A DNA stretch of 64,000 nt from assembly GCF_010500215.1 (NCBI RefSeq), contig NZ_JAAGOY010000007.1, positions 900,501-964,500 of the forward strand, given 5' to 3'. Below the pieces are notes generated by a model. That model made no database searches. It saw nothing but the letters and a program-made list of their open reading frames with translations, and was not told where the DNA came from. Within the stretch, counting starts at the first letter, position 1. The number at the start of each line of letters is the position of its first letter. The stretch comes from Aliiroseovarius sp. PrR006. GTDB lineage: Bacteria > Pseudomonadota > Alphaproteobacteria > Rhodobacterales > Rhodobacteraceae. A program made the position numbers and the translations under genes. This document shows, piece by piece, positions 1 to 64,000 of this stretch.

Positions 1-1
1 G

Positions 2-847
2 GGCATCTTGGGGCTGTTCCTAATGATCGCCAGCTGGTTTCAAGTGCGCCTTGGCCTCAAGCCGCTACAGAAAATCCAGTCCGAGATCGCCCATGTGTCC
101 CACACCCCAAACGGGCGGCTGTCGTCGGACTATCCGTCCGAGGTTCTGCCGCTGGTCGAAGAGGTAAATCAGCTTCTGAACGTCAATGCCGAGGCGCTGG
201 AACGCGCCCGCTCGCGTGCTGGCGATCTGGCCCACGGACTGAAGACCCCGCTGACGATCATGCATGGGATCGAGCGCAAGGTGCGGCGGTCTGGCCAAGA
301 TAAACTTGCCGACGACCTAATGACGGAAGTCACCAGCATTCAACACATCGTCGAACGGGAACTGGCCTCGACCCGCGACAGTCAGCAGGCGCTGCTGAAA
401 TGCGATGCAGGCCCGATTATCGACCGCCTGCGCAAAGCACTTGGCCGCCAACCCGGCACCGAGCACATCCAGTGGCAAATCGACCTCCCCCGTCCTCTGT
501 ATCTGCCCTTTGACGAATACGACCTGACCGAGCTTCTGGGCAATCTTCTGGACAACGCAGTGAAGTGGTCGGGCAGCCGGATTGCCGTGCGTGGCGGGCA
601 AGATCAAATGCAGGTGTATCTAAGCGTCGAAGACGACGGCCCCGGCATCCCGAAAGAAGAACGCGATGCGGTGCTGGCGCGCGGGACTCGGCTGGACCCG
701 GACCAGCCGGGTACGGGTTTGGGGCTGAGTATCGCACAGCGCATGGCCGAGGCACATGGCTGCGCCCTGTCGCTGGATCAGTCCGATTTGGGCGGCGTGA
801 AGGTGTGCTTGATACGCCCCAGCGATGCGCCATCAGACGGGATATGA
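2..847 (+). CDS. Sensor histidine kinase, C-terminal part (5' end outside the window)
   Basis: This is the end of a two-component sensor kinase; the open frame runs in from the left edge, so the sensor domain and true start are not visible. What remains begins in a membrane segment and linker. A HisKA region follows with the phospho-acceptor His in DLAHGLKTPL (codon near 233), then an HATPase domain with N box GNLLDNAVKW, G1 box EDDGPGIP and G2 box GTGLGLSIAQ. The short linker and the H box with Gly-Leu-Lys resemble PhoQ-type kinases. The response regulator would be expected upstream. The next gene encodes a small periplasmic protein of metal-efflux type, so metal sensing is possible, but that is inference only. 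Confidence 0.9.
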   Translation, partial: GILGLFLMIASWFQVRLGLKPLQKIQSEIAHVSHTPNGRLSSDYPSEVLPLVEEVNQLLNVNAEALERARSRAGDLAHGLKTPLTIMHGIERKVRRSGQDKLADDLMTEVTSIQHIVERELASTRDSQQALLKCDAGPIIDRLRKALGRQPGTEHIQWQIDLPRPLYLPFDEYDLTELLGNLLDNAVKWSGSRIAVRGGQDQMQVYLSVEDDGPGIPKEERDAVLARGTRLDPDQPGTGLGLSIAQRMAEAHGCALSLDQSDLGGVKVCLIRPSDAPSDGI

Positions 848-969
848 TGCAGCTGGCAACGGAAACACTGCGCGCCAGTTCTTTTAGGTCGACATCCGCC
901 GCGATAATGTGGAACGTGATGACGACCTCGCTGATGTGCCACTCTAACGACCAGAAAAGGCGAAACGAT

Positions 970-1356
970 ATGGTTCTGCCCAAGATCACGAAACTCTTCG
1001 CAGCACTTGCGGTTGCGCTCGCCACGACTGGGACCGCCATCGCCCATGAAAGCCCCGATCACCAAGGGCGTCACGGCGGAAAGGTGAACATTACGCAGCA
1101 CAACCATATCGAGCTGGTACGTTCAGAAAACGAGATTGCGATCTATCTGTATGATCTGGAGCTGCAACCGCGTGATGCCCAGAACATCACCGTCGACGCA
1201 CTGTTGGTGGACGGCACCGCTCAGACCGATCTGGACCTGCAATTCACCCCCCCAAACAAATTCGCCGCCGAGGGGGTTTCAGCCCCCAAATCGGCTGCGA
1301 TTGTATTGCGCCTGTTTCGCGACGGGGCGTTCTGGGATCTGACGCGCATCAAATAA
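970..1356 (+). CDS. Small exported protein resembling periplasmic heavy-metal-binding domains
   Basis: A 128-residue protein with a signal peptide (about residues 1-25, cleavage after GTAIA) and a His-rich mature start, HESPDHQGRHGGK. The core pattern HGGxx...HIELV...IYLYDLEL is like the small domain found at the start of some metal-efflux adaptor proteins (CusB/CzcB type). Metal binding is inferred from the His residues and this resemblance. I start it at 970, where AAAGG lies about 9 bases upstream. The frame stays open back to 565, but that stretch overlaps the kinase gene and encodes no sensible protein. It begins 122 bp after the kinase stop, so co-transcription is plausible. Confidence 0.7.
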   Translation: MVLPKITKLFAALAVALATTGTAIAHESPDHQGRHGGKVNITQHNHIELVRSENEIAIYLYDLELQPRDAQNITVDALLVDGTAQTDLDLQFTPPNKFAAEGVSAPKSAAIVLRLFRDGAFWDLTRIK

Positions 1357-1706
1357 GGCGTGCCTCCCAGTCCGATTAGTCTTTTAGGCGGAGCCAGCGA
1401 TCCACCGCTGGTTCCATTGTATTTCGCAAGCTCTACCACAGATGAACATTTTTGTAGCATAATTATCCCGTCCGGGATTTTTCGCCTTTTGAGTAGAAAT
1501 CGCCCACCCCGTCCCCTTCAAAGGTTAATAGAAATTAACCCTAGGGTAACAATTTTATCTTGACGGTATTTCTCGGGCAAAGAAGCACACAGATTGCGCC
1601 AATAGAAGCGCATGGAAACAAATGCTCACCCTGGACCTCTCGTCATGACTGATGCCTGCCAATTACGCCAAAAGGCATAAATATTTGAGCCATAAGGAGC
1701 TAGGGG
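1357..1706. other. 350-bp intergenic region with two small hairpins
   Basis: No gene is visible here. An ATCCCG/CGGGAT hairpin with a 2-base loop at 1465-1478, followed by TTTT, could be a weak terminator for the upstream gene. A perfect 7-bp inverted repeat lies at 1523-1540 and is listed separately. The stretch is clearly richer in A and T than the flanking genes, as expected for a promoter region of the autotransporter gene. Confidence 0.5.
1523..1540. promoter_or_regulatory. Perfect inverted repeat, candidate operator
   Basis: GGTTAAT - AGAA - ATTAACC is a perfect 7-bp inverted repeat with a 4-base spacer, about 170 bp before the autotransporter start. Read directly it also gives TTAA-N6-TTAACC, one base short of the CtrA spacing (TTAA-N7-TTAAC), so it is not a proper CtrA site. 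The binding protein is unknown. Confidence 0.35.
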
Positions 1707-3125
1707 ATGGCCACTAAACAAGGGATGAACACGCAGGGCTGGAAGGGTGTGCCCGGCATGTTCAAAGGAATGCGCGCACTTGTCGCTGTGCTGGCCGTTG
1801 GCCTGTTCAGCGCCACGCAAGCCCAGGCGCACAGCAACTACGGTAACTCGAACATTTCGGCGTCCACAGCCACCGCACAGCCGGGTGACTCGATCGACGT
1901 CAGTTTCGACTACACCATCTGGCACGCTGGACACGGTCCCGTGACCGCCGTGTGGGAAATCTATCTTGATGGCGTGACGCTTCTGGCGTCGGGCACCAAT
2001 ATTGCCGATGGCAACAGCACCGACGTGTTCTCGATCAACAGTACGGTTTTGCTTCCGGGGAATATTGCCCCCGGGCCGCACCAGATCGTGATCACCACGT
2101 ACTATCAAGCTGGAAGCGGTGCGGTCTCGTCATTCATTGACCTCGAAATCATTGATCCTGCCGCCGAGGCACAAGCGCTGATCGCGACCCTGTCCGAAGC
2201 GCGTGGCCGTCTGATCATTCAGAACGGTCCCAACTTGGAACGCCGCATCGGTCGCCTGAACAGCCGCAGCCGCAATGTTGCTGCCGCGGGCGAAGTTGCC
2301 AGCCGCAACAGCACCGCGCCCGAAGGCGAAGCGGCTGCCGGTGGCAGCTTTCTGGCCTCGTCCAACGCCGTCGCACCGACGTCGCCCTATGACCTCTGGA
2401 TCGAAGCTGCACATGCAAAGTTCTCGGCCGGGAATATGGATGGTGACTTCAACATCATCCACATGGGTGTTGACCGTCTGGTGAATTCCGATCTTCTGAT
2501 CGGTCTGGGCCTACAGCTTGACCATGCCCGCCTAAGCGGCGCTGGCGCCGAAATCTCGGGCAGCGGCTTCATGGTTGGCCCGTACCTGACCAAACGCGTT
2601 CACGACAACCTGTATCTGGATGCCCGCGTGGCCTGGGGTCGGTCGTCGAACGACGTTTCGCCCTTTGGCACCTACACCGACACAGTTGGCGCGGAACGCT
2701 GGCTGGCAACCGCGGCCCTGATCGGCGATTTTCAGGTCGGCGATCTGACCATCCAGCCCGAAGCACGCCTGTCGTGGTTTGAAGAAACCACCGATGCCTA
2801 TCTGGACAGCAACAACATCGCTGTGACCCCGGTGACCACGTCCTTTGGATCGTTCGAGCTCGGCCCGACGATCTCGCGCAGCTACACTGTTGGCAGTGGC
2901 GCGATCCTGACGGCCAACCTCAGCGCCAAGTCGATCTGGACATATGACTTCAACAACGGTGGCGTCGCTGCGTCGGCAACCGAAGGCCACTCTGGCCGCG
3001 TTGAAATCGGTCTGGACTACAAGAACGATGACAACCTGCTGATCAACGGGTCGGTCTTCGTTGATGGTGGCGGCAACGGCTGGAACGCCTTGGGTGCGAC
3101 GGTCGGTCTGGACTATACGTTCTGA
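1707..3125 (+). CDS. Autotransporter-barrel outer membrane protein with a short passenger
   Basis: A 472-residue predicted outer membrane protein. The N terminus is an extended signal peptide, with about 22 residues before the hydrophobic core and cleavage near ATQAQA. Residues about 42-150 form a beta-rich domain, and residues about 152-210 are helical with many Arg and Ala (LSEARGRLIIQ...LERRIGRLNSR), as in the helix that threads an autotransporter barrel. From about residue 228 the sequence alternates in beta-strand style and ends in GLDYTF with a terminal aromatic, typical of barrel proteins. AAGGAGCTAGGGG directly before 1707 supports this start. The passenger is only about 110 residues, far shorter than in most adhesins. 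A strong terminator follows. Confidence 0.8.
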   Translation: MATKQGMNTQGWKGVPGMFKGMRALVAVLAVGLFSATQAQAHSNYGNSNISASTATAQPGDSIDVSFDYTIWHAGHGPVTAVWEIYLDGVTLLASGTNIADGNSTDVFSINSTVLLPGNIAPGPHQIVITTYYQAGSGAVSSFIDLEIIDPAAEAQALIATLSEARGRLIIQNGPNLERRIGRLNSRSRNVAAAGEVASRNSTAPEGEAAAGGSFLASSNAVAPTSPYDLWIEAAHAKFSAGNMDGDFNIIHMGVDRLVNSDLLIGLGLQLDHARLSGAGAEISGSGFMVGPYLTKRVHDNLYLDARVAWGRSSNDVSPFGTYTDTVGAERWLATAALIGDFQVGDLTIQPEARLSWFEETTDAYLDSNNIAVTPVTTSFGSFELGPTISRSYTVGSGAILTANLSAKSIWTYDFNNGGVAASATEGHSGRVEIGLDYKNDDNLLINGSVFVDGGGNGWNALGATVGLDYTF

Positions 3126-3146
3126 CCTGACGCGAACCGAAAAACC

Positions 3147-3180
3147 AAGGGCGGCCGGTGCATACCAGCCGCCCTTTTTT
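3147..3180 (+). terminator. Rho-independent terminator after the autotransporter gene
   Basis: GGGCGGC and GCCGCCC pair around a 12-base loop and are followed directly by six T residues, 22 bp after the stop codon. Confidence 0.9.
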
Positions 3181-3480
3181 GTATGACTGAATTCTGCCGA
3201 TCACGGGCGCGCCGCATCTGGTAATCGCGTGGAAAGCCGTCGCTGTGGATGCGTCGCGAACATGCTAGATTGACTGCCCTCGGGCTTCGGGCAAGGGCAG
3301 TCCGCTTTGCCTTATAGATCAACATGATCGCCGAGAAGCATTGGCAACTCAGATTGGTGCCGACCGACCCAAATCAACCGCTGTTTCTGAGATCGTTTTC
3401 AGCGTTCAGATCATAGGAAAGACGCCCCTCATATCACATGAGAGACGTCTAGGTTTGCTATCTGACTAGGATGGTCCAGA
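3181..3480. other. Intergenic region between convergent genes
   Basis: About 300 bp without a convincing gene. The only structure I see is an imperfect hairpin at 3420-3450 (AGACG...CTCAT-ATCAC-ATGAG...CGTCT). On the minus strand it would lie just after the substrate-binding protein gene and run into TTTCC, so it may be that operon's terminator. Open frames here are short and look like noise. Confidence 0.5.
3420..3450 (-). terminator. Probable terminator of the hydantoinase/transport operon
   Basis: Outer arms AGACG/CGTCT and inner arms CTCAT/ATGAG pair around ATCAC, with unpaired bases between the two stems. On the minus strand the hairpin is about 30 bp past the stop of the substrate-binding protein and is followed by a short T-rich stretch. 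Confidence 0.5.
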
Positions 3481-4650
3481 TTAGTTCAGCAAGACCTCCA
3501 GCGGAACCGGAGTACTGATCCTCCAGTTGCCAGCCACCCCGGGGGTTCCATCCTTGATTTCAATGATCTGCATCTCGGCAGAGTTCTGGTGGTGGATGGC
3601 ATCAGAGAAGCTGCGCGGGCCGAACGCCGTGGGTTCGTCGCGCATCTTCTCAAGCTCGGCGGTGACAGCCGCACCATCAAGGCTACCAGCTCGCTCGACC
3701 GCTTTGGCCCATAGGTCGATCAGGATATAGCCCGGATAGGCGTATTGGCTGGCAGGACGGCTGCCGGTCGCTTTCTCATAGGCCATGTTGAAGGCTTCGA
3801 CGTCCGAGCGCGGATCATCGCCATAGATCGAACCCTGCACGGGCACCACGAAACCAGACAGGTTGGGCGTGGCGTCCAGCCAATAGGAGCCATCGACAGC
3901 CGAGCCGTTCAGGATCAGCGAGTTGATCCCCGCGGCACGGATCTGCCGCACAGCCGAGGCTGCGCCGGGAATATAACTGCACAGCATGATCACGTCCGGT
4001 TCAGTCTCAAGCGCCTTGATCCGGGTGATCTGGCTGGCGATCGAAGCATCACCGTTTTTGAAGGTGTCACGCCCGACGATGTCGCCACCGGCATTGGGGA
4101 ACATCCAATCAAAGCCTGTGCATATGCCTTTGTTGTACTCGATCGTGGTATCCAGCAGCACATATCCGGTTTTCGCCCCGCGTTCGCCTAAGGACCACTC
4201 GGCCATGGTCGCGCCTTGCACCGCTGCCAGCACCGAGGCCGAAAAGCTGTTTGGGCCGACGCCTTGAATGCCCGCCTTGATGTCTTCCGCGCACAGGAAG
4301 AACGAGTTCAGTCCAGCCCCCTCGGCCGCCAAGGCCGCCGGTGCACCGAAGTCATAGTCGCAGTTGACGACCAGCATATCGGCGCCTTCGTCGATCAATT
4401 GCAGACCGGCGCTTGCGGACTGGGCCTGATCGGATTTGGTATCAGCTTCGATCCAAGAGATGTGGCGCCCCAGCAACCCACCGGCGGCGTTAATCTCGTC
4501 AATCCGAATGCGGGCGGCCGTGGTGGCGGGTGTGTCATAGGCCTCAAGCCAGCCTGACTTGGCGATGGCAAAGCCGACGGTGATATCGTCTGCCAGACCT
4601 GCACCAGCCGTTGCGAGGCTTATAGTCATAGCGGTTGCTAAGCATTTCAT
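3481..4650 (-). CDS. ABC transporter substrate-binding protein, branched-chain amino acid type
   Basis: A 389-residue periplasmic binding protein of the Leu/Ile/Val (type I, HAAT) family. It has a signal peptide (MKCLATAMTISLATAGAGLA, then DDITVGF) and the usual two-lobe sequence with AGGLLGRHISWIEADTKSDQ near residue 60. I start at 4650 because GAGGAGA lies 7 bases upstream; the frame remains open back to 4707 but that extension lacks a ribosome site. It is the last gene of a leftward operon with two permeases, two ATPases and hydantoinase subunits. The ligand is therefore probably a hydantoin, oxoproline-like or other cyclic amide rather than leucine, which is inference from context. Confidence 0.88.
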   Translation of the reverse strand: MKCLATAMTISLATAGAGLADDITVGFAIAKSGWLEAYDTPATTAARIRIDEINAAGGLLGRHISWIEADTKSDQAQSASAGLQLIDEGADMLVVNCDYDFGAPAALAAEGAGLNSFFLCAEDIKAGIQGVGPNSFSASVLAAVQGATMAEWSLGERGAKTGYVLLDTTIEYNKGICTGFDWMFPNAGGDIVGRDTFKNGDASIASQITRIKALETEPDVIMLCSYIPGAASAVRQIRAAGINSLILNGSAVDGSYWLDATPNLSGFVVPVQGSIYGDDPRSDVEAFNMAYEKATGSRPASQYAYPGYILIDLWAKAVERAGSLDGAAVTAELEKMRDEPTAFGPRSFSDAIHHQNSAEMQIIEIKDGTPGVAGNWRISTPVPLEVLLN

Positions 4651-4661
4651 AGGTTTTCTCC

Positions 4662-5729
4662 TCAGTTGGTAGATTGTGGTTCTTGTTTGGAATGTCGTAC
4701 GCGCCACCTGAATGCGGGCAGGCGAAGCTCGCGGCCACCGGTCAGGCCGGTTGGGCGGATGATCAGCACCAGGATCATGATGATGCCGATCAGGATTTCC
4801 TGAGCGCCGCTGGGCAGCGCAAAGCTGGCGCCCCCGATATCAATCCCGCGCTCGAAGCGGACCAGCCCTTCGATCAGCACAGACAGGACCAGCACACCGA
4901 TCACGGCGCCCGATAGGCTGCCAATGCCGCCGACGACCAGCATCGCGAGGGTGATGAAGGTGATGCCAAGGTAGAAGCTGTTGGGGTTCAGGACGCCCAA
5001 GGAATGGCCCAGAAGGACGCCCGAGACGCCGGTGAAAAAGCCCGAGAGCACCAGTGACAAAAGCCGGTGGCGGTACATGTTCACACCAGACGCCGCTGCG
5101 GCGACTTCATCTTCACGGGTTGCCCGAAGCGCCAGTCCCGAGGCTGAGTTGGCATAGATAGCAGCAGCAGCCACCGCCACACAGGCCCAGATCAGCGTGA
5201 CCCATTCATCTGCGTAGCGGTCCAAACCCACGACCGAAGACGTCGCGCCCGTCACACCCTCCCAGTTCGAATAGACCGTGTTCACGATGGCGAGGAAGGC
5301 GAAGGTGGCGATCGAAGCCGCGATGCCCGACAGACGCAGGATGGCCGCGCCCACGATCAGGGCGACCAGAGCCGCCAGCAGACCCGAGACCACCGTGGCA
5401 GGCAGATGTGGCCACTCAGCTGAAGCCAACCAAGGCGGCAGGTCGGGCAGGAACATGCCTTTCATCTGAGGGCGCAGCGTTAGCCACGCGGAACAATAGG
5501 CTCCGATTGCCATGAATCCGGCGTGCCCAAAGCTGACCACGCCTGAGTTTCCGACGAAGATCCACAGCCCGACCACGAAGGTCACTCGGATGAGGGTTTG
5601 CGCCGCCATGCGTGCCAAGGACTTGTCGCCCGTGGCCGTGATGATCAGTACAAAGGCCAATAGGATTGCGATCAGGATGACAGGAGTGGTCAGTGCGCGA
5701 AGTCGGTTCTGGCGGTGTGTATCCATCAT
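4662..5729 (-). CDS. ABC transporter permease, LivM type
   Basis: A 355-residue inner membrane permease with about eight to ten hydrophobic segments. It carries the LivM-type signature around FGHAGFMAIGAY and the cytoplasmic loop ALRATREDEVAAAASGVN that contacts the ATPase. The start is at 5729 or at a second ATG directly after it; the gene follows the LivH-type permease by only 2 bp, so they are surely co-transcribed. It forms the membrane channel together with that partner. The length is normal for the family and no damage is visible. Confidence 0.9.
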   Translation of the reverse strand: MMDTHRQNRLRALTTPVILIAILLAFVLIITATGDKSLARMAAQTLIRVTFVVGLWIFVGNSGVVSFGHAGFMAIGAYCSAWLTLRPQMKGMFLPDLPPWLASAEWPHLPATVVSGLLAALVALIVGAAILRLSGIAASIATFAFLAIVNTVYSNWEGVTGATSSVVGLDRYADEWVTLIWACVAVAAAAIYANSASGLALRATREDEVAAAASGVNMYRHRLLSLVLSGFFTGVSGVLLGHSLGVLNPNSFYLGITFITLAMLVVGGIGSLSGAVIGVLVLSVLIEGLVRFERGIDIGGASFALPSGAQEILIGIIMILVLIIRPTGLTGGRELRLPAFRWRVRHSKQEPQSTN

Positions 5730-5731
5730 GA

Positions 5732-6646
5732 TTAAACCCTCGGCTTGGCAGAGGCCGATGCGAACAGACCCTGCGGACGAAGCAGCAGGCTGACGATCAC
5801 CAGCGTGTAAAGGAAAGCGTCGCGAAACGGTCGTGCCTCAAGCGGCAAAGCGGCTTGCAAGACGACCGACACAGCCCCGATCAGGAAGCCTGCCGCAACC
5901 GCGCCGGGCAGTGATCCAAGCCCGCCGATCACCGTCGCAATAAAGGCCACAAGCATGATCTGCCCGCCCATTCGGACATCCGCGACACCGGTCTGGGTGA
6001 CCATGATCATCGCCACAGCTGCGGCCATCGCGCCGGACAGGGCAAAGGCTCCGGTGATCACGACATTTGCGCGCACCCCCAAAAGCCGTGCCATGGTAAA
6101 ATTCTCGGCCGCGGCGCGCATCTCAAGGCCAACGCGGGTTTTCTTCAACAAAAGCGCCAGCACACTGACCACCAGAAGCGTGGTGATGATGACGATAAGC
6201 TGCAACAGCGGGACAGACGCGCCGACGACTGAGACCGGGGTGTTGAGGTCAGGCCACAAGCTGATTGCCTTGGGCCGACTGCCATAGACCGCCAACAGGG
6301 CGTTCTGTATGACAAAACCAAGTGCAAAGGACGAGATCATCATCGCAACCGGATTGGCGTTGCGCAATTGTCGGAAGACAACGTATTCCGATGCCACCGC
6401 GATCAGCGCCCCAAACGCCAGCAGGACAGGGATAAGCAGGATCGCGGGCGCCTTGCCCAAGAACATCACCGCCACTGCATCCGACGACGGCACGATCAAG
6501 GCAAAGACGCAAAAGGCGATGTATTCACCGTGGGCAAAATTCACCAAGTTCATCACGCCGAAGATCAGCGCGATCCCCAGTGCCGCCATGGCATAAATCC
6601 CACCCAGCGAGGCCGCATCGAAGAACAGCTGAGGGACAGCATTCAT
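5732..6646 (-). CDS. ABC transporter permease, LivH type
   Basis: A 304-residue inner membrane permease of the LivH family, starting MNAVPQLFFDAASLGGIYAM with the usual NFAHGEYIAF motif near residue 36 and GLEMRAAAENFTMARLLGV as the ATPase-coupling loop. Its start overlaps the end of the LivF-type ATPase gene by 4 bp (ATGA), which implies translational coupling. It acts with the LivM-type permease encoded immediately downstream. Confidence 0.9.
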   Translation of the reverse strand: MNAVPQLFFDAASLGGIYAMAALGIALIFGVMNLVNFAHGEYIAFCVFALIVPSSDAVAVMFLGKAPAILLIPVLLAFGALIAVASEYVVFRQLRNANPVAMMISSFALGFVIQNALLAVYGSRPKAISLWPDLNTPVSVVGASVPLLQLIVIITTLLVVSVLALLLKKTRVGLEMRAAAENFTMARLLGVRANVVITGAFALSGAMAAAVAMIMVTQTGVADVRMGGQIMLVAFIATVIGGLGSLPGAVAAGFLIGAVSVVLQAALPLEARPFRDAFLYTLVIVSLLLRPQGLFASASAKPRV

Positions 6647-7392
6647 AGTGCTTCCTCCGTAGATTTGGATTGATCGGCCTGACCGAAATAGGCTTCTTTC
6701 AGAAGGTCACGCTCGGCGAACTCGGCCGCGTCGCCGTCTCCCACCACCTGACCACCACGCAGAAGCACCATGCGCCCGCCAACCCGTGCCGCCCGGGCCG
6801 AGCTTTGCTCGACGATCAGCAGCGTCAGGCCGCGCTCCTGTTGCAGGGCGACAAGCGTGTCGTAAACTTGGTCAACGATGTTCGGCGCAAGCCCCAGCGA
6901 GGGCTCGTCCACCATCATGAGTTTCGGGTTGGTCATCAGCCCACGCCCGATGGCCAGCATCTGTTGCTGCCCGCCCGACAGCGCCCCGGCATTGGCATGG
7001 CGGCGTTCACCCAAGATGGGAAAGGCGTCGTAAATTTCGGCAATGTCACCTTCAATGGCCTGTTTGTCGGCGCGGATACCGGTGCCGACGCGAAGGTTTT
7101 CCTCGACGGTCAGGGTGCTGAAGATATCGCGCCCTTCAGGCACCATCGACAGGCCGTATCGCGCAATCGCCTCGGCGCTTTTTCCGGTGATGATGTCGCC
7201 GTCCAGCTCAACCCGCCCGTGGCTGCTGGACACAGCGCCCGCGATGGCCTTGAGCAGCGAGGATTTTCCCGCGCCATTGGGCCCCGACACGAACAGGCGT
7301 TCACCTTCCTGAAGGTGCAGCGTCACCCCGCCAAGCGCCGGAACTTTGCCATAGCGCACTTCAAGGTCATATACTCCAAGCTTGGTCATCAC
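6643..7392 (-). CDS. ABC transporter ATP-binding protein, LivF type
   Basis: A 249-residue ATPase with Walker A GPNGAGKSS (residue about 38), signature LSGGQQQ, Walker B LMMVDEPSLGL and a downstream switch His region (LLIVEQS). Its length and its order next to a second, LivG-type ATPase are those of the branched-chain amino acid family. It overlaps both neighbours by 4 bp. All catalytic motifs are intact, so this subunit can supply a normal ATP site even though its partner has a changed signature. Confidence 0.92.
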   Translation of the reverse strand: MMTKLGVYDLEVRYGKVPALGGVTLHLQEGERLFVSGPNGAGKSSLLKAIAGAVSSSHGRVELDGDIITGKSAEAIARYGLSMVPEGRDIFSTLTVEENLRVGTGIRADKQAIEGDIAEIYDAFPILGERRHANAGALSGGQQQMLAIGRGLMTNPKLMMVDEPSLGLAPNIVDQVYDTLVALQQERGLTLLIVEQSSARAARVGGRMVLLRGGQVVGDGDAAEFAERDLLKEAYFGQADQSKSTEEAL

Positions 7393-8138
7393 GCGGCCTC
7401 GCTATCGGCGCCAAGATAGGCATCGCGCACTTTCTGGCTGGCCAAAATCAGCGCGCGGTCGCCTTCTTCGATCACCTGCCCTGCGTCGAGGACATAGACG
7501 TGGTGCGAGACGCTAAGAACCAGTCCAACATTGTGTTCGATCAGCAAAACACCGATGCCCAGCTCGTCCGCGACGCGTTTGATCAGCGTGGCCAGATCGG
7601 CGGCCTCGGCTTCGGACATGCCCGCCGCCGGTTCGTCGAGCAGAAGGAAGCTGGGGGAGAACATAAGCGCCCGGGCAATGCCGACGCGGCGCTCATCGGT
7701 GTAAGGGAGCCCCGCTGCGGGTTGCTGGGCCAGATGGAGGACGCCCATCCAGCTAAGCAACCGCAATGCCTCGGCTTCCGAGGCCGCGCGGGTGTGCCCC
7801 AGCCCAACGCCGGTGACAGCAAGGTTGTCCAGAACGTCCAGACCGGTAAACAAGCGGCCAGCCTGAAAGGTGCGGGCCACGCCCGCCCGGCGCAACTGGT
7901 GCGGCGGCAAGGTACCGACATTCCGGTCCCCAAGGGTCACAGTGCCCGAGGTCGGTGCTTGAAACCCGGTCAACGTGTTGACCATGGTGGTTTTACCGGC
8001 CCCGTTCGGGCCGATCAGCCCATGAACCGCGCCCGGGGTGATCGTCAGTGTGACATCGGTCAGGGCTTTGAACCCGCCGAAGGCCACTGTCACCCCGGAC
8101 GCCGCCAGGGAGGAACCCGTTTCTTTCCGCCGCGCCAT
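7389..8138 (-). CDS. ABC transporter ATP-binding protein, LivG type, with altered signature motif
   Basis: A 249-residue ATPase with Walker A GPNGAGKTT, Walker B FLLLDEPAAGMS and a C-terminal tail (VRDAYLGAD) of the branched-chain amino acid transporter type. The C-loop, normally LSxGxQ or LSYGxQR in this family, reads LPYTDERRVGIARAL, so the Ser and Gly that contact ATP are replaced by Pro and Thr. In an ABC dimer one site may be degenerate while the other works, so this may be asymmetric rather than dead. The gene lies 2 bp after the hyuA-like gene. Confidence 0.9.
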   Translation of the reverse strand: MARRKETGSSLAASGVTVAFGGFKALTDVTLTITPGAVHGLIGPNGAGKTTMVNTLTGFQAPTSGTVTLGDRNVGTLPPHQLRRAGVARTFQAGRLFTGLDVLDNLAVTGVGLGHTRAASEAEALRLLSWMGVLHLAQQPAAGLPYTDERRVGIARALMFSPSFLLLDEPAAGMSEAEAADLATLIKRVADELGIGVLLIEHNVGLVLSVSHHVYVLDAGQVIEEGDRALILASQKVRDAYLGADSEAA

Positions 8139-8140
8139 CT

Positions 8141-10267
8141 TCAGACCTCGGCCAGTTCTTTGATCTGTTCCAGCGGGCCGCGATCGGTTTCCGCATCCGC
8201 AGTCAGAACGTAGACGCCAGTGTCGTGCAGGTTCACGGTCCAGCCGGGCTCGACCACGATGGTGGTCGTGACCTCTTCGATCACGGCAGGACCATGCAGC
8301 GTGTCCCCGGCGCCCATCGCAGACCCGTCATAGACTGGTGTGTCCTGCGCGATGCCATCGGCATTGAACACCATCGGGCGGGTGTCCTTCAGGGTTTCGT
8401 GCGCCCCTTTGCCAGCAGCAATGGTCATGCGTTCAGGCTTGTCCACGTGACCGGCAATCGTGCTTTCCACGTTGACGATCTCGACCGCGTTATGCGGTTC
8501 GTCATAGGTGTACAGCTCTTTGTGACGGGCGTGGAACGCGGCCTTGATGTCTTCGATCGTGGCTTCCGTCACCTCGAACGGATCAATCTCGACCGTGCAT
8601 TCATGCACCTGACCGACATAACGCATATCAAGCGACCGACGGATCGAGATGCGGTCTTCTGAAAAACCGTCACCCGCCAAATCAACCCTGCCCCGCGCCT
8701 CGAGCGAGGTGAACAGATCGTCCAGTTTCTTTGCAGCAGCAGCCCCCTCAAGACGGATCGGCGCGGGCGCCATGTAGTTGTATTTGACGTCCGAAATGAT
8801 CTGCCCATAGGCGCATAGCCCCGAGGCCAGTTTCGAGATCAGAACCTTCGAGATCCCCATTTCACGCGCCAGTGCGGTGATATGCGCACCCGTGGCACCA
8901 CCAGCGCCCATCAGCACGAAATCACGCGGGTCGTAGCCCCGTTCGACCGACACCCGGCGGATGGCGTTGACCATGTTGTTGTTAACGATGGTGAACATGC
9001 CATAGGCGGCTTTTTCGACGGAAATGCCCAGCGGGTCGGCAAGGTTCGTCTTGATCGCGCCACGCGCCTTGTCGATGTCCAGTGGAAGACGCCCGCCGAC
9101 CAGCCCGTCTGCATTCAGATAGCCCAGCACAAGGTTGGCATCTGTCGTCGTCGGGTTCTCACCGCCCTGGCCATAGCAGGCAGGCCCAGGTTCCGATCCA
9201 GCCGATTGCGGCCCCATCTGCATCAGGCCCATCGAGTCGATCCAGCCGATCGACCCGCCACCCGCGCCCAAGGTTTCCACCTGGATCATCGGGATACCGA
9301 TACGATAGCGCAGGAAATCGATGTTCTTGTTGACGTTGGCCTGCCCGTCCTTGGTCAGGGTGATGTCAAACGAGGTGCCGCCCATGTCACAGGTGATGAT
9401 GTTTTTGTCACCCCAAGGCTCGGCCACGTCCAGTGCCGCTTGTGGTGCAGATGCCGGGCCAGAGTTGATTGCATAAACGGATTGATCCGACACCACTTTG
9501 CCCAGCGCCAGCCCGCCATTGGACTGGAAGTACCGCACCGGGTGCTGACTACCCAATTCACGGAAATAGGCGTCGATGGCTTCGACATAGCGTTGCAGGA
9601 TCGGCGCCAGATAGGCATTCACGATGGCGGTCGAGGTGCGGGTGTACTCGCGCACCTGCGGATACAGCTGGCTACCCACGGTCAGGCGCACATCGGGCAT
9701 CATCTCGCGGACGATCTCGGCGGCGCGGTTTTCGTGGTCGGGGTGCAGCACTGACCAGACAAAGCTGATCGCAACCGATTCAACGCCTTCAGCGATGAAG
9801 TAACGGCAGGCGTCGCGCACGTCTTCCTCGTTGATCGGTGTCTTCACCGACCCGTCTGAAATCACCCGTTCGCTGACACCTTTGCGCAGGTGGCGCGGCA
9901 CCAGCATGGTCGCGGGCGGATAGTCTGGGTCATAGCGATAGCCGTCTTCCTTGTGACCCAAGCGGATCTCGATCGAGTCCTCATGCCCCTTGGTGGCAAT
10001 CAGGCCGGTTTTGGCCCCGGTATGGGTGATCAGCGCGTTCAGACCGACCGTGGTACCGTTGATGCACAGGTCCGAGTTCGACACGATTTCCTGCGCCGTC
10101 AGCCCGGTTTCTTCAGTGATCAGAGCCAGACCATTCTTGATGGCCTTGGTCGGCTCGGTTGGGGTCGACAGAACCTTGAAGATCCGTGTCCCGCCCTTTT
10201 TGTCGGCAAGAATGAAGTCAGTGAATGTGCCGCCGGCGTCGATGCCCAGACGATATTGGGTTCGCAT
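8141..10267 (-). CDS. hyuA: Hydantoinase/oxoprolinase family subunit A
   Basis: A 708-residue HyuA-type protein. It opens with RLGIDAGGTFTDF, the actin-fold phosphate-binding motif typical of hydantoinase A/oxoprolinase. The central domain includes GGTSFDITL and a Gly-rich VETLGAGGGSIGWID stretch, and the C-terminal part is the usual beta-rich domain. With subunit B it hydrolyses a cyclic amide (hydantoin, N-methylhydantoin or 5-oxoproline) with ATP. The exact substrate cannot be read from the sequence; the related acetone carboxylases also share this fold but normally have a third, gamma subunit, which is absent here. AAAGGAACAATACT precedes the start. The two subunits are 26 bp apart. Confidence 0.88.
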   Translation of the reverse strand: MRTQYRLGIDAGGTFTDFILADKKGGTRIFKVLSTPTEPTKAIKNGLALITEETGLTAQEIVSNSDLCINGTTVGLNALITHTGAKTGLIATKGHEDSIEIRLGHKEDGYRYDPDYPPATMLVPRHLRKGVSERVISDGSVKTPINEEDVRDACRYFIAEGVESVAISFVWSVLHPDHENRAAEIVREMMPDVRLTVGSQLYPQVREYTRTSTAIVNAYLAPILQRYVEAIDAYFRELGSQHPVRYFQSNGGLALGKVVSDQSVYAINSGPASAPQAALDVAEPWGDKNIITCDMGGTSFDITLTKDGQANVNKNIDFLRYRIGIPMIQVETLGAGGGSIGWIDSMGLMQMGPQSAGSEPGPACYGQGGENPTTTDANLVLGYLNADGLVGGRLPLDIDKARGAIKTNLADPLGISVEKAAYGMFTIVNNNMVNAIRRVSVERGYDPRDFVLMGAGGATGAHITALAREMGISKVLISKLASGLCAYGQIISDVKYNYMAPAPIRLEGAAAAKKLDDLFTSLEARGRVDLAGDGFSEDRISIRRSLDMRYVGQVHECTVEIDPFEVTEATIEDIKAAFHARHKELYTYDEPHNAVEIVNVESTIAGHVDKPERMTIAAGKGAHETLKDTRPMVFNADGIAQDTPVYDGSAMGAGDTLHGPAVIEEVTTTIVVEPGWTVNLHDTGVYVLTADAETDRGPLEQIKELAEV

Positions 10268-10293
10268 AGTATTGTTCCTTTCAGTCAGGGGCT

Positions 10294-12045
10294 TCAGGCC
10301 GCGGCGCGGGCTTTGGCTGTGGCGTCTTCGTCGATGGAAAGTGTGTCGGCGTCGGCAATGATCACGCCGTAATCCAGCCGCGCGCCTTCGATGGACACGA
10401 GGCCATTGCGGACGTCCTCGACCACCTTCAGGGGATCGCGTTCAAACGGGTTGCCAAAGCCGCCACCGCCGGGGTTCAGGTTGGCGGCGATCTCGCCGGG
10501 TTTGATGGTTTCGATCACGTTGTCGGTGATGATCTGGGTTTCGCCATCGCGGGTGATCTCAAGACGGCCAACCTTCTTGTGGACCATTTCGGATTTTGCC
10601 CCGGCGGCCCCCATGGCCGGAATGCGGCGCCCTTCGCCGAAGGTGACCAGCGTCATGTCGGTGTCCAGCGGCTCGACCGCCCAGCGTGTGCCGGATCCGC
10701 CGCGGAACTTGCCCGCGCCACCGCTGTCCTCCATCAGCCCATATTCGTGGATGATGATCGGATAAGAGTGCTCGAGCATCTCAATGTCGCCCGAGGTCAG
10801 TGCGCCAAAACAGCACTCCGGTCCGCAGGCGTGCCAGCCATCTTGGCTTGCCGTGGCGCCCGCGCCTGAGATGATCGAGGCCAGCACCATAGTGACGTAT
10901 TCTTCGTCATGGCGGCTATCCCACCCGGCAATGTTACACCCGTTGGCATGGCCCCAGCTGGCAGACACTTTGTCAGGCGCGGCCTGTTCAAAGGCCAGCC
11001 GCACCGCGTCGGTCAGCGTTTCCATTGGCGTGGTGGTGCAGTTCATATGCGGCGCGGGCGACTGCGCGTTGCACAGGGTGCCCTTCTTGCCCATATCGAC
11101 CGTCACGTTGCGATACAGCCCTTCGTTATAGGGCGGCGGCAACTGGGCAAACATCATCAGGCCCAAGTAAACACCTGAGTAGCTGTTCCCCTCGTAAGAG
11201 TTGATGAAATACGGAATCTGCGGCGGGCTTTCGATCTCGATATGGCAGCTGTCACCGGTGATCGTCACCGCCGCGGTGATGTCGAAATCACCAAAGCCGT
11301 GACCTGCATCTTCCAGAATGGCGGTCCCCGAATAGGTACCGTCAGGCACCTGACTGATCAGGCCGTTCATATGGGCGTTGGCCATGTCCAGCAGTTCGGC
11401 AATGCATTCCTGCACCACGTCCTTGCCGTATTTGTCCATCAACGCAGTCAGGTTGCGCGCGCCAACCTGACACGCTCCGATCAGCGCATTGAAGTCGCCT
11501 TCCTGATCGCGCCGCGCGCGCATGTTGGTCAGCAGCATGTTCATGATGTCATCGCGCGGAACGCCCTTGTCCCACAGCTTGATCGGCGGAATGCGTAGCC
11601 CTTCGGCAAAGATCTCTTTGGCTTCGGGGTTGTAGCCCGCAGGCACCGGCCCGCCGATGTCCGTCAGGTGCCCCTTGCAGACCGTCCAGAACACCAGCTC
11701 GCCTTCATAGAACACCGGGTAATACATGCAGGTGTCGATGATGTGGCTGCCACCATAGGCGGGATCATTGTGTAGGATCAGGTCGCCTTCATGGATGTCA
11801 CCCTCGAAGAAATTGGCGACTGACTTCATCGCCGGGATCAACGATCCAAGGTGAATCGGAATATCCTGACCCTGCAAAATCATCTCGGGTGTGTGGTTGA
11901 ACAGCGCCGTAGAATAATCATGCGCCAAATTGAAAACCGAGCTGCGCGCGGTCTTTTCTAGGGCCAGCGTCATTTCGCGCTGAGTGGTTTCCAATACGCC
12001 GCGCACCACCGAAAGCGTGATGGGGTCAACTTGTCTATTAGCCAT
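10294..12045 (-). CDS. hyuB: Hydantoinase/oxoprolinase family subunit B
   Basis: A 583-residue HyuB-type protein, first gene of the leftward operon. Family features include DPITLSVVRGVLE at the start, the HNDPAYGGSHIIDT stretch near residue 110, and the C-terminal Gly-rich PGGGGFGNPFERDP. I start at 12045 because AAAGGA lies 8 bases upstream; a longer in-frame start at 12072 has no ribosome site. It pairs with subunit A for ATP-dependent opening of a cyclic amide in the cytoplasm. The divergent AraC-family gene across the 272-bp gap probably controls it. Confidence 0.9.
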   Translation of the reverse strand: MANRQVDPITLSVVRGVLETTQREMTLALEKTARSSVFNLAHDYSTALFNHTPEMILQGQDIPIHLGSLIPAMKSVANFFEGDIHEGDLILHNDPAYGGSHIIDTCMYYPVFYEGELVFWTVCKGHLTDIGGPVPAGYNPEAKEIFAEGLRIPPIKLWDKGVPRDDIMNMLLTNMRARRDQEGDFNALIGACQVGARNLTALMDKYGKDVVQECIAELLDMANAHMNGLISQVPDGTYSGTAILEDAGHGFGDFDITAAVTITGDSCHIEIESPPQIPYFINSYEGNSYSGVYLGLMMFAQLPPPYNEGLYRNVTVDMGKKGTLCNAQSPAPHMNCTTTPMETLTDAVRLAFEQAAPDKVSASWGHANGCNIAGWDSRHDEEYVTMVLASIISGAGATASQDGWHACGPECCFGALTSGDIEMLEHSYPIIIHEYGLMEDSGGAGKFRGGSGTRWAVEPLDTDMTLVTFGEGRRIPAMGAAGAKSEMVHKKVGRLEITRDGETQIITDNVIETIKPGEIAANLNPGGGGFGNPFERDPLKVVEDVRNGLVSIEGARLDYGVIIADADTLSIDEDATAKARAAA

Positions 12046-12181
12046 TCGTTCTGGTCCTTTGCATGGGCGCAAAGGGGCCGCCTGATGAGAGCATCTGACC
12101 TCTCGATCCGGCGTGCTCCTCCTGCACGTCGAACTTGTGATCCCAGCTTGTCGCGACTTGTCGGGATCGTCTTGACGCTAA

Positions 12182-12269
12182 GTGCAGAAGCGTTTGCAAC
12201 TTTGTGCAGAACAATTTGCCGCTCAGCGCAGAACCGTTTGCAGCAGAGTGCAGAACATCCAAATTCCTT
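12182..12269. repeat. Four 22-bp direct repeats between hyuB and the AraC-family gene
   Basis: Units begin at 12182, 12204, 12226 and 12248, an exact 22-bp period, or about two DNA turns. The shared core is GTGCAGAA followed by C and GTTTGCA: unit 1 GTGCAGAAGCGTTTGCAAC, unit 2 GTGCAGAACAATTTGCCGC, unit 3 GCGCAGAACCGTTTGCAGC, and unit 4 keeps only GTGCAGAACA. Same-face spacing of direct repeats fits binding sites for an AraC-family activator. They sit 137 bp from the hyuB start and 49 bp from the regulator start. Confidence 0.85.
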
Positions 12270-12317
12270 TGTTTTATAGGGAGGCTTGGCTATGGTCAGG
12301 CTTGGGAGGAGACGCAT

Positions 12318-13271
12318 ATGACCGCCGAGTTCACATTCTCGACGGCCACGACAGAGCCGCAGCACCGCTCCAGTAAATGGAACGCGGTGGTAAACGATGC
12401 GTATTTTCCACTGGAACTTCAGTTCCGTGATCCCATCCATTTCAATGGGCAGCTGAGCCGGATGTCGATGGGGCATGTCGGCCTGTCCCGGCTGACGTCT
12501 GATCCGCTGAGTTACGAGCGGCGGCGCGCACATATCCGTGAGGCGCGGGAAGAAGAGTATTTAATCACCCTGCCACGCGCGACATCGGTCGAGTTCCGCC
12601 AGTTGGGGCGCGAAGTGCGGTGCGATCCGGGCGGCTTCATCCTTGAACGCGGCGACGAGCCATATCGGTTTCTCTATGAAAACCCCAATGACCTGTTCGT
12701 CCTGAAGGTCGGGCGCAAAGCGCTGGAAGAGCGTGTGCGCCAACCCGACCGCTTTTGCGCAAAAGTGTTCAATGCAACCTCTGGCACGGCTGGCTTGTTC
12801 GCCTCGATGGTGGATCAGGCCCAGTCGAAGTTTGCGGATTTCGGAGCGGCTGCGGGTGAAACCGTGGGGCGCCAGCTTTTGGAACTGCTTGGGCTTGCCC
12901 TTGACGAGACGGTCGACGCAAGTTCAAGCAATCTCTCTGCAGTTCGCACCGCACATATTTCTCGGGTCGAGAAATTCATCCGCGAGAACCTGAAAAACCC
13001 GAACTTGTCCCCCGATCTGATCGCCGAAAGCTGCGGTATCTCGAAGCGCTATCTGCATGACCTGTTCAAGGATGTGAATGGCACGGTCAGTCAGCAAATA
13101 CGGGATCAGCGCCTGATCGCAGCGCGGGATCGTCTGGCCTCTGCGCCCGGGCTTCCGATCTCGGAAGTATCCTATCGTTTTGGCTTTTCAGATCAGGCGC
13201 AGTTCTCGCGTTTGTTCAAAACCAAGTTTGGGATTACGCCATCTGCCTTCAAAGCAGAGATCAGCGGATAG
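12318..13271 (+). CDS. AraC-family transcriptional regulator of the hydantoinase locus
   Basis: A 317-residue protein with an N-terminal AraC-binding-like domain (about 20-200, including FRDPIHFNGQLSRMS) and a C-terminal AraC double helix-turn-helix (about 215-315) with LIAESCGISKRYLHDLFK and ISEVSYRFGFSDQAQFSRLFK. GGAGGA lies 8 bases before 12318 and fixes the start; the frame is open back to 12204 but that would translate the repeat region. Divergent placement beside hyuB and the tandem repeats between them suggest that it controls both promoters, probably in response to the operon's substrate. Confidence 0.9.
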   Translation: MTAEFTFSTATTEPQHRSSKWNAVVNDAYFPLELQFRDPIHFNGQLSRMSMGHVGLSRLTSDPLSYERRRAHIREAREEEYLITLPRATSVEFRQLGREVRCDPGGFILERGDEPYRFLYENPNDLFVLKVGRKALEERVRQPDRFCAKVFNATSGTAGLFASMVDQAQSKFADFGAAAGETVGRQLLELLGLALDETVDASSSNLSAVRTAHISRVEKFIRENLKNPNLSPDLIAESCGISKRYLHDLFKDVNGTVSQQIRDQRLIAARDRLASAPGLPISEVSYRFGFSDQAQFSRLFKTKFGITPSAFKAEISG

Positions 13272-13390
13272 CTTTCCGGATCTCTGAAAGCGATCAGAAA
13301 AACCGATTGTTCGGGCTGTGGACCAAAGGCCAATCTTACCCTGAATAATCGCACGAATGCGCACAACGTCAGATCTGTTTTGGGAAGGGG

Positions 13391-13466
13391 TGGTGCCGCT
13401 GATAGGACTTGAACCTACGACCCCATCATTACGAATGACGTGCTCTACCAGCTGAGCTACAGCGGC
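13391..13466 (-). tRNA. tRNA-Thr (anticodon CGT)
   Basis: The minus strand folds as a complete cloverleaf: acceptor GCCGCTG/CAGCGGC, D arm GCTC-AGCTGGTA-GAGC, anticodon arm CGTCA-TTCGTAA-TGATG, T arm GTAGG-TTCAAGT-CCTAT, discriminator A and an encoded CCA. The anticodon loop reads TT-CGT-AA, giving tRNA-Thr for ACG codons. Total length with CCA is 76 nt. Confidence 0.95.
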
Positions 13467-13607
13467 CCACATGTTGCCGGGCGATTTCCGCCCCGCAGCG
13501 TTGGGGGTTTTAGACGCGACACGATCTTTGCGCAAGCGAAAACAATGCGTCTGATCTGACCGTCAGATTATCAGGCGACACCAAATTCGCGCCGCCCGAC
13601 TTGAGTG

Positions 13608-15083
13608 TTATGCGGCGGGTTTATCATCCGCCTCTTTCACGACTTCACCGTCCAGAACCGCAGGTTCGCCGCCCAGCTCTTCCGCATCCTCAACTTCGGC
13701 CACGGGGGCGTCGCCAACCACCAAGGGCAGCATCTCGGCGCCTGTCGGAACGGCGCCTTCAGCTTCGGGCGCTTGTTTCCATGCAAGCGTGTCAAACCCA
13801 TCGCAGTTGTTGCAGACCGGTAGCCACGCGGCATGTACGTGGTTGCAGCTTTCGCAGACCCACTGAGGTCCACGCGGTGCGGTCACGGCGCGGGCCAGCG
13901 TGGCGCGCACATCGTGGCCCGAGGCGCCCTCGCCCCGCTCAATCGCCGCCAGCAGCGTCAGCGCACGTTGGGTGGGCATCGCGTCCGGAAGATCGCCCAG
14001 CGCGGTGCGGGCGGCGGGATAATCCTCGGCTGTGATGTTCAGCTCGGCCAGCAGCATGCGGGTTTCCGGGTTGCCGTCTTGATGCTTAGTCAGGGCACGG
14101 AAGCGCTTGATCCGCTCGGCGGGCGTTTCGTCCGACGCAATATCAGCAAAGGCCGCGGCCAGATCCGGGTGGGGCTGCGCCGACCATGCTTTGACCAACA
14201 CGCGCGAGGCGTATTTCGGTTTGCCACCCGCAATGTACCCACGTGCGGCCATCACGGCAGCGGGGACCAAATCGGGCGACAGGCGGTTGGCTTCGATCGC
14301 AGCGACACGCGCTTCGATCGGGTTGCCTTCCTTCATCACACCCTTGGCTTCAGACAGAGCCAGAACCGCATCGCGGCGCTTGTGCACGTCACGCGGCAAG
14401 GCGCCGTATTTCAGCTTGGCCCCCAGCGTCTTGCGCGCACCGGCCCAGTCGTTGTTCTGCGCCTGAAGACCCAACAAAACGTCCTGCGTTTCCGCGTGGC
14501 GCGGCTTCAGCGCAAAGGCTTTCTCGGCCAGCTTCATCGCGGTCTCGGTGTCACCCTCTTCCAGCTTCTGCTTCATGATCCCGCGCACACCGACAAACTG
14601 TGTGCGTTCATCCTTCAACAGCCGCTTATAGACCTGAGCCGCCTTGCGCTTGTCGCCCGACATCTCGGCCGCTTGCGCAGTCAGCAGGTTGGTCAGCTCC
14701 GGGCGGCGCAGATACTTTTCAGCCCGGGCGGCTTTCGACATCGCGGTCGAGCTTTCGCCCGAGGCAATCGCCATCATGCCCTCGGCCAGCGCCTCGTAGC
14801 CCTTACGTTCACGCGAGCGGTCGAAATAGCGGGAAATCGCGGTTTCGTCGCCATTCACGAAGCGCACAAAGGCAACCAGCAGCCCAAACACGATCAGCGC
14901 CAGCCAAATCGCGATCACCAGAAGCACCCCGGCGATAACGGCCTGTAGGGGCTCCATGTTGAATTCAGTCCCGCCGATGGCAATGCGCACGCCACCTTCG
15001 GTTTCCATGAGGATCCCAGCGCCCACTGTCAAAAGTGCAATCGCTGCGATGAAAAGGACAATCTTAATCAAAGACCAAAGCAT
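13608..15083 (-). CDS. hemY: HemY-like membrane protein of the heme cluster
   Basis: A 491-residue inner membrane protein. The N-terminal HemY_N region has two membrane segments (about 5-25 and 45-72), followed by TPR-like helical repeats to about residue 400. It has a C-terminal zinc-ribbon-like pair of cysteine knuckles (CESC...CNNC) and an acidic tail. HemY family proteins stand next to hemD and are linked to late heme synthesis, though their biochemical role is not settled; this is not the protoporphyrinogen oxidase also called HemY in Bacillus. It lies 10 bp after the mitofilin-like gene. The cysteine pairs are a feature of the tail and suggest metal binding. Confidence 0.88.
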   Translation of the reverse strand: MLWSLIKIVLFIAAIALLTVGAGILMETEGGVRIAIGGTEFNMEPLQAVIAGVLLVIAIWLALIVFGLLVAFVRFVNGDETAISRYFDRSRERKGYEALAEGMMAIASGESSTAMSKAARAEKYLRRPELTNLLTAQAAEMSGDKRKAAQVYKRLLKDERTQFVGVRGIMKQKLEEGDTETAMKLAEKAFALKPRHAETQDVLLGLQAQNNDWAGARKTLGAKLKYGALPRDVHKRRDAVLALSEAKGVMKEGNPIEARVAAIEANRLSPDLVPAAVMAARGYIAGGKPKYASRVLVKAWSAQPHPDLAAAFADIASDETPAERIKRFRALTKHQDGNPETRMLLAELNITAEDYPAARTALGDLPDAMPTQRALTLLAAIERGEGASGHDVRATLARAVTAPRGPQWVCESCNHVHAAWLPVCNNCDGFDTLAWKQAPEAEGAVPTGAEMLPLVVGDAPVAEVEDAEELGGEPAVLDGEVVKEADDKPAA

Positions 15084-15093
15084 CGGCGGTTCC

Positions 15094-16368
15094 TCAGTTC
15101 GTGTTCATTTGCTGGGACAGATCGGCTGCTGCGGCCAAGGCATCGCGGCGCTGCGTAGCACTTGCGATCCACGGGGCCAGCGCTGGCTGTCCGGCGTCGG
15201 GCATCGCGGCCAGTTCCGTCAACGCGGTGTCCAGCTGCCCAGCTTTCAATGCCGCTTCGGCGCGCGACAGGATGGCGTCAGGATCGTCGCCCTCTTTCGG
15301 TTCCAACGACCGGGTGCCCAACTGGGTGCGGAAGAATGCAGACACCCGATCCATTTCGCCCGCTTCCACAGCGGCGCGGATGGATGCATCCAGTGACGCG
15401 CGCGCAGCTTCCGGGAAGCTGGACTGGAGCGTTTGTTGGGTAGCGACACCATCTGCCGCAATAGCCGACAGCGCGTCCGGCGCGGCAAGGCCTGCATTCT
15501 CGGTCAGATCAAACAACGCGTCCCCAAAGGGCTGGCCGGTTTCAAGCGCCGCATGCACCCGCGCCATTGCGGCGCGTGCAGCCGCCGCACGTGCGGTTTC
15601 AGCAGCGGAAACTTCCAACGTCTGCGCGTCTTCTTTTTGGCTGGTGATGCGCGCAAGCTCGGTGTCCAGCATCTGGCGCATCTGCTGCAATTCACGCTCA
15701 TACGCAGCCGCAGCAGCCGCAGCCGCTTCCATGCCCGAACCCTGAGGCAGTTTCTCGACTGTGTGAATACGGTTCTCAAGCTCGTCCAGCTTGGCGGTCA
15801 TGCCGTCAAGCTGCGTGCGCAACTGGTCCATCGTGCCTGCGGTCTCGTCCCGCAGCCGATCCAGCCCATCATCCGCGGCCAAAGCGCTCAGGCTGTCGCC
15901 CTGCGCGGCTGTGTTGCTTTCCAGACCTGCAATCCGGTCCTGAAGCGCGGCCATCTCGGCGACCATCGGGTCCTCAGAAGGCTGCCCAAACGGCCATTGA
16001 TCGGGGAAGCGCGCGGCGCCAAATCCGATGGCAGCGGCGACTGCGCCGCCCAGAAGCAGTAGCACAAAGCCGGACCCGCTTTTCTTGGGGGCTGCGGAAA
16101 CAGGGGTTGGGGTGGGCTCTGCCGGGGCTTCAACTTCTTCAGGAGCCTCCTCAGCGGTATCTTCTTCTTTCGGCGGTTCTTCGCCATCAGCCGCCTCGAC
16201 GTCATCGGTTCCCGCAGTTTCATCCTGCTCGGACTCCGGTTCGCTCACGTCCTCGGTCGGGTTGTCAGGAGTCGTATCCTGTTCCTCGTCCAGCTTGGTT
16301 TCTTCAACGACAACGGCGTCTTCCACCGTTTCCGCCTTTGCCTTGGCTGTTTTCGGAGACTTGGCCAA
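15094..16368 (-). CDS. Mitofilin (Mic60)-like inner membrane protein
   Basis: A 424-residue protein with a cytoplasmic acidic, Pro- and Glu-rich N-terminal part (residues 1-95), one membrane segment (about 97-116, SGFVLLLLGGAVAAAIGFGA), a long coiled coil (about 130-260) and a C-terminal helical mitofilin signature. This matches the alphaproteobacterial Mic60 family, which bends membranes and is encoded next to heme genes. The start is a TTG at 16368 with GAGGGG 9 bases upstream. It lies between hemD and hemY with short gaps, so it is probably in one operon with them. Confidence 0.85.
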   Translation of the reverse strand: MAKSPKTAKAKAETVEDAVVVEETKLDEEQDTTPDNPTEDVSEPESEQDETAGTDDVEAADGEEPPKEEDTAEEAPEEVEAPAEPTPTPVSAAPKKSGSGFVLLLLGGAVAAAIGFGAARFPDQWPFGQPSEDPMVAEMAALQDRIAGLESNTAAQGDSLSALAADDGLDRLRDETAGTMDQLRTQLDGMTAKLDELENRIHTVEKLPQGSGMEAAAAAAAAYERELQQMRQMLDTELARITSQKEDAQTLEVSAAETARAAAARAAMARVHAALETGQPFGDALFDLTENAGLAAPDALSAIAADGVATQQTLQSSFPEAARASLDASIRAAVEAGEMDRVSAFFRTQLGTRSLEPKEGDDPDAILSRAEAALKAGQLDTALTELAAMPDAGQPALAPWIASATQRRDALAAAADLSQQMNTN

Positions 16369-16443
16369 TATAACGAACCCCTCGAATCTTGCTCTAAAAT
16401 GCTGCAGCTGCGTAGAACAGCCTATCGCTTGCCTTGTTACTGC

Positions 16444-17136
16444 TCAAGCGACGTGACCGCCCAATGCTGCGACAATCCCGCTCACCATCGCATCACCCGT
16501 AGGGGTATCGGCGATTTTTGCAGTGTTGCCGGTGGTCGCATGCCATTCCGCTGCAACCGCATCGCTCATACCAATTACGTGGAGGTGCCGGCCCGGTTTC
16601 GCAATGGCTTCCCCAACCAAACGCGCCGAACGGGGTGAAAAAAGGGGAAGCAGGGCGGGGTCTTCCCCTTCCAATGCGGCGCACGCCTGTTCGCTCAGGG
16701 GCTGCGCTTCCTGCGCATAGACCTGATGATCGCGACACGACAGCCCCGCCGCAGTCAAACGGGCCGAGATATCGACCGCTTTGTGCGAGCCGCAGAGATG
16801 TACATAGTCGGCAGGCCGTGTGCTCAAATCCTGCAAAAGCGCTTCTGCATTTATCGCGACGGTCTGAATCTGCGCACCTTGCGCCTGTGCCGCTTCAGCT
16901 GTGCGACTACCGACGCAATGGGCGGTGATGCCGGTCAAGTCCCCACGCACTGCATGTTCCGAAGTCAAGATGACCTCAACCTCAGTCAGCTCGGGCCACA
17001 CTCCAACAGGCTGAATCTGCAAAATCGGCGAGATGACATGCGGCACGTCCCGCCCCATTGCCGCTTCGACTTGCATCAAAAACCGGTGCGCCGCCGCCTC
17101 TGGGCGCGTCAGGACAAGGATCGGGAGCTTGGACAT
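16444..17136 (-). CDS. hemD: Uroporphyrinogen-III synthase
   Basis: A 230-residue enzyme of the HemD fold that closes hydroxymethylbilane to uroporphyrinogen III in heme synthesis. It begins LPILVLTRPEAAAHRF, has the usual TSEHAVRG motif near residue 60 and ends in a region with IGMSDAVAAEW. HemD is poorly conserved, so the call rests on these motifs and on the neighbouring mitofilin-like and hemY genes. A divergent tsaD gene begins 79 bp away, so the promoters must share that short gap. Confidence 0.88.
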   Translation of the reverse strand: MSKLPILVLTRPEAAAHRFLMQVEAAMGRDVPHVISPILQIQPVGVWPELTEVEVILTSEHAVRGDLTGITAHCVGSRTAEAAQAQGAQIQTVAINAEALLQDLSTRPADYVHLCGSHKAVDISARLTAAGLSCRDHQVYAQEAQPLSEQACAALEGEDPALLPLFSPRSARLVGEAIAKPGRHLHVIGMSDAVAAEWHATTGNTAKIADTPTGDAMVSGIVAALGGHVA

Positions 17137-17215
17137 ATAAAGAGGCCGGGATTGTCTGCGAACTATCTAGGTGTTACCCCCAACCGACCCGTTCCCGCAA
17201 CAGATCGCAAGAGCA

Positions 17216-18322
17216 ATGACCGAAACTGATCAACCCCTTACCGTTCTTGGGCTGGAAAGCTCGTGCGATGATACGGCTGCGGCGGTGGTGAGCCACACGC
17301 CCGGACAGACGCCTGTTGTGCTGTCCTCTGTGGTCGCTGGCCAAACCGAGCTGCACGCCGATTTCGGTGGAGTTGTGCCCGAGATCGCCGCGCGGGCGCA
17401 TACGGAAAAGCTGGATAGCTGCGTGGAGCAGGCTCTAACACAGGCGAATATGGCCTTGACGGATGTCGACGCCATTGCCGTCACCGCAGGCCCCGGCCTG
17501 ATCGGCGGCGTGCTGGCGGGCGTCATGTGCGCCAAGGGATTGTCGGTCGGCTCGGGCAAACCCTTGGTCGGCGTGAACCACCTTGCGGGCCATGCCCTGA
17601 CCCCGCGCCTGACGGATCAGGCGGCGTTTCCCTATCTGATGCTTCTGGTCTCGGGCGGGCACTGCCAGTTCCTGATCGCCAAAGGGTCCGACGAGTTCAC
17701 CCGCCTTGGCGGCACCATCGACGATGCGCCCGGCGAAGCCTTCGACAAAACCGCCAAACTTCTGGGCCTTCCCCAACCCGGTGGCCCCTCGGTCGAGGCC
17801 GAGGCAAAGAACGGCGACCCCAAACGCTTCAAATTCCCGCGCCCGCTGCTGGATCGTCCCGGTTGCGACATGAGCTTCTCGGGCTTGAAAACCGCCCTTC
17901 TGCGCGAACGTGACCGGCTGGTGGCAGAACATGGCGGGCTACGGGTGCAGGATCGCGCGGACCTCTGCGCTGGCTTCCAAGCTGCCGTGCGCGATGTTCT
18001 GGCCGAGAAATCGCGCCGTGCGCTGAAAGAATATCTTTCCCTGAACCCCGCCCAGCCCACCTTGGCCGTGGCAGGGGGTGTGGCGGCAAATATGGCCATT
18101 CGTGGCGAATTAGAGACTGTATGTGCGCAAACTGGCACCGCTTTTCTGGCCCCGCCTCTGGCGCTGTGTACCGACAACGCTGCGATGATCGCTTGGGCCG
18201 GGATCGAGCGGTTCCGCGCGGGGCAGCAAGATGACATGACCCTGCAAGCCCGCCCGCGATGGCCGCTTGACCAGCGTGCCCCAGCAATGTTGGGATCAGG
18301 AAAAAAAGGGGCAAAGGCATGA
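17216..18322 (+). CDS. tsaD: tRNA threonylcarbamoyl transferase TsaD
   Basis: A 368-residue ASKHA-fold protein that transfers the threonylcarbamoyl group to A37 of tRNAs reading ANN codons. Visible motifs are [15 protein letters not shown] at the start, the metal-binding [15 protein letters not shown], and late [12 protein letters not shown] and [11 protein letters not shown]. Start 17216 (MTETDQ) is chosen because the conserved core begins soon after; an upstream TTG at 17171 would extend it without any conserved sequence. It overlaps gpsA by 4 bp, a common pairing. Its partner TsaE is encoded at 32783. Confidence 0.96.
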
Positions 18323-19266
18323 GCATTTCGGTTCTGGGCGCAGGCGCATTTGGCACGGCCTTGGCGATCTCTTTGGCGCAAAGCGGCCGTGCCGTTGGCC
18401 TGTGGGCGCGCGACCCGGGCGACATGGCCACCGCGCGCGAAAACACCCGCCGCCTGCCGGGCTTTGCATTCCCTGACAGCCTAACGGTGCTTGAAAACAT
18501 CGACGAAGTGCAAGCGTCCGACATCATTCTATTGGCCGTCCCGATGCAGAAGCTAGCCGGCTTTCTGGAAGAGAATACGACCCTATTTCAGGGCAAAACG
18601 CTTGTTGCCTGCTGTAAGGGCGTCGATCTGCAATCCGGGCTTGGTCCGGCCGAGATCATTCAGCGGGTCTGCCCCTCGGCCACCCCGGCGATCCTGTCTG
18701 GCCCCAGCTTTGCAGTCGACATCGCTGCCGGATTGCCGACTGCTTTGACCTTGGCCTGTGAAAATGGTGAAACACTGCAAGCCGCGCTGTCCACGAACAA
18801 CATCCGCGTGTATCGCAGCAGTGATCTGATCGGGGTTGAGATCGGGGGCGCTTTGAAAAACGTCGTCGCCATCGCCTGCGGCATCGCCATTGGCGCAGGT
18901 CTGGGCGAAAGCGCCCGTGCCGCCCTGATGACCCGCGGATATGCCGAGATGCAACGCTTTGCCGCCCTGAAAGGTGCGCAGCCTGACACTCTGTCCGGCC
19001 TGTCTGGTTTTGGCGATCTGACGCTGACCTGCTCGTCCGAAAAGTCCCGCAACTATAGCTTTGGGCTGGCGCTTGGACGCGGCGACCCCCTGCCCGAAGG
19101 CACGACCGTCGAAGGGCGCGCCACCGCCAAAGCAGTCTCTAACTTTGCCCAAAACGCCGGGATCGAAATGCCCATCGCGCAGATGGTCGTCGCCGTGCTG
19201 GACAATCAACTGACCATAAACGAAGCTGTCGACATGCTCTTGTCACGGCCGCTCAAGGAGGAATGA
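18319..19266 (+). CDS. gpsA: Glycerol-3-phosphate dehydrogenase (NAD(P)+)
   Basis: A 315-residue enzyme that reduces dihydroxyacetone phosphate to sn-glycerol 3-phosphate for phospholipid synthesis. The Rossmann motif [12 protein letters not shown] opens the protein, [13 protein letters not shown] is present near residue 130, the catalytic Lys lies in [15 protein letters not shown], and [11 protein letters not shown] follows. The ATG overlaps the tsaD stop (ATGA). Length is normal and every core motif is intact. Confidence 0.96.
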
Positions 19267-19539
19267 ATGCTCGTAGCCGTCATCTGCACTGACAAACCCG
19301 GTGCCATCGAAACCCGCAAAGCCAACCGCGAAGCGCATCTGGCCTATATCAAGGACACTGGCGTTGTCGCGCAGGCAGGCCCGTTTCTGGATGCCGACGG
19401 TATGATGTGCGGGTCGCTTCTGGTGCTGGACGTCGATGACATGGCCGCCGCGCAAGCGTGGGCGGACGGCGACCCCTATGCCAAGGCCGGTCTGTTTGCT
19501 GACGTGCGCATCGAGCAGTGGAACCGGGTGGTCGGCTAA
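19267..19539 (+). CDS. YciI-family protein
   Basis: A 90-residue protein of the YciI/YCII fold (ferredoxin-like), with the conserved His in REAHLAYIKD and Asp in FLDADGMMCGSL. The cellular role of this family is unknown in most bacteria. AAGGAGGA lies just before the start, and the gene begins directly after the gpsA stop, so it is in the same operon. Its stop shares one base with the start of the following EVE-domain gene. Confidence 0.88.
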   Translation: MLVAVICTDKPGAIETRKANREAHLAYIKDTGVVAQAGPFLDADGMMCGSLLVLDVDDMAAAQAWADGDPYAKAGLFADVRIEQWNRVVG

Positions 19540-19955
19540 TGGCGTATTGGCTGTTCAAATCCGAAGTCTCGACCTGGAGCTGGGACCAACAGGTCGCCAA
19601 GGGTGACGCAGGCGAGGAATGGGACGGCGTGCGCAACTATCAGGCGCGCAACCACATGCGCACGATGAAAGTGGGCGATCTTGGCTTCTTCTACCACTCG
19701 CAGAAAGAAAAAGAGATCGTCGGCATCGTCGAGGTGATCGCGGAAAGCCATCAGGACAGCACCACCGACGATGAACGCTGGGATTGCGTGGACATCAAAG
19801 CTGTGCGTGCGCTGCCCAAGCCGGTGACGCTGGCCATGTGCAAAGATGATCCGCGTCTGACCGATATGGTGCTGGTCAACAACACCCGCTTGTCCGTGCA
19901 ACCGGTGACCGAGGCCGAATGGGCCATCGTGTTGGAGCTGGCGGGCGACGCTTGA
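19539..19955 (+). CDS. EVE-domain protein
   Basis: A 138-residue single-domain EVE (PUA-like) protein, with MAYWLFKSE at the start, the WDGVRNYQARNHMRTMKVGD stretch near residue 35 and FYHS at about residue 54. EVE domains bind modified bases in DNA or RNA, but the ligand of these short bacterial forms is not established. It starts at 19539, one base into the previous stop codon (TAATG), so translation is likely coupled. Confidence 0.9.
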   Translation: MAYWLFKSEVSTWSWDQQVAKGDAGEEWDGVRNYQARNHMRTMKVGDLGFFYHSQKEKEIVGIVEVIAESHQDSTTDDERWDCVDIKAVRALPKPVTLAMCKDDPRLTDMVLVNNTRLSVQPVTEAEWAIVLELAGDA

Positions 19956-20008
19956 CAACCCCCCTGCCCGGCTGGTCGCATAAGATTAGTCGAACAGGAG
20001 GAAATCAC

Positions 20009-20398
20009 ATGCTGGAAGTCATCGTCGCCGCCATCGCGGGTTACGCGTTCGGCGCGGTCTGGTACATGGCACTTTCAAAACAATGGGTTGCGGCCTCAGG
20101 CATCCAAACGGACGACGCAGGCAAGCCCCATAACGCATCCGACCCAAAACCCTATATCGTGGCCTTTGTGGGCGCGTTGGTTGTTGCTGGAATGATGCGG
20201 CACATGTTCAGCATGGCGGGCATTGATGGCGCCGGCAAAAGCCTGATCGCTGGGCTGGGCCTTGGGCTTTTTGTGGTCGCGCCGTGGATGATCAACAACG
20301 TCATGTTCAGCGACCGCTCGAAGTCTCTAATCTGGATGGATGGGGGCTATGCTGTTGGAGGCTGCACCATCATCGGGCTGGTTCTGGGCGTGATGTGA
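20009..20398 (+). CDS. DUF1761-family small membrane protein
   Basis: A 129-residue protein with four predicted membrane helices (about 2-20, 48-66, 78-97 and 108-128), beginning MLEVIVAAIAGYAFGAVWY and containing AKPHNASDPK-like polar loop sequence, which fits the DUF1761 family. Function is unknown. AGGAGG lies 7 bases before 20009. The gene starts 53 bp after the EVE gene and may be the last of the tsaD operon. Confidence 0.8.
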   Translation: MLEVIVAAIAGYAFGAVWYMALSKQWVAASGIQTDDAGKPHNASDPKPYIVAFVGALVVAGMMRHMFSMAGIDGAGKSLIAGLGLGLFVVAPWMINNVMFSDRSKSLIWMDGGYAVGGCTIIGLVLGVM

Positions 20399-20736
20399 GA
20401 AACAAGAAGGGGCCCGACGTCTCGGACCCCTTCCTCACCCCACGTGCTCCCTCAGCACCGCACGTGTCTCTGAATTCAAGGTCCGACCGTCCTGGTCTTC
20501 GTGTATTATGTAGCGGGATATCTAAGCGAAAATCAATCTCGTTTCACATTCAAAACTATTCAAAACCAATATGTTATTCGAAGGTTTTGTTAACCCGGCA
20601 ATAGATCTGTCCCGCCGGTTCATGTGATCAAAAACCCCTGACCTCGAAGCTCTGGCGATGACTAGGCACCGGAAACACCCGACACTCTCTCGAGCACTCA
20701 AAATGTGCTATAATGTTTTCTTTGGGGAGAAATAAC
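20399..20736. other. 338-bp intergenic region with hairpins and an A/T-rich promoter stretch
   Basis: No gene is seen. At 20407-20432 the arms AAGGGGCCCGA and TCGGACCCCTT pair with one mismatch but lack a T run. At 20441-20466 CACGTGC and GCACGTG form a 7-bp inverted repeat around 12 bases. From about 20500 to 20740 the base content falls well below that of the genes and includes an extended -10 promoter element, listed separately. Confidence 0.5.
20704..20714 (+). promoter_or_regulatory. Extended -10 promoter element for the cyclase gene
   Basis: TGTGCTATAAT contains a perfect TATAAT (20709-20714) preceded by TGC, the extended -10 pattern, 22 bp before the cyclase ATG. No convincing -35 box is visible, which is usual for extended -10 promoters. 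The short distance implies a very short leader. Confidence 0.55.
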
Positions 20737-21555
20737 ATGTGTGATCTATGTATTATTAACTCCGTTAAGGATCGGATGCTTTCAAGAAGAAGTTTCTTCA
20801 AAACCGCAGCCGCAATGGGCGCAGTCGCAGCTGTAGGAGCATCCAAGACAACACCTGCCATGGCCGCAGGGCACGACTCGGTTCAGGATATGACGTATGA
20901 GCTTTCTGAAGACTTCCCGACATATTTCGGAACACCCGGCATATCATCAGAAGCGATGTTCAACTTTGCAGAACACGGGTTCAATGTTTCTCGGATAACA
21001 CTGAACGAGCACACTGGAACGCATATTGATGCGCCGCTACATTTCTCGGCTGATGGCGCTGCAGTGAATGAAATTCCGGTCTCTCAGCTGATTGCACCGC
21101 TATGCGTCGTGGACATCGCTGCAAGAGCCGCCGAAGATGCTGACACTAGCGTCACGCCGGATGACATCAAGGCTTGGATCGCCAGCCATGGGCCAATTCC
21201 TGACGGGGCCTGTGTCGCAATGCATTCCGGATGGGGGGCACATGTTGCAACCGATAAGTATCGCGGTGCAGATGACCAAGGCATGCAGCACTATCCGGGC
21301 TTTCACATCGAGGCGACCCAGATGTTGCTTGAAGAGACCAAAGCCGCCTCGCTTGCTTCAGACACATTATCCATTGATATCGGTGCTTCGACGACTTTCG
21401 ACACCCACTATGCGTGGCTGCCAGCGGGTCGTTTCTGCATCGAAAACATCGCCAACTTGGATCAGGTGCCGGCTGCGGGCGCGACCCTTGTGATTGGCGC
21501 GCCGACCCATCGCGGTGGATCGGGCGGGCCTGCCCGAATTTTTGCAATGCTGTAA
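20737..21555 (+). CDS. Tat-exported cyclase-family hydrolase
   Basis: A 272-residue protein of the cyclase/kynurenine formamidase-like family (PF04199 type). The metal-binding signature HTGTHIDAPLHF lies near residue 95, and further conserved acid and His residues follow. The N terminus has a twin-arginine signal (LSRRSFFKTAAAMGAVAA, cleavage after TPAMA), so the folded protein is exported to the periplasm. Before that signal stands the odd segment MCDLCIINSVKDRM with a C-x2-C pair. I start at 20737 because GGGGAG lies upstream at the right distance. The substrate is not known. It has its own promoter and is probably a single-gene unit. Confidence 0.85.
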   Translation: MCDLCIINSVKDRMLSRRSFFKTAAAMGAVAAVGASKTTPAMAAGHDSVQDMTYELSEDFPTYFGTPGISSEAMFNFAEHGFNVSRITLNEHTGTHIDAPLHFSADGAAVNEIPVSQLIAPLCVVDIAARAAEDADTSVTPDDIKAWIASHGPIPDGACVAMHSGWGAHVATDKYRGADDQGMQHYPGFHIEATQMLLEETKAASLASDTLSIDIGASTTFDTHYAWLPAGRFCIENIANLDQVPAAGATLVIGAPTHRGGSGGPARIFAML

Positions 21556-21621
21556 GGTTCTCGGCTCGGGCAAGAACCTCTCGTCAAGGTTTGGCCCGGA
21601 CGACCACAATGAACTGAAAAC

Positions 21622-21650
21622 AAAAACGCGGCCCAATTTCTGGACCGCGT
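21622..21650 (-). terminator. Terminator of the DUF2853 gene
   Basis: ACGCGGCCC and GGACCGCGT pair with one mismatch around a 7-base loop. On the minus strand the hairpin is followed by TTTTTG and lies 23 bp past the stop. Confidence 0.8.
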
Positions 21651-21672
21651 GATACCTTGGTATGTGGTGCGC

Positions 21673-22014
21673 TTAGCCGTAGACGGCTTCTTTGCCGAAA
21701 TGCTTCACCAGCATGTAGTACACAACAGCGCGGTACTTGTTGCGCTCGCTGCGGCCATAGGTTTCTATCACGGCGTTGATCGCATCCATCAGCTGCGGAC
21801 CATCGGCCAGACCCAGCTTCTTGATCAGGAAGTTTTCTTTGACGGTCTCAAGCTCGCTTTCCTGCGTCGCAGCCACGGTTGAAGCATCGTCATTATAGAT
21901 TGCCGGGCCGCAGCCGATCGTCACTTTGGTCAAAAGATCCATATCCGGCGACATGCCGCATTTATTCTTAAGATCATCTGCATATTTCGCGATCAAGTCG
22001 TCACGCTTTCCCAT
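21673..22014 (-). CDS. DUF2853-family protein
   Basis: A 113-residue, mostly helical, acidic cytoplasmic protein beginning MGKRDDLIAKYADDLKNKCG and ending VKHFGKEAVYG. It fits the DUF2853 family, for which no function is known. No signal peptide or membrane segment is present. A clear terminator follows, so it is a single-gene unit. Confidence 0.82.
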   Translation of the reverse strand: MGKRDDLIAKYADDLKNKCGMSPDMDLLTKVTIGCGPAIYNDDASTVAATQESELETVKENFLIKKLGLADGPQLMDAINAVIETYGRSERNKYRAVVYYMLVKHFGKEAVYG

Positions 22015-22173
22015 CTGTGTCTCCCAATTTTATGGACGTTCAAATCAATTCCACGAAACTCTAGGCGCAATCCGATTTTCCACAAAGGAAAAGTTTGCCG
22101 CAGCTTTCCCCCTATGTTTTTTCGCCTATCTGGCTCAGGCTACCCGCGACATATATTGCATTAGGAGAACAAA

Positions 22174-22590
22174 ATGGGCCTTTGGAGTTTCGTAAAGGGT
22201 GCCGGTAAATCGCTGTTTGGCGGAGACGAAGCCGCGTCCGCTGACACGCTGAACCAGGAAGTTGCAGATCTGGGCATCGACACGTCGGGTTTGGATATTC
22301 AGGTCGATGGAGAGAAAGTCACCGTCAAAGGCGGCGAAAACCTAAGCGCGGAAGAGCGTGAAAAGGTCATTCTGGCGGTCGGCAATGTCGAAGGCGTGGC
22401 CGAGGTCGAAGCCGATCTTGAGGGCGAGCCGACCTTCCACACCGTTGAAAAAGGCGACACGCTTTGGGCGATTGCCGAAAAAACTCTGGGCAACGGCGCC
22501 CGCTACAAGGATATCTTTGAAGCCAACAAACCGATGTTGAAGGATCCTGACCTGATCTATCCGGGCCAGAACCTGCGTATTCCCAGCTGA
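22174..22590 (+). CDS. BON and LysM domain protein (Kbp/YgaU type)
   Basis: A 138-residue protein with an N-terminal BON domain (about 25-85, DIQVDGEKVTVKG) and a C-terminal LysM domain (about 88-137, HTVEKGDTLWAIAEKTLG...IYPGQNLRIP). This order and size match Escherichia coli YgaU/Kbp, a K+-binding protein; equal function here is inference. No signal peptide is seen, as in Kbp. TTAGGAGAAC before 22174 sets the start. A terminator follows. Confidence 0.88.
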   Translation: MGLWSFVKGAGKSLFGGDEAASADTLNQEVADLGIDTSGLDIQVDGEKVTVKGGENLSAEEREKVILAVGNVEGVAEVEADLEGEPTFHTVEKGDTLWAIAEKTLGNGARYKDIFEANKPMLKDPDLIYPGQNLRIPS

Positions 22591-22614
22591 TTTCAGCAGC
22601 ACACATCAATTTCC

Positions 22615-22650
22615 TGCGGCTTCGCATTCGCGAGGCCGCAATTTTATTCT
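22615..22650 (+). terminator. Terminator of the BON/LysM gene
   Basis: TGCGGCTTCGC pairs with the G-rich arm ending GGCCGCA (22629-22640) around a short loop and is followed by ATTTTATTCT. It lies 25 bp after the stop. Confidence 0.75.
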
Positions 22651-22743
22651 AGATAATCGTTGTAAACCGCAACTTTCGACTTGTGACGCAAGCCATTTCC
22701 CTGTCTCATCCCGTGGACAAAATAGACACGAGGGAACACAGGA

Positions 22744-23952
22744 ATGGCGTCTTATCTTAAATCCACACCGACACGTGACGGTTTCTTCGGCGAATACGGT
22801 GGAGCAATGCTGCCGCCCCCGCTGGAGCCGCATTTCAAAGAAATCCGCGAAGCCTATGACCGGATTTCAAAGTCGGCCGACTTCATCGCCGAACTGCGCC
22901 ACATCCGCAAACACTTCCAAGGTCGCCCGACCCCGGTGTCTTACCTGAAGAACCTGTCCGAGCAGTGCGGCGGTGCGCAGATCTATGCCAAACGTGAAGA
23001 CCTGAACCACACCGGTGCGCACAAGCTGAACCACTGCATGGGCGAAGGTCTGTTGGCCAAGTTTATGGGCAAGAAAAAGCTGATGGCAGAAACCGGCGCG
23101 GGTCAGCACGGCGTGGCCTTGGCCACAGCCGCTGCTTACTTCGGTCTGGAATGCGAAATCCACATGGGCGAGATCGACATCGCCAAGGAAGCCCCCAACG
23201 TGACCCGCATGAAGCTGCTGGGCGCCGAGGTTGTTCCCGTGGGCTTTGGTGGCCGTTCGCTGAAAGAGGCCGTGGACAGCTGTTTCGGCAGCTACATGGA
23301 GCAAGCTGACGAAGCCCTATTCGCCATCGGCTCGGTCGTGGGTCCGCACCCGTTCCCGATGATGGTTCGTGATTTCCAGCACATCGTGGGCGTCGAAGCG
23401 CGCGATCAGTTCCTTGAGATGACCGGCGGCCTGCCCGATATCGTTGCCGCCTGTGTGGGCGGTGGGTCGAACGCGATGGGCCTGTTCTCGGGCTTTATCG
23501 ACGATGATGATGTGGAGCTCTATGGCGTCGAGCCGATGGGCACCTCGTCGAAATTGGGCGAGCACGCCGCGACCATCACCTTCGGCGAAGACGGCGACAT
23601 CCACGGCTTCCGCACCATGGTTCTGAAGGACGAAAACGGCGAGCCGGCCCCCGTGCACACCGTCGCCTCGGGTCTGGACTATCCGGGTGTTGGCCCGGAA
23701 CACGCGCACCTCTATCGCACCGGCAAGGCGAACTATACCGCCTGTGACGATAAAGAAGCGCTGAACGCCTTCTTCTCGGTCAGCCGCACCGAGGGCATCA
23801 TCCCGGCACTTGAAAGCGCCCACGCCGTTGCCTTCGCAATGCGCGAAGCGCCGAAGCATCCGGGCAAGTCGATCCTGATCAACATGTCGGGTCGTGGTGA
23901 CAAGGACATCGATTACGTGACCGAAAACTTCGGGTTTGGCGAAGACCTGTAA
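22744..23952 (+). CDS. trpB: Tryptophan synthase beta chain (TrpB), standing alone
   Basis: A 402-residue PLP enzyme with the TrpB core: [17 protein letters not shown] with the PLP Lys at about residue 94, ETGAGQHG with the catalytic Glu, [38 protein letters not shown] and [15 protein letters not shown]-like sequence near the end. It would join indole and serine to make tryptophan. No trpA, trpF or trpC is adjacent, and several usually conserved positions differ ([10 protein letters not shown] instead of HKxNNxLGQ, and EPMG in the acidic loop). It may be the main TrpB or a second, divergent copy. Confidence 0.9.
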
Positions 23953-23966
23953 TCAAATAAGACGTC

Positions 23967-23994
23967 CCGCAAACCGGTTCGTGCCGGTTTGCGG
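23967..23994. terminator. Perfect hairpin between trpB and the DUF1059 gene
   Basis: CCGCAAACCGG and CCGGTTTGCGG pair perfectly over 11 bp with a 6-base loop (TTCGTG). Neither side has a good T run, so it may stop transcription only weakly or instead protect the 3' ends of the convergent mRNAs. Confidence 0.6.
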
Positions 23995-23995
23995 T

Positions 23996-24190
23996 CTAAA
24001 CTTCCTTGATAAGCGTTTTCAGGTACTTCCGCGTTTCTGTGTCCCACGAGCTGGGATCCTCACCATGGGCGACGACCGCGTGAAGCTCCATCAGCTTCCA
24101 CACTTCGTCTTCGGTCGCGGCAACGACCTTTCCCGGACAGTCCTCCATGCCTTCACAGTCCTTGCAGGCGTATGAAAATGCAGTTGTCAT
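23996..24190 (-). CDS. DUF1059-family small Cys-containing protein
   Basis: A 64-residue protein with FSYACKDCEGMEDCPGKVVA at the start; the three cysteines and the following helix (EDEVWKLMELHAVVAHG) match the DUF1059 family. Metal binding through the cysteines is likely but not shown. It is 26 bp upstream, in its own direction, of nothing else; the GFA-family gene precedes it by 26 bp, so both are probably co-transcribed. Confidence 0.82.
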   Translation of the reverse strand: MTTAFSYACKDCEGMEDCPGKVVAATEDEVWKLMELHAVVAHGEDPSSWDTETRKYLKTLIKEV

Positions 24191-24216
24191 CTTGCTCTCC
24201 CTGATGCTGAGTTGCG

Positions 24217-24666
24217 TTAGAATTCCGGAAATGTCGGCAGACCGTCGTCAAGCTTGATCCAAGGCTGCTGATGAGAAACGAAGACATGACTTTTTGGGTC
24301 GGCGATTGACGGATCATCAAGCGTCGCAGCTGCGAACCAGGCATCCGCGCTCCAATCCTGCCCCTCGACTTCGGTCTCGGCGGCATAGGTCAGTGTGGTC
24401 CCACAGTCCCCGCAGAACCCGCGGATAATTCCCGGCGTTTTCTCCAAAGTCTTGATCACGCCTTTGGTTACCGTAAAGTCTTTTCCCGCGACCTTCGCCC
24501 ATGTGACAAAGGCACCACCAAGCGCCATCTGACACGAGCGGCAATGGCAGTGGCCGGACCATTTGGGTTTGCCATTGATCTGATAGCGGACCGCGCCGCA
24601 GTAACACCCACCGTTAAATTTTTCCATTGCTTCCAAGACCTCAGGCTCATCATCTCTGGCCGACAT
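24217..24666 (-). CDS. GFA-family zinc-binding protein
   Basis: A 149-residue protein of the GFA family (glutathione-dependent formaldehyde-activating-like). The zinc ligands are visible as CYCGAVRY, CHCRSCQ and CGDCGTTL. Most members of this family have no proven activity, and spontaneous formaldehyde-glutathione reaction makes the family name doubtful as a function. The start is uncertain: an internal ATG at 24627 (MEKFNGG) begins just before the conserved core. Confidence 0.85.
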   Translation of the reverse strand: MSARDDEPEVLEAMEKFNGGCYCGAVRYQINGKPKWSGHCHCRSCQMALGGAFVTWAKVAGKDFTVTKGVIKTLEKTPGIIRGFCGDCGTTLTYAAETEVEGQDWSADAWFAAATLDDPSIADPKSHVFVSHQQPWIKLDDGLPTFPEF

Positions 24667-24782
24667 TTCTTACTTAACAAAGGATTTCGGCCATCTATCC
24701 GTGGATTTTCCCTTCATTTATTGCCAAAACGCCTGCCTCATGCGATTCAATAATCATAAGTACTCATTAGAGAATCTATTAT

Positions 24783-25664
24783 ATGGACTGGATGAAACTT
24801 CCACCGCTGAACAGCCTGCGCGCCTTTTCAGCCGTCGCTGACACCGGCAGTTACACTTTGGCCGCAAAGCGGCTAAACGTGACGCAGGCCGCGATCAGCC
24901 AGCAGGTCAAGTCCCTAGAAAAGCACCTGGGAACGTCTCTGGTCACGAAGCTTGGCAGGGGCATTGAACTGACCGATCAAGGCATGCGCTTGGCCCGCGA
25001 GCTGGGCACGGGTTTCGAGATCATCAGCCGGGGCGTGGAAAGATTGCGCGAGGATTCGGCAAACCGTCCCGTTCAGGTGACCATGTCGCCAGCCTTTGCC
25101 GTTGAGTGGTTGATGCCGCGAATGGCCGAATTTCAACGGGCCCATCCGGATATCACCTTGATGCTCAACCCGACATCCGAAGTGGTAGAGCTTAAACCCG
25201 GCGGGATCGACGTGGCGATCCGCTATCACGACCATCGTTGGCCCAGAGAGGATGTCGATACCGTCCTGATCACCGACATGATCGTGATCGGCGCGCCCGC
25301 GCTTGTCGGGGGACAGGATCTGCGCGATCCGGCTTCTCTGGTTGATCTGCCTTGGCTTCAGGAACTGGGCACGAACGAGGCGGCCGATTGGTTCACTTTC
25401 CATGGCGTCGTTCCGGAACATCCGCTGACGGTGAACCACATGCCGGGGAACCTTATCATGACCGCAGTTCGCCGGGGGGATGGCATCACCTATACGGCGC
25501 GCGCGTTCTTTCAGAATGACCTTGCCGCCGGCAGAGTTGTGGAGCTGTTTTCGGAGCGTTGCTTTGGAACCTACCACATCGAAACCCAGCAGGATCACCT
25601 GAGACCCGAGGCCCGAATCTTCATCAAGTGGTTGAGATCACAGGCAGAAACAGTAACGGCGTAA
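24783..25664 (+). CDS. LysR-family regulator, GcvA-like
   Basis: A 293-residue regulator with an N-terminal winged helix-turn-helix (LPPLNSLRAFSAVADTGSYT, then LNVTQAAISQQVKSLEK, about residues 5-65) and a C-terminal effector-binding domain. The opening LPPLNSLRAF pattern is typical of the GcvA subgroup. A divergent GFA gene begins 117 bp upstream, so it may regulate the GFA/DUF1059 pair, which is inference from position only. The start at 24783 lacks a strong ribosome site; a second ATG 9 bases later is possible. Confidence 0.88.
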   Translation: MDWMKLPPLNSLRAFSAVADTGSYTLAAKRLNVTQAAISQQVKSLEKHLGTSLVTKLGRGIELTDQGMRLARELGTGFEIISRGVERLREDSANRPVQVTMSPAFAVEWLMPRMAEFQRAHPDITLMLNPTSEVVELKPGGIDVAIRYHDHRWPREDVDTVLITDMIVIGAPALVGGQDLRDPASLVDLPWLQELGTNEAADWFTFHGVVPEHPLTVNHMPGNLIMTAVRRGDGITYTARAFFQNDLAAGRVVELFSERCFGTYHIETQQDHLRPEARIFIKWLRSQAETVTA

Positions 25665-25692
25665 CAACTCCGTCCCGAGGCTTGCCTGAGGT

Positions 25693-25729
25693 AAAAAAAA
25701 CCGCCGCCTCGGAGCATCCGGGCGGCGGT
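25693..25729 (-). terminator. Terminator of ahcY
   Basis: ACCGCCGCC and GGCGGCGGT pair perfectly around 12 bases. On the minus strand eight T residues follow, 25 bp past the ahcY stop. Confidence 0.92.
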
Positions 25730-25754
25730 CTATGGTTTAGGAATTGCGGCGCGC

Positions 25755-27140
25755 TTAATAGCGATAGTGTTCCGGCTTGAACGGGCCGTCGGTCGAGACG
25801 CCGATATAATCCGCCTGTTCCTTGTTCAGCGACGACAGTTTCACGCCGATCCGATCCAAGTGCAGACGGGCGACTTTCTCGTCCAGATGCTTGGGCAGGA
25901 TGTAGACGTCGTTGTTGTATTCATCGCCCTTGGTCCACAGCTCGATCTGCGCCAGAACCTGGTTGGTGAAGCTGGCCGACATCACGAAGGATGGGTGGCC
26001 GGTGGCGTTGCCAAGGTTCAGCAGACGACCTTCCGACAGAAGGATGATGCGGTTGCCCGAAGGCATCTCGATCATGTCCACCTGTTCTTTGATGTTGGTC
26101 CACTTGTGGTTCTTCAGGTTTGCCACCTGAATTTCGTTATCGAAGTGGCCGATGTTGCCAACGATCGCCATGTCCTTCATCGCGCGCATATGCTCGATGC
26201 GGATAACGTCTTTGTTGCCGGTGGTGGTGATGAAAATGTCGGCGTCTGCGACGGCATCTTCCAGCGCCAACACCTCGAACCCGTCCATCGCGGCTTGCAG
26301 CGCACAGATCGGGTCGATCTCGGTTACTTTCACGCGGGCACCAGCACCGCGCAGCGACGCAGCCGAGCCTTTGCCCACATCGCCATAGCCACAGACAACG
26401 GCAACTTTACCAGCCATCATGGTGTCGGTGGCGCGGCGGATGCCGTCGACCAGCGATTCCTTACAGCCGTATTTGTTGTCGAATTTCGACTTGGTGACCG
26501 AGTCGTTCACATTGATCGCCGGGAAGGGCAGCTGGCCGTTCTTCACCAGATCATACAGGCGGTGCACGCCGGTGGTGGTCTCTTCCGAAACACCGTGGAT
26601 CTGGTCACGCATCTTGGTGAACCAGCCGGGGCTTGCTTCCATACGCTTCTTGATCTGCGCGTGGATGACTTCTTCTTCCTCGGAGCCGGGAACGCCCAGT
26701 TCTTCACCAGCTTCAGCGCGGGCACCCAGCAGGATGTACAGCGTCGCATCGCCGCCATCGTCTAGGATCAGGTTCGGGCCTTCCGGGAATTGGAACGACA
26801 GGTCCAGATAATCCCAATGCTCTTCCAGCGACTGGCCTTTGATCGCGAAGACCGGAACACCTGCCTGCGCGATCGCGGCAGCGGCGTGGTCTTGCGTCGA
26901 GAAGATGTTGCACGACGCCCAGCGCACATCGGCGCCCAGCGCGACCAGCGTTTCGATCAGAACCGCAGTCTGAATGGTCATGTGCAGCGAGCCGACAATC
27001 CGAGCGCCCGCCAGCGGCTTGCTTTCGCCGTACTCGTCCCGCAGGGCCATCAGGCCCGGCATTTCGGTTTCAGCGATGTCCAGCTCTTTGCGGCCGAACT
27101 CGGCCAGAGCGATGTCTTTGACGATATAATCTTGGGTCAC
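25755..27140 (-). CDS. ahcY: Adenosylhomocysteinase
   Basis: A 461-residue enzyme that splits S-adenosylhomocysteine to adenosine and homocysteine, removing a methyltransferase inhibitor. It starts [20 protein letters not shown], has the substrate-binding [16 protein letters not shown], the catalytic [13 protein letters not shown] and the NAD-binding [18 protein letters not shown], and ends FKPEHYRY with the usual Lys/Tyr that reaches the partner subunit. Length is normal for the bacterial form that carries the extra loop. I looked for a SAH riboswitch upstream and did not find a convincing one. Confidence 0.97.
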
Positions 27141-27275
27141 GGTGTTTCTCCGATCCTGATCCCGTTACTGTTGCGCGTGCCGTAGCATTCTAACCGCGAA
27201 CACGCAATGAAGGCCAATTGACTTGCCCGTGAAAAAGGCGACATTGCGAAGCGAAACCCGCAAAAAGGACCGAAA

Positions 27276-27872
27276 ATGCCCGCTAAACCCCGCGCCTGGC
27301 AACGAATGCTCTCTGGTCGGCGGCTGGACCTGCTGGATCCGACGCCTGTGGACATCGAGATCGAAGACATCGCCCACGGTCTTGCTTTTGTGGCGCGCTG
27401 GAATGGGCAGACATATGGCGACTTCCCCTATTCCGTGGCCGAGCATTCCCTGTTGGTCGAAGCGCTGTACACGCGGATGAACCCCAAAGCGCCGGTCAAA
27501 TGGCAGTTGGCCGCCCTTCTGCATGACGCGCCGGAATACGTGATTGGCGACATGATCTCACCCGTGAAAGCCTCGGTCGGTGCGGGGTATGGAGAGCTGG
27601 ACGATCGCCTGACCGCCGCCATCCACATCCGCTTTGGCCTGCCTGCGAAAATCCCTGTGGCCGTGAAGAAGGCGATCAAACGGGCGGACAAGGTCTCGGC
27701 CTTTCTAGAGGCCACGCAGATCGCCGGGTTCAGTGTTGAAGAGGCCGGAAAGTTCTTTGGCGTGCCGGATCCCACGATCACCAAAGGACTGGATATCACC
27801 CTGCGTCCCCCGGCCGAGGTCCGCGCGGATTTCACCGCCCGCCATAATAGCCTGCTGGAGCTGATGGGGTAG
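27276..27872 (+). CDS. HD-domain phosphohydrolase
   Basis: A 198-residue metal-dependent hydrolase of the YfbR/HD family. Metal ligands are seen as the His of YSVAEHSLLVEAL, HD in LLHDAPEYVIGDM and the later Asp in IKRADKVSAFLEA. Such proteins remove phosphate from nucleotides (5'-deoxynucleotidase in YfbR), but the substrate cannot be assigned here. It is divergent from ahcY with a 135-bp gap that must hold both promoters; AAAAAGGA precedes the start. Confidence 0.85.
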   Translation: MPAKPRAWQRMLSGRRLDLLDPTPVDIEIEDIAHGLAFVARWNGQTYGDFPYSVAEHSLLVEALYTRMNPKAPVKWQLAALLHDAPEYVIGDMISPVKASVGAGYGELDDRLTAAIHIRFGLPAKIPVAVKKAIKRADKVSAFLEATQIAGFSVEEAGKFFGVPDPTITKGLDITLRPPAEVRADFTARHNSLLELMG

Positions 27873-27902
27873 TCACTCAGAGACTAATCCGGCCTAGAAC
27901 GC

Positions 27903-28247
27903 CTAGACGCAGACACGCCCGCGCTGCTCTGTACCGCGTTTCCAACCCACGAACCGCTCGGGTGTGAAACTAAGCTCCAATTCCGCCCAGCGCAGGCGGT
28001 GGGTGATGTCGGTGGGGCACCCGGTCAACGGCAGTGCATTTGGCCGACCAAGCTCGCGGGTCAAGGCGGGGATCACACCCTTGGAAGAGCGTCCAAAATC
28101 CACTCGTTGATTGCTGGGCAGAACGGCAAGTCCCTGCGCGTCCGGCGCAATGGTGACGGTTTGCTGGGGCTGGCGTACAGGCGCGCCGGGCTGAACGCAG
28201 GCGGACAGCAGCAAGAGGCCCATCAGACCCGCGAGCGGCGACCTCAT
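27903..28247 (-). CDS. Small predicted lipoprotein coupled to regA
   Basis: A 114-residue protein with a lipoprotein signal (MRSPLAGLMGLLLLSAC, Cys at 17). The mature part is Pro/Gln-rich, then has SNQRVDFGRSSKGV and LTGCPTDITHRLRWAELELSF, and ends in a Cys. I do not recognise the family. The ATG overlaps the regA stop by 4 bp (ATGA), so translation is coupled to the response regulator. The frame is open upstream of 28247 but that lies inside regA. Confidence 0.7.
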   Translation of the reverse strand: MRSPLAGLMGLLLLSACVQPGAPVRQPQQTVTIAPDAQGLAVLPSNQRVDFGRSSKGVIPALTRELGRPNALPLTGCPTDITHRLRWAELELSFTPERFVGWKRGTEQRGRVCV

Positions 28248-28798
28248 TTCGGGCTGCGTTTGGCCAAGATGCGCTGAAGTGTGCGACGGTGCATGTTCAG
28301 ACGGCGCGCAGTTTCCGAGACATTGCGGTCGCAAAGCTCGTACACGCGCTGGATGTGCTCCCAGCGGACGCGGTCGGCGGACATGGGATTTTCCGGCGGC
28401 GGTGGCAGCTCGTCCGGCATGGCAAGCAGCGCGGCGGTGATGTCATTGGCATCTGCGGGTTTCGACAGATAATCCGCTGCGCCCAGCTTGACGGCCGCAA
28501 CCGCAGTGGCAATCGCGCCATAGCCGGTCAGAACCACGATGCGGGCATCTGGGCGCCGGTCACGAATGGTTTCCACCACATCCAGCCCGTTGCCATCTTC
28601 AAGCCGCAGATCGACCACGGCATAGGCGGGCGGGCGGGCGGTGGCGATGGCCTTGCCGGCGGTGACTGATCCTGCGGTCTCAACCGCAAACCCACGCTTT
28701 TCCATCGCGCGTGCCAAACGGCGCAGGAACGGTTCGTCGTCGTCTACCAACAACAGGGACGCGTCTTCGCCAATTGGCTTGAGTTCCTCAGTGGTCAT
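28244..28798 (-). CDS. regA: Redox response regulator RegA/PrrA/ActR
   Basis: A 184-residue two-domain regulator. The receiver domain (about 15-125) has LLLVDDDEPF, the phospho-Asp in YAVVDLRLEDGNGL and the Lys in YLSKPA. A Pro-rich linker (DELPPPPENP) leads to a Fis-type helix-turn-helix (VSETARRLNMHRRTLQRIL). This exact architecture is the RegA/PrrA/ActR family, which controls respiration, carbon and nitrogen fixation and, in phototrophs, photosystem genes. Its kinase RegB is encoded at 29612, with SenC between them. Confidence 0.95.
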   Translation of the reverse strand: MTTEELKPIGEDASLLLVDDDEPFLRRLARAMEKRGFAVETAGSVTAGKAIATARPPAYAVVDLRLEDGNGLDVVETIRDRRPDARIVVLTGYGAIATAVAAVKLGAADYLSKPADANDITAALLAMPDELPPPPENPMSADRVRWEHIQRVYELCDRNVSETARRLNMHRRTLQRILAKRSPK

Positions 28799-28845
28799 CG
28801 CAGCAACCTCCGGTTTGCGTCTGCTTCATGATAGGTAGGTATTTA

Positions 28846-28859
28846 TGACCGTAAGGTCA
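28846..28859. promoter_or_regulatory. Small inverted repeat between senC and regA
   Basis: TGACC-GTAA-GGTCA is a perfect 5-bp inverted repeat in the 82-bp gap before regA, followed 5 bp later by TTGACG. It might be an operator or a weak terminator of senC. Evidence is limited to its symmetry. Confidence 0.3.
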
Positions 28860-28880
28860 ATTTTGACGCTGCGATGCCTG

Positions 28881-29507
28881 CTATGCACCAGCGTCAATGA
28901 AGCAGCTTACCCGCTTAGCCATGGATTCAGGTGTCTCATCCCGCTTGAAGAAATCCGCAAATCCGCTGTCCGGGAACATCAGATAAGTGAAGGTCGAGTG
29001 ATCCATCAGATAGTACTCTTCCATCCCTTCTTCCGGCTCTTGCTTGCGAAAGTAAGTTTTGTAGGCTTGGCTGGCTGCTTTGACCTGCTCGGGCGTGCCG
29101 GTCAGGCCAATCATATCGTCATGCATGTAGCTGGTGAAATCCGCCAGATGCTCGGGCGTGTCGCGTTCCGGATCGACCGAGATAAAGGCCGCCTGCACGT
29201 CATAGCCCTGACCGTCCAGAATGCGCATCGCGGCGGCATTGCGCGCGTTGTCCAGAGGGCAAACATCCGGGCAGAACGTATAGCCGAAATAGACCAGCGT
29301 GGGCTTGGTGATCACGTCTTTCTCGGTCACGAGCGCACCGGTTTCATCCGTCAGCTCGAACGGACCCCCGATCGAGGCAACGCCGGTTCCGATGGCGCCG
29401 GCACGACATTCGGCAAAGGCATCGTCTTCCCCACTGGTGACAAACCATGTCACCCCGACAAGCGCCACAATCGCCGTTGCGGCCGTCACAGCATAGATGC
29501 GTTGCAT
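28881..29507 (-). CDS. senC: SCO1/SenC/PrrC copper-chaperone family protein
   Basis: A 208-residue membrane-anchored periplasmic protein. One N-terminal membrane segment (about 5-23) is followed by a thioredoxin fold with the copper site FGYTFCPDVCP (C-x3-C), the FISVDPERDTP motif, and the third ligand in MDHSTFTYL. Family members deliver copper to the CuA centre of cytochrome oxidase or act as thiol reductases. Start 29507 is set by CCGGAG upstream. Its place between regA and regB matches other Rhodobacterales, where it modulates the redox signal. Confidence 0.93.
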   Translation of the reverse strand: MQRIYAVTAATAIVALVGVTWFVTSGEDDAFAECRAGAIGTGVASIGGPFELTDETGALVTEKDVITKPTLVYFGYTFCPDVCPLDNARNAAAMRILDGQGYDVQAAFISVDPERDTPEHLADFTSYMHDDMIGLTGTPEQVKAASQAYKTYFRKQEPEEGMEEYYLMDHSTFTYLMFPDSGFADFFKRDETPESMAKRVSCFIDAGA

Positions 29508-29611
29508 AGAAATTCTCCGGTTTGTTCGCGCAGGCATTGATCCTGCCTTTCGTCACGACTAGCAAGAGAACACATTGACGCAACCGAAAAAGCAAATTCT
29601 TCTGATCACAA

Positions 29612-31027
29612 ATGGTGGAACTCCAGACAGACCCGGCCACTGATGCCGCCGTTGGAAGCCAGCAACGCAGTTGGGTGCGCCTGCGGACGCTGATCCTTTT
29701 GCGCTGGGCAGCAATTGCGGGACAGATCGCGGCCATTGCCGTTGCTGTTCAGTTCTTTACGGTCCAGATCCCGTTCGGCCTGGTGTCTGCCACCATCGGC
29801 ATCGCGGTGATTGCCAACCTAGTGTCCAGCACGCTTTTCCCGCGCAACACCCGCCTAAACGAACGTCAAGCCACCGGCATTCTGGTCTTCGACACGCTGC
29901 AGTTGGGCCTGATGATGTTCCTGACCGGCGGCATTCATAACCCGTTCATGGTGCTGATCCTTGCCCCGGTGACTGTTGCCGCGACCGCGTTGTCGACGCG
30001 CTCGACCATTATGGTGGGGGCCGTGGCTATTGCCGCGACCAGCTTGGTCACATGGATCAACATCCCGCTTCAAACCGCGACGGGCATTTTGCAGATGCCC
30101 GACCTGTTCGTCTTTGGCCTGTGGGCTTCGGTCACGATCTCGGTCGGGTTTATCGGGCTCTATACGCACCGGATCTCGTCCGAGATGCGGTCGATGTCCG
30201 AAGCGCTGCTGGCCACGCAGATGGCCCTGTCCCGCGAACAGAACCTGACCGATCTGGGCGGCGTGGTGGCCGCCGCTGCACACGAACTCGGCACCCCGCT
30301 GGCGACAATCAAGCTGGTGTCGTCTGAACTGGTCGAGGAATTGGACGGCGATGACGAACTACGCGACGACGCCCGTCTGATCGGCGAACAGGCCGACCGT
30401 TGCCGGGATATCCTGCAATCCATGGGCCGGGCTGGCAAAGATGACATGCTGGTCAAGCACGCCCCCCTGATCGCACTGATCGAAGAAGCCGCCGAGCCCC
30501 ACCGCGAACGTGGCAAAGCGCTTGAGATCGAAATTGTCTGTGTCGAAGCGGATCCCGCTGAGCAGCCCATCCTGATGCGCCGCCCCGAGATCATTCACGG
30601 GCTGCGCAATCTGATCCAGAACGCGGTGGATTTCGCCTCGACCAAGGTCTGGATCGAGCTGTGCTGGAATGACGAGCGCATCACCATCCGCATTCTGGAC
30701 GACGGCAAAGGGTATTCCCCGCAGGTTCTGGGCTGGATCGGAGACCCCTTCATTCGCCGCCGCAAATCGCAGGCGGAACGCGGCCAACGGCAGGCCTATA
30801 AGGGCATGGGGCTGGGACTGTTCATCGCCAAGACGCTGTTGGAGCGCACAGGGGCCACACTGCATTTCGCCAACGCCTCGTCGCCCTATACCGGTCGCCC
30901 TCACCCGCGCGAAAAATCTGGCGCGATTGCACAGGTCGAGTGGCGGCGCGACACACGCGGGCTCGAGGCCGCGGACACCAGCGGCGCGCTGGGCGAGAAT
31001 ATCCACTTTACCCACGACACGGGCTGA
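29612..31027 (+). CDS. regB: Redox sensor histidine kinase RegB/PrrB/ActS
   Basis: A 471-residue membrane kinase. Six hydrophobic segments (about 28-190) contain the conserved quinone-site pattern GGIHNPF. The HisKA region has the phospho-His in AAAAHELGTPLATIK, and the following ADRCRDIL holds the redox-active Cys typical of RegB. HATPase boxes are GLRNLIQNAVDFA, DDGKGY and GMGLGLFIAKTLLERTGA. It phosphorylates RegA when quinones are reduced. It is divergent from senC by 104 bp. All signature residues are present, so the sensor is probably active. Confidence 0.95.
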   Translation: MVELQTDPATDAAVGSQQRSWVRLRTLILLRWAAIAGQIAAIAVAVQFFTVQIPFGLVSATIGIAVIANLVSSTLFPRNTRLNERQATGILVFDTLQLGLMMFLTGGIHNPFMVLILAPVTVAATALSTRSTIMVGAVAIAATSLVTWINIPLQTATGILQMPDLFVFGLWASVTISVGFIGLYTHRISSEMRSMSEALLATQMALSREQNLTDLGGVVAAAAHELGTPLATIKLVSSELVEELDGDDELRDDARLIGEQADRCRDILQSMGRAGKDDMLVKHAPLIALIEEAAEPHRERGKALEIEIVCVEADPAEQPILMRRPEIIHGLRNLIQNAVDFASTKVWIELCWNDERITIRILDDGKGYSPQVLGWIGDPFIRRRKSQAERGQRQAYKGMGLGLFIAKTLLERTGATLHFANASSPYTGRPHPREKSGAIAQVEWRRDTRGLEAADTSGALGENIHFTHDTG

Positions 31028-31059
31028 AAAACCCTGTGCGATCAAGGCGTTCAGCCAGA

Positions 31060-31075
31060 TTAAACCTTCGTTAAC
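31060..31075 (+). promoter_or_regulatory. Full-consensus CtrA binding site
   Basis: TTAA-ACCTTCG-TTAAC has the full CtrA consensus TTAA-N7-TTAAC. It lies 67-82 bp before the ATG of the PAS-domain gene. Two more half-sites (TTAA near 31085 and TTAAC near 31091) follow at non-consensus spacing. Confidence 0.65.
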
Positions 31076-31141
31076 CACACTAGCTTAAGGTTAACCCGTT
31101 GATAACGCGGGTGGCAGACCGCCGAAACGACAGGTGTGGAC

Positions 31142-32725
31142 ATGATCAATACTCTTTATGCGGTGGGGCTGGTGCTGACGGCCCTCACGATCTCGATTGC
31201 AGCGCTTTATATCCTGTCGCTGCTCGACCCAGCACGGGACCGAAAGCTACGCAAACGGACCGCACAGGAAAAGGACAGCGTCGTCTTCCTGTTCGATGAT
31301 CAGTCACTGACAGATGTGACCCCGGCAGGACGGCAAATTCTTGACGCCTTGCCGCGGCACGGTTCGGGCTCGGACTGGCAGCATCTGTCGCTGATCCTGA
31401 ATGCCCGTTTTCCCAAACTGACCGAGCAGATCTCGGATCTGGCCGAGCTTGGCTCGCTTTCCATCCCATCCATCGACGGGGCGCATCGGATCGACGCGGA
31501 ATGGCGCGATGGGCTGGCCCGGATCCAACTGGTTACGTCCGGCACCGAGGGCACAGCCCCCATCGTCGACCGCATCAGCTTTGACGCCATGCAGGACGAG
31601 CTGGATGGGCTACGCGCGATTGCGCGTCACGCACCGGTCATGATGTGGCGCGAGGACGCAAGCGGCAAAATCACTTGGGCCAACAAGACCTATCTGGATC
31701 AGGCCGCCGACCCGAACGCCTCGGACGAGGTCGCCAGCTGGCCCCCGCAAAAGCTGTTTGATCGGCCACGGCTTGAGGATGCCAAAACCCTGGAAACCCC
31801 GCGCCGCGTGGCCGTCCAGCTGCCCACCGACGGCGAACGCCACTGGTTCGAGCTTCACGATGCCCCTGTGGGGACCGAGACCCTGCTGACCGCCATTCCC
31901 GTGGATCGCGTGGTAAATGCCGAGAAGTCACGGACCGAGTTCGTCTCGACCCTGACCAAAACCTTTGCCCATCTTCCCATCGGTCTGGCCATTTTCGACC
32001 GCAAACGACAACTGAACCTGTTCAACCCGGCCCTGACCGACATTCTGGCGCTGGATGCCTCGTTCCTTGTGGGCAAACCCACGCTGTTTACCTTCCTCGA
32101 CCGTCTGCGTGAAAAGCGGATGATGCCGGAACCCAAGGACTATGTCTCGTGGCGGCAACAGATGGCGGATTTGGAAAGCGCCGCCGTGAATGGCACGTAC
32201 GAGGAAACATGGTCCTTGCCCACCGGCCAGACCTATCGCATCACAGGACGCCCGCATCCTGACGGGGCTGTGGCCTTCCTGTTCGAAGACATCACCTCGG
32301 AAATCTCGCTAACCCGCCGCTTCCGCCGCGAGCTTGAGATGGGCCAATCCGCGCTGGATTGCATCGAGGACGCGATCGCTATCTTTTCGCCGGGCGGTGT
32401 GCTGTCGATGTCGAACGCGGCCTATACCAAGCTGTGGGGCAACGACCCGTCGACCACGCTTGAGGACATCAATCTTGGCGACGCGATCCGCACATGGCGC
32501 GGCACCGCTGGCGACACGCCGGTCTGGCGCATGCTGAAGGAATTCGTGGCCACCCACGGCGAACGTCAAATATGGTCTGACCATATCGCCCTTTTGGACG
32601 GGCGGCAGGTCGACTGCCATTTTGTCCCCTTGGTGCGCGGCGCCACAATGGCCCGTTTCCACGTCCGCCCCGCCCAGCGCGACCTTCAGCCTGCGCCGAA
32701 TTCCGCGATGCATTTGACCCCCTGA
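31142..32725 (+). CDS. Membrane-anchored PAS-domain protein without a kinase domain
   Basis: A 527-residue protein with one N-terminal membrane helix (about 5-26) and no cleavable signal. Three PAS-like regions follow: about 155-250 (MMWREDASGKITWANKTYL), about 280-395 (LAIFDRKRQLNLFNPALTDI) and about 405-510 (SALDCIEDAIAIFSPGGVL). It ends in a short tail with no HisKA, HATPase, GGDEF or EAL domain. It may be a DivL-like or scaffold-type signalling protein. A GTG two codons earlier is an alternative start. A consensus CtrA site stands upstream, and tsaE follows by 57 bp. Confidence 0.75.
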   Translation: MINTLYAVGLVLTALTISIAALYILSLLDPARDRKLRKRTAQEKDSVVFLFDDQSLTDVTPAGRQILDALPRHGSGSDWQHLSLILNARFPKLTEQISDLAELGSLSIPSIDGAHRIDAEWRDGLARIQLVTSGTEGTAPIVDRISFDAMQDELDGLRAIARHAPVMMWREDASGKITWANKTYLDQAADPNASDEVASWPPQKLFDRPRLEDAKTLETPRRVAVQLPTDGERHWFELHDAPVGTETLLTAIPVDRVVNAEKSRTEFVSTLTKTFAHLPIGLAIFDRKRQLNLFNPALTDILALDASFLVGKPTLFTFLDRLREKRMMPEPKDYVSWRQQMADLESAAVNGTYEETWSLPTGQTYRITGRPHPDGAVAFLFEDITSEISLTRRFRRELEMGQSALDCIEDAIAIFSPGGVLSMSNAAYTKLWGNDPSTTLEDINLGDAIRTWRGTAGDTPVWRMLKEFVATHGERQIWSDHIALLDGRQVDCHFVPLVRGATMARFHVRPAQRDLQPAPNSAMHLTP

Positions 32726-32782
32726 CACAAGGTGAGGTGATCCACCCTTGCACCGACGCGCAGGGCGTCTAAAACTCGTGCC

Positions 32783-33277
32783 ATGACGCACGCCTTTCAT
32801 CATGATCTTGCATTTTCCACCCCGGATCAAACCACCGCATTTGCCGAAGCACTTGCCCGCCAACTGGTGCCGGGCGACGTGATCCTGCTGTCTGGTGGGA
32901 TCGGCGCAGGAAAGACCCATTTTGCCCGCGCGGTGATCCAATTCCGCCTTGCGACGCAAGGGCTGGCCGAGGACGTTCCCTCGCCCACTTTCACACTGGT
33001 CCAGACCTATGACGACACAATCAGCGAGATCTGGCATTCCGACCTTTATCGCCTGACGCACCCGGACGAGGTGGAAGAGCTGGGCCTGATCGACGCGTTC
33101 GAGACCGCCATTTGCCTTGTCGAATGGCCCGACCGTCTGGGCGAACTGATGCCGCAGAACGCGCTTTTGCTGGAGTTCTCATCGGGTGATGCCTCCGAGG
33201 ATCCCGATCTCAGACACGTCCGGATCTCGGGCCCCGCAGAGAGCTGGGAAGCCCGCATTCAAAAGGCGCTGCCATGA
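32783..33277 (+). CDS. tsaE: tRNA threonylcarbamoylation ATPase TsaE
   Basis: A 164-residue P-loop ATPase needed with TsaB and TsaD for the t6A37 modification of tRNA. Walker A is GGIGAGKTHFAR (about residue 38), SPTFTLVQTY follows, and the Walker-B-like WHSDLYRL and CLVEWPDRLG are present. Its end overlaps amgK by 4 bp (ATGA). The tsaE-amgK-murU order is common in alphaproteobacteria. TsaD is elsewhere in this window (17216). Confidence 0.95.
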   Translation: MTHAFHHDLAFSTPDQTTAFAEALARQLVPGDVILLSGGIGAGKTHFARAVIQFRLATQGLAEDVPSPTFTLVQTYDDTISEIWHSDLYRLTHPDEVEELGLIDAFETAICLVEWPDRLGELMPQNALLLEFSSGDASEDPDLRHVRISGPAESWEARIQKALP

Positions 33278-34266
33278 GCGATGACCGCGCGCAGGATCGC
33301 CACCTATTTCTGACCGCAACCGGCTGGGCCGATGCGCCCTTTCTGCCCCTGACCGGGGATGCTTCGTCCCGCCGCTATTTCCGCGCGCAAGGCGCACACC
33401 CCGCGATCCTGATGGACGCCCCGCCGTCGACCTGCGGCTCGATGCGATCCTTTGTCGATATCGCGCGTTACCTTGCGGGACTTGGCCTGTCCGCCCCGAA
33501 GATCTATGCGGCGGATCTGCAAAGTGGTTTTCTGCTGTTGGAGGATTTCGGGGATGACGATTTCGCGTCTCTGATCAACCGCGACGCATCGCTTGAAAAT
33601 AGTCTCTATTCTGGCGCAATCGACGTAATTCATACCGTTCTGGACGCCACGCCCGCGCCGGTCGTCACCTATGGCATCAGCGAAATGGCGCAAGCTTGCG
33701 ACTTGGCTTTCCTGCACTATACGCCCCAATCCACAACCGCAATGAACGAGGCTTTAGGTGCCATCGAAGACGCACTCACCCCCTTCGACACCACCCTGCG
33801 CACATCCCTGCGCGACTTCCACGCGCAGAACCTGCACTGGCTGCCAAAACGCGATGGCACCGCATGCGTTGGACTGCTCGACTTTCAGGACGCGGTGAAC
33901 ACTTTGCCCAGCTACGATCTAGTCTCGCTTCTGCGCGATGTGCGGCGCGATGTATCGGACGATCTGGCCGGGTTGGCGCGGCAGGCCTTTGCAAAACGGC
34001 GTGGACTCGATCAAACCGCCTTTCAGGACGAATTCCACCTCGTCGCTGTACAGCGCAACCTGCGCATCCTCGGCATTTTCGCGCGGCTGTCGCAACAGAT
34101 GGACAAACCGCACTATGTTGACCTGATCCCGCGCGTCTGGACCCTGCTGCAAGCCGACCTTCACCACCCGCCGCTTGCGAAACTGCGCGCCCAACTCAAC
34201 GCGATCCTGCCCGAACCCAGCCCCGCCCATCTTGAAAGGCTCAGACAGTCATGCCCGACACAGTGA
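33274..34266 (+). CDS. amgK: N-acetylmuramate/N-acetylglucosamine kinase AmgK
   Basis: A 330-residue aminoglycoside-phosphotransferase-fold kinase. It has LTGDASSRRYFR near the start, LLLEDFGDDDFASL, the catalytic loop LRDFHAQNLHWLP and the metal-binding LLDFQDAV. It phosphorylates anomeric carbon 1 of MurNAc or GlcNAc released from old cell wall, the first step of the MurU recycling route that bypasses MurA and is linked to fosfomycin tolerance. The murU gene overlaps its end by 16 bp, supporting the specific AmgK call over a general phosphotransferase. Confidence 0.9.
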   Translation: MSDDRAQDRHLFLTATGWADAPFLPLTGDASSRRYFRAQGAHPAILMDAPPSTCGSMRSFVDIARYLAGLGLSAPKIYAADLQSGFLLLEDFGDDDFASLINRDASLENSLYSGAIDVIHTVLDATPAPVVTYGISEMAQACDLAFLHYTPQSTTAMNEALGAIEDALTPFDTTLRTSLRDFHAQNLHWLPKRDGTACVGLLDFQDAVNTLPSYDLVSLLRDVRRDVSDDLAGLARQAFAKRRGLDQTAFQDEFHLVAVQRNLRILGIFARLSQQMDKPHYVDLIPRVWTLLQADLHHPPLAKLRAQLNAILPEPSPAHLERLRQSCPTQ

Positions 34267-34934
34267 TGATCTTTGCCGCCGGGCGCGGCACCCGCATGGG
34301 CGCGCTGACACAAGCGCAGCCGAAGCCGATGATCCCCGTCGCTGGAAAACCCCTTTTGGACCACGCGATGGACATTGTGGACGGGGCCCATAGCGTCTCG
34401 CAGATCATCGTGAACACGCATTATCTGGCAGACCAGATCCACGCGCATTTGGCTGGTCGGGACATCCTTTTCTCACACGAAGATACGCTGCTGGAAACAG
34501 GTGGGGGCCTAAAACAGGCTCTAACCCTGCACAACACGTCATCTCTGTTCACCCTCAACGCCGATGCGGTTTGGTCTGGCCCCAATCCAATGCAGGCCCT
34601 TCTACAGGCCTGGGACCCCGACCGGATGGACGCCCTTATGCTGCTGGTTCCACCTGAAAACGCCATCGGTCACTTGGGGCAAGGAGACTTTACGATCACC
34701 CCCGACGGACAACTGACACGCGGGCCGGGGCTGGTCTATACCGGATGTCAGATCATCAAGACGCATCCGGTAACGCAGGTTAATGAAGACGTCTTCTCGC
34801 TGAATGTTGCGTGGGACGCCATTCGCCAAACCGACCGCCTGTTCGGGCTGTCTTACCAAGGCGCATGGTGTGATGTCGGGCATCCTGACGGCATTACATT
34901 GGCAGAGCAGATGTTGGGGGATGCCAATGTTTGA
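34251..34934 (+). CDS. murU: N-acetylmuramate-1-phosphate uridylyltransferase MurU
   Basis: A 227-residue nucleotidyltransferase with FAAGRGTRMGALTQAQPKPM at the start and LLETGGGLKQAL and FTLNADAVW in the middle. It converts MurNAc-1-phosphate and UTP to UDP-MurNAc. The overlap with amgK, and the short length compared with GlmU or RfbA, support MurU. Its last 8 bp overlap the start of addB. Confidence 0.92.
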   Translation: MPDTVMIFAAGRGTRMGALTQAQPKPMIPVAGKPLLDHAMDIVDGAHSVSQIIVNTHYLADQIHAHLAGRDILFSHEDTLLETGGGLKQALTLHNTSSLFTLNADAVWSGPNPMQALLQAWDPDRMDALMLLVPPENAIGHLGQGDFTITPDGQLTRGPGLVYTGCQIIKTHPVTQVNEDVFSLNVAWDAIRQTDRLFGLSYQGAWCDVGHPDGITLAEQMLGDANV

Positions 34935-37872
34935 GCCCTCATCCACCGCTCGCGTCTTCGGCGTCCCGCTCGGGGTCGATTTCCCCAAGGCGCTGGTCCA
35001 CGGCTTGCGTCTCCGCATGGAGGGCCGTCCCCCACACGACATGGCGCGGGTCGAGCTGTTCGTGAACTCTCGCCGCATGCTGAACCGCGTGCAGAGCCTG
35101 TTTGACGACCAACCCGGTTTCGTCCCGCGCCTGCGGTTGATCACCGACCTCGCGCAGATGCCGTTGGACAGCTCGATCCCCACTGCCGTCGCCCCCTTGC
35201 GCCGTCAGCTAGAGCTGCACCAGCTGATCCTTGCCCTGCTCGATCAAGAGCCGGACCTCGCCCCAAAAAGCGCGGCTTTTGACTTGGCCGAAAGCGTGGC
35301 AAAGCTGATGGACGAAATGCACGGTGAAGGCGTGAATCCTGCCGCGTTAGAGACACTTGATGTCCAAGATATGTCCGAACATTGGGCGCGCAGCCTGCGC
35401 TTTTTGTCCCTGATCAATCCGTTCTTCGATCCCAGCGCCGGACACGCCCCGGATGCGGAAACGCGTCAGCGGATGGTGGTGTCCAAGATCATCGAGGGCT
35501 GGCAGAGATCACCCCCCGACCACCCGATCATCATCGCCGGCTCAACTGGATCACGCGGCACCACGGCGCTTTTGATGCGGGCCGTCGCGCAGCTTCCACA
35601 GGGCGCGCTGATCCTTCCGGGGTTCGACACGGACCTGCCGGACCACACATGGCACGCGCTGGAAGACGCCCTGTCGGCCGAGGATCACCCGCAATACCGC
35701 TTTGCCGCACTTCTGAAGCATCTGGATCTGCCCCGAAATGCTGTTCAGGACTGGTCAGGGCAAATCCCCGTCGCGCCGGAACGCAACAAGCTGATCTCAC
35801 TCGCGTTGCGACCGGCCCCAGTGACCGATCAATGGCAGATCGAAGGGCGCCGATTTGAGAACATCGCCAGGGCCACCGAGGGGATAACCCTGATTGAAGC
35901 GCAAAAACCGCGGGACGAGGCACAGGCGATCGCTGCGCTGCTCCGCCGCTCGGTCGAAGATGGGGTCAGCGTTGCCTTGATCACTCCGGACCGAAATCTG
36001 ACCCGTCAGGTCACAGCCGCGCTGGATCGCTGGAACATAGAACCGGATGATAGCGCAGGCCGCCCGCTGGCCCTGTCCGCGCCGGGACGTTTTTTGCGTC
36101 AGATCACCCTTATGATGTGCGAGGCTCCGGCGGCGGATCGACTGTTGACGTTGTTGAAGCATCCACTGACCAACACGGGCGGAGATGCGCGGGGCGACCA
36201 TCTGCGCTGGACCCGCGATCTGGAGCTTCAGGTGCTGCGCGGCGCGGCCTCGATCCCAGACCGTCAGGCACTTCTGGACTGGGCGCAGAAGTTTGAGGAA
36301 GAACCGGAACGCGCGATCTGGGCCGAGTGGGTCGCCAGTATCTGCCTTGCCCCGCCGCTTGAAGGCGAACTGCCCCTTCCAGATCTTCTGGCCCACCATC
36401 TTGATCTGGCTCGCGAAATTGCACGAGGTCCAGCCGGAGACGGAACAGGAGAGCTGTGGAACCGCGCAGCGGGGCAAATATGCCAAGAAATCGTCTCTAA
36501 TCTGGCGGAAAATGCGAAACATGGCGGGAATCTCTCGCCCCTCGCTTATCGCGATCTGTTCCGCTCCATCCTGTCAAAAGGCGAGGTCCGCGATCCAAAC
36601 ACACCCCATCCCGGTGTGATGTTCTGGGGTACGCTCGAAGCGCGGGTGCAAGGCGCGGATCGTGTCATTCTTGCCGGGTTGAACGATGGCATCTGGCCCG
36701 AACTGCCCGGCCCAGATCCGTGGCTGAACCGTCAGATGCGGATGCAGGTGGGGCTTCCCCTTCCAGAACGTCGCGTGGGTCTGTCGGCCCACGATTTCCA
36801 GCAGGCAATTGCCACGAAAGAGGTGATCCTAACTCGTTCCGTCAAGGATGAGGACAGCGAAACCATCCCGTCCCGTTGGCTGAACCGCATCTGCAACTTG
36901 ATGGCCGGGATGTCTGACGACGGCGCGCAAGCCCTGCAAGATATGCGTGCAAAAGGCGTGCAATGGCTGATATTCGCGCGCCAGTTTGATCAGTCGAATG
37001 AGACTATTCCGCCTGAAAAACGGCCATCTCCGTCCCCGCCCCTGTCCACCCGCCCTCGTCAGCTGTCGGCCACGGGCGTGACCAAACTGATCCGTGATCC
37101 CTTTGCGATCTACGCGGACAAGGTGCTACATCTGCGCGCGCTGGACCCTCTTCTGCGCGGATCGGATGCCTTAATGCGCGGGACGGTGCTGCATGATGTG
37201 TTCGAGAACTATGTGGCATCGTTGCCAGACGACCCCGACCCTGCGCACGAACAGGGTCGTTTACGCCAGATCGCAGATGACATCCTTGCCGAGCATGTGC
37301 CCAACCTTGCGACGCGCATCCTGTGGAAAGCGCGGATTGACCGGATTGCGCCGTGGTTCGTTCAGCAAGAGCTGTCGCGCGGCGCATTCTCGTCCAATCT
37401 GGCGAACGAAACCTGGGGGCGCGCCCGGTTTGATGACCCGGATTTCGAGCTGGTCGCCAAGGCGGACCGGATTGACCGTCATCACGATGGGTCGCTGCTG
37501 ATCTACGACTATAAAACCGGCGCACCTCCGAACGAGAAACAGCAGAAGCACTTCGACAAACAGCTGTTGCTCGAGGCTGTGATTGCCGAAGTCGGCGGGT
37601 TCGAAAACATCGACACCGCGCCCGTTTCCTTGGTCAGCTATATCGGCCTGACGCCCCAGAAAGAGGTCTCGACCGATCTGCTGCCCGCCGACATCGCAAC
37701 TATCAAATCCGAGCTTTTGGGCCTGATTAGAGCCTATAATGACGACGCACAGGGCTATACCTCGCGTCGCGCCATGCATATGCAGCGCTTCGCTGGCGAC
37801 TATGATCATCTGGCGCGCTACGGCGAATGGGATGACAGCGATACCCCTGTGATAACGGAGGTCGGGCGATGA
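34927..37872 (+). CDS. addB: Double-strand break repair protein AddB
   Basis: A 981-residue subunit of the AddAB helicase-nuclease that resects broken DNA for RecA. The N-terminal region is helicase-like and degenerate. The C-terminal RecB-type nuclease domain is recognised by LIYDYKTGAPPNEKQQ and QLLLEAVIA. I start at 34927 (MFEPSSTARVFG) inside the end of murU; a longer frame from 34804 would only translate the murU region. The stop overlaps addA by 4 bp (ATGA). The Fe-S cysteines of Bacillus AddB are not evident, as in other alphaproteobacteria. Confidence 0.93.
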   Translation: MFEPSSTARVFGVPLGVDFPKALVHGLRLRMEGRPPHDMARVELFVNSRRMLNRVQSLFDDQPGFVPRLRLITDLAQMPLDSSIPTAVAPLRRQLELHQLILALLDQEPDLAPKSAAFDLAESVAKLMDEMHGEGVNPAALETLDVQDMSEHWARSLRFLSLINPFFDPSAGHAPDAETRQRMVVSKIIEGWQRSPPDHPIIIAGSTGSRGTTALLMRAVAQLPQGALILPGFDTDLPDHTWHALEDALSAEDHPQYRFAALLKHLDLPRNAVQDWSGQIPVAPERNKLISLALRPAPVTDQWQIEGRRFENIARATEGITLIEAQKPRDEAQAIAALLRRSVEDGVSVALITPDRNLTRQVTAALDRWNIEPDDSAGRPLALSAPGRFLRQITLMMCEAPAADRLLTLLKHPLTNTGGDARGDHLRWTRDLELQVLRGAASIPDRQALLDWAQKFEEEPERAIWAEWVASICLAPPLEGELPLPDLLAHHLDLAREIARGPAGDGTGELWNRAAGQICQEIVSNLAENAKHGGNLSPLAYRDLFRSILSKGEVRDPNTPHPGVMFWGTLEARVQGADRVILAGLNDGIWPELPGPDPWLNRQMRMQVGLPLPERRVGLSAHDFQQAIATKEVILTRSVKDEDSETIPSRWLNRICNLMAGMSDDGAQALQDMRAKGVQWLIFARQFDQSNETIPPEKRPSPSPPLSTRPRQLSATGVTKLIRDPFAIYADKVLHLRALDPLLRGSDALMRGTVLHDVFENYVASLPDDPDPAHEQGRLRQIADDILAEHVPNLATRILWKARIDRIAPWFVQQELSRGAFSSNLANETWGRARFDDPDFELVAKADRIDRHHDGSLLIYDYKTGAPPNEKQQKHFDKQLLLEAVIAEVGGFENIDTAPVSLVSYIGLTPQKEVSTDLLPADIATIKSELLGLIRAYNDDAQGYTSRRAMHMQRFAGDYDHLARYGEWDDSDTPVITEVGR

Positions 37873-40800
37873 AGTTTGACGACGCAACCCGCGCCCAGAT
37901 CCGCGCGGCGGACCCCACGGTCTCGACCTGGTTGTCGGCCAATGCGGGGTCGGGAAAAACCCGTGTTCTGACAGACCGCGTTGCGCGTTTGCTGCTGGAC
38001 GGCGTGTCTCCGCAAAACATCCTATGCCTGACCTATACCAAGGCCGCCGCAAGCGAGATGCAGAACCGTCTGTTCAAGCGTTTGGGTGAATGGGCGATGA
38101 AGGATGACGCCAGCCTGACGCAGGCGCTGACCGAACTTGGCGTTCAGGGCGCACGCGACCTGTCGCTGGCCCGTCAACTGTTCGCCCGCGCGATCGAAAC
38201 ACCCGGCGGTTTGAAAATCCAGACGATTCACGCCTATTGCGCCTCGCTTTTGCGCCGTTTTCCGACCGAAGCCGGTGTCTCGCCCCAGTTTACCGAGATG
38301 GACGACCGCGCCGCCAACGATCTGCGCGCCACGATTCTGGAACAGATGAGCGACGGGCCGCACAAAAGCTTGGTGCAGGATCTGGCGCAATTGTTCACGG
38401 GCGAAGACCTGATGCGGCTGACGGCGGGCATCACCTCGGCCCGGATGATGTACGCAGAAGACAAAGACGCGGCGCAAATCAGTAGTTGGTTTGGCATTGC
38501 CGCGGGCGACAGCTTGGACGCCATGCTTCAAGAGTGTTTTGCGCCGGATGATCTGGATGTGCTGGCGAAGTTCCGGGCGGGATCTGCGACCGGCAGTGCG
38601 CAGGATCAGAAGCGCGCCGAAGCGCTTCAGGGGGCAGATCTTTCCCAACCTAATCTGGATCTTCTTCAGCGGCTCGAAAAGATCTTCCTGAAGCAGTCTG
38701 CACCATTTTCCGCCAAGATAGGGTCTGTTCCGACCAAAGCGCTACAGTCCGGAGCCTGCGCACCGATCATGGATCAGCTGAATGATTTGATGGCGCGGGT
38801 CGAGGATGCGCGGCACAAGCGATTGGCCCTGCACAACGCGCGACGGACACAGGTTCTGTATCGTTTTGCACATGTTTTCGTACAGGAGTACGAGGCCGCC
38901 AAACTGGCGCGCGGCTGGCTGGATTTTGACGATCTGATCCTGAAGGCAGGCGCGCTTTTGACTGATCCGTCGGTCGCCGCGTGGGTGCTGTTCAAACTGG
39001 ATGGCGGCATCGACCACATTCTGGTGGACGAGGCACAGGACACCAGCCCCGTCCAATGGCGCGTGATCGACAGCCTTGCGCGTGAATTCACCACCGGATC
39101 AGGCGCCCGCGACGATGTGGAGCGCACGATTTTCGTAGTGGGCGACCCGAAGCAATCGATTTATTCGTTCCAAGGCGCAGAACCGGCCGAGTTTCAGCGC
39201 ATGCAGCACAGTTTTGCAGATCGCTTACAGCAAGTTGGGCGGGCGCTGGCGGTTCAGCCGCTGGAATACTCGTTCCGATCTTCACCTGCGGTGCTGGGGT
39301 TCGTCGATATGGCGCTGGAGGGCCGTTCGGGGCTTGGTGGCGGCTTCAAGCACCGGGCGTTTTTTGGCGATAAGCCCGGGCGCGTGGACCTTTGGCCATC
39401 GATCGATCCCGTAAAGCACGAGGAAGACCGCGATTGGAACGATCCCGTTGACCAACCGTCGCCGCGCGATCATCGCGTGCAGCTGGCGGATAACTTGGCG
39501 GATGAAATTCAGCGGATGATCCGCGAGGAACGCTTGCCCGACGATAAAGGGGGTTCGCGCCCCGTTGATCCGGGCGACATTCTTGTGCTGGTCCGGTCTC
39601 GAAGCGAGCTGTTTCACGAGCTGATCCGCGCCTGCAAAGCGCGGGACATTCCGATTGCTGGGGCGGACCAGCTACGCATCGGGGCCGAGCTGGCAGTGAA
39701 AGATCTAACTGCCCTTTTATCGTTCCTTGCCACGCCCGAGGATGATCTGTCACTGGCTACGGTGTTGCGCTCGCCCTTATTCGGGTGGAGCGAGGATGAC
39801 CTGTTCCGACTGGCCCATTATCGCGGCAAGAAGACCTTCCTGTGGCGCGCCTTGTCAGATCAGCCAGAGCAATATTCCGCAACGTTAGAGACACTTCATG
39901 ACCTGCGCGACCGTGCGGATTTCTTGCGGCCTTACGAGCTGCTGGAACGTATCCTGACCCGTCACGATGGCCGCAAAAAACTGCTGGCGCGACTGGGACA
40001 AGAGGCCGAGGATGGCATTGATGCGCTGCTGCATCAGGCGATGAATTATGAGCGGCTTGAGATCCCCAGCCTGACCGGTTTCATCACGTGGTTGGAGACA
40101 GGCGACATCACGATCAAGCGGCAAGTGGACAGCAAAGGTCATCTGGTGCGGGTTATGACGATCCACGGATCGAAAGGGCTTGAGGCGCCGATTGTTTTGC
40201 TGCCGGATTTGGCCGCACGGCGCGCCTCGGACCCGCCGCAGGTTGGTAAATTGTCGCCTGATCAGCCTTTCTGGTTCCCGGCAAAAGCCGACCGGACCGA
40301 GGCGATTGACGAAGTGGCTGAGAGCCTGAAAGAGGCCGAGATCGAAGAGCGCACGCGGCTTCTGTACGTCGCCATGACCCGCGCCGAGCAGTGGTTGATC
40401 CTTGCCGCCGCCGGGGACCTTGGGAAAGCCGATACCGGATGGTATCGCGTGGCCGAAGCCGCGATGGAACGCGCGGGTGGGGCTGATTGCGCCTTCCCGA
40501 CCGGTACGGGCAAGCGCTATGCCACAAGCGAGTGGCCAGAACCGGGGGTGAACGACCCCACCGCGCAGGATGCCGAGCAGCCCCACCTTCCAGATTGGCT
40601 GACCACGCAGGCCGCACCTCCGGTGAGCGCGCCCAAGCCACTGTCCCCGTCCGATCTGGGCGGCGCGAAGGCGCTTCCGGGTGAGGCGGAGCTGGCGGAC
40701 GGGCAGGATCCGTTGATCCGCGGGCGTCAGATTCACGCGCTTCTGGAACATCTTCCAAATGTTGCCCCCGAGAGCTGGGCGGGCGTAGCCCAACACCTGC

Positions 40801-41237
40801 TGTCCAGCGGCCCGGATGCGGCTGAACAACACGTTATCGACGCGCTAACCAACGAGGTCTCGGCCCTGCTGACGGACCCGGCGCTGGCGCATCTCTTCGA
40901 CGAACGCAGCATCGCCGAGGCCCCCATCACCGGGCATCTGCCAGATGATCCGTCGCGCATTCTGCACGGGTTTATCGACCGGCTGATCATCACCGATGAT
41001 CACGTGCTGGCGGTAGACTTCAAATCCAATCGCATCACCCCGGATCGCCCCACCCAAACGCCCGAGGGCGTGTTGCGCCAATTGGGCGCCTATCGCTGGA
41101 TGTTGCGCGCGATCTACCCCGACCGCCCCGTCCACACCGCAATCCTGTGGACACAATCGCGCGAGCTGATGCCTTTGGACGACCATCTTGTCGATGACGC
41201 ATTTGGTCGCCTTGACGCTGGGGGTCAGGCTACCTAG
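37869..41237 (+). CDS. addA: Double-strand break repair helicase AddA
   Basis: A 1122-residue UvrD-type helicase-nuclease. Motifs in order: Walker A SANAGSGKTRVLTDR (about residue 25), IQTIHAYCASLLRRFP, motif II ILVDEAQDTSPVQW, motif III VVGDPKQSIYSFQGAE, MTIHGSKGLEAP, and RLLYVAMTRAEQWL. The C-terminal nuclease has VLAVDFKSNRITP and the usual Arg in YRWMLRAIYP. It forms the active complex with AddB, encoded just before it. All helicase and nuclease residues are present. Confidence 0.97.
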   Translation: MKFDDATRAQIRAADPTVSTWLSANAGSGKTRVLTDRVARLLLDGVSPQNILCLTYTKAAASEMQNRLFKRLGEWAMKDDASLTQALTELGVQGARDLSLARQLFARAIETPGGLKIQTIHAYCASLLRRFPTEAGVSPQFTEMDDRAANDLRATILEQMSDGPHKSLVQDLAQLFTGEDLMRLTAGITSARMMYAEDKDAAQISSWFGIAAGDSLDAMLQECFAPDDLDVLAKFRAGSATGSAQDQKRAEALQGADLSQPNLDLLQRLEKIFLKQSAPFSAKIGSVPTKALQSGACAPIMDQLNDLMARVEDARHKRLALHNARRTQVLYRFAHVFVQEYEAAKLARGWLDFDDLILKAGALLTDPSVAAWVLFKLDGGIDHILVDEAQDTSPVQWRVIDSLAREFTTGSGARDDVERTIFVVGDPKQSIYSFQGAEPAEFQRMQHSFADRLQQVGRALAVQPLEYSFRSSPAVLGFVDMALEGRSGLGGGFKHRAFFGDKPGRVDLWPSIDPVKHEEDRDWNDPVDQPSPRDHRVQLADNLADEIQRMIREERLPDDKGGSRPVDPGDILVLVRSRSELFHELIRACKARDIPIAGADQLRIGAELAVKDLTALLSFLATPEDDLSLATVLRSPLFGWSEDDLFRLAHYRGKKTFLWRALSDQPEQYSATLETLHDLRDRADFLRPYELLERILTRHDGRKKLLARLGQEAEDGIDALLHQAMNYERLEIPSLTGFITWLETGDITIKRQVDSKGHLVRVMTIHGSKGLEAPIVLLPDLAARRASDPPQVGKLSPDQPFWFPAKADRTEAIDEVAESLKEAEIEERTRLLYVAMTRAEQWLILAAAGDLGKADTGWYRVAEAAMERAGGADCAFPTGTGKRYATSEWPEPGVNDPTAQDAEQPHLPDWLTTQAAPPVSAPKPLSPSDLGGAKALPGEAELADGQDPLIRGRQIHALLEHLPNVAPESWAGVAQHLLSSGPDAAEQHVIDALTNEVSALLTDPALAHLFDERSIAEAPITGHLPDDPSRILHGFIDRLIITDDHVLAVDFKSNRITPDRPTQTPEGVLRQLGAYRWMLRAIYPDRPVHTAILWTQSRELMPLDDHLVDDAFGRLDAGGQAT

Positions 41238-41270
41238 GTTCTGTCCAACCAAATTTTTAGGAGAACACAC

Positions 41271-41591
41271 ATGGCAACCGTCGCTGTCACCGATGCCACC
41301 TTTGATGAAGAAGTCCGCAACGCGGATGTTCCCGTTGTTGTAGATTTCTGGGCCGAATGGTGTGGCCCTTGCAAACAGATCGGCCCGGCTTTGGAAGAGC
41401 TGTCGACCGAGTATGAAGGCAAGGTCAAAATCGTGAAGGTAAACGTGGACGAAAACCCGAACTCGCCAGCCCAAATGGGCGTGCGCGGCATTCCGGCGCT
41501 GTTCATGTTCAAAGACGGTCAAGTGATCTCGAACAAAGTTGGCGCTGCACCGAAAGCGGCCCTGCAGTCGTGGATCGACGAAAGCGTCTGA
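41271..41591 (+). CDS. trxA: Thioredoxin
   Basis: A 106-residue thioredoxin with the active site WCGPC at residues 30-34, [13 protein letters not shown], the cis-Pro loop [11 protein letters not shown] and a Lys-Gly-type end. It is the general disulfide reductase of the cytoplasm. TAGGAGAA lies 9 bases before the start. The gene follows addA by 33 bp. A 97-bp structured repeat begins 20 bp after the stop and contains the likely terminator. Confidence 0.96.
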
Positions 41592-41611
41592 TCCCGGCAC
41601 ATCGCCAAAAG

Positions 41612-41708
41612 AAAAGCCCCGCAAATCGCGGGGGGGTATAGAGATATCCGACAGAAAATAATCTGTGGATCTCAATTTGGAGCTCGCGCAGCAATGTGCG
41701 GGCTCTTT
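41612..41708 (+). repeat. 97-bp structured repeat, left copy
   Basis: This block matches the reverse complement of 44106-44201 with five substitutions and one single-base gap, about 94% identity. Hairpin 1 is CCCCGC-AAATC-GCGGGG; hairpin 2 is CAGA...TCTG; hairpin 3 is GAGCTCGCGCA paired with TGTGCGGGCTC over a GCAA tetraloop, followed by CTTTATCTTTT. It begins 20 bp after trxA and hairpin 3 is a good terminator for that gene. The only differences in hairpins 1 and 3 between copies fall in loops. Confidence 0.92.
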
Positions 41709-41842
41709 ATCTTTTGGACCAGCCGTTCGAGAAATGCCTACTTCAAGCCCAAGAAAGACCCTGTTCTTGCTTCATGGCCGGTTCCCATCTCAGGTCGGCT
41801 GATAGAACGCGATGCTTGGCTCACACCTAGAGCATCCGATAA

Positions 41843-42540
41843 CTAGGTCAGCCGCGAAAACCGTCGGTTGGATTTGGGCCAATCCACCCCCATCGCAATT
41901 GTGACCAGCAATCCCAACGCAATTGATCCTGACACTAATGACATAGTTAATCCGGAGTTTTGCATGTCCGGTGGAGCGCTTTGCAGCATGGTCAACACAC
42001 TACCCAATGCAAAGATTGCTACTGATACCCACTGACAGAGATTAAGCGTGCCAAAAACAGGAGTTTGCGGTTCACCGCGATAGGCTTCTTCGACAAAGCG
42101 CGCCAAGCTGCTGAGTATCAGATAGCTTCCTGCTATCGCGCTCCAAGGAGCCCCGATCAACAGCAATCGCAGCAATACCAAGCCAATCAAAATATTGCCG
42201 ATTATTGAGTAGAGCGGAGTCGGGTGCAGTGCCTGGCCACCCAAATGCGCAATTTGGCAAACCCGAGAGCGAGCATGGCGATAATGTATCCCCATGTTCT
42301 CTTGTGTCTTAGAGCCGTGGCAACGCCCCTGCACCAGGCAACGCAGGCGCCCAGTGGCTTGTATCCATGGTGCCGCCACGCACAGCGCCGCCATTAGCAG
42401 GGTGACATCCTGATCGAAAAATACCTCAGCCAGGACCACCCCCACAGTTGCCCCAGAACACCCCCATAATAGCCGAAGGGGCGGAGTAGCTTATCTGAAC
42501 CATTGACAAACTGCCCCCAAAGCCCAGCGGAGAGCAAAGT
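41843..42540 (-). pseudogene. Frameshifted Lgt-like (prolipoprotein diacylglyceryl transferase family) gene
   Basis: The downstream part (41843-42445) encodes about 200 residues with membrane helices and Lgt-family patterns: GRLRCLVQGRCHG, ALHPTPLYS and LARFVEEAYRGEP. Directly upstream, in a different frame (42540 to about 42455), the same protein continues as LLSAGLWGQF and PFGYYGGVLG, which fits the Lgt region before the first motif. One missing G in the GGGG run near 42453 would join the two frames. The 5' end is also cut short at the neighbouring gene. The GTG at 42445 could start a truncated protein, but I regard the gene as broken. A true Lgt is expected elsewhere. Confidence 0.7.
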
Positions 42541-42552
42541 TGAAAACCCTAT

Positions 42553-43138
42553 ATGGGTCGCGCATTTCTCATTGCTGCTTGTTTGACGTTATTGGCGTGC
42601 GGCCAATCACGCGCGCAAGAGTGGACCGAGCTAAAACAGCACCGAATTGACCGCTTCGAGATTTCGCTTCCCACCGGGGGATACTGGTATGAGCAAAGTG
42701 GAGCGGGCGAAAGATGGGTCAACGTTTCGCGCCGGATAGATACCGCTGAGGGCGACCTATATGTTTGGGTCGGTTTCGAGGTAAATAGCCACCCCGAAAA
42801 CCGATACGATTGGCTTCCGGCCGAGGTCTCGCGAGAAGTGCGCGACGTTCAAGCAATAAAAATTAGTCCAAGAGGCAGAAAAAATTGGAAAACCGCTCTC
42901 TGTTCTCAAGTACGGAGAGAACGTTTCGTCAAGTCCTACTGGCTATTGGCTGGTTTGGGCTCGCCAAACTTTTATCGAGCAACTCGGGAGCGAAGTGCCA
43001 GAGTATCAAGAGCTTCATGTTTTTCTCTCCGACGACCACAATGCGGATTTTAAGCACATGGCTGTGTACTTCGGAGTTTATTGTTTGGCTGATTGCACAA
43101 CGGATTTCCCATCCGCAAATTACTCAGGCCACTACTAG
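42553..43138 (+). pseudogene. Frameshifted gene for an exported protein of unknown family
   Basis: The first frame starts MGRAFLIAACLTLLACGQSRAQ, a signal peptide (a lipobox-like LLAC is also present), and reads sensibly to about ISPRGRK near 42880. Around the A run at 42878-42884 the coding sense moves to the next frame, which continues GKPLSVLKYGENV, YWLVWARQTFIEQL and HVFLSDDHNADFKHM before a TAG at 43138. In the first frame, sequence after that point is Arg- and Ser-rich and unlike protein. A single-base indel in the A run explains this. The family is not recognised. Confidence 0.65.
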
Positions 43139-43414
43139 AAACGGTGGCGATAAGTGAATTCGATGAATGAACTTTTCGGGCTCACCCTGGCCACCTGAGG
43201 CTTTCAGTCCGGTTTTTGAGCCATGGTGATGCCCTAGCAACCGGGGCGCGGGACGGTTCAGACATTTAAAGTAGGACGTCAGCCCGGATTCCAATGCCGA
43301 AGCCAAAGTAGGGTCGAACTGGAAATACCTATTGCGTTGCCTTTGGTCGATGGCTTTCGTTCATAGTGGCGGCGACTCATCCGCTCAGAGGCAAATCTTC
43401 ATGCGGTCTGAAGA

Positions 43415-43876
43415 TTACTCAGTTACATTATATCCTTGTCGAGCGAACTTTATCGCATCAATGAATAGTAAAAGCTCATAACTTACTGATGGGTTGCAGA
43501 TTTGAGTTTCCAAGCAATTCGCCGACCGATGACCCAGTTCGATGTCGCCATAGGAACTAGTCTTGCTAAATCTAAACGTCATTCTACCCAAGCACGCCCC
43601 GTTTCGTCTGGAAGCCTCCACTTTGACTAAAAATTTTCCCTTGGAATTGGCAATTACCTCAAATCCTTCTCGCCCCAAGGATGCTACGGCATTTGAGCGA
43701 ACTTCCTCAATATTCGTCCAACAACCGTTGGTCGCCAGATCTTCAATTTTGACTTCAACAGGACCGAAGGCTTCAGGCGTCAAGCGCTTGGAAACATGCT
43801 GAGTAACTTCGCGGTCGAAGGCCATAGCAGACGACGCAGCGATGATTGCTGCCATCGTAACGTAGATCTTCTTCAT
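43415..43876 (-). CDS. Exported protein of unknown family
   Basis: A 153-residue protein with a signal peptide (MKKIYVTMAAIIAASSAMA, then FDREVTQ). The mature part is beta-rich with four cysteines (NGCWTN, NGACLG, SANCLETQIC) that could form two disulfides. I do not recognise the family. I start at 43876 (MKKIYV); an ATG at 43909 would place a charged stretch before the signal. Codon use is less GC-rich than in neighbouring genes, in keeping with its position inside the repeat-bounded insert. It is the only intact gene in that insert. Confidence 0.7.
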   Translation of the reverse strand: MKKIYVTMAAIIAASSAMAFDREVTQHVSKRLTPEAFGPVEVKIEDLATNGCWTNIEEVRSNAVASLGREGFEVIANSKGKFLVKVEASRRNGACLGRMTFRFSKTSSYGDIELGHRSANCLETQICNPSVSYELLLFIDAIKFARQGYNVTE

Positions 43877-44105
43877 GGTCGTTTTTTCCCTTCTTGCCCC
43901 AAATACCATAGCACGAAGCAGACCAACTCGACTTGATTTAGGTCATTCATCCCTGGACGTCAGAAGCCCCGTCCTTCCACTCTGCGGCGTGATACATCGG
44001 TGCTGAGAAAGCGCGGCCTTTCGCTGTGTAGACACACTACGCCACCAGTTGATCGGCTGCTCTGGGCTCAAAGCAAATCTTCGCAGGGTGGAGAGATAAA
44101 ATTGA
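43877..44105. other. Non-coding stretch inside the insert
   Basis: Together with the right repeat copy this makes a gap of about 350 bp. No gene, strong promoter or hairpin is seen before the repeat begins at 44106. Short open frames here have no ribosome site and no protein-like sequence. Confidence 0.5.
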
Positions 44106-44201
44106 AAAGAGCCCGCACATTCCTGCGCGAGCTCCAAATTGAGACCCCCAGATTATTTTCTGCCGGATATCTCTATACCCCCCGCGAATTGCGGGGCTTT
44201 T
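44106..44201 (-). repeat. 96-bp structured repeat, right (inverted) copy
   Basis: This is the reverse-complement partner of 41612-41708. In gene orientation it begins 24 bp after the stop of the minus-strand L,D-transpeptidase gene, the same arrangement as the left copy after trxA. Hairpin 1 has loop AATTC instead of AAATC, and hairpin 3 has a GGAA tetraloop instead of GCAA, both loop-only changes. The end GGGCTCTTTTC followed by T-rich sequence fits an intrinsic terminator. Confidence 0.92.
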
Positions 44202-44224
44202 TTCGTTTCCGGTGTAGTGTCCGG

Positions 44225-44827
44225 TCAGATCAACAGAACCTGCGCGCCGTTCTTGGTCAGTTCAAAAAGCTCGGCGATGTGTTCGTTATAAAGGCCAATG
44301 CAGCCATTCGAAGACTGACGCCCGATCTTGCGCGTGTCGTGGGTCCCGTGAATGCGATAGTATTTCCACCCCAGATACAGCGCATGGGTGCCCAGCGGGT
44401 TGTCGGGGCCGGGACCAACAAAGGACGGCCATTCCGGGTTCCGCTTGCGCATCGCAGGCGTCGGCGCCCAAGACGGACCTTCCACCTTGCGGATCACGCT
44501 GGTACGACCACGGCGGGTCAGGTCTTCACTGAGTGGGACCGAAGTCGGATACAGGCGGTAAACCGACTGATCTTCCGACCAATAATGCAACACCCGCGAA
44601 CTGATATCGACCAAAATAACACCGTTCTTGGTGTTGCTGAAGTAGGGCTGCCAGTCCAACGTCCGGAAGCTGGAAATGTTGCGCTTCACCACTTCGGTCA
44701 AGTCGCGCTCAACCGCGGTTGAGTTATCAAACTGTGCAATCGCAGGCGACGCCACACCGCCCGCAGCGGCAGCAACACCTGTCAAAAACGTACGACGGCC
44801 AATCTGTGTTTTGGGGGTGTCACTCAT
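44225..44827 (-). CDS. Tat-exported L,D-transpeptidase
   Basis: A 200-residue YkuD-type enzyme. The N terminus is a twin-arginine signal (IGRRTFLTGVAAAAGG, cleavage after ASPAIA). The catalytic motif is IHGTHDTRKIGRQ...SSNGCIGLYNEH with the nucleophile Cys in NGCIG. It makes or edits 3-3 cross-links in peptidoglycan, or links proteins to it. Tat export of a YkuD protein is common in Rhodobacterales. A CAP-domain lipoprotein is divergent from it, and a second L,D-transpeptidase follows at 45543. Confidence 0.93.
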   Translation of the reverse strand: MSDTPKTQIGRRTFLTGVAAAAGGVASPAIAQFDNSTAVERDLTEVVKRNISSFRTLDWQPYFSNTKNGVILVDISSRVLHYWSEDQSVYRLYPTSVPLSEDLTRRGRTSVIRKVEGPSWAPTPAMRKRNPEWPSFVGPGPDNPLGTHALYLGWKYYRIHGTHDTRKIGRQSSNGCIGLYNEHIAELFELTKNGAQVLLI

Positions 44828-44939
44828 ATTGCCACTCCAATGAACTTACTTTTGTTAACGTATCCTATATTGCGCGACAGCATCAGTCGCAAATCAAACC
44901 GGCGTGAATCGGCAACATCACGCAGCCGTTGTTTGAATT

Positions 44940-44965
44940 CGCTTCATAGTGTCTATAGTGAAGCG
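44940..44965. promoter_or_regulatory. Inverted repeat in the promoter region of the CAP-domain gene
   Basis: CGCTTCA and TGAAGCG form a perfect 7-bp inverted repeat around 12 bases that contain CTATAG. It lies 32-57 bp before the CAP-domain start and might be an operator over a -10 region. Confidence 0.35.
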
Positions 44966-44996
44966 CCAGAACAAGATTATTTTGATGAGAGTACCC

Positions 44997-45491
44997 ATGC
45001 GCGCGATTTTGTTGGCCTTGGCCGCAGCAACAGCTCTGACAGCTTGTACGACCACCACGGGCAATATCGGAGACGGCACACGCGTGTACCGGATTTCGTC
45101 GTCGCAAACGTCGCGTATTCAGTACCGCATGCTGGATTCCGTAAACGAACTGCGTGGCGCGTCGGGTGCCGTGCCCTTGCAGCTGAACAGCCAGCTGAAC
45201 GCCGCCGCCAAAACCCATGCGCAGGATATGGCCATGCAGAACCGCCCATGGCACTTCGGCTCGGATGGGTCGTCGCCGCTGGATCGCGCCAATCGCGTCG
45301 GCTATCCGGGGCTGTATCTGGGTGAAACGATCTCAGAGACGTTCGAAAGCGAGCTTGCCACCTTGTCTGCATGGATGGCGAACCCCGAAACCCGCCGTAT
45401 CATCATGGATCCGCGCGCACGCAATCTGGGGTTCTCGTGGCATCAGGAAGACAACGGCAAGATTTGGTGGGTTCTGGAAGTTGGCGCCTAA
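44997..45491 (+). CDS. CAP-domain lipoprotein
   Basis: A 164-residue lipoprotein (MRAILLALAAATALTAC, lipid Cys at 17) with a CAP/SCP-PR1 domain: LDSVNELRGASGAVPLQLN, the first His in LNAAAKTHAQDMA, the second in RPWHFGSDG, and a YPGLYLGETI segment. Bacterial CAP proteins are secreted or anchored, and their biochemical role is mostly unknown. ATGs at 44985 and 44949 also lie in frame, but only 44997 gives a clean lipoprotein signal. It sits between two L,D-transpeptidases, which hints at a cell envelope role. Confidence 0.88.
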   Translation: MRAILLALAAATALTACTTTTGNIGDGTRVYRISSSQTSRIQYRMLDSVNELRGASGAVPLQLNSQLNAAAKTHAQDMAMQNRPWHFGSDGSSPLDRANRVGYPGLYLGETISETFESELATLSAWMANPETRRIIMDPRARNLGFSWHQEDNGKIWWVLEVGA

Positions 45492-45510
45492 ACCCTTGCG
45501 ACAAAAATAA

Positions 45511-45540
45511 AAAAGCCCGCCAAATCTGGCGGGCTTTTTC
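45511..45540. terminator. Bidirectional terminator
   Basis: AGCCCGCCA and TGGCGGGCT pair around 4 bases, flanked by A residues on the left and TTTTT on the right, so it can serve both the CAP-domain gene and the convergent L,D-transpeptidase gene. Confidence 0.92.
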
Positions 45541-45542
45541 GT

Positions 45543-46037
45543 TTAGGGGTTGATGTCGATAACCGTTCCCAGCCGCACCATCGTATAAATCTCGCGCATC
45601 TCACGGTTCTTGACCGAGATACAGCCCGCCGTCCAATCCGGGCCATTCGGGTCCTTGGGGCGCGGCCCGCCGTGGATAAATATCTCGCCACCGGGCGGCT
45701 TTCCGCGTGCCCGCGCATATTCCACGTCTTTTCGATTGGGATAGGAAATGCCAATCGACAGATAGAAGGCGCTGTTGGGATTGCGGCGGTCGATGACATA
45801 GCGCCCCTCGGGCGTCTTGCCGTCGCCTTCGAACTGTTTGTGCCCGTTGGGGGCAAAGCCAAGGTCGATGTTATAGCGTTTCAGGACTTTTGTGCCGTGC
45901 AGAAGATACATCTTCCGAGCGCCCTTATTCACAACGATCCGCGTGACCTCGGGTCCGTCATAGCGGGTTACCTTCTCGCCGCAGGACGCGGTGAAAAGAA
46001 GGGCAAGCACTGCTGCAATTGCGACGACGATCCTCAT
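45543..46037 (-). CDS. L,D-transpeptidase family lipoprotein
   Basis: A 164-residue YkuD-domain protein with a lipoprotein signal (LALLFTASC, Cys at 19). The domain has IVVNKGARKMYLL, KTPEGRYVI and the catalytic IFIHGGP...WTAGCISVKNREM, with the nucleophile Cys in AGCIS. It is shorter than the Tat-exported one upstream. It is likely anchored in the envelope and edits peptidoglycan or attaches proteins to it. Confidence 0.92.
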   Translation of the reverse strand: MRIVVAIAAVLALLFTASCGEKVTRYDGPEVTRIVVNKGARKMYLLHGTKVLKRYNIDLGFAPNGHKQFEGDGKTPEGRYVIDRRNPNSAFYLSIGISYPNRKDVEYARARGKPPGGEIFIHGGPRPKDPNGPDWTAGCISVKNREMREIYTMVRLGTVIDINP

Positions 46038-46071
46038 GGGTCACCCGTAGTTTTTATTGGGCAGATCCGGC

Positions 46072-47295
46072 TTATTTGCGCCGGAAACTGGCCACCTGCT
46101 CGGTATGTGTGGACCAGCGGAACTGATCTACGACCTGTATCCACTCCATTTCAAACCCTGCATCAAGCAAAATCTTGGCATCTCGCGCAAAACTGACCGC
46201 ATTGCACGACACCATTGCCACAACGGACAAGTCCGAGGCCGCGATCTGCGCGATCTGCGCCTCGGCCCCAGCACGTGGGGGGTCGATGACGGCGGCGTCA
46301 AACCGGGTTAAGTCTTCGGCATAAAGCGGATTTCGGAACAGGTCGCGCGTTTCGGTGGTGACCTTGTGCAGTCCCTGCGCATGGCGCCAGCCGGCATCCA
46401 GCGCTTTCAACATGCTATCCACACCTTCAACCGCGTGGACAAAGGCGTTTTCCGCCAAGGGCAGCGCGAAGGTGCCGCAGCCTGCAAACAGGTCCACAAT
46501 GTGGTCCGCGTCGCCAACCGCCTCGCGGACTGCTGCCAGCAAAGCGGCCTCGCCCTCACGGGTGGCTTGTAGGAAGGCGCCGGGCGGGGGCGTCACGGCG
46601 GCCGGTCCAAAACTTTGCGTCGGCGGAGTTTCCATCGCGATCACCTCGCCATCCCAAGACAAACGGGCGAAACCGAAGCGATGAACGGCTTGCCCCAACT
46701 CGGATTCAAGCGCGCGATCCAGCGGCTTGCCCCCCGTCACCGACACATCCAACCCCACATCCGAAACCGTCACATTGATCGACAACTCGCCCTTGCGCGA
46801 GCCGCCAATCACGGTCAACTCGCCCAGCGCAGGCAGGGCTTGCAGGATCTCGGGGTGGATCAGATGACAGTCCGAGATCTCGGTGATTGTGCCGGAGCGG
46901 CGGCCATGGAACCCAACGATCGGAGCTTTCTTCCCCCGCCGAGCAGACAGCACGGCGCGGCGTCTGGACCGGGCAGGAGAGGTGTGGATCGGTCTGAAAT
47001 CAGTCTCTATCCCGTGGGAATTAAGCGCATTTTGGACAATCTCGGTCTTCCAACCCGCCACGAATTCATCCGAGGCATGCATCAAAGAACACCCCCCGCA
47101 GGTGTTGTAGTGGGTACAAGCCGGTTTGACCCGATCAGACGAGGGCGTGACGATCTTTGGTGTCTCGATCCGGTCGCCTGTCACCTCACCCCGCACGACT
47201 TCACCTGGCAGGGTGCGGGCCGCGAAGATCGGACCGTCAGCGATCCCATCGCCCAAATGGCCCAGACGGGTGATGGTGTGCGTCATATCGCTCAT
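46072..47295 (-). CDS. RNA m5U-type methyltransferase of the RlmD/TrmA family
   Basis: A 407-residue class I SAM-dependent RNA methyltransferase. An N-terminal TRAM-like region is followed by the Fe-S cysteine set CTHYNTCGGCSLMH, the SAM-binding DLFAGCGTFALPLAE and the catalytic Cys in MVSCNAVSFARD. Proteins of this type make 5-methyluridine in 23S rRNA (RlmC/RlmD) or tRNA (TrmA). The Fe-S cysteines favour an RlmD-like protein. The start at 47295 overlaps the CCA-enzyme stop (ATGA); a second ATG at 47286 is possible. Confidence 0.9.
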   Translation of the reverse strand: MSDMTHTITRLGHLGDGIADGPIFAARTLPGEVVRGEVTGDRIETPKIVTPSSDRVKPACTHYNTCGGCSLMHASDEFVAGWKTEIVQNALNSHGIETDFRPIHTSPARSRRRAVLSARRGKKAPIVGFHGRRSGTITEISDCHLIHPEILQALPALGELTVIGGSRKGELSINVTVSDVGLDVSVTGGKPLDRALESELGQAVHRFGFARLSWDGEVIAMETPPTQSFGPAAVTPPPGAFLQATREGEAALLAAVREAVGDADHIVDLFAGCGTFALPLAENAFVHAVEGVDSMLKALDAGWRHAQGLHKVTTETRDLFRNPLYAEDLTRFDAAVIDPPRAGAEAQIAQIAASDLSVVAMVSCNAVSFARDAKILLDAGFEMEWIQVVDQFRWSTHTEQVASFRRK

Positions 47296-48437
47296 TTCAA
47301 CAGTTCCTCACGCGTCAGGGTAAATTCCGATGCGATCCAACGGGTTTCGAGTTCACGCAGCTTGTCGCCCAGCGCGGGTCCGGTGATGCCCGGCATCAGG
47401 TCGGCGGGCTTGATGGGGAACTTGGCTGCGGCTCCGGCGTCAATCTGGCGTTCCAGCCCATTGGCCAGCGGCATTTCAAGCATCACAGCGCGCAGAAGCG
47501 CAATGTTACGTGCTTGGTCGGGGCCCAACCGGAAGGCCAGCTCTCCGATAGTGGCGGATGATCCGATCTCATCGCGCAAGTTCTCAAGCTGCTTCGCCTG
47601 TTTCTTAGACAAGCGCAGCGCCTTCGCGACGCCTTGCCCCCCCAAAAGCGCCAGTCGCCGCAAGGGGTCTGCGGCCAAATCTGCTTCCAGATGCACCAAA
47701 ACGGCCAACTTCGAGGCATCAGCACCGGGCAAAATACACGCCAAAACGCCCGACTGCGCCATCGCCGCCATGGCCGGCGCAGGATCAGGCGCGGACAGGA
47801 TTTTCAGCATCTCAAGCCCGACACGCTCTTTGGAAAGTGTCTCTAACCCAGCCAAATTCGCTGCACAGGCTGCCAAACCGTCGGGATCAATGCCCGCCGT
47901 TTCATCACCATACCACGCGTGAAATCGGAAAAATCGCAGCGTGCGAAGATAGTCCTCGCGGATCCGCTCGCCCGCATCATCAATGAACCGCACACGGCGC
48001 GCGCTCAGATCGGGAAGTCCGCCCAACGGGTCCAGAACCTGCCCCGCCGGATCGGCATACAGCGCGTTCATCGTAAAGTCGCGACGGTGTGCGTCATCCT
48101 CGATCCGATCCGAGAACGCCACAACCGCGCGCCGCCCATCGGTCTGGACATCTTTGCGATAGGTCGTGATCTCGTACGGTTCGTGATCAATGACAATCGT
48201 CACCGTGCCATGCTCGATCCCCGTGGGCAGAACGCGCAGGCCCGCAGCCTCGGCCAGTTCCATCACGCGCGCGGGCCGCGCATCCGTGCACATGTCCAGA
48301 TCCGAGATCCCGACCCCCAACAAGTCGTTGCGCACGCATCCGCCGACGAAATAGGCCTGATATCCCGCATCAGACAGCAAGGCGCAGACACGCTGAGCGC
48401 CCGGGTCGTTTATCCAATCACCCTGAACACGCGTCAT
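47292..48437 (-). CDS. cca: CCA-adding tRNA nucleotidyltransferase
   Basis: A 381-residue class II nucleotidyltransferase. The head has YFVGGCVRNDLLG and the metal-binding SDLDMCTDA, then RRDFTMNALY and the RIREDYLRTLRFFRFHA motif. The C-terminal region is helical. It adds or repairs the CCA end of tRNAs; tRNA-Thr in this window encodes its own CCA. Both ends overlap neighbours by 4 bp, so the NUDIX, CCA and RNA methyltransferase genes form one operon. Confidence 0.94.
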   Translation of the reverse strand: MTRVQGDWINDPGAQRVCALLSDAGYQAYFVGGCVRNDLLGVGISDLDMCTDARPARVMELAEAAGLRVLPTGIEHGTVTIVIDHEPYEITTYRKDVQTDGRRAVVAFSDRIEDDAHRRDFTMNALYADPAGQVLDPLGGLPDLSARRVRFIDDAGERIREDYLRTLRFFRFHAWYGDETAGIDPDGLAACAANLAGLETLSKERVGLEMLKILSAPDPAPAMAAMAQSGVLACILPGADASKLAVLVHLEADLAADPLRRLALLGGQGVAKALRLSKKQAKQLENLRDEIGSSATIGELAFRLGPDQARNIALLRAVMLEMPLANGLERQIDAGAAAKFPIKPADLMPGITGPALGDKLRELETRWIASEFTLTREELLK

Positions 48438-49039
48438 TGCGCCAGCCTTTCAGCCAGCCCACGCAGCATCCGTGCGGTTGCGCCCCAAATATAGTACGGA
48501 CCAATCGGCACGGTTTCGTACCAGCGCATTTGGCCCTGCCAAAACCGCCCCTGCTTGCTGAATTTCGCAAGGTCCGCGACATGATCGAAGGGCACACGGA
48601 AGGCTTCCTCGACCTCGCCGGGTTCGACGACTGGGGTGAACTCGGTGGTCACCAAACCCAAGACCGGGGTCACTGTGAAGCCAGTGACGGTCTCATGTTC
48701 TGGCAACTGGCCCAGAACTTCGACATGGGTTGGGCTCAGTCCAATTTCTTCATGTGCCTCGCGCAGGGCTGTTGCGCGAATATCAGTGTCTATTTCATCG
48801 CGTTTTCCGCCCGGAAAGGCGATCTGTCCAGGGTGGTGCTTCAAGGCAGAGGACCGTTTGGTCAGCACCAATTCCAACCCAGTTCGGGTTTCGACAAAGG
48901 GCATCAGCACGCCGGCCGGGCGCAATTTTCGCCCGACAAGAGGTTTCACACCGGGCGATAGGTCAAAATCCGAGCTTCCCGTCCCCGGCAGGGACAGGGC
49001 CGCCCGAAGGCGCGCGATTTGATCAGGCGCTGTCACCAT
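48434..49039 (-). CDS. CoA pyrophosphatase-type NUDIX hydrolase
   Basis: A 201-residue NUDIX protein of the NudL/CoAse type. LTKRSSALKHHPGQIAFPGG precedes the NUDIX box (GGKRDEIDTD, then REAHEEIGL), the pattern linked to CoA pyrophosphatases. It would split CoA or its derivatives to 3',5'-ADP and phosphopantetheine. I chose 49039, where GAAGGG lies upstream; an ATG at 49054 overlaps hslO further and is also possible. It is upstream of cca in the same operon. Confidence 0.87.
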   Translation of the reverse strand: MVTAPDQIARLRAALSLPGTGSSDFDLSPGVKPLVGRKLRPAGVLMPFVETRTGLELVLTKRSSALKHHPGQIAFPGGKRDEIDTDIRATALREAHEEIGLSPTHVEVLGQLPEHETVTGFTVTPVLGLVTTEFTPVVEPGEVEEAFRVPFDHVADLAKFSKQGRFWQGQMRWYETVPIGPYYIWGATARMLRGLAERLAQ

Positions 49040-50024
49040 CCACGCCCTTCGCATCCTTGCCGACCGTGGCCGGATCCAGATCGTAGTGTGCTCCGCAGAA
49101 CTGACAATCTGCGGTCACGCGGCCGTCGTCATTGGTCATGTGGCCGATATCACGCTCAGAATAGATCGACAGACTTTCGCGCACGCGTTCTTCCGAGCAG
49201 GGGCAGCCGAAGCTAAGGGGCTGAGGATCATAAACGCGCGGCGCTTCTTCATGGAACAGGCGGACCAGCAGCTCGGTCGGTTGAACCGAGGGGCCGACGA
49301 GTTCCAACTCTTCCACGGAATCCAGCAGGATGTTGGCGCGGCTCCAGTTTTCGCTGTCTTCGTCGGTCAGCAAATCGCTGGGGGTCAGAAGACCGCCTTC
49401 GCCAGACCCACCTTCACCGGTCACATGCGGCGAAGATTTCGGCATGTGTTGCAGCATCACGCCGCCCGCACGCCAACCTTCTTGCCCACCGGCCCAAACC
49501 GATTTGCCAAAGGTCAGGTGGAAGCGGGTCGGCAGCTGCTCGGACTGCGCAAAGTAGGCTTGCGCACAGTCTGACAAGGAAATGCCCGTAAGCGGAGTCA
49601 TGCCTTTATAAGGCTGCTGGCCTTCCTTCTGCTGGATCAAGATCGCGAAAATGCCTTTGCCGATCTGCGGAAAGCTGGGTCCGGTCGGGTCCAGTCGTTC
49701 CTCGTCATAGCTGGCATAGGCGCGGATTTCGGCGGGCTCGCCTGCCACTTTCGGCGCGTAGTAGTCGGTCGCAATCAACCGTGCGGGACCATCGCCACGG
49801 ATTTGCAGCGAAAGTTTCCAGCTCTGCTTGATGGTCTGTCCGATCATCGCAGTCAGCATGGCGGCTTCCGCCACCAGCGCTTCGATCGCGGGGGGATAGT
49901 TGTGTTGGGACAGGATCGTGTCCAGCGTTCCGTCAAGGCGCAGAAGGCGGCCACGGATGTCGCTGTTGTCCAGTTGGAATGGCAGAATGGTGTCATCCCA
50001 TGCGATTTGAGATCCAAGAGTCAT
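49023..50024 (-). CDS. hslO: Redox-regulated chaperone Hsp33
   Basis: A 333-residue Hsp33. The N-terminal chaperone domain is followed by the zinc-binding redox switch, seen as CPCSEERV and CQFCG near residues 272-306. On oxidation the zinc is lost and the holdase is active. The gene ends within the start of the NUDIX gene, so it heads the operon with that gene, cca and the RNA methyltransferase. Length is slightly above the E. coli form because of a longer C-terminal tail. Confidence 0.94.
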   Translation of the reverse strand: MTLGSQIAWDDTILPFQLDNSDIRGRLLRLDGTLDTILSQHNYPPAIEALVAEAAMLTAMIGQTIKQSWKLSLQIRGDGPARLIATDYYAPKVAGEPAEIRAYASYDEERLDPTGPSFPQIGKGIFAILIQQKEGQQPYKGMTPLTGISLSDCAQAYFAQSEQLPTRFHLTFGKSVWAGGQEGWRAGGVMLQHMPKSSPHVTGEGGSGEGGLLTPSDLLTDEDSENWSRANILLDSVEELELVGPSVQPTELLVRLFHEEAPRVYDPQPLSFGCPCSEERVRESLSIYSERDIGHMTNDDGRVTADCQFCGAHYDLDPATVGKDAKGVDGDSA

Positions 50025-50094
50025 TGGGGTTTCCTATCGGCGTTCAGCTTGGCATACCGCGTCTATATGGTGGCAGCAACCGAATGGAAAAGGG

Positions 50095-50538
50095 ATGATC
50101 CGAAGATTTGGCGCACCGAAGCGAAGAAATCGGGTCTATACCCCGCGTCCAGGCGCATATGCGATCCTTGTGCGCGGGCAGGATCTGCTGCTGACCCATC
50201 AGGGTGGAGGCTTTGACGAGTACCAACTGCCGGGTGGAGGCATTGATGCCGGAGAAAGCCCGATTGCCGCCCTGCATCGCGAAGTCATGGAAGAAACTGG
50301 CTGGACCATCCGCAATCCTGTGCGTCTGGGTGCGTATCGCCGGTTCACCTTCATGCCGGAATATGACCTGAGGGCCGAGAAGATCTGTCACATCTTTCTG
50401 GCCGCGCCCGTTCGGCGGATCGGCATGCCGATCGAGCCGGATCATGATGCGGTCTGGAGCACTGCCCGCACCGCTGCAAAAATCCTGCACAGCCCGGGCG
50501 ACCGGCATTTCGTCCAGACCTATATCGGAGACTTGTAA
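50095..50538 (+). CDS. NUDIX hydrolase
   Basis: A 147-residue NUDIX protein. The box is complete: GGGIDAGESP, then LHREVMEETGW. It has no other domain, and the substrate cannot be read. It starts at 50095 and converges with the REC-PP2C gene, overlapping its end by 19 bp. A divergent hslO gene begins 70 bp upstream. Confidence 0.88.
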   Translation: MIRRFGAPKRRNRVYTPRPGAYAILVRGQDLLLTHQGGGFDEYQLPGGGIDAGESPIAALHREVMEETGWTIRNPVRLGAYRRFTFMPEYDLRAEKICHIFLAAPVRRIGMPIEPDHDAVWSTARTAAKILHSPGDRHFVQTYIGDL

Positions 50539-51857
50539 GTCACCATAACACAGGACAGATCATCGCCGAACTCCTCCCCGCCCGCAAAGCGGTCCAGATC
50601 CCAGACCATCGCGTCAAACAGCATCTCATTCGTTAGCCCGCTGTTTTTCTCGAGAATCTCTCCAAACCCTTGTTCGTCAATCTGTTCTTTCTGCGCGTTC
50701 TCACATTCCGTGAAGCCGTCCGAGTAGAAGATCAGACGCTCTCCGGGGTGCAGTTGCAGGGTTTGTCGTTCAAATTCAGCGGCCGAGATCAGGCCGATTG
50801 GCATCCCGCCATCCCCGATGAAACGGGACTGGCCAGTTCGGGTCAGCACCACGGCGTTCGGATGCCCGCATTGGGTAAATTCCACCTGGCCCGTGGTCAT
50901 GTCCAGATAGCCAAACAGCATGGTGAAATAGTGCTCGGACAGCATGTCCTTGGTCAAAAGCGTGTTCAGCTGTGCCGCCACCATCTCGGGCGGTTGCCTG
51001 TGGTGATTGCCATCCTCGCACTCGATCAATGCGATGTTATGCGTGGGTAAACCTTCAGACAGGTAGGACGCAAGCCGCGCGGTCAACAGCGCCGAGGCGA
51101 TCCCGTGTCCCGACACATCAATCGAATAGAACGCGATGTGATCCTGCCCAGCGTCAAAGAACCCGACCAGATCACCGCCCACATGCCCGCAGGGCTTCAA
51201 CAGCACGGACACTTCCGCCCGCCCCCAGTCGCGGAAAGAATCCCGCACCAAAGATTGCTGCATCTTCCGTGCTTCGACCAGATCGCGATCGAGAGAGTCA
51301 TACAGCGACTTCAGTTCAGCCAGGGCCGAGGACACCAGCCGGTTCGTTTCCTGAAGCTCCCGCTCCATCGACAGAATGCGCCCACCGGCCGCGATGCGGG
51401 CGCGCAACTCGTCCGGGTTAAGAGGTTTGGCCAGAAAATCATCGGCCCCCACATCCAAGCCGCGCGACACCGCGTCTTTGTCCGATTTCGACGTCAGCAG
51501 GATGAAATAAACATAGCCCTTTGCATTTTGCGCCCGGACGGCTTGGCACAGTTCCAGACCGTTCATTCCGGGCATCATCCAATCGCTAAGGACCAAGTCA
51601 AAATCATTCGCGGCGAACAACTTTATCGCTTCCAACCCAGATCCGGCCTCGGTCACCTGATAGCCCTGTTTTGCAAGGGATCGCGACATCAGGCTGCGTT
51701 GGGCGCGGCTGTCATCGACAAGCAGGATACGCTGAATCGAATCAGGCCTGACCACGTTTTCTTGCGCGGCGCGTGTGCTGATTGCTTCAGTGTTATGTGG
51801 TTTTGCTACACCCAAGATTACCCCAAGACTTTTAAAACATGCGACATTCCACATCAT
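50520..51857 (-). CDS. Response regulator with PP2C (SpoIIE/RsbU-type) phosphatase
   Basis: A 445-residue cytoplasmic protein. The receiver domain (about 40-160) has ILLVDDSRAQRS, phospho-Asp in LVLSDWMMPGMNG and the Lys in FLAKPLNPDE. A short coiled coil (about 175-205) leads to a PP2C-type domain with GGDLVGFF, DVSGHGIASALLTARL and later DDLSCVMV metal sites. Such proteins dephosphorylate anti-sigma antagonists in partner-switch systems. No such partner is seen here. The start is uncertain: the ATG at 51857 lacks a good ribosome site, and a TTG about 15 codons later has one. Confidence 0.9.
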   Translation of the reverse strand: MMWNVACFKSLGVILGVAKPHNTEAISTRAAQENVVRPDSIQRILLVDDSRAQRSLMSRSLAKQGYQVTEAGSGLEAIKLFAANDFDLVLSDWMMPGMNGLELCQAVRAQNAKGYVYFILLTSKSDKDAVSRGLDVGADDFLAKPLNPDELRARIAAGGRILSMERELQETNRLVSSALAELKSLYDSLDRDLVEARKMQQSLVRDSFRDWGRAEVSVLLKPCGHVGGDLVGFFDAGQDHIAFYSIDVSGHGIASALLTARLASYLSEGLPTHNIALIECEDGNHHRQPPEMVAAQLNTLLTKDMLSEHYFTMLFGYLDMTTGQVEFTQCGHPNAVVLTRTGQSRFIGDGGMPIGLISAAEFERQTLQLHPGERLIFYSDGFTECENAQKEQIDEQGFGEILEKNSGLTNEMLFDAMVWDLDRFAGGEEFGDDLSCVMVTYKSPI

Positions 51858-51972
51858 CTTTAGGGGGTGCGATTTAACAGGTCTTTAAAGTTAAAATTCA
51901 ACATTATCTGTACTTATAACAGTATGTTAACCTGCGCTGCGCATGATCACCGCGGACAAGTAGGGGGCGCCC

Positions 51973-52287
51973 GTGATTGATTGGGGTCGTGTGAACGAGT
52001 TGAAAGATGAAATCGGGGAAGAGGACTTCGGCGAAGTGGCCGAAATTTTTCTAGAAGAAGTGGACGAGGTGATTGCCCGTCTGAAATCCAACCCCGACCC
52101 TACGCAGTACGAACAGGACATGCATTTCCTGAAGGGCTCGGCCCTGAATCTGGGGTTTCGGGACTTGTCTGTTATCTGCGGACAGAACGAACAAGCCGCC
52201 GCGAATGGTCAGAACAACCAGATCCAGCTAGAGCCCATCTTCACCGCCTATGATCAGTCCAAGGCCGAGTTTTTGGCGCAGTGCTAG
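51973..52287 (+). CDS. Hpt-domain phosphotransfer protein
   Basis: A 104-residue Hpt protein with phospho-His in MHFLKGSALNLGF (about residue 50) and four helices. It starts with GTG, preceded by TAGGGGG. It is divergent from the REC-PP2C gene, and the pair probably forms a phosphorelay in which this protein passes phosphate to or from the receiver domain. Its stop overlaps the convergent ilvA by 4 bp. Confidence 0.85.
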   Translation: MIDWGRVNELKDEIGEEDFGEVAEIFLEEVDEVIARLKSNPDPTQYEQDMHFLKGSALNLGFRDLSVICGQNEQAAANGQNNQIQLEPIFTAYDQSKAEFLAQC

Positions 52288-53531
52288 ACCACGAACTCGG
52301 CAATGGTTTCATCATCCGTAATGTCCGAGAAGGCAAAGCCGTGCTCTTCTAGCCGCTGCTCTAGCAGGTCGAAGTTTTCAGGTCGGCTGCTTTCAATGCC
52401 CAGCAGGACCGAGCCGAAATTGCGTGCGCTTTTCTTCATGTATTCAAACCGGGCGATGTTATCGTCTGGGCCAAGGATCTGCAGGAAGTCTTTCAGCGCG
52501 CCGGGGCGTTGCGGTAAGCGGAGCAGGAAATATTTCTTTAGCCCGGCAAACCGCTGACCGCGTTCTTTGACATCGGGAAGGCGTTCGAAATCGAAATTCC
52601 CACCCGAGGTGACACAGATCACCGTCTTGCCGCGAATGTCGTCCCGAAGATCCTTCAGGGCGTCAATCGACATTGCGCCTGCGGGCTCTAGCACGACGCC
52701 TTCGACATTCAACATGTCCAAGATGGTCAGGCAAATACGATCCTCGGGCACTGCCAGAAGATGCGCCGGATCGATTGTTTTCAGGACCTCAAAGGTCATC
52801 GCGCCGATCCGGGCGACGGCCGCACCATCGACGAAATTGTCCACGTAATCCAACGTCACCGGCTGCCCGGCCTCCAACGCGGCGCGTAGGCTGGCGCCCC
52901 CGGCGGGTTCGACATAGCGCAGGGCGGTTTCCGGCGCAGTTTCGCTGAGATATTTGGTGACCCCCGACGACAGCCCACCGCCACCAACAGGCAGAATGAC
53001 CAGATCCGGCGCGCGACCAAGCTGCGACACGATCTCGGCGGCGACACTGGCCTGGCCTTCGATCACATCCGTGTCGTCAAAGGGCGACAGAAAATGGCCG
53101 CCCTCGGCGGTGCAATACTCTTGCGCAGCTTTCAGCGTGTCGTCGAAATAGTCCCCAACCAAGCGGATCTCGATGCTGTCCCCGCCGAAGATGCGGGTTT
53201 TCTCGATTTTCTGCTGAGGTGTCGTCACCGGCATGAAAATCACGCCCCGCACGCCGAAGTGGCGGCTGGTAAAGGCCACACCCTGCGCGTGGTTGCCCGC
53301 AGATGCACAGACAAACAAGTCGCGCGACGGGTCCGCAGCCAAAGCCTTGCCCATCGCATTCAACGCGCCGCGGATCTTGTAGCTGCGCACGGGGCTGAGG
53401 TCTTCGCGTTTCAGCCAGATATCAGCGCCATACATCGCAGACAGATGGTCATTCCGCTGCAAGGGCGTGGCGGGGAACAACGCGCGCATTTGCTGTTCGG
53501 CGACGCGGGCTCTTTTCAAAAAATCGCTCAT
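52284..53531 (-). CDS. ilvA: Threonine ammonia-lyase
   Basis: A 415-residue PLP enzyme that converts threonine to 2-oxobutanoate for isoleucine synthesis. The PLP Lys is in SPVRSYKIRGALNAM, the phosphate-binding loop is PVGGGGLSSGV, and a C-terminal ACT-like domain (about 335-415, YFLLRLPQRPGALKDFLQ) is present. I start at 53531 because GGAGAG lies upstream; an ATG at 53579 gives only extra noise. The single ACT-like domain differs from E. coli IlvA, which has two. Confidence 0.92.
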   Translation of the reverse strand: MSDFLKRARVAEQQMRALFPATPLQRNDHLSAMYGADIWLKREDLSPVRSYKIRGALNAMGKALAADPSRDLFVCASAGNHAQGVAFTSRHFGVRGVIFMPVTTPQQKIEKTRIFGGDSIEIRLVGDYFDDTLKAAQEYCTAEGGHFLSPFDDTDVIEGQASVAAEIVSQLGRAPDLVILPVGGGGLSSGVTKYLSETAPETALRYVEPAGGASLRAALEAGQPVTLDYVDNFVDGAAVARIGAMTFEVLKTIDPAHLLAVPEDRICLTILDMLNVEGVVLEPAGAMSIDALKDLRDDIRGKTVICVTSGGNFDFERLPDVKERGQRFAGLKKYFLLRLPQRPGALKDFLQILGPDDNIARFEYMKKSARNFGSVLLGIESSRPENFDLLEQRLEEHGFAFSDITDDETIAEFVV

Positions 53532-53611
53532 GCGTGATCTCTCCATCAAGAGGTGCAGCTTGGCAAGCCAAACCCACAAACGGATGCCTTAAATACGCCT
53601 TAAAGATGTGT

Positions 53612-53625
53612 CTGTTTGGAAACAG
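53612..53625. promoter_or_regulatory. Inverted repeat upstream of the coiled-coil gene
   Basis: CTGTTT-GG-AAACAG is a perfect 6-bp inverted repeat in the 220-bp gap between ilvA and the coiled-coil gene. Two copies of CCCCTAACCC lie near it (53629-53638 and 53681-53690), and TATTAT at 53707-53712 could be the -10 box of the rightward gene. Confidence 0.35.
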
Positions 53626-53751
53626 TCACCCCTAACCCGGCGAAATTGTGCGCATATTTACATGAAATGCTTGCGAGTTTCCCCTAACCCTTTAGCGTGC
53701 CTGTTCTATTATAGCGAGGCCCCCAAACTCTGAACTCACGGAGAGAGCGCA

Positions 53752-54549
53752 ATGAAAACACTCACCAAAGCCGTCATGACAGCACTTGTCACCACACTTG
53801 CAGTACCCGTCGCAAGCACGTCGATCATGCTTGTGTCCGCCAAGCCAGCACTTGCCAAGGGCAAAGATAAAGAAAAAGGCGGTGGCAAGGAAAAACGCGG
53901 CGGTTCCAAATCGCAGGGCGGAGCCAAAGCATCGAACGGAAACGGCGCGGTTCGCAGCACGTTGAAAGGTGCTAATGCCTCGAACGCCAGCGCGCGCGCA
54001 CTGGAAGTCGCCAACGCCAACAGCCGTGTTGGTAAGGCTGCCGCCTATCGCGATGCAACGGTTGCCGCTGACGAAGCAGAAACCGCCGCAGCGACTGCAG
54101 CTGCTGCTGTCGAGACCCACAAAGAAACCGACCCCGGCATCACCGAGGCCGACGCTCAGGTAGCGGTTGATGGGCTGAATGGCCAGCTGAACACCCTGAA
54201 TGATGAGAAAACAGCACTGCAGGGTGAGCTGGATACGCTCAATGCCAAGACCGAGCTGACCGACGAAGAAGCGGCCCGCGTTACCGAGCTGGAAGGTGAA
54301 CTGACCGCCAAAGACGATCAGATTACGCAAACCCAGACCGATCTGACTGCCGCAGAAGACGATCTTGCGACTGCCCAGGCCTACGAGGAAGAGCTGGCAC
54401 GCCTCGAGGACGAAGCTGCATTGGCTGAAGCAGAGGCAGAAGCAGCGGCAGAAGCGCAACACGACTCGCTTCTGGTGCTGACCGACGGCCGTGATATTTC
54501 CGAGGACGAAGCCGCCATGGAAGAGCTGCACGGCAACCTCGGGCTCTGA
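53752..54549 (+). CDS. Exported coiled-coil protein of unknown function
   Basis: A 265-residue protein with a signal peptide (residues 1-35, cleavage near AKPALA). A short Lys/Gly-rich stretch follows (about 36-55, GKDKEKGGGKEKRGG), then Asn/Ala-rich sequence, and a long coiled coil from about 130 to 240 with Leu/Ala heptads (LNTLNDEKTALQGELDTLN). It ends acidic. I do not recognise the family. GGAGAG precedes the start, and a terminator follows, so it is a single gene. Confidence 0.8.
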   Translation: MKTLTKAVMTALVTTLAVPVASTSIMLVSAKPALAKGKDKEKGGGKEKRGGSKSQGGAKASNGNGAVRSTLKGANASNASARALEVANANSRVGKAAAYRDATVAADEAETAAATAAAAVETHKETDPGITEADAQVAVDGLNGQLNTLNDEKTALQGELDTLNAKTELTDEEAARVTELEGELTAKDDQITQTQTDLTAAEDDLATAQAYEEELARLEDEAALAEAEAEAAAEAQHDSLLVLTDGRDISEDEAAMEELHGNLGL

Positions 54550-54577
54550 TCCGATCCGCCGTAGCGCGAAAATTACG

Positions 54578-54604
54578 AAGGGCGGTCCAGTGGGCCGCCC
54601 TTTT
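54578..54604 (+). terminator. Terminator of the coiled-coil gene
   Basis: AAGGGCGG and CCGCCCTT pair perfectly around 9 bases, and the right arm runs into TTTT. Confidence 0.85.
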
Positions 54605-54688
54605 CCATGCAGAACACGCCCTGTGATCCTTGCTCTTTCCCTTAAAAACATATAATCGCCGCGCGATACGCTCGTGAAAGGGAAACCG

Positions 54689-55936
54689 ATGATTTCGTCC
54701 AATACCGCACCGCAAAAGGCACCTAAGAAGGTTGTTCTGGCCTATTCCGGTGGCCTTGATACCTCGATCATCCTGAAATGGCTGCAGACCGAGTATGGCT
54801 GCGAAGTAATCACCTTCACCGCTGACCTTGGTCAGGGCGAAGAGCTGGAGCCCGCACGCAAGAAAGCCGAGCTGCTGGGTATCAAGCCTGAGAACATCCA
54901 CATCGAAGACCTGCGCGAAGAATTTGTGCGCGATTACGTCTTCCCGATGTTCCGCGCCAACGCGCAATATGAAGGCCTGTACCTGCTGGGCACCTCGATC
55001 GCACGTCCGCTGATCTCGAAGCGTCTGGTGGAAATCGCCGCCGAGCACGGCGCAGATGCGGTTAGCCACGGTGCGACCGGCAAGGGCAACGACCAGGTTC
55101 GTTTCGAACTGGCGGCCTACGCGCTGAACCCCGAGATCGTCGTGATCGCCCCGTGGCGTGAGTGGGATCTGGGCTCGCGCACCAAACTGCTGGACTTCGC
55201 CGAGAAGAACCAGATTCCGATCGCCAAGGACAAACGCGGCGAGGCGCCGTTCTCGGTCGACGCAAACCTGCTGCACACCTCGTCGGAAGGTAAAGTTCTG
55301 GAAGACCCGGCCGAGGATGCACCGGACTATGTCTATCAGCGCACCGTGCACCCGGAAGATGCACCGGACACGCCCGAATTCATCGAGATTGAATTCGAAA
55401 AAGGCGATCCCATTGCGATCAACGGCGAAAAGATGTCGCCCGCGACCATCCTGACCGCGCTGAACGAATACGGCCGCAAGCACGGCATTGGCCGTCTGGA
55501 TCTGGTGGAAGGCCGCTATGTTGGCATGAAGTCGCGCGGCATCTACGAGACCCCCGGCGGCACGATCCTTCTGGATGCCCACCGTGGCATCGAGTCGATC
55601 ACCATGGACCGCGGCGCGATGCACCTTAAAGACGAGCTGATGCCGAAATACGCCGAGCTTCTGTATAACGGCTATTGGTTCTCGCCCGAGCGTGAAATGC
55701 TTCAGGCCGCCATCGACCTGAGCCAAGAGCACGTAACCGGCACCGTCCGCATGAAGCTGTACAAAGGCATGGCCCGCGTGGTTGGCCGCTGGTCGGATCA
55801 CTCGCTGTACTCGGAAGAGCACGTGACCTTCGAAGAAGACATGGGCGCTTACGACCAGACCGACGCCGCCGGCTTCATCCAGCTGAACGCGCTGCGTCTG
55901 AAGCTGATCGCGATGCGCAACAAACGCGTCAAGTAA
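54689..55936 (+). CDS. argG: Argininosuccinate synthase
   Basis: A 415-residue enzyme that joins citrulline and aspartate using ATP, the next-to-last step of arginine synthesis. The PP-loop [10 protein letters not shown] is near residue 18, [13 protein letters not shown] lies near 130, and [10 protein letters not shown] and [12 protein letters not shown] are present. I start at 54689 (MISSNTAPQ), where AAAGGGAAACCG is upstream; a GTG at 54674 is also in frame. Length and motifs are normal. A strong terminator follows. Confidence 0.97.
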
Positions 55937-55968
55937 ACTCGCGCCACGTCACTGTGGACCGCGTTCGA

Positions 55969-55997
55969 ACGCCCCCGTATCACGCGGGGGCGTTTTT
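55969..55997 (+). terminator. Terminator of argG
   Basis: ACGCCCCCG and CGGGGGCGT pair perfectly with a 7-base loop, and TTTTT follows, 33 bp after the stop. Confidence 0.92.
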
Positions 55998-56012
55998 ACA
56001 TGAGGACTTCCA

Positions 56013-56300
56013 ATGCCCCTAACCCCTATCGTCGAAAAAATCGAACGTGGCCTGACCAAGGTGTCGTTCGAGGATAGCCTGAAGCTGGACTGCGGCGAGG
56101 ACGGCGTGATCGTTCTGCAGGACGGGGTTTTGTCGCGGGAAGACGTGGACACGGATTGCACCATCGCCATGTCGCATGCCAATTTGCAGAAGCTGATGAA
56201 GGGCGATCTGAACCCGATGACCGCCTTCATGACAGGCAAGATCAAAGTCTCGGGCGATGTGTCGATCGCGATGCGTCTGGGGCAGCTTTTGAAGGGCTAA
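56013..56300 (+). CDS. SCP2 sterol-carrier-type protein
   Basis: A 95-residue single-domain SCP2 protein with VILQDGVLSREDVDTDCTIAMS and MKGDLNPMTAFMTGKIKV, the usual SCP2 pattern, ending AMRLGQLLKG. Such small proteins bind lipids or fatty acyl groups; the ligand is unknown here. It begins 15 bp after the argG terminator and converges with the ribokinase gene. Confidence 0.9.
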   Translation: MPLTPIVEKIERGLTKVSFEDSLKLDCGEDGVIVLQDGVLSREDVDTDCTIAMSHANLQKLMKGDLNPMTAFMTGKIKVSGDVSIAMRLGQLLKG

Positions 56301-56306
56301 AAGACC

Positions 56307-57179
56307 CTATTTCTGCAGAAAGTGGTCCACCTCGTCCCGTGTGGGGATCGCATCTGCGGTGCCAAACCGCGTGACCTTGATGGCTGAGGCTGCGGAACCA
56401 AGCCGCATGGCTTCTTCCGGTGACATCCCTTGATCCAGCCCCGCGGCAACATAGCCGATAAAGCAATCCCCCGCGCCGGTCGTATCTACAGGCGTCACGG
56501 AGAAAGCCGGAACCCGCGCGGTCTCCACCCCGTATTCCATCCAAACTGCTCCGTCCGCTCCTTTGGTGATCAACACCACGGGCACCTCAAGGTCCGCAAG
56601 CCCCACGCCCAGCGCGTCGGTTAGCTGCTGCGCCTCCACCTCGTTCAGCACCAACATATCGGTGACAGACAGCATTGCTTTCGCATCCTCGGCCACAAAG
56701 GGCGCGGCAGAATAGATGACACGCATGCCTTTTGACTTTGCAAGCGTTGCCGCCTCGACCGTCAGGGCGGTTTCGTTTTGCAAAATCAGCGTGTCGTCCG
56801 GCCCAGCATCGGACAAAGCCCCCGCCACATGATCCTGAGAGAATGCGCGATTTGCGCCGGGATAGAGAATGATTTGGTTCTCGCCCTCGGGATCAATCAG
56901 AATGTTTGCGTGGCCTGTTGCAACCTCGGCGCGCGTGATGTGGCGCGTGTCAACCCCGGCTTTCGTCAGCACCTCGATACACCAATCGCCCTCGGGACCA
57001 ACCGCCCCGATATGGCGCACCTGCGCTCCGGCGCGCGCGCTGGCAACAGATTGATTTGCGCCCTTCCCGCCCAATCCGACGGAATGCTCCTCTGCGGCCA
57101 AGGTTTCCCCCGGTGCGGGCATATGCGGGACGCGATAGAAGTTATCGATGTTGATAGATCCGAGGTTGAATAGGGTCAC
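56307..57179 (-). CDS. rbsK: Ribokinase (PfkB family)
   Basis: A 290-residue sugar kinase. N-terminal LGSINIDNFYRVPHMPAPGE and GGKGANQSVASARAG are PfkB signature 1 sequence; the C-terminal signature is VDTTGAGDCFIGYVAAG with the catalytic Asp. Ribose is the likely substrate, since GGKGANQ is typical of ribokinase, but no other ribose gene is adjacent. The start is GTG at 57179, with AAGGAGG 7 bases upstream. Confidence 0.88.
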   Translation of the reverse strand: MTLFNLGSINIDNFYRVPHMPAPGETLAAEEHSVGLGGKGANQSVASARAGAQVRHIGAVGPEGDWCIEVLTKAGVDTRHITRAEVATGHANILIDPEGENQIILYPGANRAFSQDHVAGALSDAGPDDTLILQNETALTVEAATLAKSKGMRVIYSAAPFVAEDAKAMLSVTDMLVLNEVEAQQLTDALGVGLADLEVPVVLITKGADGAVWMEYGVETARVPAFSVTPVDTTGAGDCFIGYVAAGLDQGMSPEEAMRLGSAASAIKVTRFGTADAIPTRDEVDHFLQK

Positions 57180-57290
57180 GCGGCGCCTCCTTGCCTGTCC
57201 ACGTTAGCGCGCTTGCCCGCAGGCGCAAGTCGCGCGTAGCATGACGGGGAAACGCCTTGTTTTATTCACCTTTCTGAATGTCATTTCGCT

Positions 57291-57310
57291 ATTGTATTCC
57301 ATTGTATACC
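57291..57310 (+). promoter_or_regulatory. Tandem 10-bp direct repeat before the isocitrate dehydrogenase gene
   Basis: ATTGTATTCC is followed at once by ATTGTATACC, a 10-bp period that equals about one DNA turn. GTATAC inside the second unit is itself a palindrome. It lies 44-63 bp before the start, overlapping the likely promoter. Confidence 0.4.
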
Positions 57311-57353
57311 GTATATATCAGGCGCAAACGCGCGCATCACCATGGAGATGACC

Positions 57354-58370
57354 ATGACAAAGATCCAAGCCACCTTGATCCCCGGCGATGGGATTGGCCC
57401 CGAAATCACCGAAGCCGTAACCGCCATTCTGGACAAGATGGGCAGCCCGTTTGAATGGGATGTGCAGCAGGCGGGCATGACCGCATTTGAATCTGAGGGC
57501 ACCCCCCTTCCCGAAGCCACGCTGGACAGCATCCGCAAAACCAAGCTGGCGCTGAAAGGTCCGCTGACCACGCCCGTTGGCGGTGGCTTCAAGTCGATCA
57601 ACCTGCAACTGCGCCAGGCGTTCAACCTGTATGCCAACGTCCGCCCGACCAAAACGATCAAGCTGGATGGGCGTTTTGACAACGTCGACATGGTGATCTT
57701 CCGCGAGAACCTGGAAGGGTATTACATCTCGGACGAAGGCTACATGGAGCACAATGGCGATCCCGAGGGGAAGGTGTTCTCGACCGGCTATAACACCAAG
57801 GAAGGCGCACAGCGCATCACCCGCGCGGCGTTCGAATATGCGCTGGCGAACGGACGCAAGAAAGTGTCCATCGTGCACAAGGCGAACATCCTGAAGCTGC
57901 TGTCCGGCATGTTTCTGGAAGAAGCCCGCAAAATCGCCCAAGAATACGAAGGCCGCGTCGATTTCGACGAGCGCATCGTAGATGCCTGCGCCATGCAGAT
58001 GGTTATGTACCCCGACGCGTTCGACGTGATCGTCACCACCAACCTGTTTGGCGACATCCTGTCGGATCTGGCCGCCGGTCTGGTGGGCGGTCTGGGTCTA
58101 GCCCCGGGCGCGAACATCGGCAAAGACGCCGCCATCTTCGAGGCCGTCCACGGATCAGCCCCCGATATCGCAGGCCAGCAGAAGGCAAATCCCTGTGCCT
58201 TCCTGATGGCCGCGGGCCTGATGTTGGAGCATGTGGGCAAACCCGAAGACGCCCAGCGCCTGAAGAAAGCGGTGATCGACACCGTACAGGCGAAAGACCG
58301 CGTGACCCCTGATCTGGGCGGCACCGGCAACACGATGTCGATTGCCGAAGCGATCATGGATCGACTTTAA
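57354..58370 (+). CDS. Isocitrate dehydrogenase, dimeric beta-decarboxylating family (probably NAD-dependent)
   Basis: A 338-residue member of the isocitrate/isopropylmalate dehydrogenase family. GDGIGPEIT is at the start, KGPLTTPVGGGFKSINLQLR carries the substrate-binding Ser/Asn/Arg set, and FRENLEGYY, IVHKANILK, DAFDVIVTTNLFGDILSD and the nucleotide-binding FEAVHGSAPDIAG follow. The GPLTTPVGGG and SINLQLR patterns favour isocitrate over isopropylmalate. NAD use is likely from similarity to IDH3-type enzymes but is not certain. GGAG lies 8 bases before 57354; two earlier in-frame ATGs exist. The next gene encodes an unrelated isocitrate dehydrogenase. Confidence 0.85.
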   Translation: MTKIQATLIPGDGIGPEITEAVTAILDKMGSPFEWDVQQAGMTAFESEGTPLPEATLDSIRKTKLALKGPLTTPVGGGFKSINLQLRQAFNLYANVRPTKTIKLDGRFDNVDMVIFRENLEGYYISDEGYMEHNGDPEGKVFSTGYNTKEGAQRITRAAFEYALANGRKKVSIVHKANILKLLSGMFLEEARKIAQEYEGRVDFDERIVDACAMQMVMYPDAFDVIVTTNLFGDILSDLAAGLVGGLGLAPGANIGKDAAIFEAVHGSAPDIAGQQKANPCAFLMAAGLMLEHVGKPEDAQRLKKAVIDTVQAKDRVTPDLGGTGNTMSIAEAIMDRL

Positions 58371-58379
58371 GCATTCATT

Positions 58380-58409
58380 GGGGTCGCGGCTTGGGCTGCG
58401 ACCCTTTTT
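58380..58409 (+). terminator. Terminator between the two isocitrate dehydrogenase genes
   Basis: GGGTCGC and GCGACCC pair with a short inner stem and are followed by TTTTT. A second weaker stem (GGGC...GCCC, then eight T residues up to about 58440) lies just after it, so transcription of the two genes is probably separate. Confidence 0.85.
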
Positions 58410-58541
58410 CTTGGGGCTGTTAGCGCTCCGCCCTTTTTTTCTTCACGGGTTTTGTGTAAGGGAAAGGGGAAATCCCACCTTTCGCCGTTCAGGGCATTGG
58501 CCCCGTGGCGAAGTTTTCCGCGAAAAAAGAGGTGTTCTAAA

Positions 58542-60758
58542 ATGACCGATAAATCGCAAGCAGACATTCTGTATACAATTGTAGACGAAGCGCCCGAACT
58601 GGCCTCGGCCTCGTTCCTGCCGATCATCCGCAAGTTCGTTTCCGCCGCGGGAATCACCGTTGGCACGCCGGACATTTCTCTGGCCGGCCGCATCATCGCG
58701 ACCTTCCCCGAGAACCTGACCGACGATCAGCGCCAGTCGGATGATCTGGCCGCACTGGGCGAGCTGGTGAAAACCCCCGGTGCAAACGTGATCAAGCTGC
58801 CGAACATCTCGGCCTCGGTCCCGCAGCTGGTTGCCGCCATCGAAGAACTGCAGGGTCAGGGTTACAACATCCCGTCCTACCCGGAAGATCCCTCGACCGA
58901 CGAAGAAAAAGCCATCCGCGCCCGCTACGACGGCATCAAGGGGTCCGCTGTGAACCCTGTTCTGCGCGAAGGCAACTCGGACCGCCGTTCGGCCCGCGCT
59001 GTTAAGAACTTTGCCCAGAACAACCCGCATTCGATGGGTGCTTGGGAATCGTCCTCGAAGACCAAAGTGTCGTCCATGCCGGGCAACGACTTCTACGCCA
59101 ACGAAGTTTCGGCCACCATCTCGGCCGCTCAGGCGGGTGACGCGAAAATCGAATTCGTCGGCAAAGACGGCTCGACCACCGTTCTGAAAGACGGCTGGCC
59201 GTTGGAAGAAGGCACCATCGCGGATGCGACCTTCATGTCGGCGAAAGCTCTGGGGTCTTTCCTGGCCGAGGCCATTGAAGACACCAAGAAAGACGGCACC
59301 ATGTTCTCGCTTCACATGAAAGCGACCATGATGAAAGTGTCGGACCCGATCATCTTTGGCCACGCTGTCAAAGCATGGCTTGGTCCGGTTTGGGACAAGC
59401 ACGGTGAGGCGATTGCCGCTGCCGGCGGTTCGCCGAACTCGGGTCTGGGTGCGGTTCTGGACGCCATCAACAGCTTGGACAACGCAGACGAAATCAACGC
59501 GGAAATCGCTGCTCTGGATCGTCCGTCGATGTACATGGTCGACAGCGACAAAGGCATCACCAACCTGCACGTGCCGTCGGACGTGATCATCGACGCCTCG
59601 ATGCCTGCCGTGATCCGCGCTGGCGGTAAAGGCTGGGACGAGACCGGCGCGAAAGGCGACACCAACTGCGTGATCCCCGACCGCTGTTATGCCACCGTCT
59701 ATGACGAAACCATCAACTTCTTCAAAGCCAACGGCGCGCTGGACGTGACCACCGCTGGTTCGGTGGCAAACGTTGGCCTGATGGCTCAGAAAGCGGAAGA
59801 GTACGGCTCGCACCCGACCACGTTTGAAGCTCCTGCTGATGGCACCATCCGCGTCGTGACCGCCAATGGCGACACGCTGCACAGCCACGACGTTGAAGCC
59901 GGTGACATCTGGCGTTCGTGCACCGTGAAGAAGGCTCCGATCGAAAACTGGATCGAGCTGGCCCTTGACCGTCAGCGCCTGACCGGTTCGGAAGCGATCT
60001 TCTGGCTGGACGCAAACCGCGCACACGATGCTGAGCTGATCAAATACGTGACCCCGGCACTGGAAGCTGCTGGCAAAGCCGACCTGTTCCAGATCATGGC
60101 CCCGCGTGAAGCTACCGCGCAGTCGCTGAAAACCATCACGGCTGGCAACGACAGCATCGCAATCACCGGCAACGTGCTGCGTGACTACCTGACCGACCTG
60201 TTCCCGATCCTGGAACTGGGCACCTCGGCCAAGATGCTGTCGATCGTGAAGCTGATGAAAGGTGGCGGTCTGTTCGAAACCGGCGCGGGTGGTTCGGCTC
60301 CGAAGCACGTTCAGCAGCTGGTTGAGGAAAACCACCTGCGTTGGGACTCGATGGGCGAGTTCTGTGCGCTAGGTGAAAGCCTGAACTTCCTGGCAGACGT
60401 TAAGGGCAACGCCAAAGCGGGTGTTCTGGGTGCCGCTGCCGAAGCTGCGACCCAAGGCATTCTGGACAACAACAACTCGCCGTCGCGCAAAGTTGGCCAG
60501 CCGGACAACCGCGACAGCCACTATTGGTTCGCACGTTACTGGGCAGACGCCTTGGCCGCACAGTCGGATGACGCAGATCTAGCGGCCGAGTTCGCTCCGG
60601 TTGCAAAGGCGCTGGCCGACGGTGAAGAAGCCATCCTGGCCGAGCTGGCAGCAGCTCAGGGTCCGGCAGCCGATATCGGCGGCTACTTCCGCCCTTCGGT
60701 CGAACTGAAAGCCAAAGTGATGCGCCCCTCGGCCACGCTGAACGCGATCATCGACTAA
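58542..60758 (+). CDS. icd: Monomeric NADP-dependent isocitrate dehydrogenase
   Basis: A 738-residue enzyme of the monomeric IDH-II family, unrelated in sequence to the dimeric enzyme encoded just upstream. Typical stretches are [73 protein letters not shown] and [14 protein letters not shown]. It oxidises isocitrate to 2-oxoglutarate and makes NADPH. I start at 58542 (MTDKSQAD), with AGAGG upstream; a frame from 58452 crosses the intergenic region. Codon use is strongly biased, as in a highly expressed gene. Confidence 0.96.
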
Positions 60759-60778
60759 GTTAGTCTCTAAATCACCTG

Positions 60779-60805
60779 AAAACCCCGTCCTCGTGGCGGG
60801 GTTTT
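60779..60805. terminator. Terminator after the monomeric isocitrate dehydrogenase gene
   Basis: AAAACCCCG and CGGGGTTTT pair perfectly around 9 bases. A and T runs on both sides allow it to work in both directions, which suits the convergent gene next to it. Confidence 0.9.
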
Positions 60806-60810
60806 CTATT

Positions 60811-61674
60811 TTAGGGGGTCTGTGTCACGACGCCGGATTGGCGCAAGAACCCGTGTTCCGGAAACCAGATGTCGCTAGATGGGGTGTCATACACGCGCGC
60901 GACGAAATCCTCCGAAACGCCCTGCCCCAGCATGAACTCCCGATCCCGCGCTTGCTCGACCTCGATATTGAATCCTGGCAACCGCTGCGCGTTCTCCAGT
61001 AGATAGCCGTGAAATCCCAACCGCGCGTCTGGTCCAAGCTGCCGCTGCCCTCCTGCGATGAACACCAAAGTGCAGGCCGAGCTACACGTATCGTCCACAT
61101 GGGTCGTCATCCCAAGCGTCGCGATCAACTTCGCCAAACCCCGCGCTTCGAACACATTCCCACCGTCGCTTTTCAGGGTGATGCGTGCGGGGATCGGCCC
61201 TTGCGCCAGTTCCCGGCCCAGCGCCTTGGTCACGCCCAACACAATCTGCCCTTGGAACAGCAGGTTTCCATCAGGTTGTCGTATGATCTGGTACTCGGCC
61301 TGCCGTTCTAGCGCCTTGCGCTCAGCAAAACTGGGACCATCGTCAATCGGACGCGTCGCCAGTCCCAAGGCCCACCATTGCGACACCACGACGAACACAG
61401 CAATGACCAAACCAATCATCCCGCCCCATGTGGGCAGCATAGACCCGGTATCGCGCACCCGCGCCTCGGCCGCGCGGAAATAGCCGACGCTTTGCCACAG
61501 CAGACACAGCGCATCAGCGCCAATCATCGCCGCAGCCACCAAAATCGAAATCGGGGCGGCGCTGAGAGCCAGCAAAATAAGGACATAGAGCGCCAGCCGC
61601 ACGCCAACGCCATTCACCAAAAAGCTTTGCCACAGCGGATGCTGCCCGCGCAGATGGTTCAGAAAATACCGCAT
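60811..61674 (-). CDS. Membrane protein with ClpP/crotonase-like domain
   Basis: A 287-residue protein with three membrane segments (about 27-45, 45-65 and 83-105) and a C-terminal domain (about 135-280) of the periplasmic ClpP-like type (COG3904-like). ITLKSDGGNVFEARGLAKLI and DDTCSSACTLVFIAGGQR, the latter holding a likely Ser nucleophile between two Cys residues, are followed by RLGFHGY. A membrane-anchored serine protease-like function is likely but unproven. It is convergent with icd. Confidence 0.75.
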   Translation of the reverse strand: MRYFLNHLRGQHPLWQSFLVNGVGVRLALYVLILLALSAAPISILVAAAMIGADALCLLWQSVGYFRAAEARVRDTGSMLPTWGGMIGLVIAVFVVVSQWWALGLATRPIDDGPSFAERKALERQAEYQIIRQPDGNLLFQGQIVLGVTKALGRELAQGPIPARITLKSDGGNVFEARGLAKLIATLGMTTHVDDTCSSACTLVFIAGGQRQLGPDARLGFHGYLLENAQRLPGFNIEVEQARDREFMLGQGVSEDFVARVYDTPSSDIWFPEHGFLRQSGVVTQTP

Positions 61675-61716
61675 CGGACAAGCCTAGGGCCGCCTCAGCG
61701 TGCAAGTCAAACTGCG

Positions 61717-62685
61717 TCAGAACCGATCGCGATCATGGGGGCGGGTAAAATCCAGCGCCGGCCCCTTTGGCACCACCCGCGTCGGATTGATCGTCTCGTG
61801 CGAGTAATAGTAGTGCGATTTGATGTGCTCCATGTTCACCGTCTCGGCCACGCCGGGATGTTGATAGAGTTCACGCAGATAGTTCGAGATGTTCGGGAAA
61901 TCCTCAATCCGTTTCAGGTTCGTTTTGAAGTGCCCGTGATAGACCGCATCGAACCGGGCCAACGTTGTAAATAGACGCCAATCAGCCTCGGTCAGTTGGT
62001 TGCCGACCAAATAGCGGCTTTCGGATAGGATGGTTTCAACACGATCCAGCGCCTCGAAAAGCGCGTCGAACGCCTGCTCATACGCCTCTTGTGTGGTGGC
62101 AAATCCGCAGCGATAGACACCATTATTGATGTTTCGATAGACATCGTCGTTGATCGCGTCGATTTGATCGCGCAGCAGTTCGGGGTAGAAATCCAGCGTG
62201 TTCCCAGTCAGCCCGTTGAAGGCTAAGTTGAACATGCGGATGATTTCCGAGCTTTCGTTGCTGGCAATCCGATTTTGCGCTTTGTCCCACAGAACAGGTA
62301 CGGTCACGCGACCAGAGTAGTCGGCCTTATCTGTCGTATAGACCTGATGCATGAAGCTGTGCCCGAACAGCGGCTCGGGATCCTTGGCGTCAAACTCCCA
62401 TCCGTTGGACAACATATGCGGATGCACGGCGGTCACACCGATCAGATCTTCCAGCCCTTTCAGCTTGCGAAAGATCAGGGTGCGGTGCGCCCACGGGCAG
62501 GCGAGCGAAACGTAAAGGTGATACCGGCCGGGCTCGGCCTTGAACCCGTCATCGCCCGTCGGGCCCGCCGCACCATCCGCCGTGACCCAATTGCGAAACC
62601 GCGCATCCTCGCGCTTGAATTTGCCGCCGGTTTTTTTGGTATCGTACCAAACGTCTTGCCAGACGCCATCCACAAGCTGACCCAT
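61717..62685 (-). CDS. Glutathionyl-hydroquinone reductase (Xi-class GST)
   Basis: A 322-residue protein of the YqjG/ECM4 family. The catalytic Cys is in LACPWAHRTLIF (residue 63), followed by VHPHMLSNGWEF, and the C-terminal all-helical domain contains DAINDDVYRNINNGVYRCGF and VGNQLTEADWRLF. Enzymes of this class remove glutathione from glutathionyl-hydroquinones. ATAGGAGACACCA precedes the start. It is likely a single-gene unit. Confidence 0.92.
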   Translation of the reverse strand: MGQLVDGVWQDVWYDTKKTGGKFKREDARFRNWVTADGAAGPTGDDGFKAEPGRYHLYVSLACPWAHRTLIFRKLKGLEDLIGVTAVHPHMLSNGWEFDAKDPEPLFGHSFMHQVYTTDKADYSGRVTVPVLWDKAQNRIASNESSEIIRMFNLAFNGLTGNTLDFYPELLRDQIDAINDDVYRNINNGVYRCGFATTQEAYEQAFDALFEALDRVETILSESRYLVGNQLTEADWRLFTTLARFDAVYHGHFKTNLKRIEDFPNISNYLRELYQHPGVAETVNMEHIKSHYYYSHETINPTRVVPKGPALDFTRPHDRDRF

Positions 62686-62781
62686 TGGTGTCTCCTATCT
62701 TCATCAGAAAAGATAACACCGCTCAGCCACCGAACAACTCAGCGAGATACGCATCCTATCTGTTCAAACCTGCACAGAACG

Positions 62782-62815
62782 AAAAACGGCCCGCGGGATG
62801 TCCTACGGGCCGTTT
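62782..62815 (-). terminator. Terminator of the malic enzyme gene
   Basis: AAACGGCCCG and CGGGCCGTTT pair perfectly around 12 bases. On the minus strand TTTTTCG follows the stem, 20 bp past the stop. Confidence 0.9.
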
Positions 62816-62835
62816 CAGTCTCTAACTTGGCGGAA

Positions 62836-64000
62836 TTAGCGCTTACCCAAGCGGGTCGCAGCCAGCATCGCCATGTTCAGAATGTCGTTCGAGGTCGAGT
62901 TGGTCGAACAGATCTGGATCGGCTGATCGATGCCCGACAGGATCGGACCGATGACGGTTGCCCCTGCCAGTTCCTGCATCATCTTGACCGAGATCGACGC
63001 CGAGTGTCTGGCCGGAACCACCAAAATGTTAGCTGGGCCAGACAGGCGGCAGAACGGATACTGCGCCATCACGTCCGCGTTCAACGCCACATCAGCAGTC
63101 ATTTCGCCTTCGAATTCGAAATCCACGCCGCGTGCTTCCAAAATAGCTGGCGCTTCATGCAGTTTCGAGGCGCGTTCCGATATCGGATAGCCGAAGGTCG
63201 AGAAACTGACGAAAGCCACGCGCGGCTCAAGCCCCAGACCGCGTGCAACGGCGGCAGCACGCTCGGCGATATTGGCCAGATCTTCGGTTTCGGGCCATTC
63301 ATGCACCAAGGTATCCGCCATCAGAACGATGCGGCCCTTGTGCAGAACGGCGGTCACACCAACGGCGCCATCCGAGGCGCGCGCATCAAACACATGGTTG
63401 ATCCGGTCCAGAACGTAAGCCGATTTGCGGGTCGCGCCGGTGATCAGACCGTCGCCATGCCCATGTGCCAGCATCAGCGATGCGAACACGTGACGGTCGC
63501 GCGCAGCCAGACGGTGAATGTCGTGACGGTCGAAACCCTGACGCTGAAGGCGTTCGTACAGGAAATCTTTGTAGGTCTCCAAGTGTTCGGTATTCGCGGC
63601 GTTCACAATGCGCAGCTCGCGCACAGCGTCGCCCAGACCATCGGCGGTCAGCTTGGCTTTCACGTCGTCTTCACGGCCAACAACCAGCGCCTGACCATAG
63701 CCATTGCGTTGATACTGAACGGCGGCACGCAGCACTTGCGAGTTGTCGCCCTCGGCAAAAATCATCGTTGCCTGGTTCTTGCGCGCACGCGCCGTGATGC
63801 CGCGCAGGATCGAGGCTGTCGGGTCCATCCGTGCTTTCAGGCTTTGCTCGTACCCATCCATGTCGATGATCGGACGGCGTGCAACGCCCGTGTCCATCCC
63901 AGCTTTGGCAACCGCCGGCGGGATCACGTGGATCAGACGCGGGTCGAACGGCGTCGGAATGATATAGTCGCGACCAAAGGTCAGCTTCTTACCGTACGCC
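62836..64000 (-). CDS. maeB: NADP-malic enzyme, C-terminal part (5' end outside the window)
   Basis: The visible 388 residues end a large malic enzyme of the MaeB type. FGRDYIIPTPFDPRLI marks the end of the malic enzyme domain near the right edge. It is followed by the phosphotransacetylase-like domain, with FAEGDNSQVLRAAV, DGLITGATRKSAYVL, LVHEWPETEDLANI and FCRLSGPANILVVPARH. That domain is regulatory and normally lacks phosphotransacetylase activity. The frame continues past the edge without a break. The enzyme makes pyruvate, CO2 and NADPH from malate. Confidence 0.95.
   Translation of the reverse strand, partial: AYGKKLTFGRDYIIPTPFDPRLIHVIPPAVAKAGMDTGVARRPIIDMDGYEQSLKARMDPTASILRGITARARKNQATMIFAEGDNSQVLRAAVQYQRNGYGQALVVGREDDVKAKLTADGLGDAVRELRIVNAANTEHLETYKDFLYERLQRQGFDRHDIHRLAARDRHVFASLMLAHGHGDGLITGATRKSAYVLDRINHVFDARASDGAVGVTAVLHKGRIVLMADTLVHEWPETEDLANIAERAAAVARGLGLEPRVAFVSFSTFGYPISERASKLHEAPAILEARGVDFEFEGEMTADVALNADVMAQYPFCRLSGPANILVVPARHSASISVKMMQELAGATVIGPILSGIDQPIQICSTNSTSNDILNMAMLAATRLGKR

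Follow-up and report, generated by a model that had tools for sequence, protein, structure and literature searches.

Two convergent genes in the window, the 64,000-nucleotide stretch of DNA analysed here, are separated by an interval that contains two inverted copies of a repeat. The genes are trxA (41271–41591, forward strand) and ldt, which encodes an L,D-transpeptidase (44225–44827, reverse strand), and the question raised by the locus is what the insert between them is and how it arrived there. As far as can be judged from the nucleotide sequence, the insert is very probably a casposon that lacks Cas1, either non-autonomous or decayed. Casposons are transposons integrated by a homologue of Cas1.

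The insert occupies positions 41633–44181 (2,549 bp). The repeat blocks that bound it are reverse complements of one another, and their alignment over 97 columns includes five substitutions and one single-base gap, the figures reported in the first-pass annotation. However, only part of each block belongs to the element. The terminal inverted repeats (TIRs) proper are 76 bp (41633–41708 on the forward strand, starting GGGGTATAGAGATATCCG, and 44106–44181 on the reverse strand) and are identical at 72 of 76 positions (4 differences), and the outer 20–21 bp of each block are a copy of a host terminator hairpin, made up of a target duplication and its flank. These are the only full copies of the repeat in the host genome, where one further 27-bp match is to the terminator end. 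A 17-mer search of the same genome, allowing up to three mismatches, found two exact matches and two with three mismatches; a reversed control pattern gave five matches. The GC content of the insert (51%) is below that of its flanks (61% and 58%) and of the whole window (59%), in keeping with the earlier description.

The state of this site in relatives was examined in a set of 21 genomes of the genus, including the host, in all of which both trxA and ldt were matched at an E-value of 1e-30. Of the 20 congeners, 16 had the two genes convergent, 73–86 bp apart and free of any insert, and in the other four (G001, G008, G014 and G019) the genes were not adjacent. The host distance, measured likewise between the protein matches with both stop codons counted, is 2,639 bp. 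Each of the 16 intergenic stretches included one hairpin of the form GCCCCGC-loop-GCGGGGC, preceded by an A-tract and followed by a T-tract, though in the more distant congeners, where a strict stem count was low, the arms were read by eye. When the 121-bp repeat region was compared with the 20 congeners in a DNA search, at most its first 34 bp, the 5′ terminator part, were matched. The comparison of this interval across relatives proposed with the original annotation thus reveals an empty site. As every stretch between adjacent genes has one such hairpin, the insert sits in a single predicted bidirectional intrinsic terminator between trxA and ldt. This also accounts for the earlier observation that the repeats start 20–24 bp past a stop codon in the same orientation relative to each gene: the distances are equal because the insertion hit the one terminator that two convergent genes share.

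The 14-bp target duplication, with the element taken to start at GGGG, is found at 41619–41632 (CCGCAAATCGCGGG) and 44182–44195 (CCGCGAATTGCGGG), both on the forward strand. The left copy is part of the host terminator hairpin, and each copy makes up, together with the host T-tract, an outward-facing terminator-like hairpin (41617–41633 on the reverse strand and 44180–44196 on the forward strand). Two of the 14 positions differ between the copies, and any other length between 12 and 18 bp brings at least seven mismatches. The two mismatches mirror each other, both being T-to-C at the same place relative to the adjacent TIR, and could have arisen through two mutations or through gene conversion involving the inverted ends. 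With a single repeat pair in the genome and flanks that are one duplicated target, the suggestion of a scar with a dispersed element present on either side is not borne out.

A search for the 83-bp core of the repeat in 394 genomes of the family recovered only one other inverted pair, at 28939 (forward) and 39775–39845 (reverse) on one contig of a Rhodobacteraceae metagenome-assembled genome (G212). Matches of 20–24 bp in G338, G071, G095, G381 and G103, four of them in the inner terminator part of the core, were dropped. When the same 394 genomes were scanned with one mismatch allowed, six had matches, at eight places, and TIR pairs were present only in the host and G212; the single places in G103, G321, G333 and G402 had no TIR context. 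When genome_contigs (84,980 species, 257 Gb) was scanned for exact matches to a 17-mer, 33 stretches were returned, with about 30 expected by chance by our own arithmetic. Five of these, in three records, were in a TIR context and 28 were not. The records were G212 (as JABURR010000043.1), Ruegeria atlantica HKCCD9103, represented by both ends, and Hirschia sp. SP140, represented by one end; the second Hirschia end was found separately, outside the scan. Relative to the ends in the window, those of G212 are 79–80% identical over 71–77 bp, those of R. atlantica 77–78% over 102–108 bp and those of Hirschia 90–93% over 28–30 bp.

The elements delimited by these ends are larger, at 10.9 kb (G212), 11.1 kb (Ruegeria) and 16.9 kb (Hirschia), and each encodes a Cas1 protein (PF01867; E-values 7.9e-38, 2.4e-33 and 1.1e-37, respectively). 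A PolB-type polymerase (PF03175) was matched in G212 (4.1e-8) and Ruegeria. For the Hirschia PolB, Pfam gives nothing below 0.01, and the protein was named by homology, being 56% identical to that of Ruegeria. The G212 proteins are 63% (Cas1) and 68% (PolB) identical to their Ruegeria counterparts, and the Hirschia Cas1 is 47% identical. Among solved structures, 6opm (E-value 9.6e-29) comes closest to the Ruegeria Cas1. According to PMC6977970 it is the casposase of Methanosarcina mazei, with active residues E162, H232 and E247; these align, as assigned by eye, with E, H and E conserved in the Cas1 of all five relatives considered here. The Ruegeria and Hirschia elements also encode HTH-type and HNH-type proteins, and G212 has KAP NTPase and Schlafen/NB-ARC domains among its cargo and an HNH-like protein with a match below the cut-off. 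The conserved small protein is one to which Pfam assigns no family; we take it to be the HTH protein familiar from casposon maps.

A search for Cas1 in 385 genomes of the class identified three further genomes. Two of them, G536 and G766, contain casposons with Cas1, PolB and the HTH-type protein, with ends GGGGTATAGCTATCG in G536 and GGGGTA(T/G)AGCGAAGGG in G766, and genes for both HNH and HTH proteins are present in G212, Ruegeria, Hirschia and G536. The third, G553, was left out of all counts, as it included part of a Cas1 frame with no ends or duplication found. The two ends of an element are identical over 76 bp in G212 and over 107 bp in Ruegeria, whereas agreement is limited to the last 17, 15 and 6 bp in Hirschia, G536 and G766, respectively. 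Among plasmids, seven records matched the 121-bp TIR region, all in short matches to its two terminator parts. Two CRISPR-type Cas1 at 30% identity were set aside, and a Bradyrhizobium plasmid with a piece of Cas1 (52%) beside IS elements had no GGGGTATAG TIR pair with one mismatch allowed. A 16-mer search of IMG/VR gave 10 hits, none with TIR context, and the seven hits of a Cas1 pattern in viral contigs included no relative. The Cas1 search of phage records gave one hit, at 26%.

The target duplications of the larger elements, again counted from GGGG, are exact and measure 14 bp in G212, Ruegeria and Hirschia and 15 bp in G536 and G766. In all six elements the other lengths from 12 to 18 bp gave five or more mismatches. 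If the start is instead placed at GGG, the duplication is 16 bp in G212, Ruegeria and Hirschia, and the exact border is ambiguous because most targets have G/C runs at the junctions; only in G766, whose flanks are not rich in G, is the start settled as GGGG. Target duplications made by purified casposases are 14–15 bp long (PMC6614799, PMC6977970). Integrated casposons have been described with duplications of 1 to 27 bp (median 15), often overlapping the TIR (PMC4046053), so the length of the duplication is by itself no proof. With Cas1 and PolB encoded between TIRs and a 14–15-bp duplication around them, the five larger relatives are casposons by gene content and termini, in the sense of PMC4046053. 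The repeat called unknown in the first-pass annotation therefore matches the TIRs of Cas1- and PolB-encoding casposons, and the insert combines TIR homology to these elements with a duplication of the 14–15-bp kind and an empty site, as expected of something derived from a casposon.

The insert carries three genes as cargo. A fragment of an lgt-like gene (prolipoprotein diacylglyceryl transferase family; 41843–42445, reverse strand) covers profile positions 94–239 of 240 and so lacks the first 93, the N-terminal part; it had no match at an E-value of 0.001 in the 20 congeners. Next to it is a gene for an exported protein (42553–43157, forward strand) that is apparently frame-broken, as its two ORFs (42553–43053 and 42885–43157) overlap in different frames, and then an intact exported orphan of 153 aa (43415–43876, reverse strand) with weak relatives in 3 of 197 other genomes in a family sample. 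Two broken genes and one exported orphan had been recognised from the outset, as had the lack of a transposase, and among the ORFs of the insert we likewise recognised no transposase or recombinase. Neither the insert DNA nor the exported orphan had any match among plasmids, defence-system models found nothing in the three insert proteins, and the only two Rfam matches over the region were both far under their gathering scores. This cargo is, from the sequences compared, foreign to the genus as sampled and partly broken. No trace of cas1, polB, HTH or HNH genes was recognised in the insert, fragments included, and the link to casposons consequently rests on the ends and the target. Lacking cas1 and polB, the insert is not an autonomous casposon. 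PF01867 was also not matched anywhere in the host genome, which is 99.88% complete; the same search was positive in 9 of 14 controls.

How the insert came to be without core genes has two possible answers. A full casposon may have landed at this site, and internal deletion in the host may then have stripped it of cas1, polB and the rest, so that it would never have moved as a short element; this could plausibly be the history of the locus. The element is present in a single copy, and it looks old: its cargo is decaying, and its two TIRs disagree at 4 of 76 positions, against none in G212 and Ruegeria. On the other hand, the 2.5 kb are taken up by cargo, with no core-gene fragment recognised. 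The second answer, that the element was already this short when it was moved in trans, as a non-autonomous casposon with passenger genes, is also plausible, if tentative. It would account for complete ends and a duplication around foreign cargo with no remnants of core genes, but the host genome today has no Cas1 and no second copy of the element, and no other Cas1-less pair was found in the exact 17-mer scan of genome_contigs or the one-mismatch scan of the family. We give movement in trans and loss of the core genes in place similar weight. Of the options first raised for this segment, a mobile element moved in trans comes near, the insert being a pair of casposon ends with no casposase gene; the choice between short-form movement and gene loss is evenly poised.

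Other origins are far less probable. IS and MITEs with a DDE transposase make duplications of 2–9 bp, and the junctions of the insert can be read as A-AAT|CGCGGGG...CCCCGCG|AAT-T, that is, as an IS-derived element with long TIRs, a 3-bp duplication (AAT) and a preference for terminators. This reading fits the window alone and not the relatives. In G212, Ruegeria and Hirschia the TIRs agree but each site has flanks of its own, which are exact duplications of 14 bp (16 if the start is at GGG). The integrase-type gene common to the five larger elements is moreover cas1, and neither a short duplication nor a DDE transposase in a full-length relative was found, which makes an IS origin improbable. 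An invertible segment with the 97-bp repeats as recombination sites of a switch, an option also raised at first, is about as improbable: repeats of this length can recombine, and the mirrored target changes could reflect gene conversion, but in other genomes these repeats serve as transposon ends, none of the insert's ORFs was recognised as a recombinase, no promoter was found in a scan for one promoter type and nothing calls for inversion, which would be a possible side effect of inverted repeats. An integron attC site, suggested by the hairpin-rich repeat, was rejected because its copies lie in inverted orientation and, in other genomes, form the ends of transposons.

If the insert is a casposon derivative, the structure of its ends suggests how it may coexist with its neighbours. 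A terminator scan in the window yielded seven candidates, where shuffled sequences had 4.2 on average (sd 1.8). The four with the longest stems were the two outward-facing hairpins of the target copies and two inward-facing 12-pair hairpins, one in each TIR (41679–41706 on the forward strand, with a T-rich tail, and 44108–44135 on the reverse strand). Comparison of pairing indicated that the TIRs of G212 and Ruegeria retain the inner hairpin: variation at four pairs leaves the pairing intact, in one case through substitution of both partners, and a single sequence has one pair disrupted. This amounts to weak covariation, as two of the four sequences compared are the window element's own ends. 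No shared inner hairpin was seen in the ends of Hirschia, G536 or G766. The likeness of the inner TIRs could stem from a general resemblance among terminators; the conserved outer 18 bp of the TIR are outside the terminator-like hairpins found. The split removes the T-tract from both host genes, and for this reason we propose that the inward hairpins could take over termination for trxA and ldt.

The targets of five of the six elements are hairpins, the exception being G766. Palindromy was scored by counting complementary pairs around the centre of the duplication and comparing with 50,000 random flank positions, and gave P values of 0.0007 (window), 0.00002 (G212), 0.0006 (Ruegeria), 0.0004 (Hirschia), 0.0017 (G536) and 0.37 (G766), which are rough, given flanks of only 4.7–21.8 kb and a score that was fixed with the palindromes already known. 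An earlier score that did not handle odd loops gave a P value of 0.48 for the window. None of the six elements was picked by its target, although the ends of G536 were located by an inverted-repeat search, which a palindromic target aids. In the window, G212 and Ruegeria the target is the hairpin of a terminator, with its A- and T-tracts, that lies between convergent ORFs (the right-hand ORF in Ruegeria is unannotated, 178 aa). The Hirschia target is a hairpin of a sequence recurring several times nearby and that of G536 a C6-ATCAA-G6 hairpin. Precedents for palindromes at or near casposon targets are provided by the casposase of Aciduliprofundum boonei, which recognises a palindrome of the tRNA-Pro T-loop (PMC9939771), and by M. 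mazei, for which a symmetric target was as effective as the original (PMC6977970). Palindromes have also been described inside some casposon TIRs (PMC4046053). The words terminator and non-autonomous are absent from the main text of PMC4046053, PMC6614799, PMC6977970, PMC9939771 and PMC10359463, and in PMC6452270 non-autonomous is applied to other transposons.

We infer the following course of events. A casposase (a Cas1-type integrase) would have joined two ends beginning GGGGTATAG to the target with a stagger of about 14 bp spanning the trxA–ldt terminator hairpin, and repair would then have duplicated 14 bp of the target. The casposase may have acted in trans from a casposon since lost, or have been encoded by a full casposon before the loss of its core genes; in either case the inward TIR hairpins would replace the split terminator. 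The fourfold-degenerate sites of ldt are 25–31% different from the two nearest congeners, and the window TIRs differ at 4 of 76 positions, so an insertion after the split from these congeners fits if the ends were initially identical. The broader proposition, that alphaproteobacterial casposons aim at hairpins, mostly the terminators of convergent genes, that their TIRs hold a spare inward terminator, which keeps transcription of both neighbours terminated, and that the Cas1-less window member moved in trans, is possible as a whole but rather doubtful. If true, the duplicated target would, like a CRISPR repeat, be a short palindromic repeat, here made via Cas1 without Cas2, and a preference for palindromes could therefore predate CRISPR. 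CRISPR adaptation is proposed to have descended from casposons, and casposase targeting bears on the origin of CRISPR repeats. The locus adds a probable Cas1-less derivative to the casposons and suggests a way for a transposon to enter a terminator without read-through into its neighbours.

Among known systems, the closest are the bacterial casposons of family 3, a placement based on gene content and taxonomy, such as those described in Henriciella marina, Nitrosomonas AL212 and Streptomyces albulus (PMC4046053). The window element resembles them in being bounded by TIRs with a target duplication, and its larger relatives carry Cas1 and PolB, with HNH and HTH proteins in G212, Ruegeria, Hirschia and G536. 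It differs in its size of 2.5 kb, in the lack of cas1 and polB and in having a terminator hairpin as its target. The archaeal family 2 casposons of A. boonei and M. mazei share the 14–15-bp duplication, insertion at the 3′ end of a gene and a Cas1 related to 6opm. They target the 3′ ends of tRNA genes through a CC or CGCA motif and upstream sequence (PMC6614799, PMC6977970). In contrast, the stretch duplicated here is itself a hairpin. MITEs and TIMEs are non-autonomous DDE elements, ends without a transposase that are moved in trans. The window element is like them in having ends and no transposase, but its ends and duplication are of the casposon type and it has passenger genes aboard.

When the two target copies flanking the Cas1-less casposon of Aliiroseovarius sp. 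PrR006 (41619-41632 and 44182-44195) are compared with the AAATT loop that some close congeners have, each shows a single change and the two changes mirror each other, a pattern that gene conversion between the inverted ends would be expected to leave. The target sequence of the Cas1 and PolB casposon in Hirschia sp. SP140, CCCAGTTTTCACTGGG, was found five times across the two stretches examined from this genome, L104 and L106 (at 764, 17687, 17891, 19214 and 20760). Two of these occurrences are the target duplication of the casposon itself and one of the five includes two mismatches. The repeated sequence is possibly a reservoir of casposon targets.

In the Rhodobacteraceae MAG G212, the casposon carries a KAP-type NTPase together with a Schlafen/NB-ARC protein (2735-7267 in stretch L065), which look like defence cargo, and the NTPase matched PDC-S20 of the PADLOC candidate models (8.9e-74). 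The cargo of the Ruegeria atlantica HKCCD9103 casposon includes a protein of 1,374 aa that has an HTH at its N-terminus (120-4244 in L086) and for which PADLOC returned only a weak match (2.2e-4). Within the Hirschia casposon, an HlyD-like ORF, a peptidase-ABC-exporter-like ORF and a small ORF (934-5187 in L104) were judged by eye to be a putative export cassette.

A piece of Cas1 that is 52% identical to the Ruegeria casposase was found on plasmid pBsp2S1b of Bradyrhizobium sp. 2S1 (about 12001-12349 in L127). It is covered by no annotated gene and adjoins IS66 elements, and is perhaps the remnant of a broken casposon.
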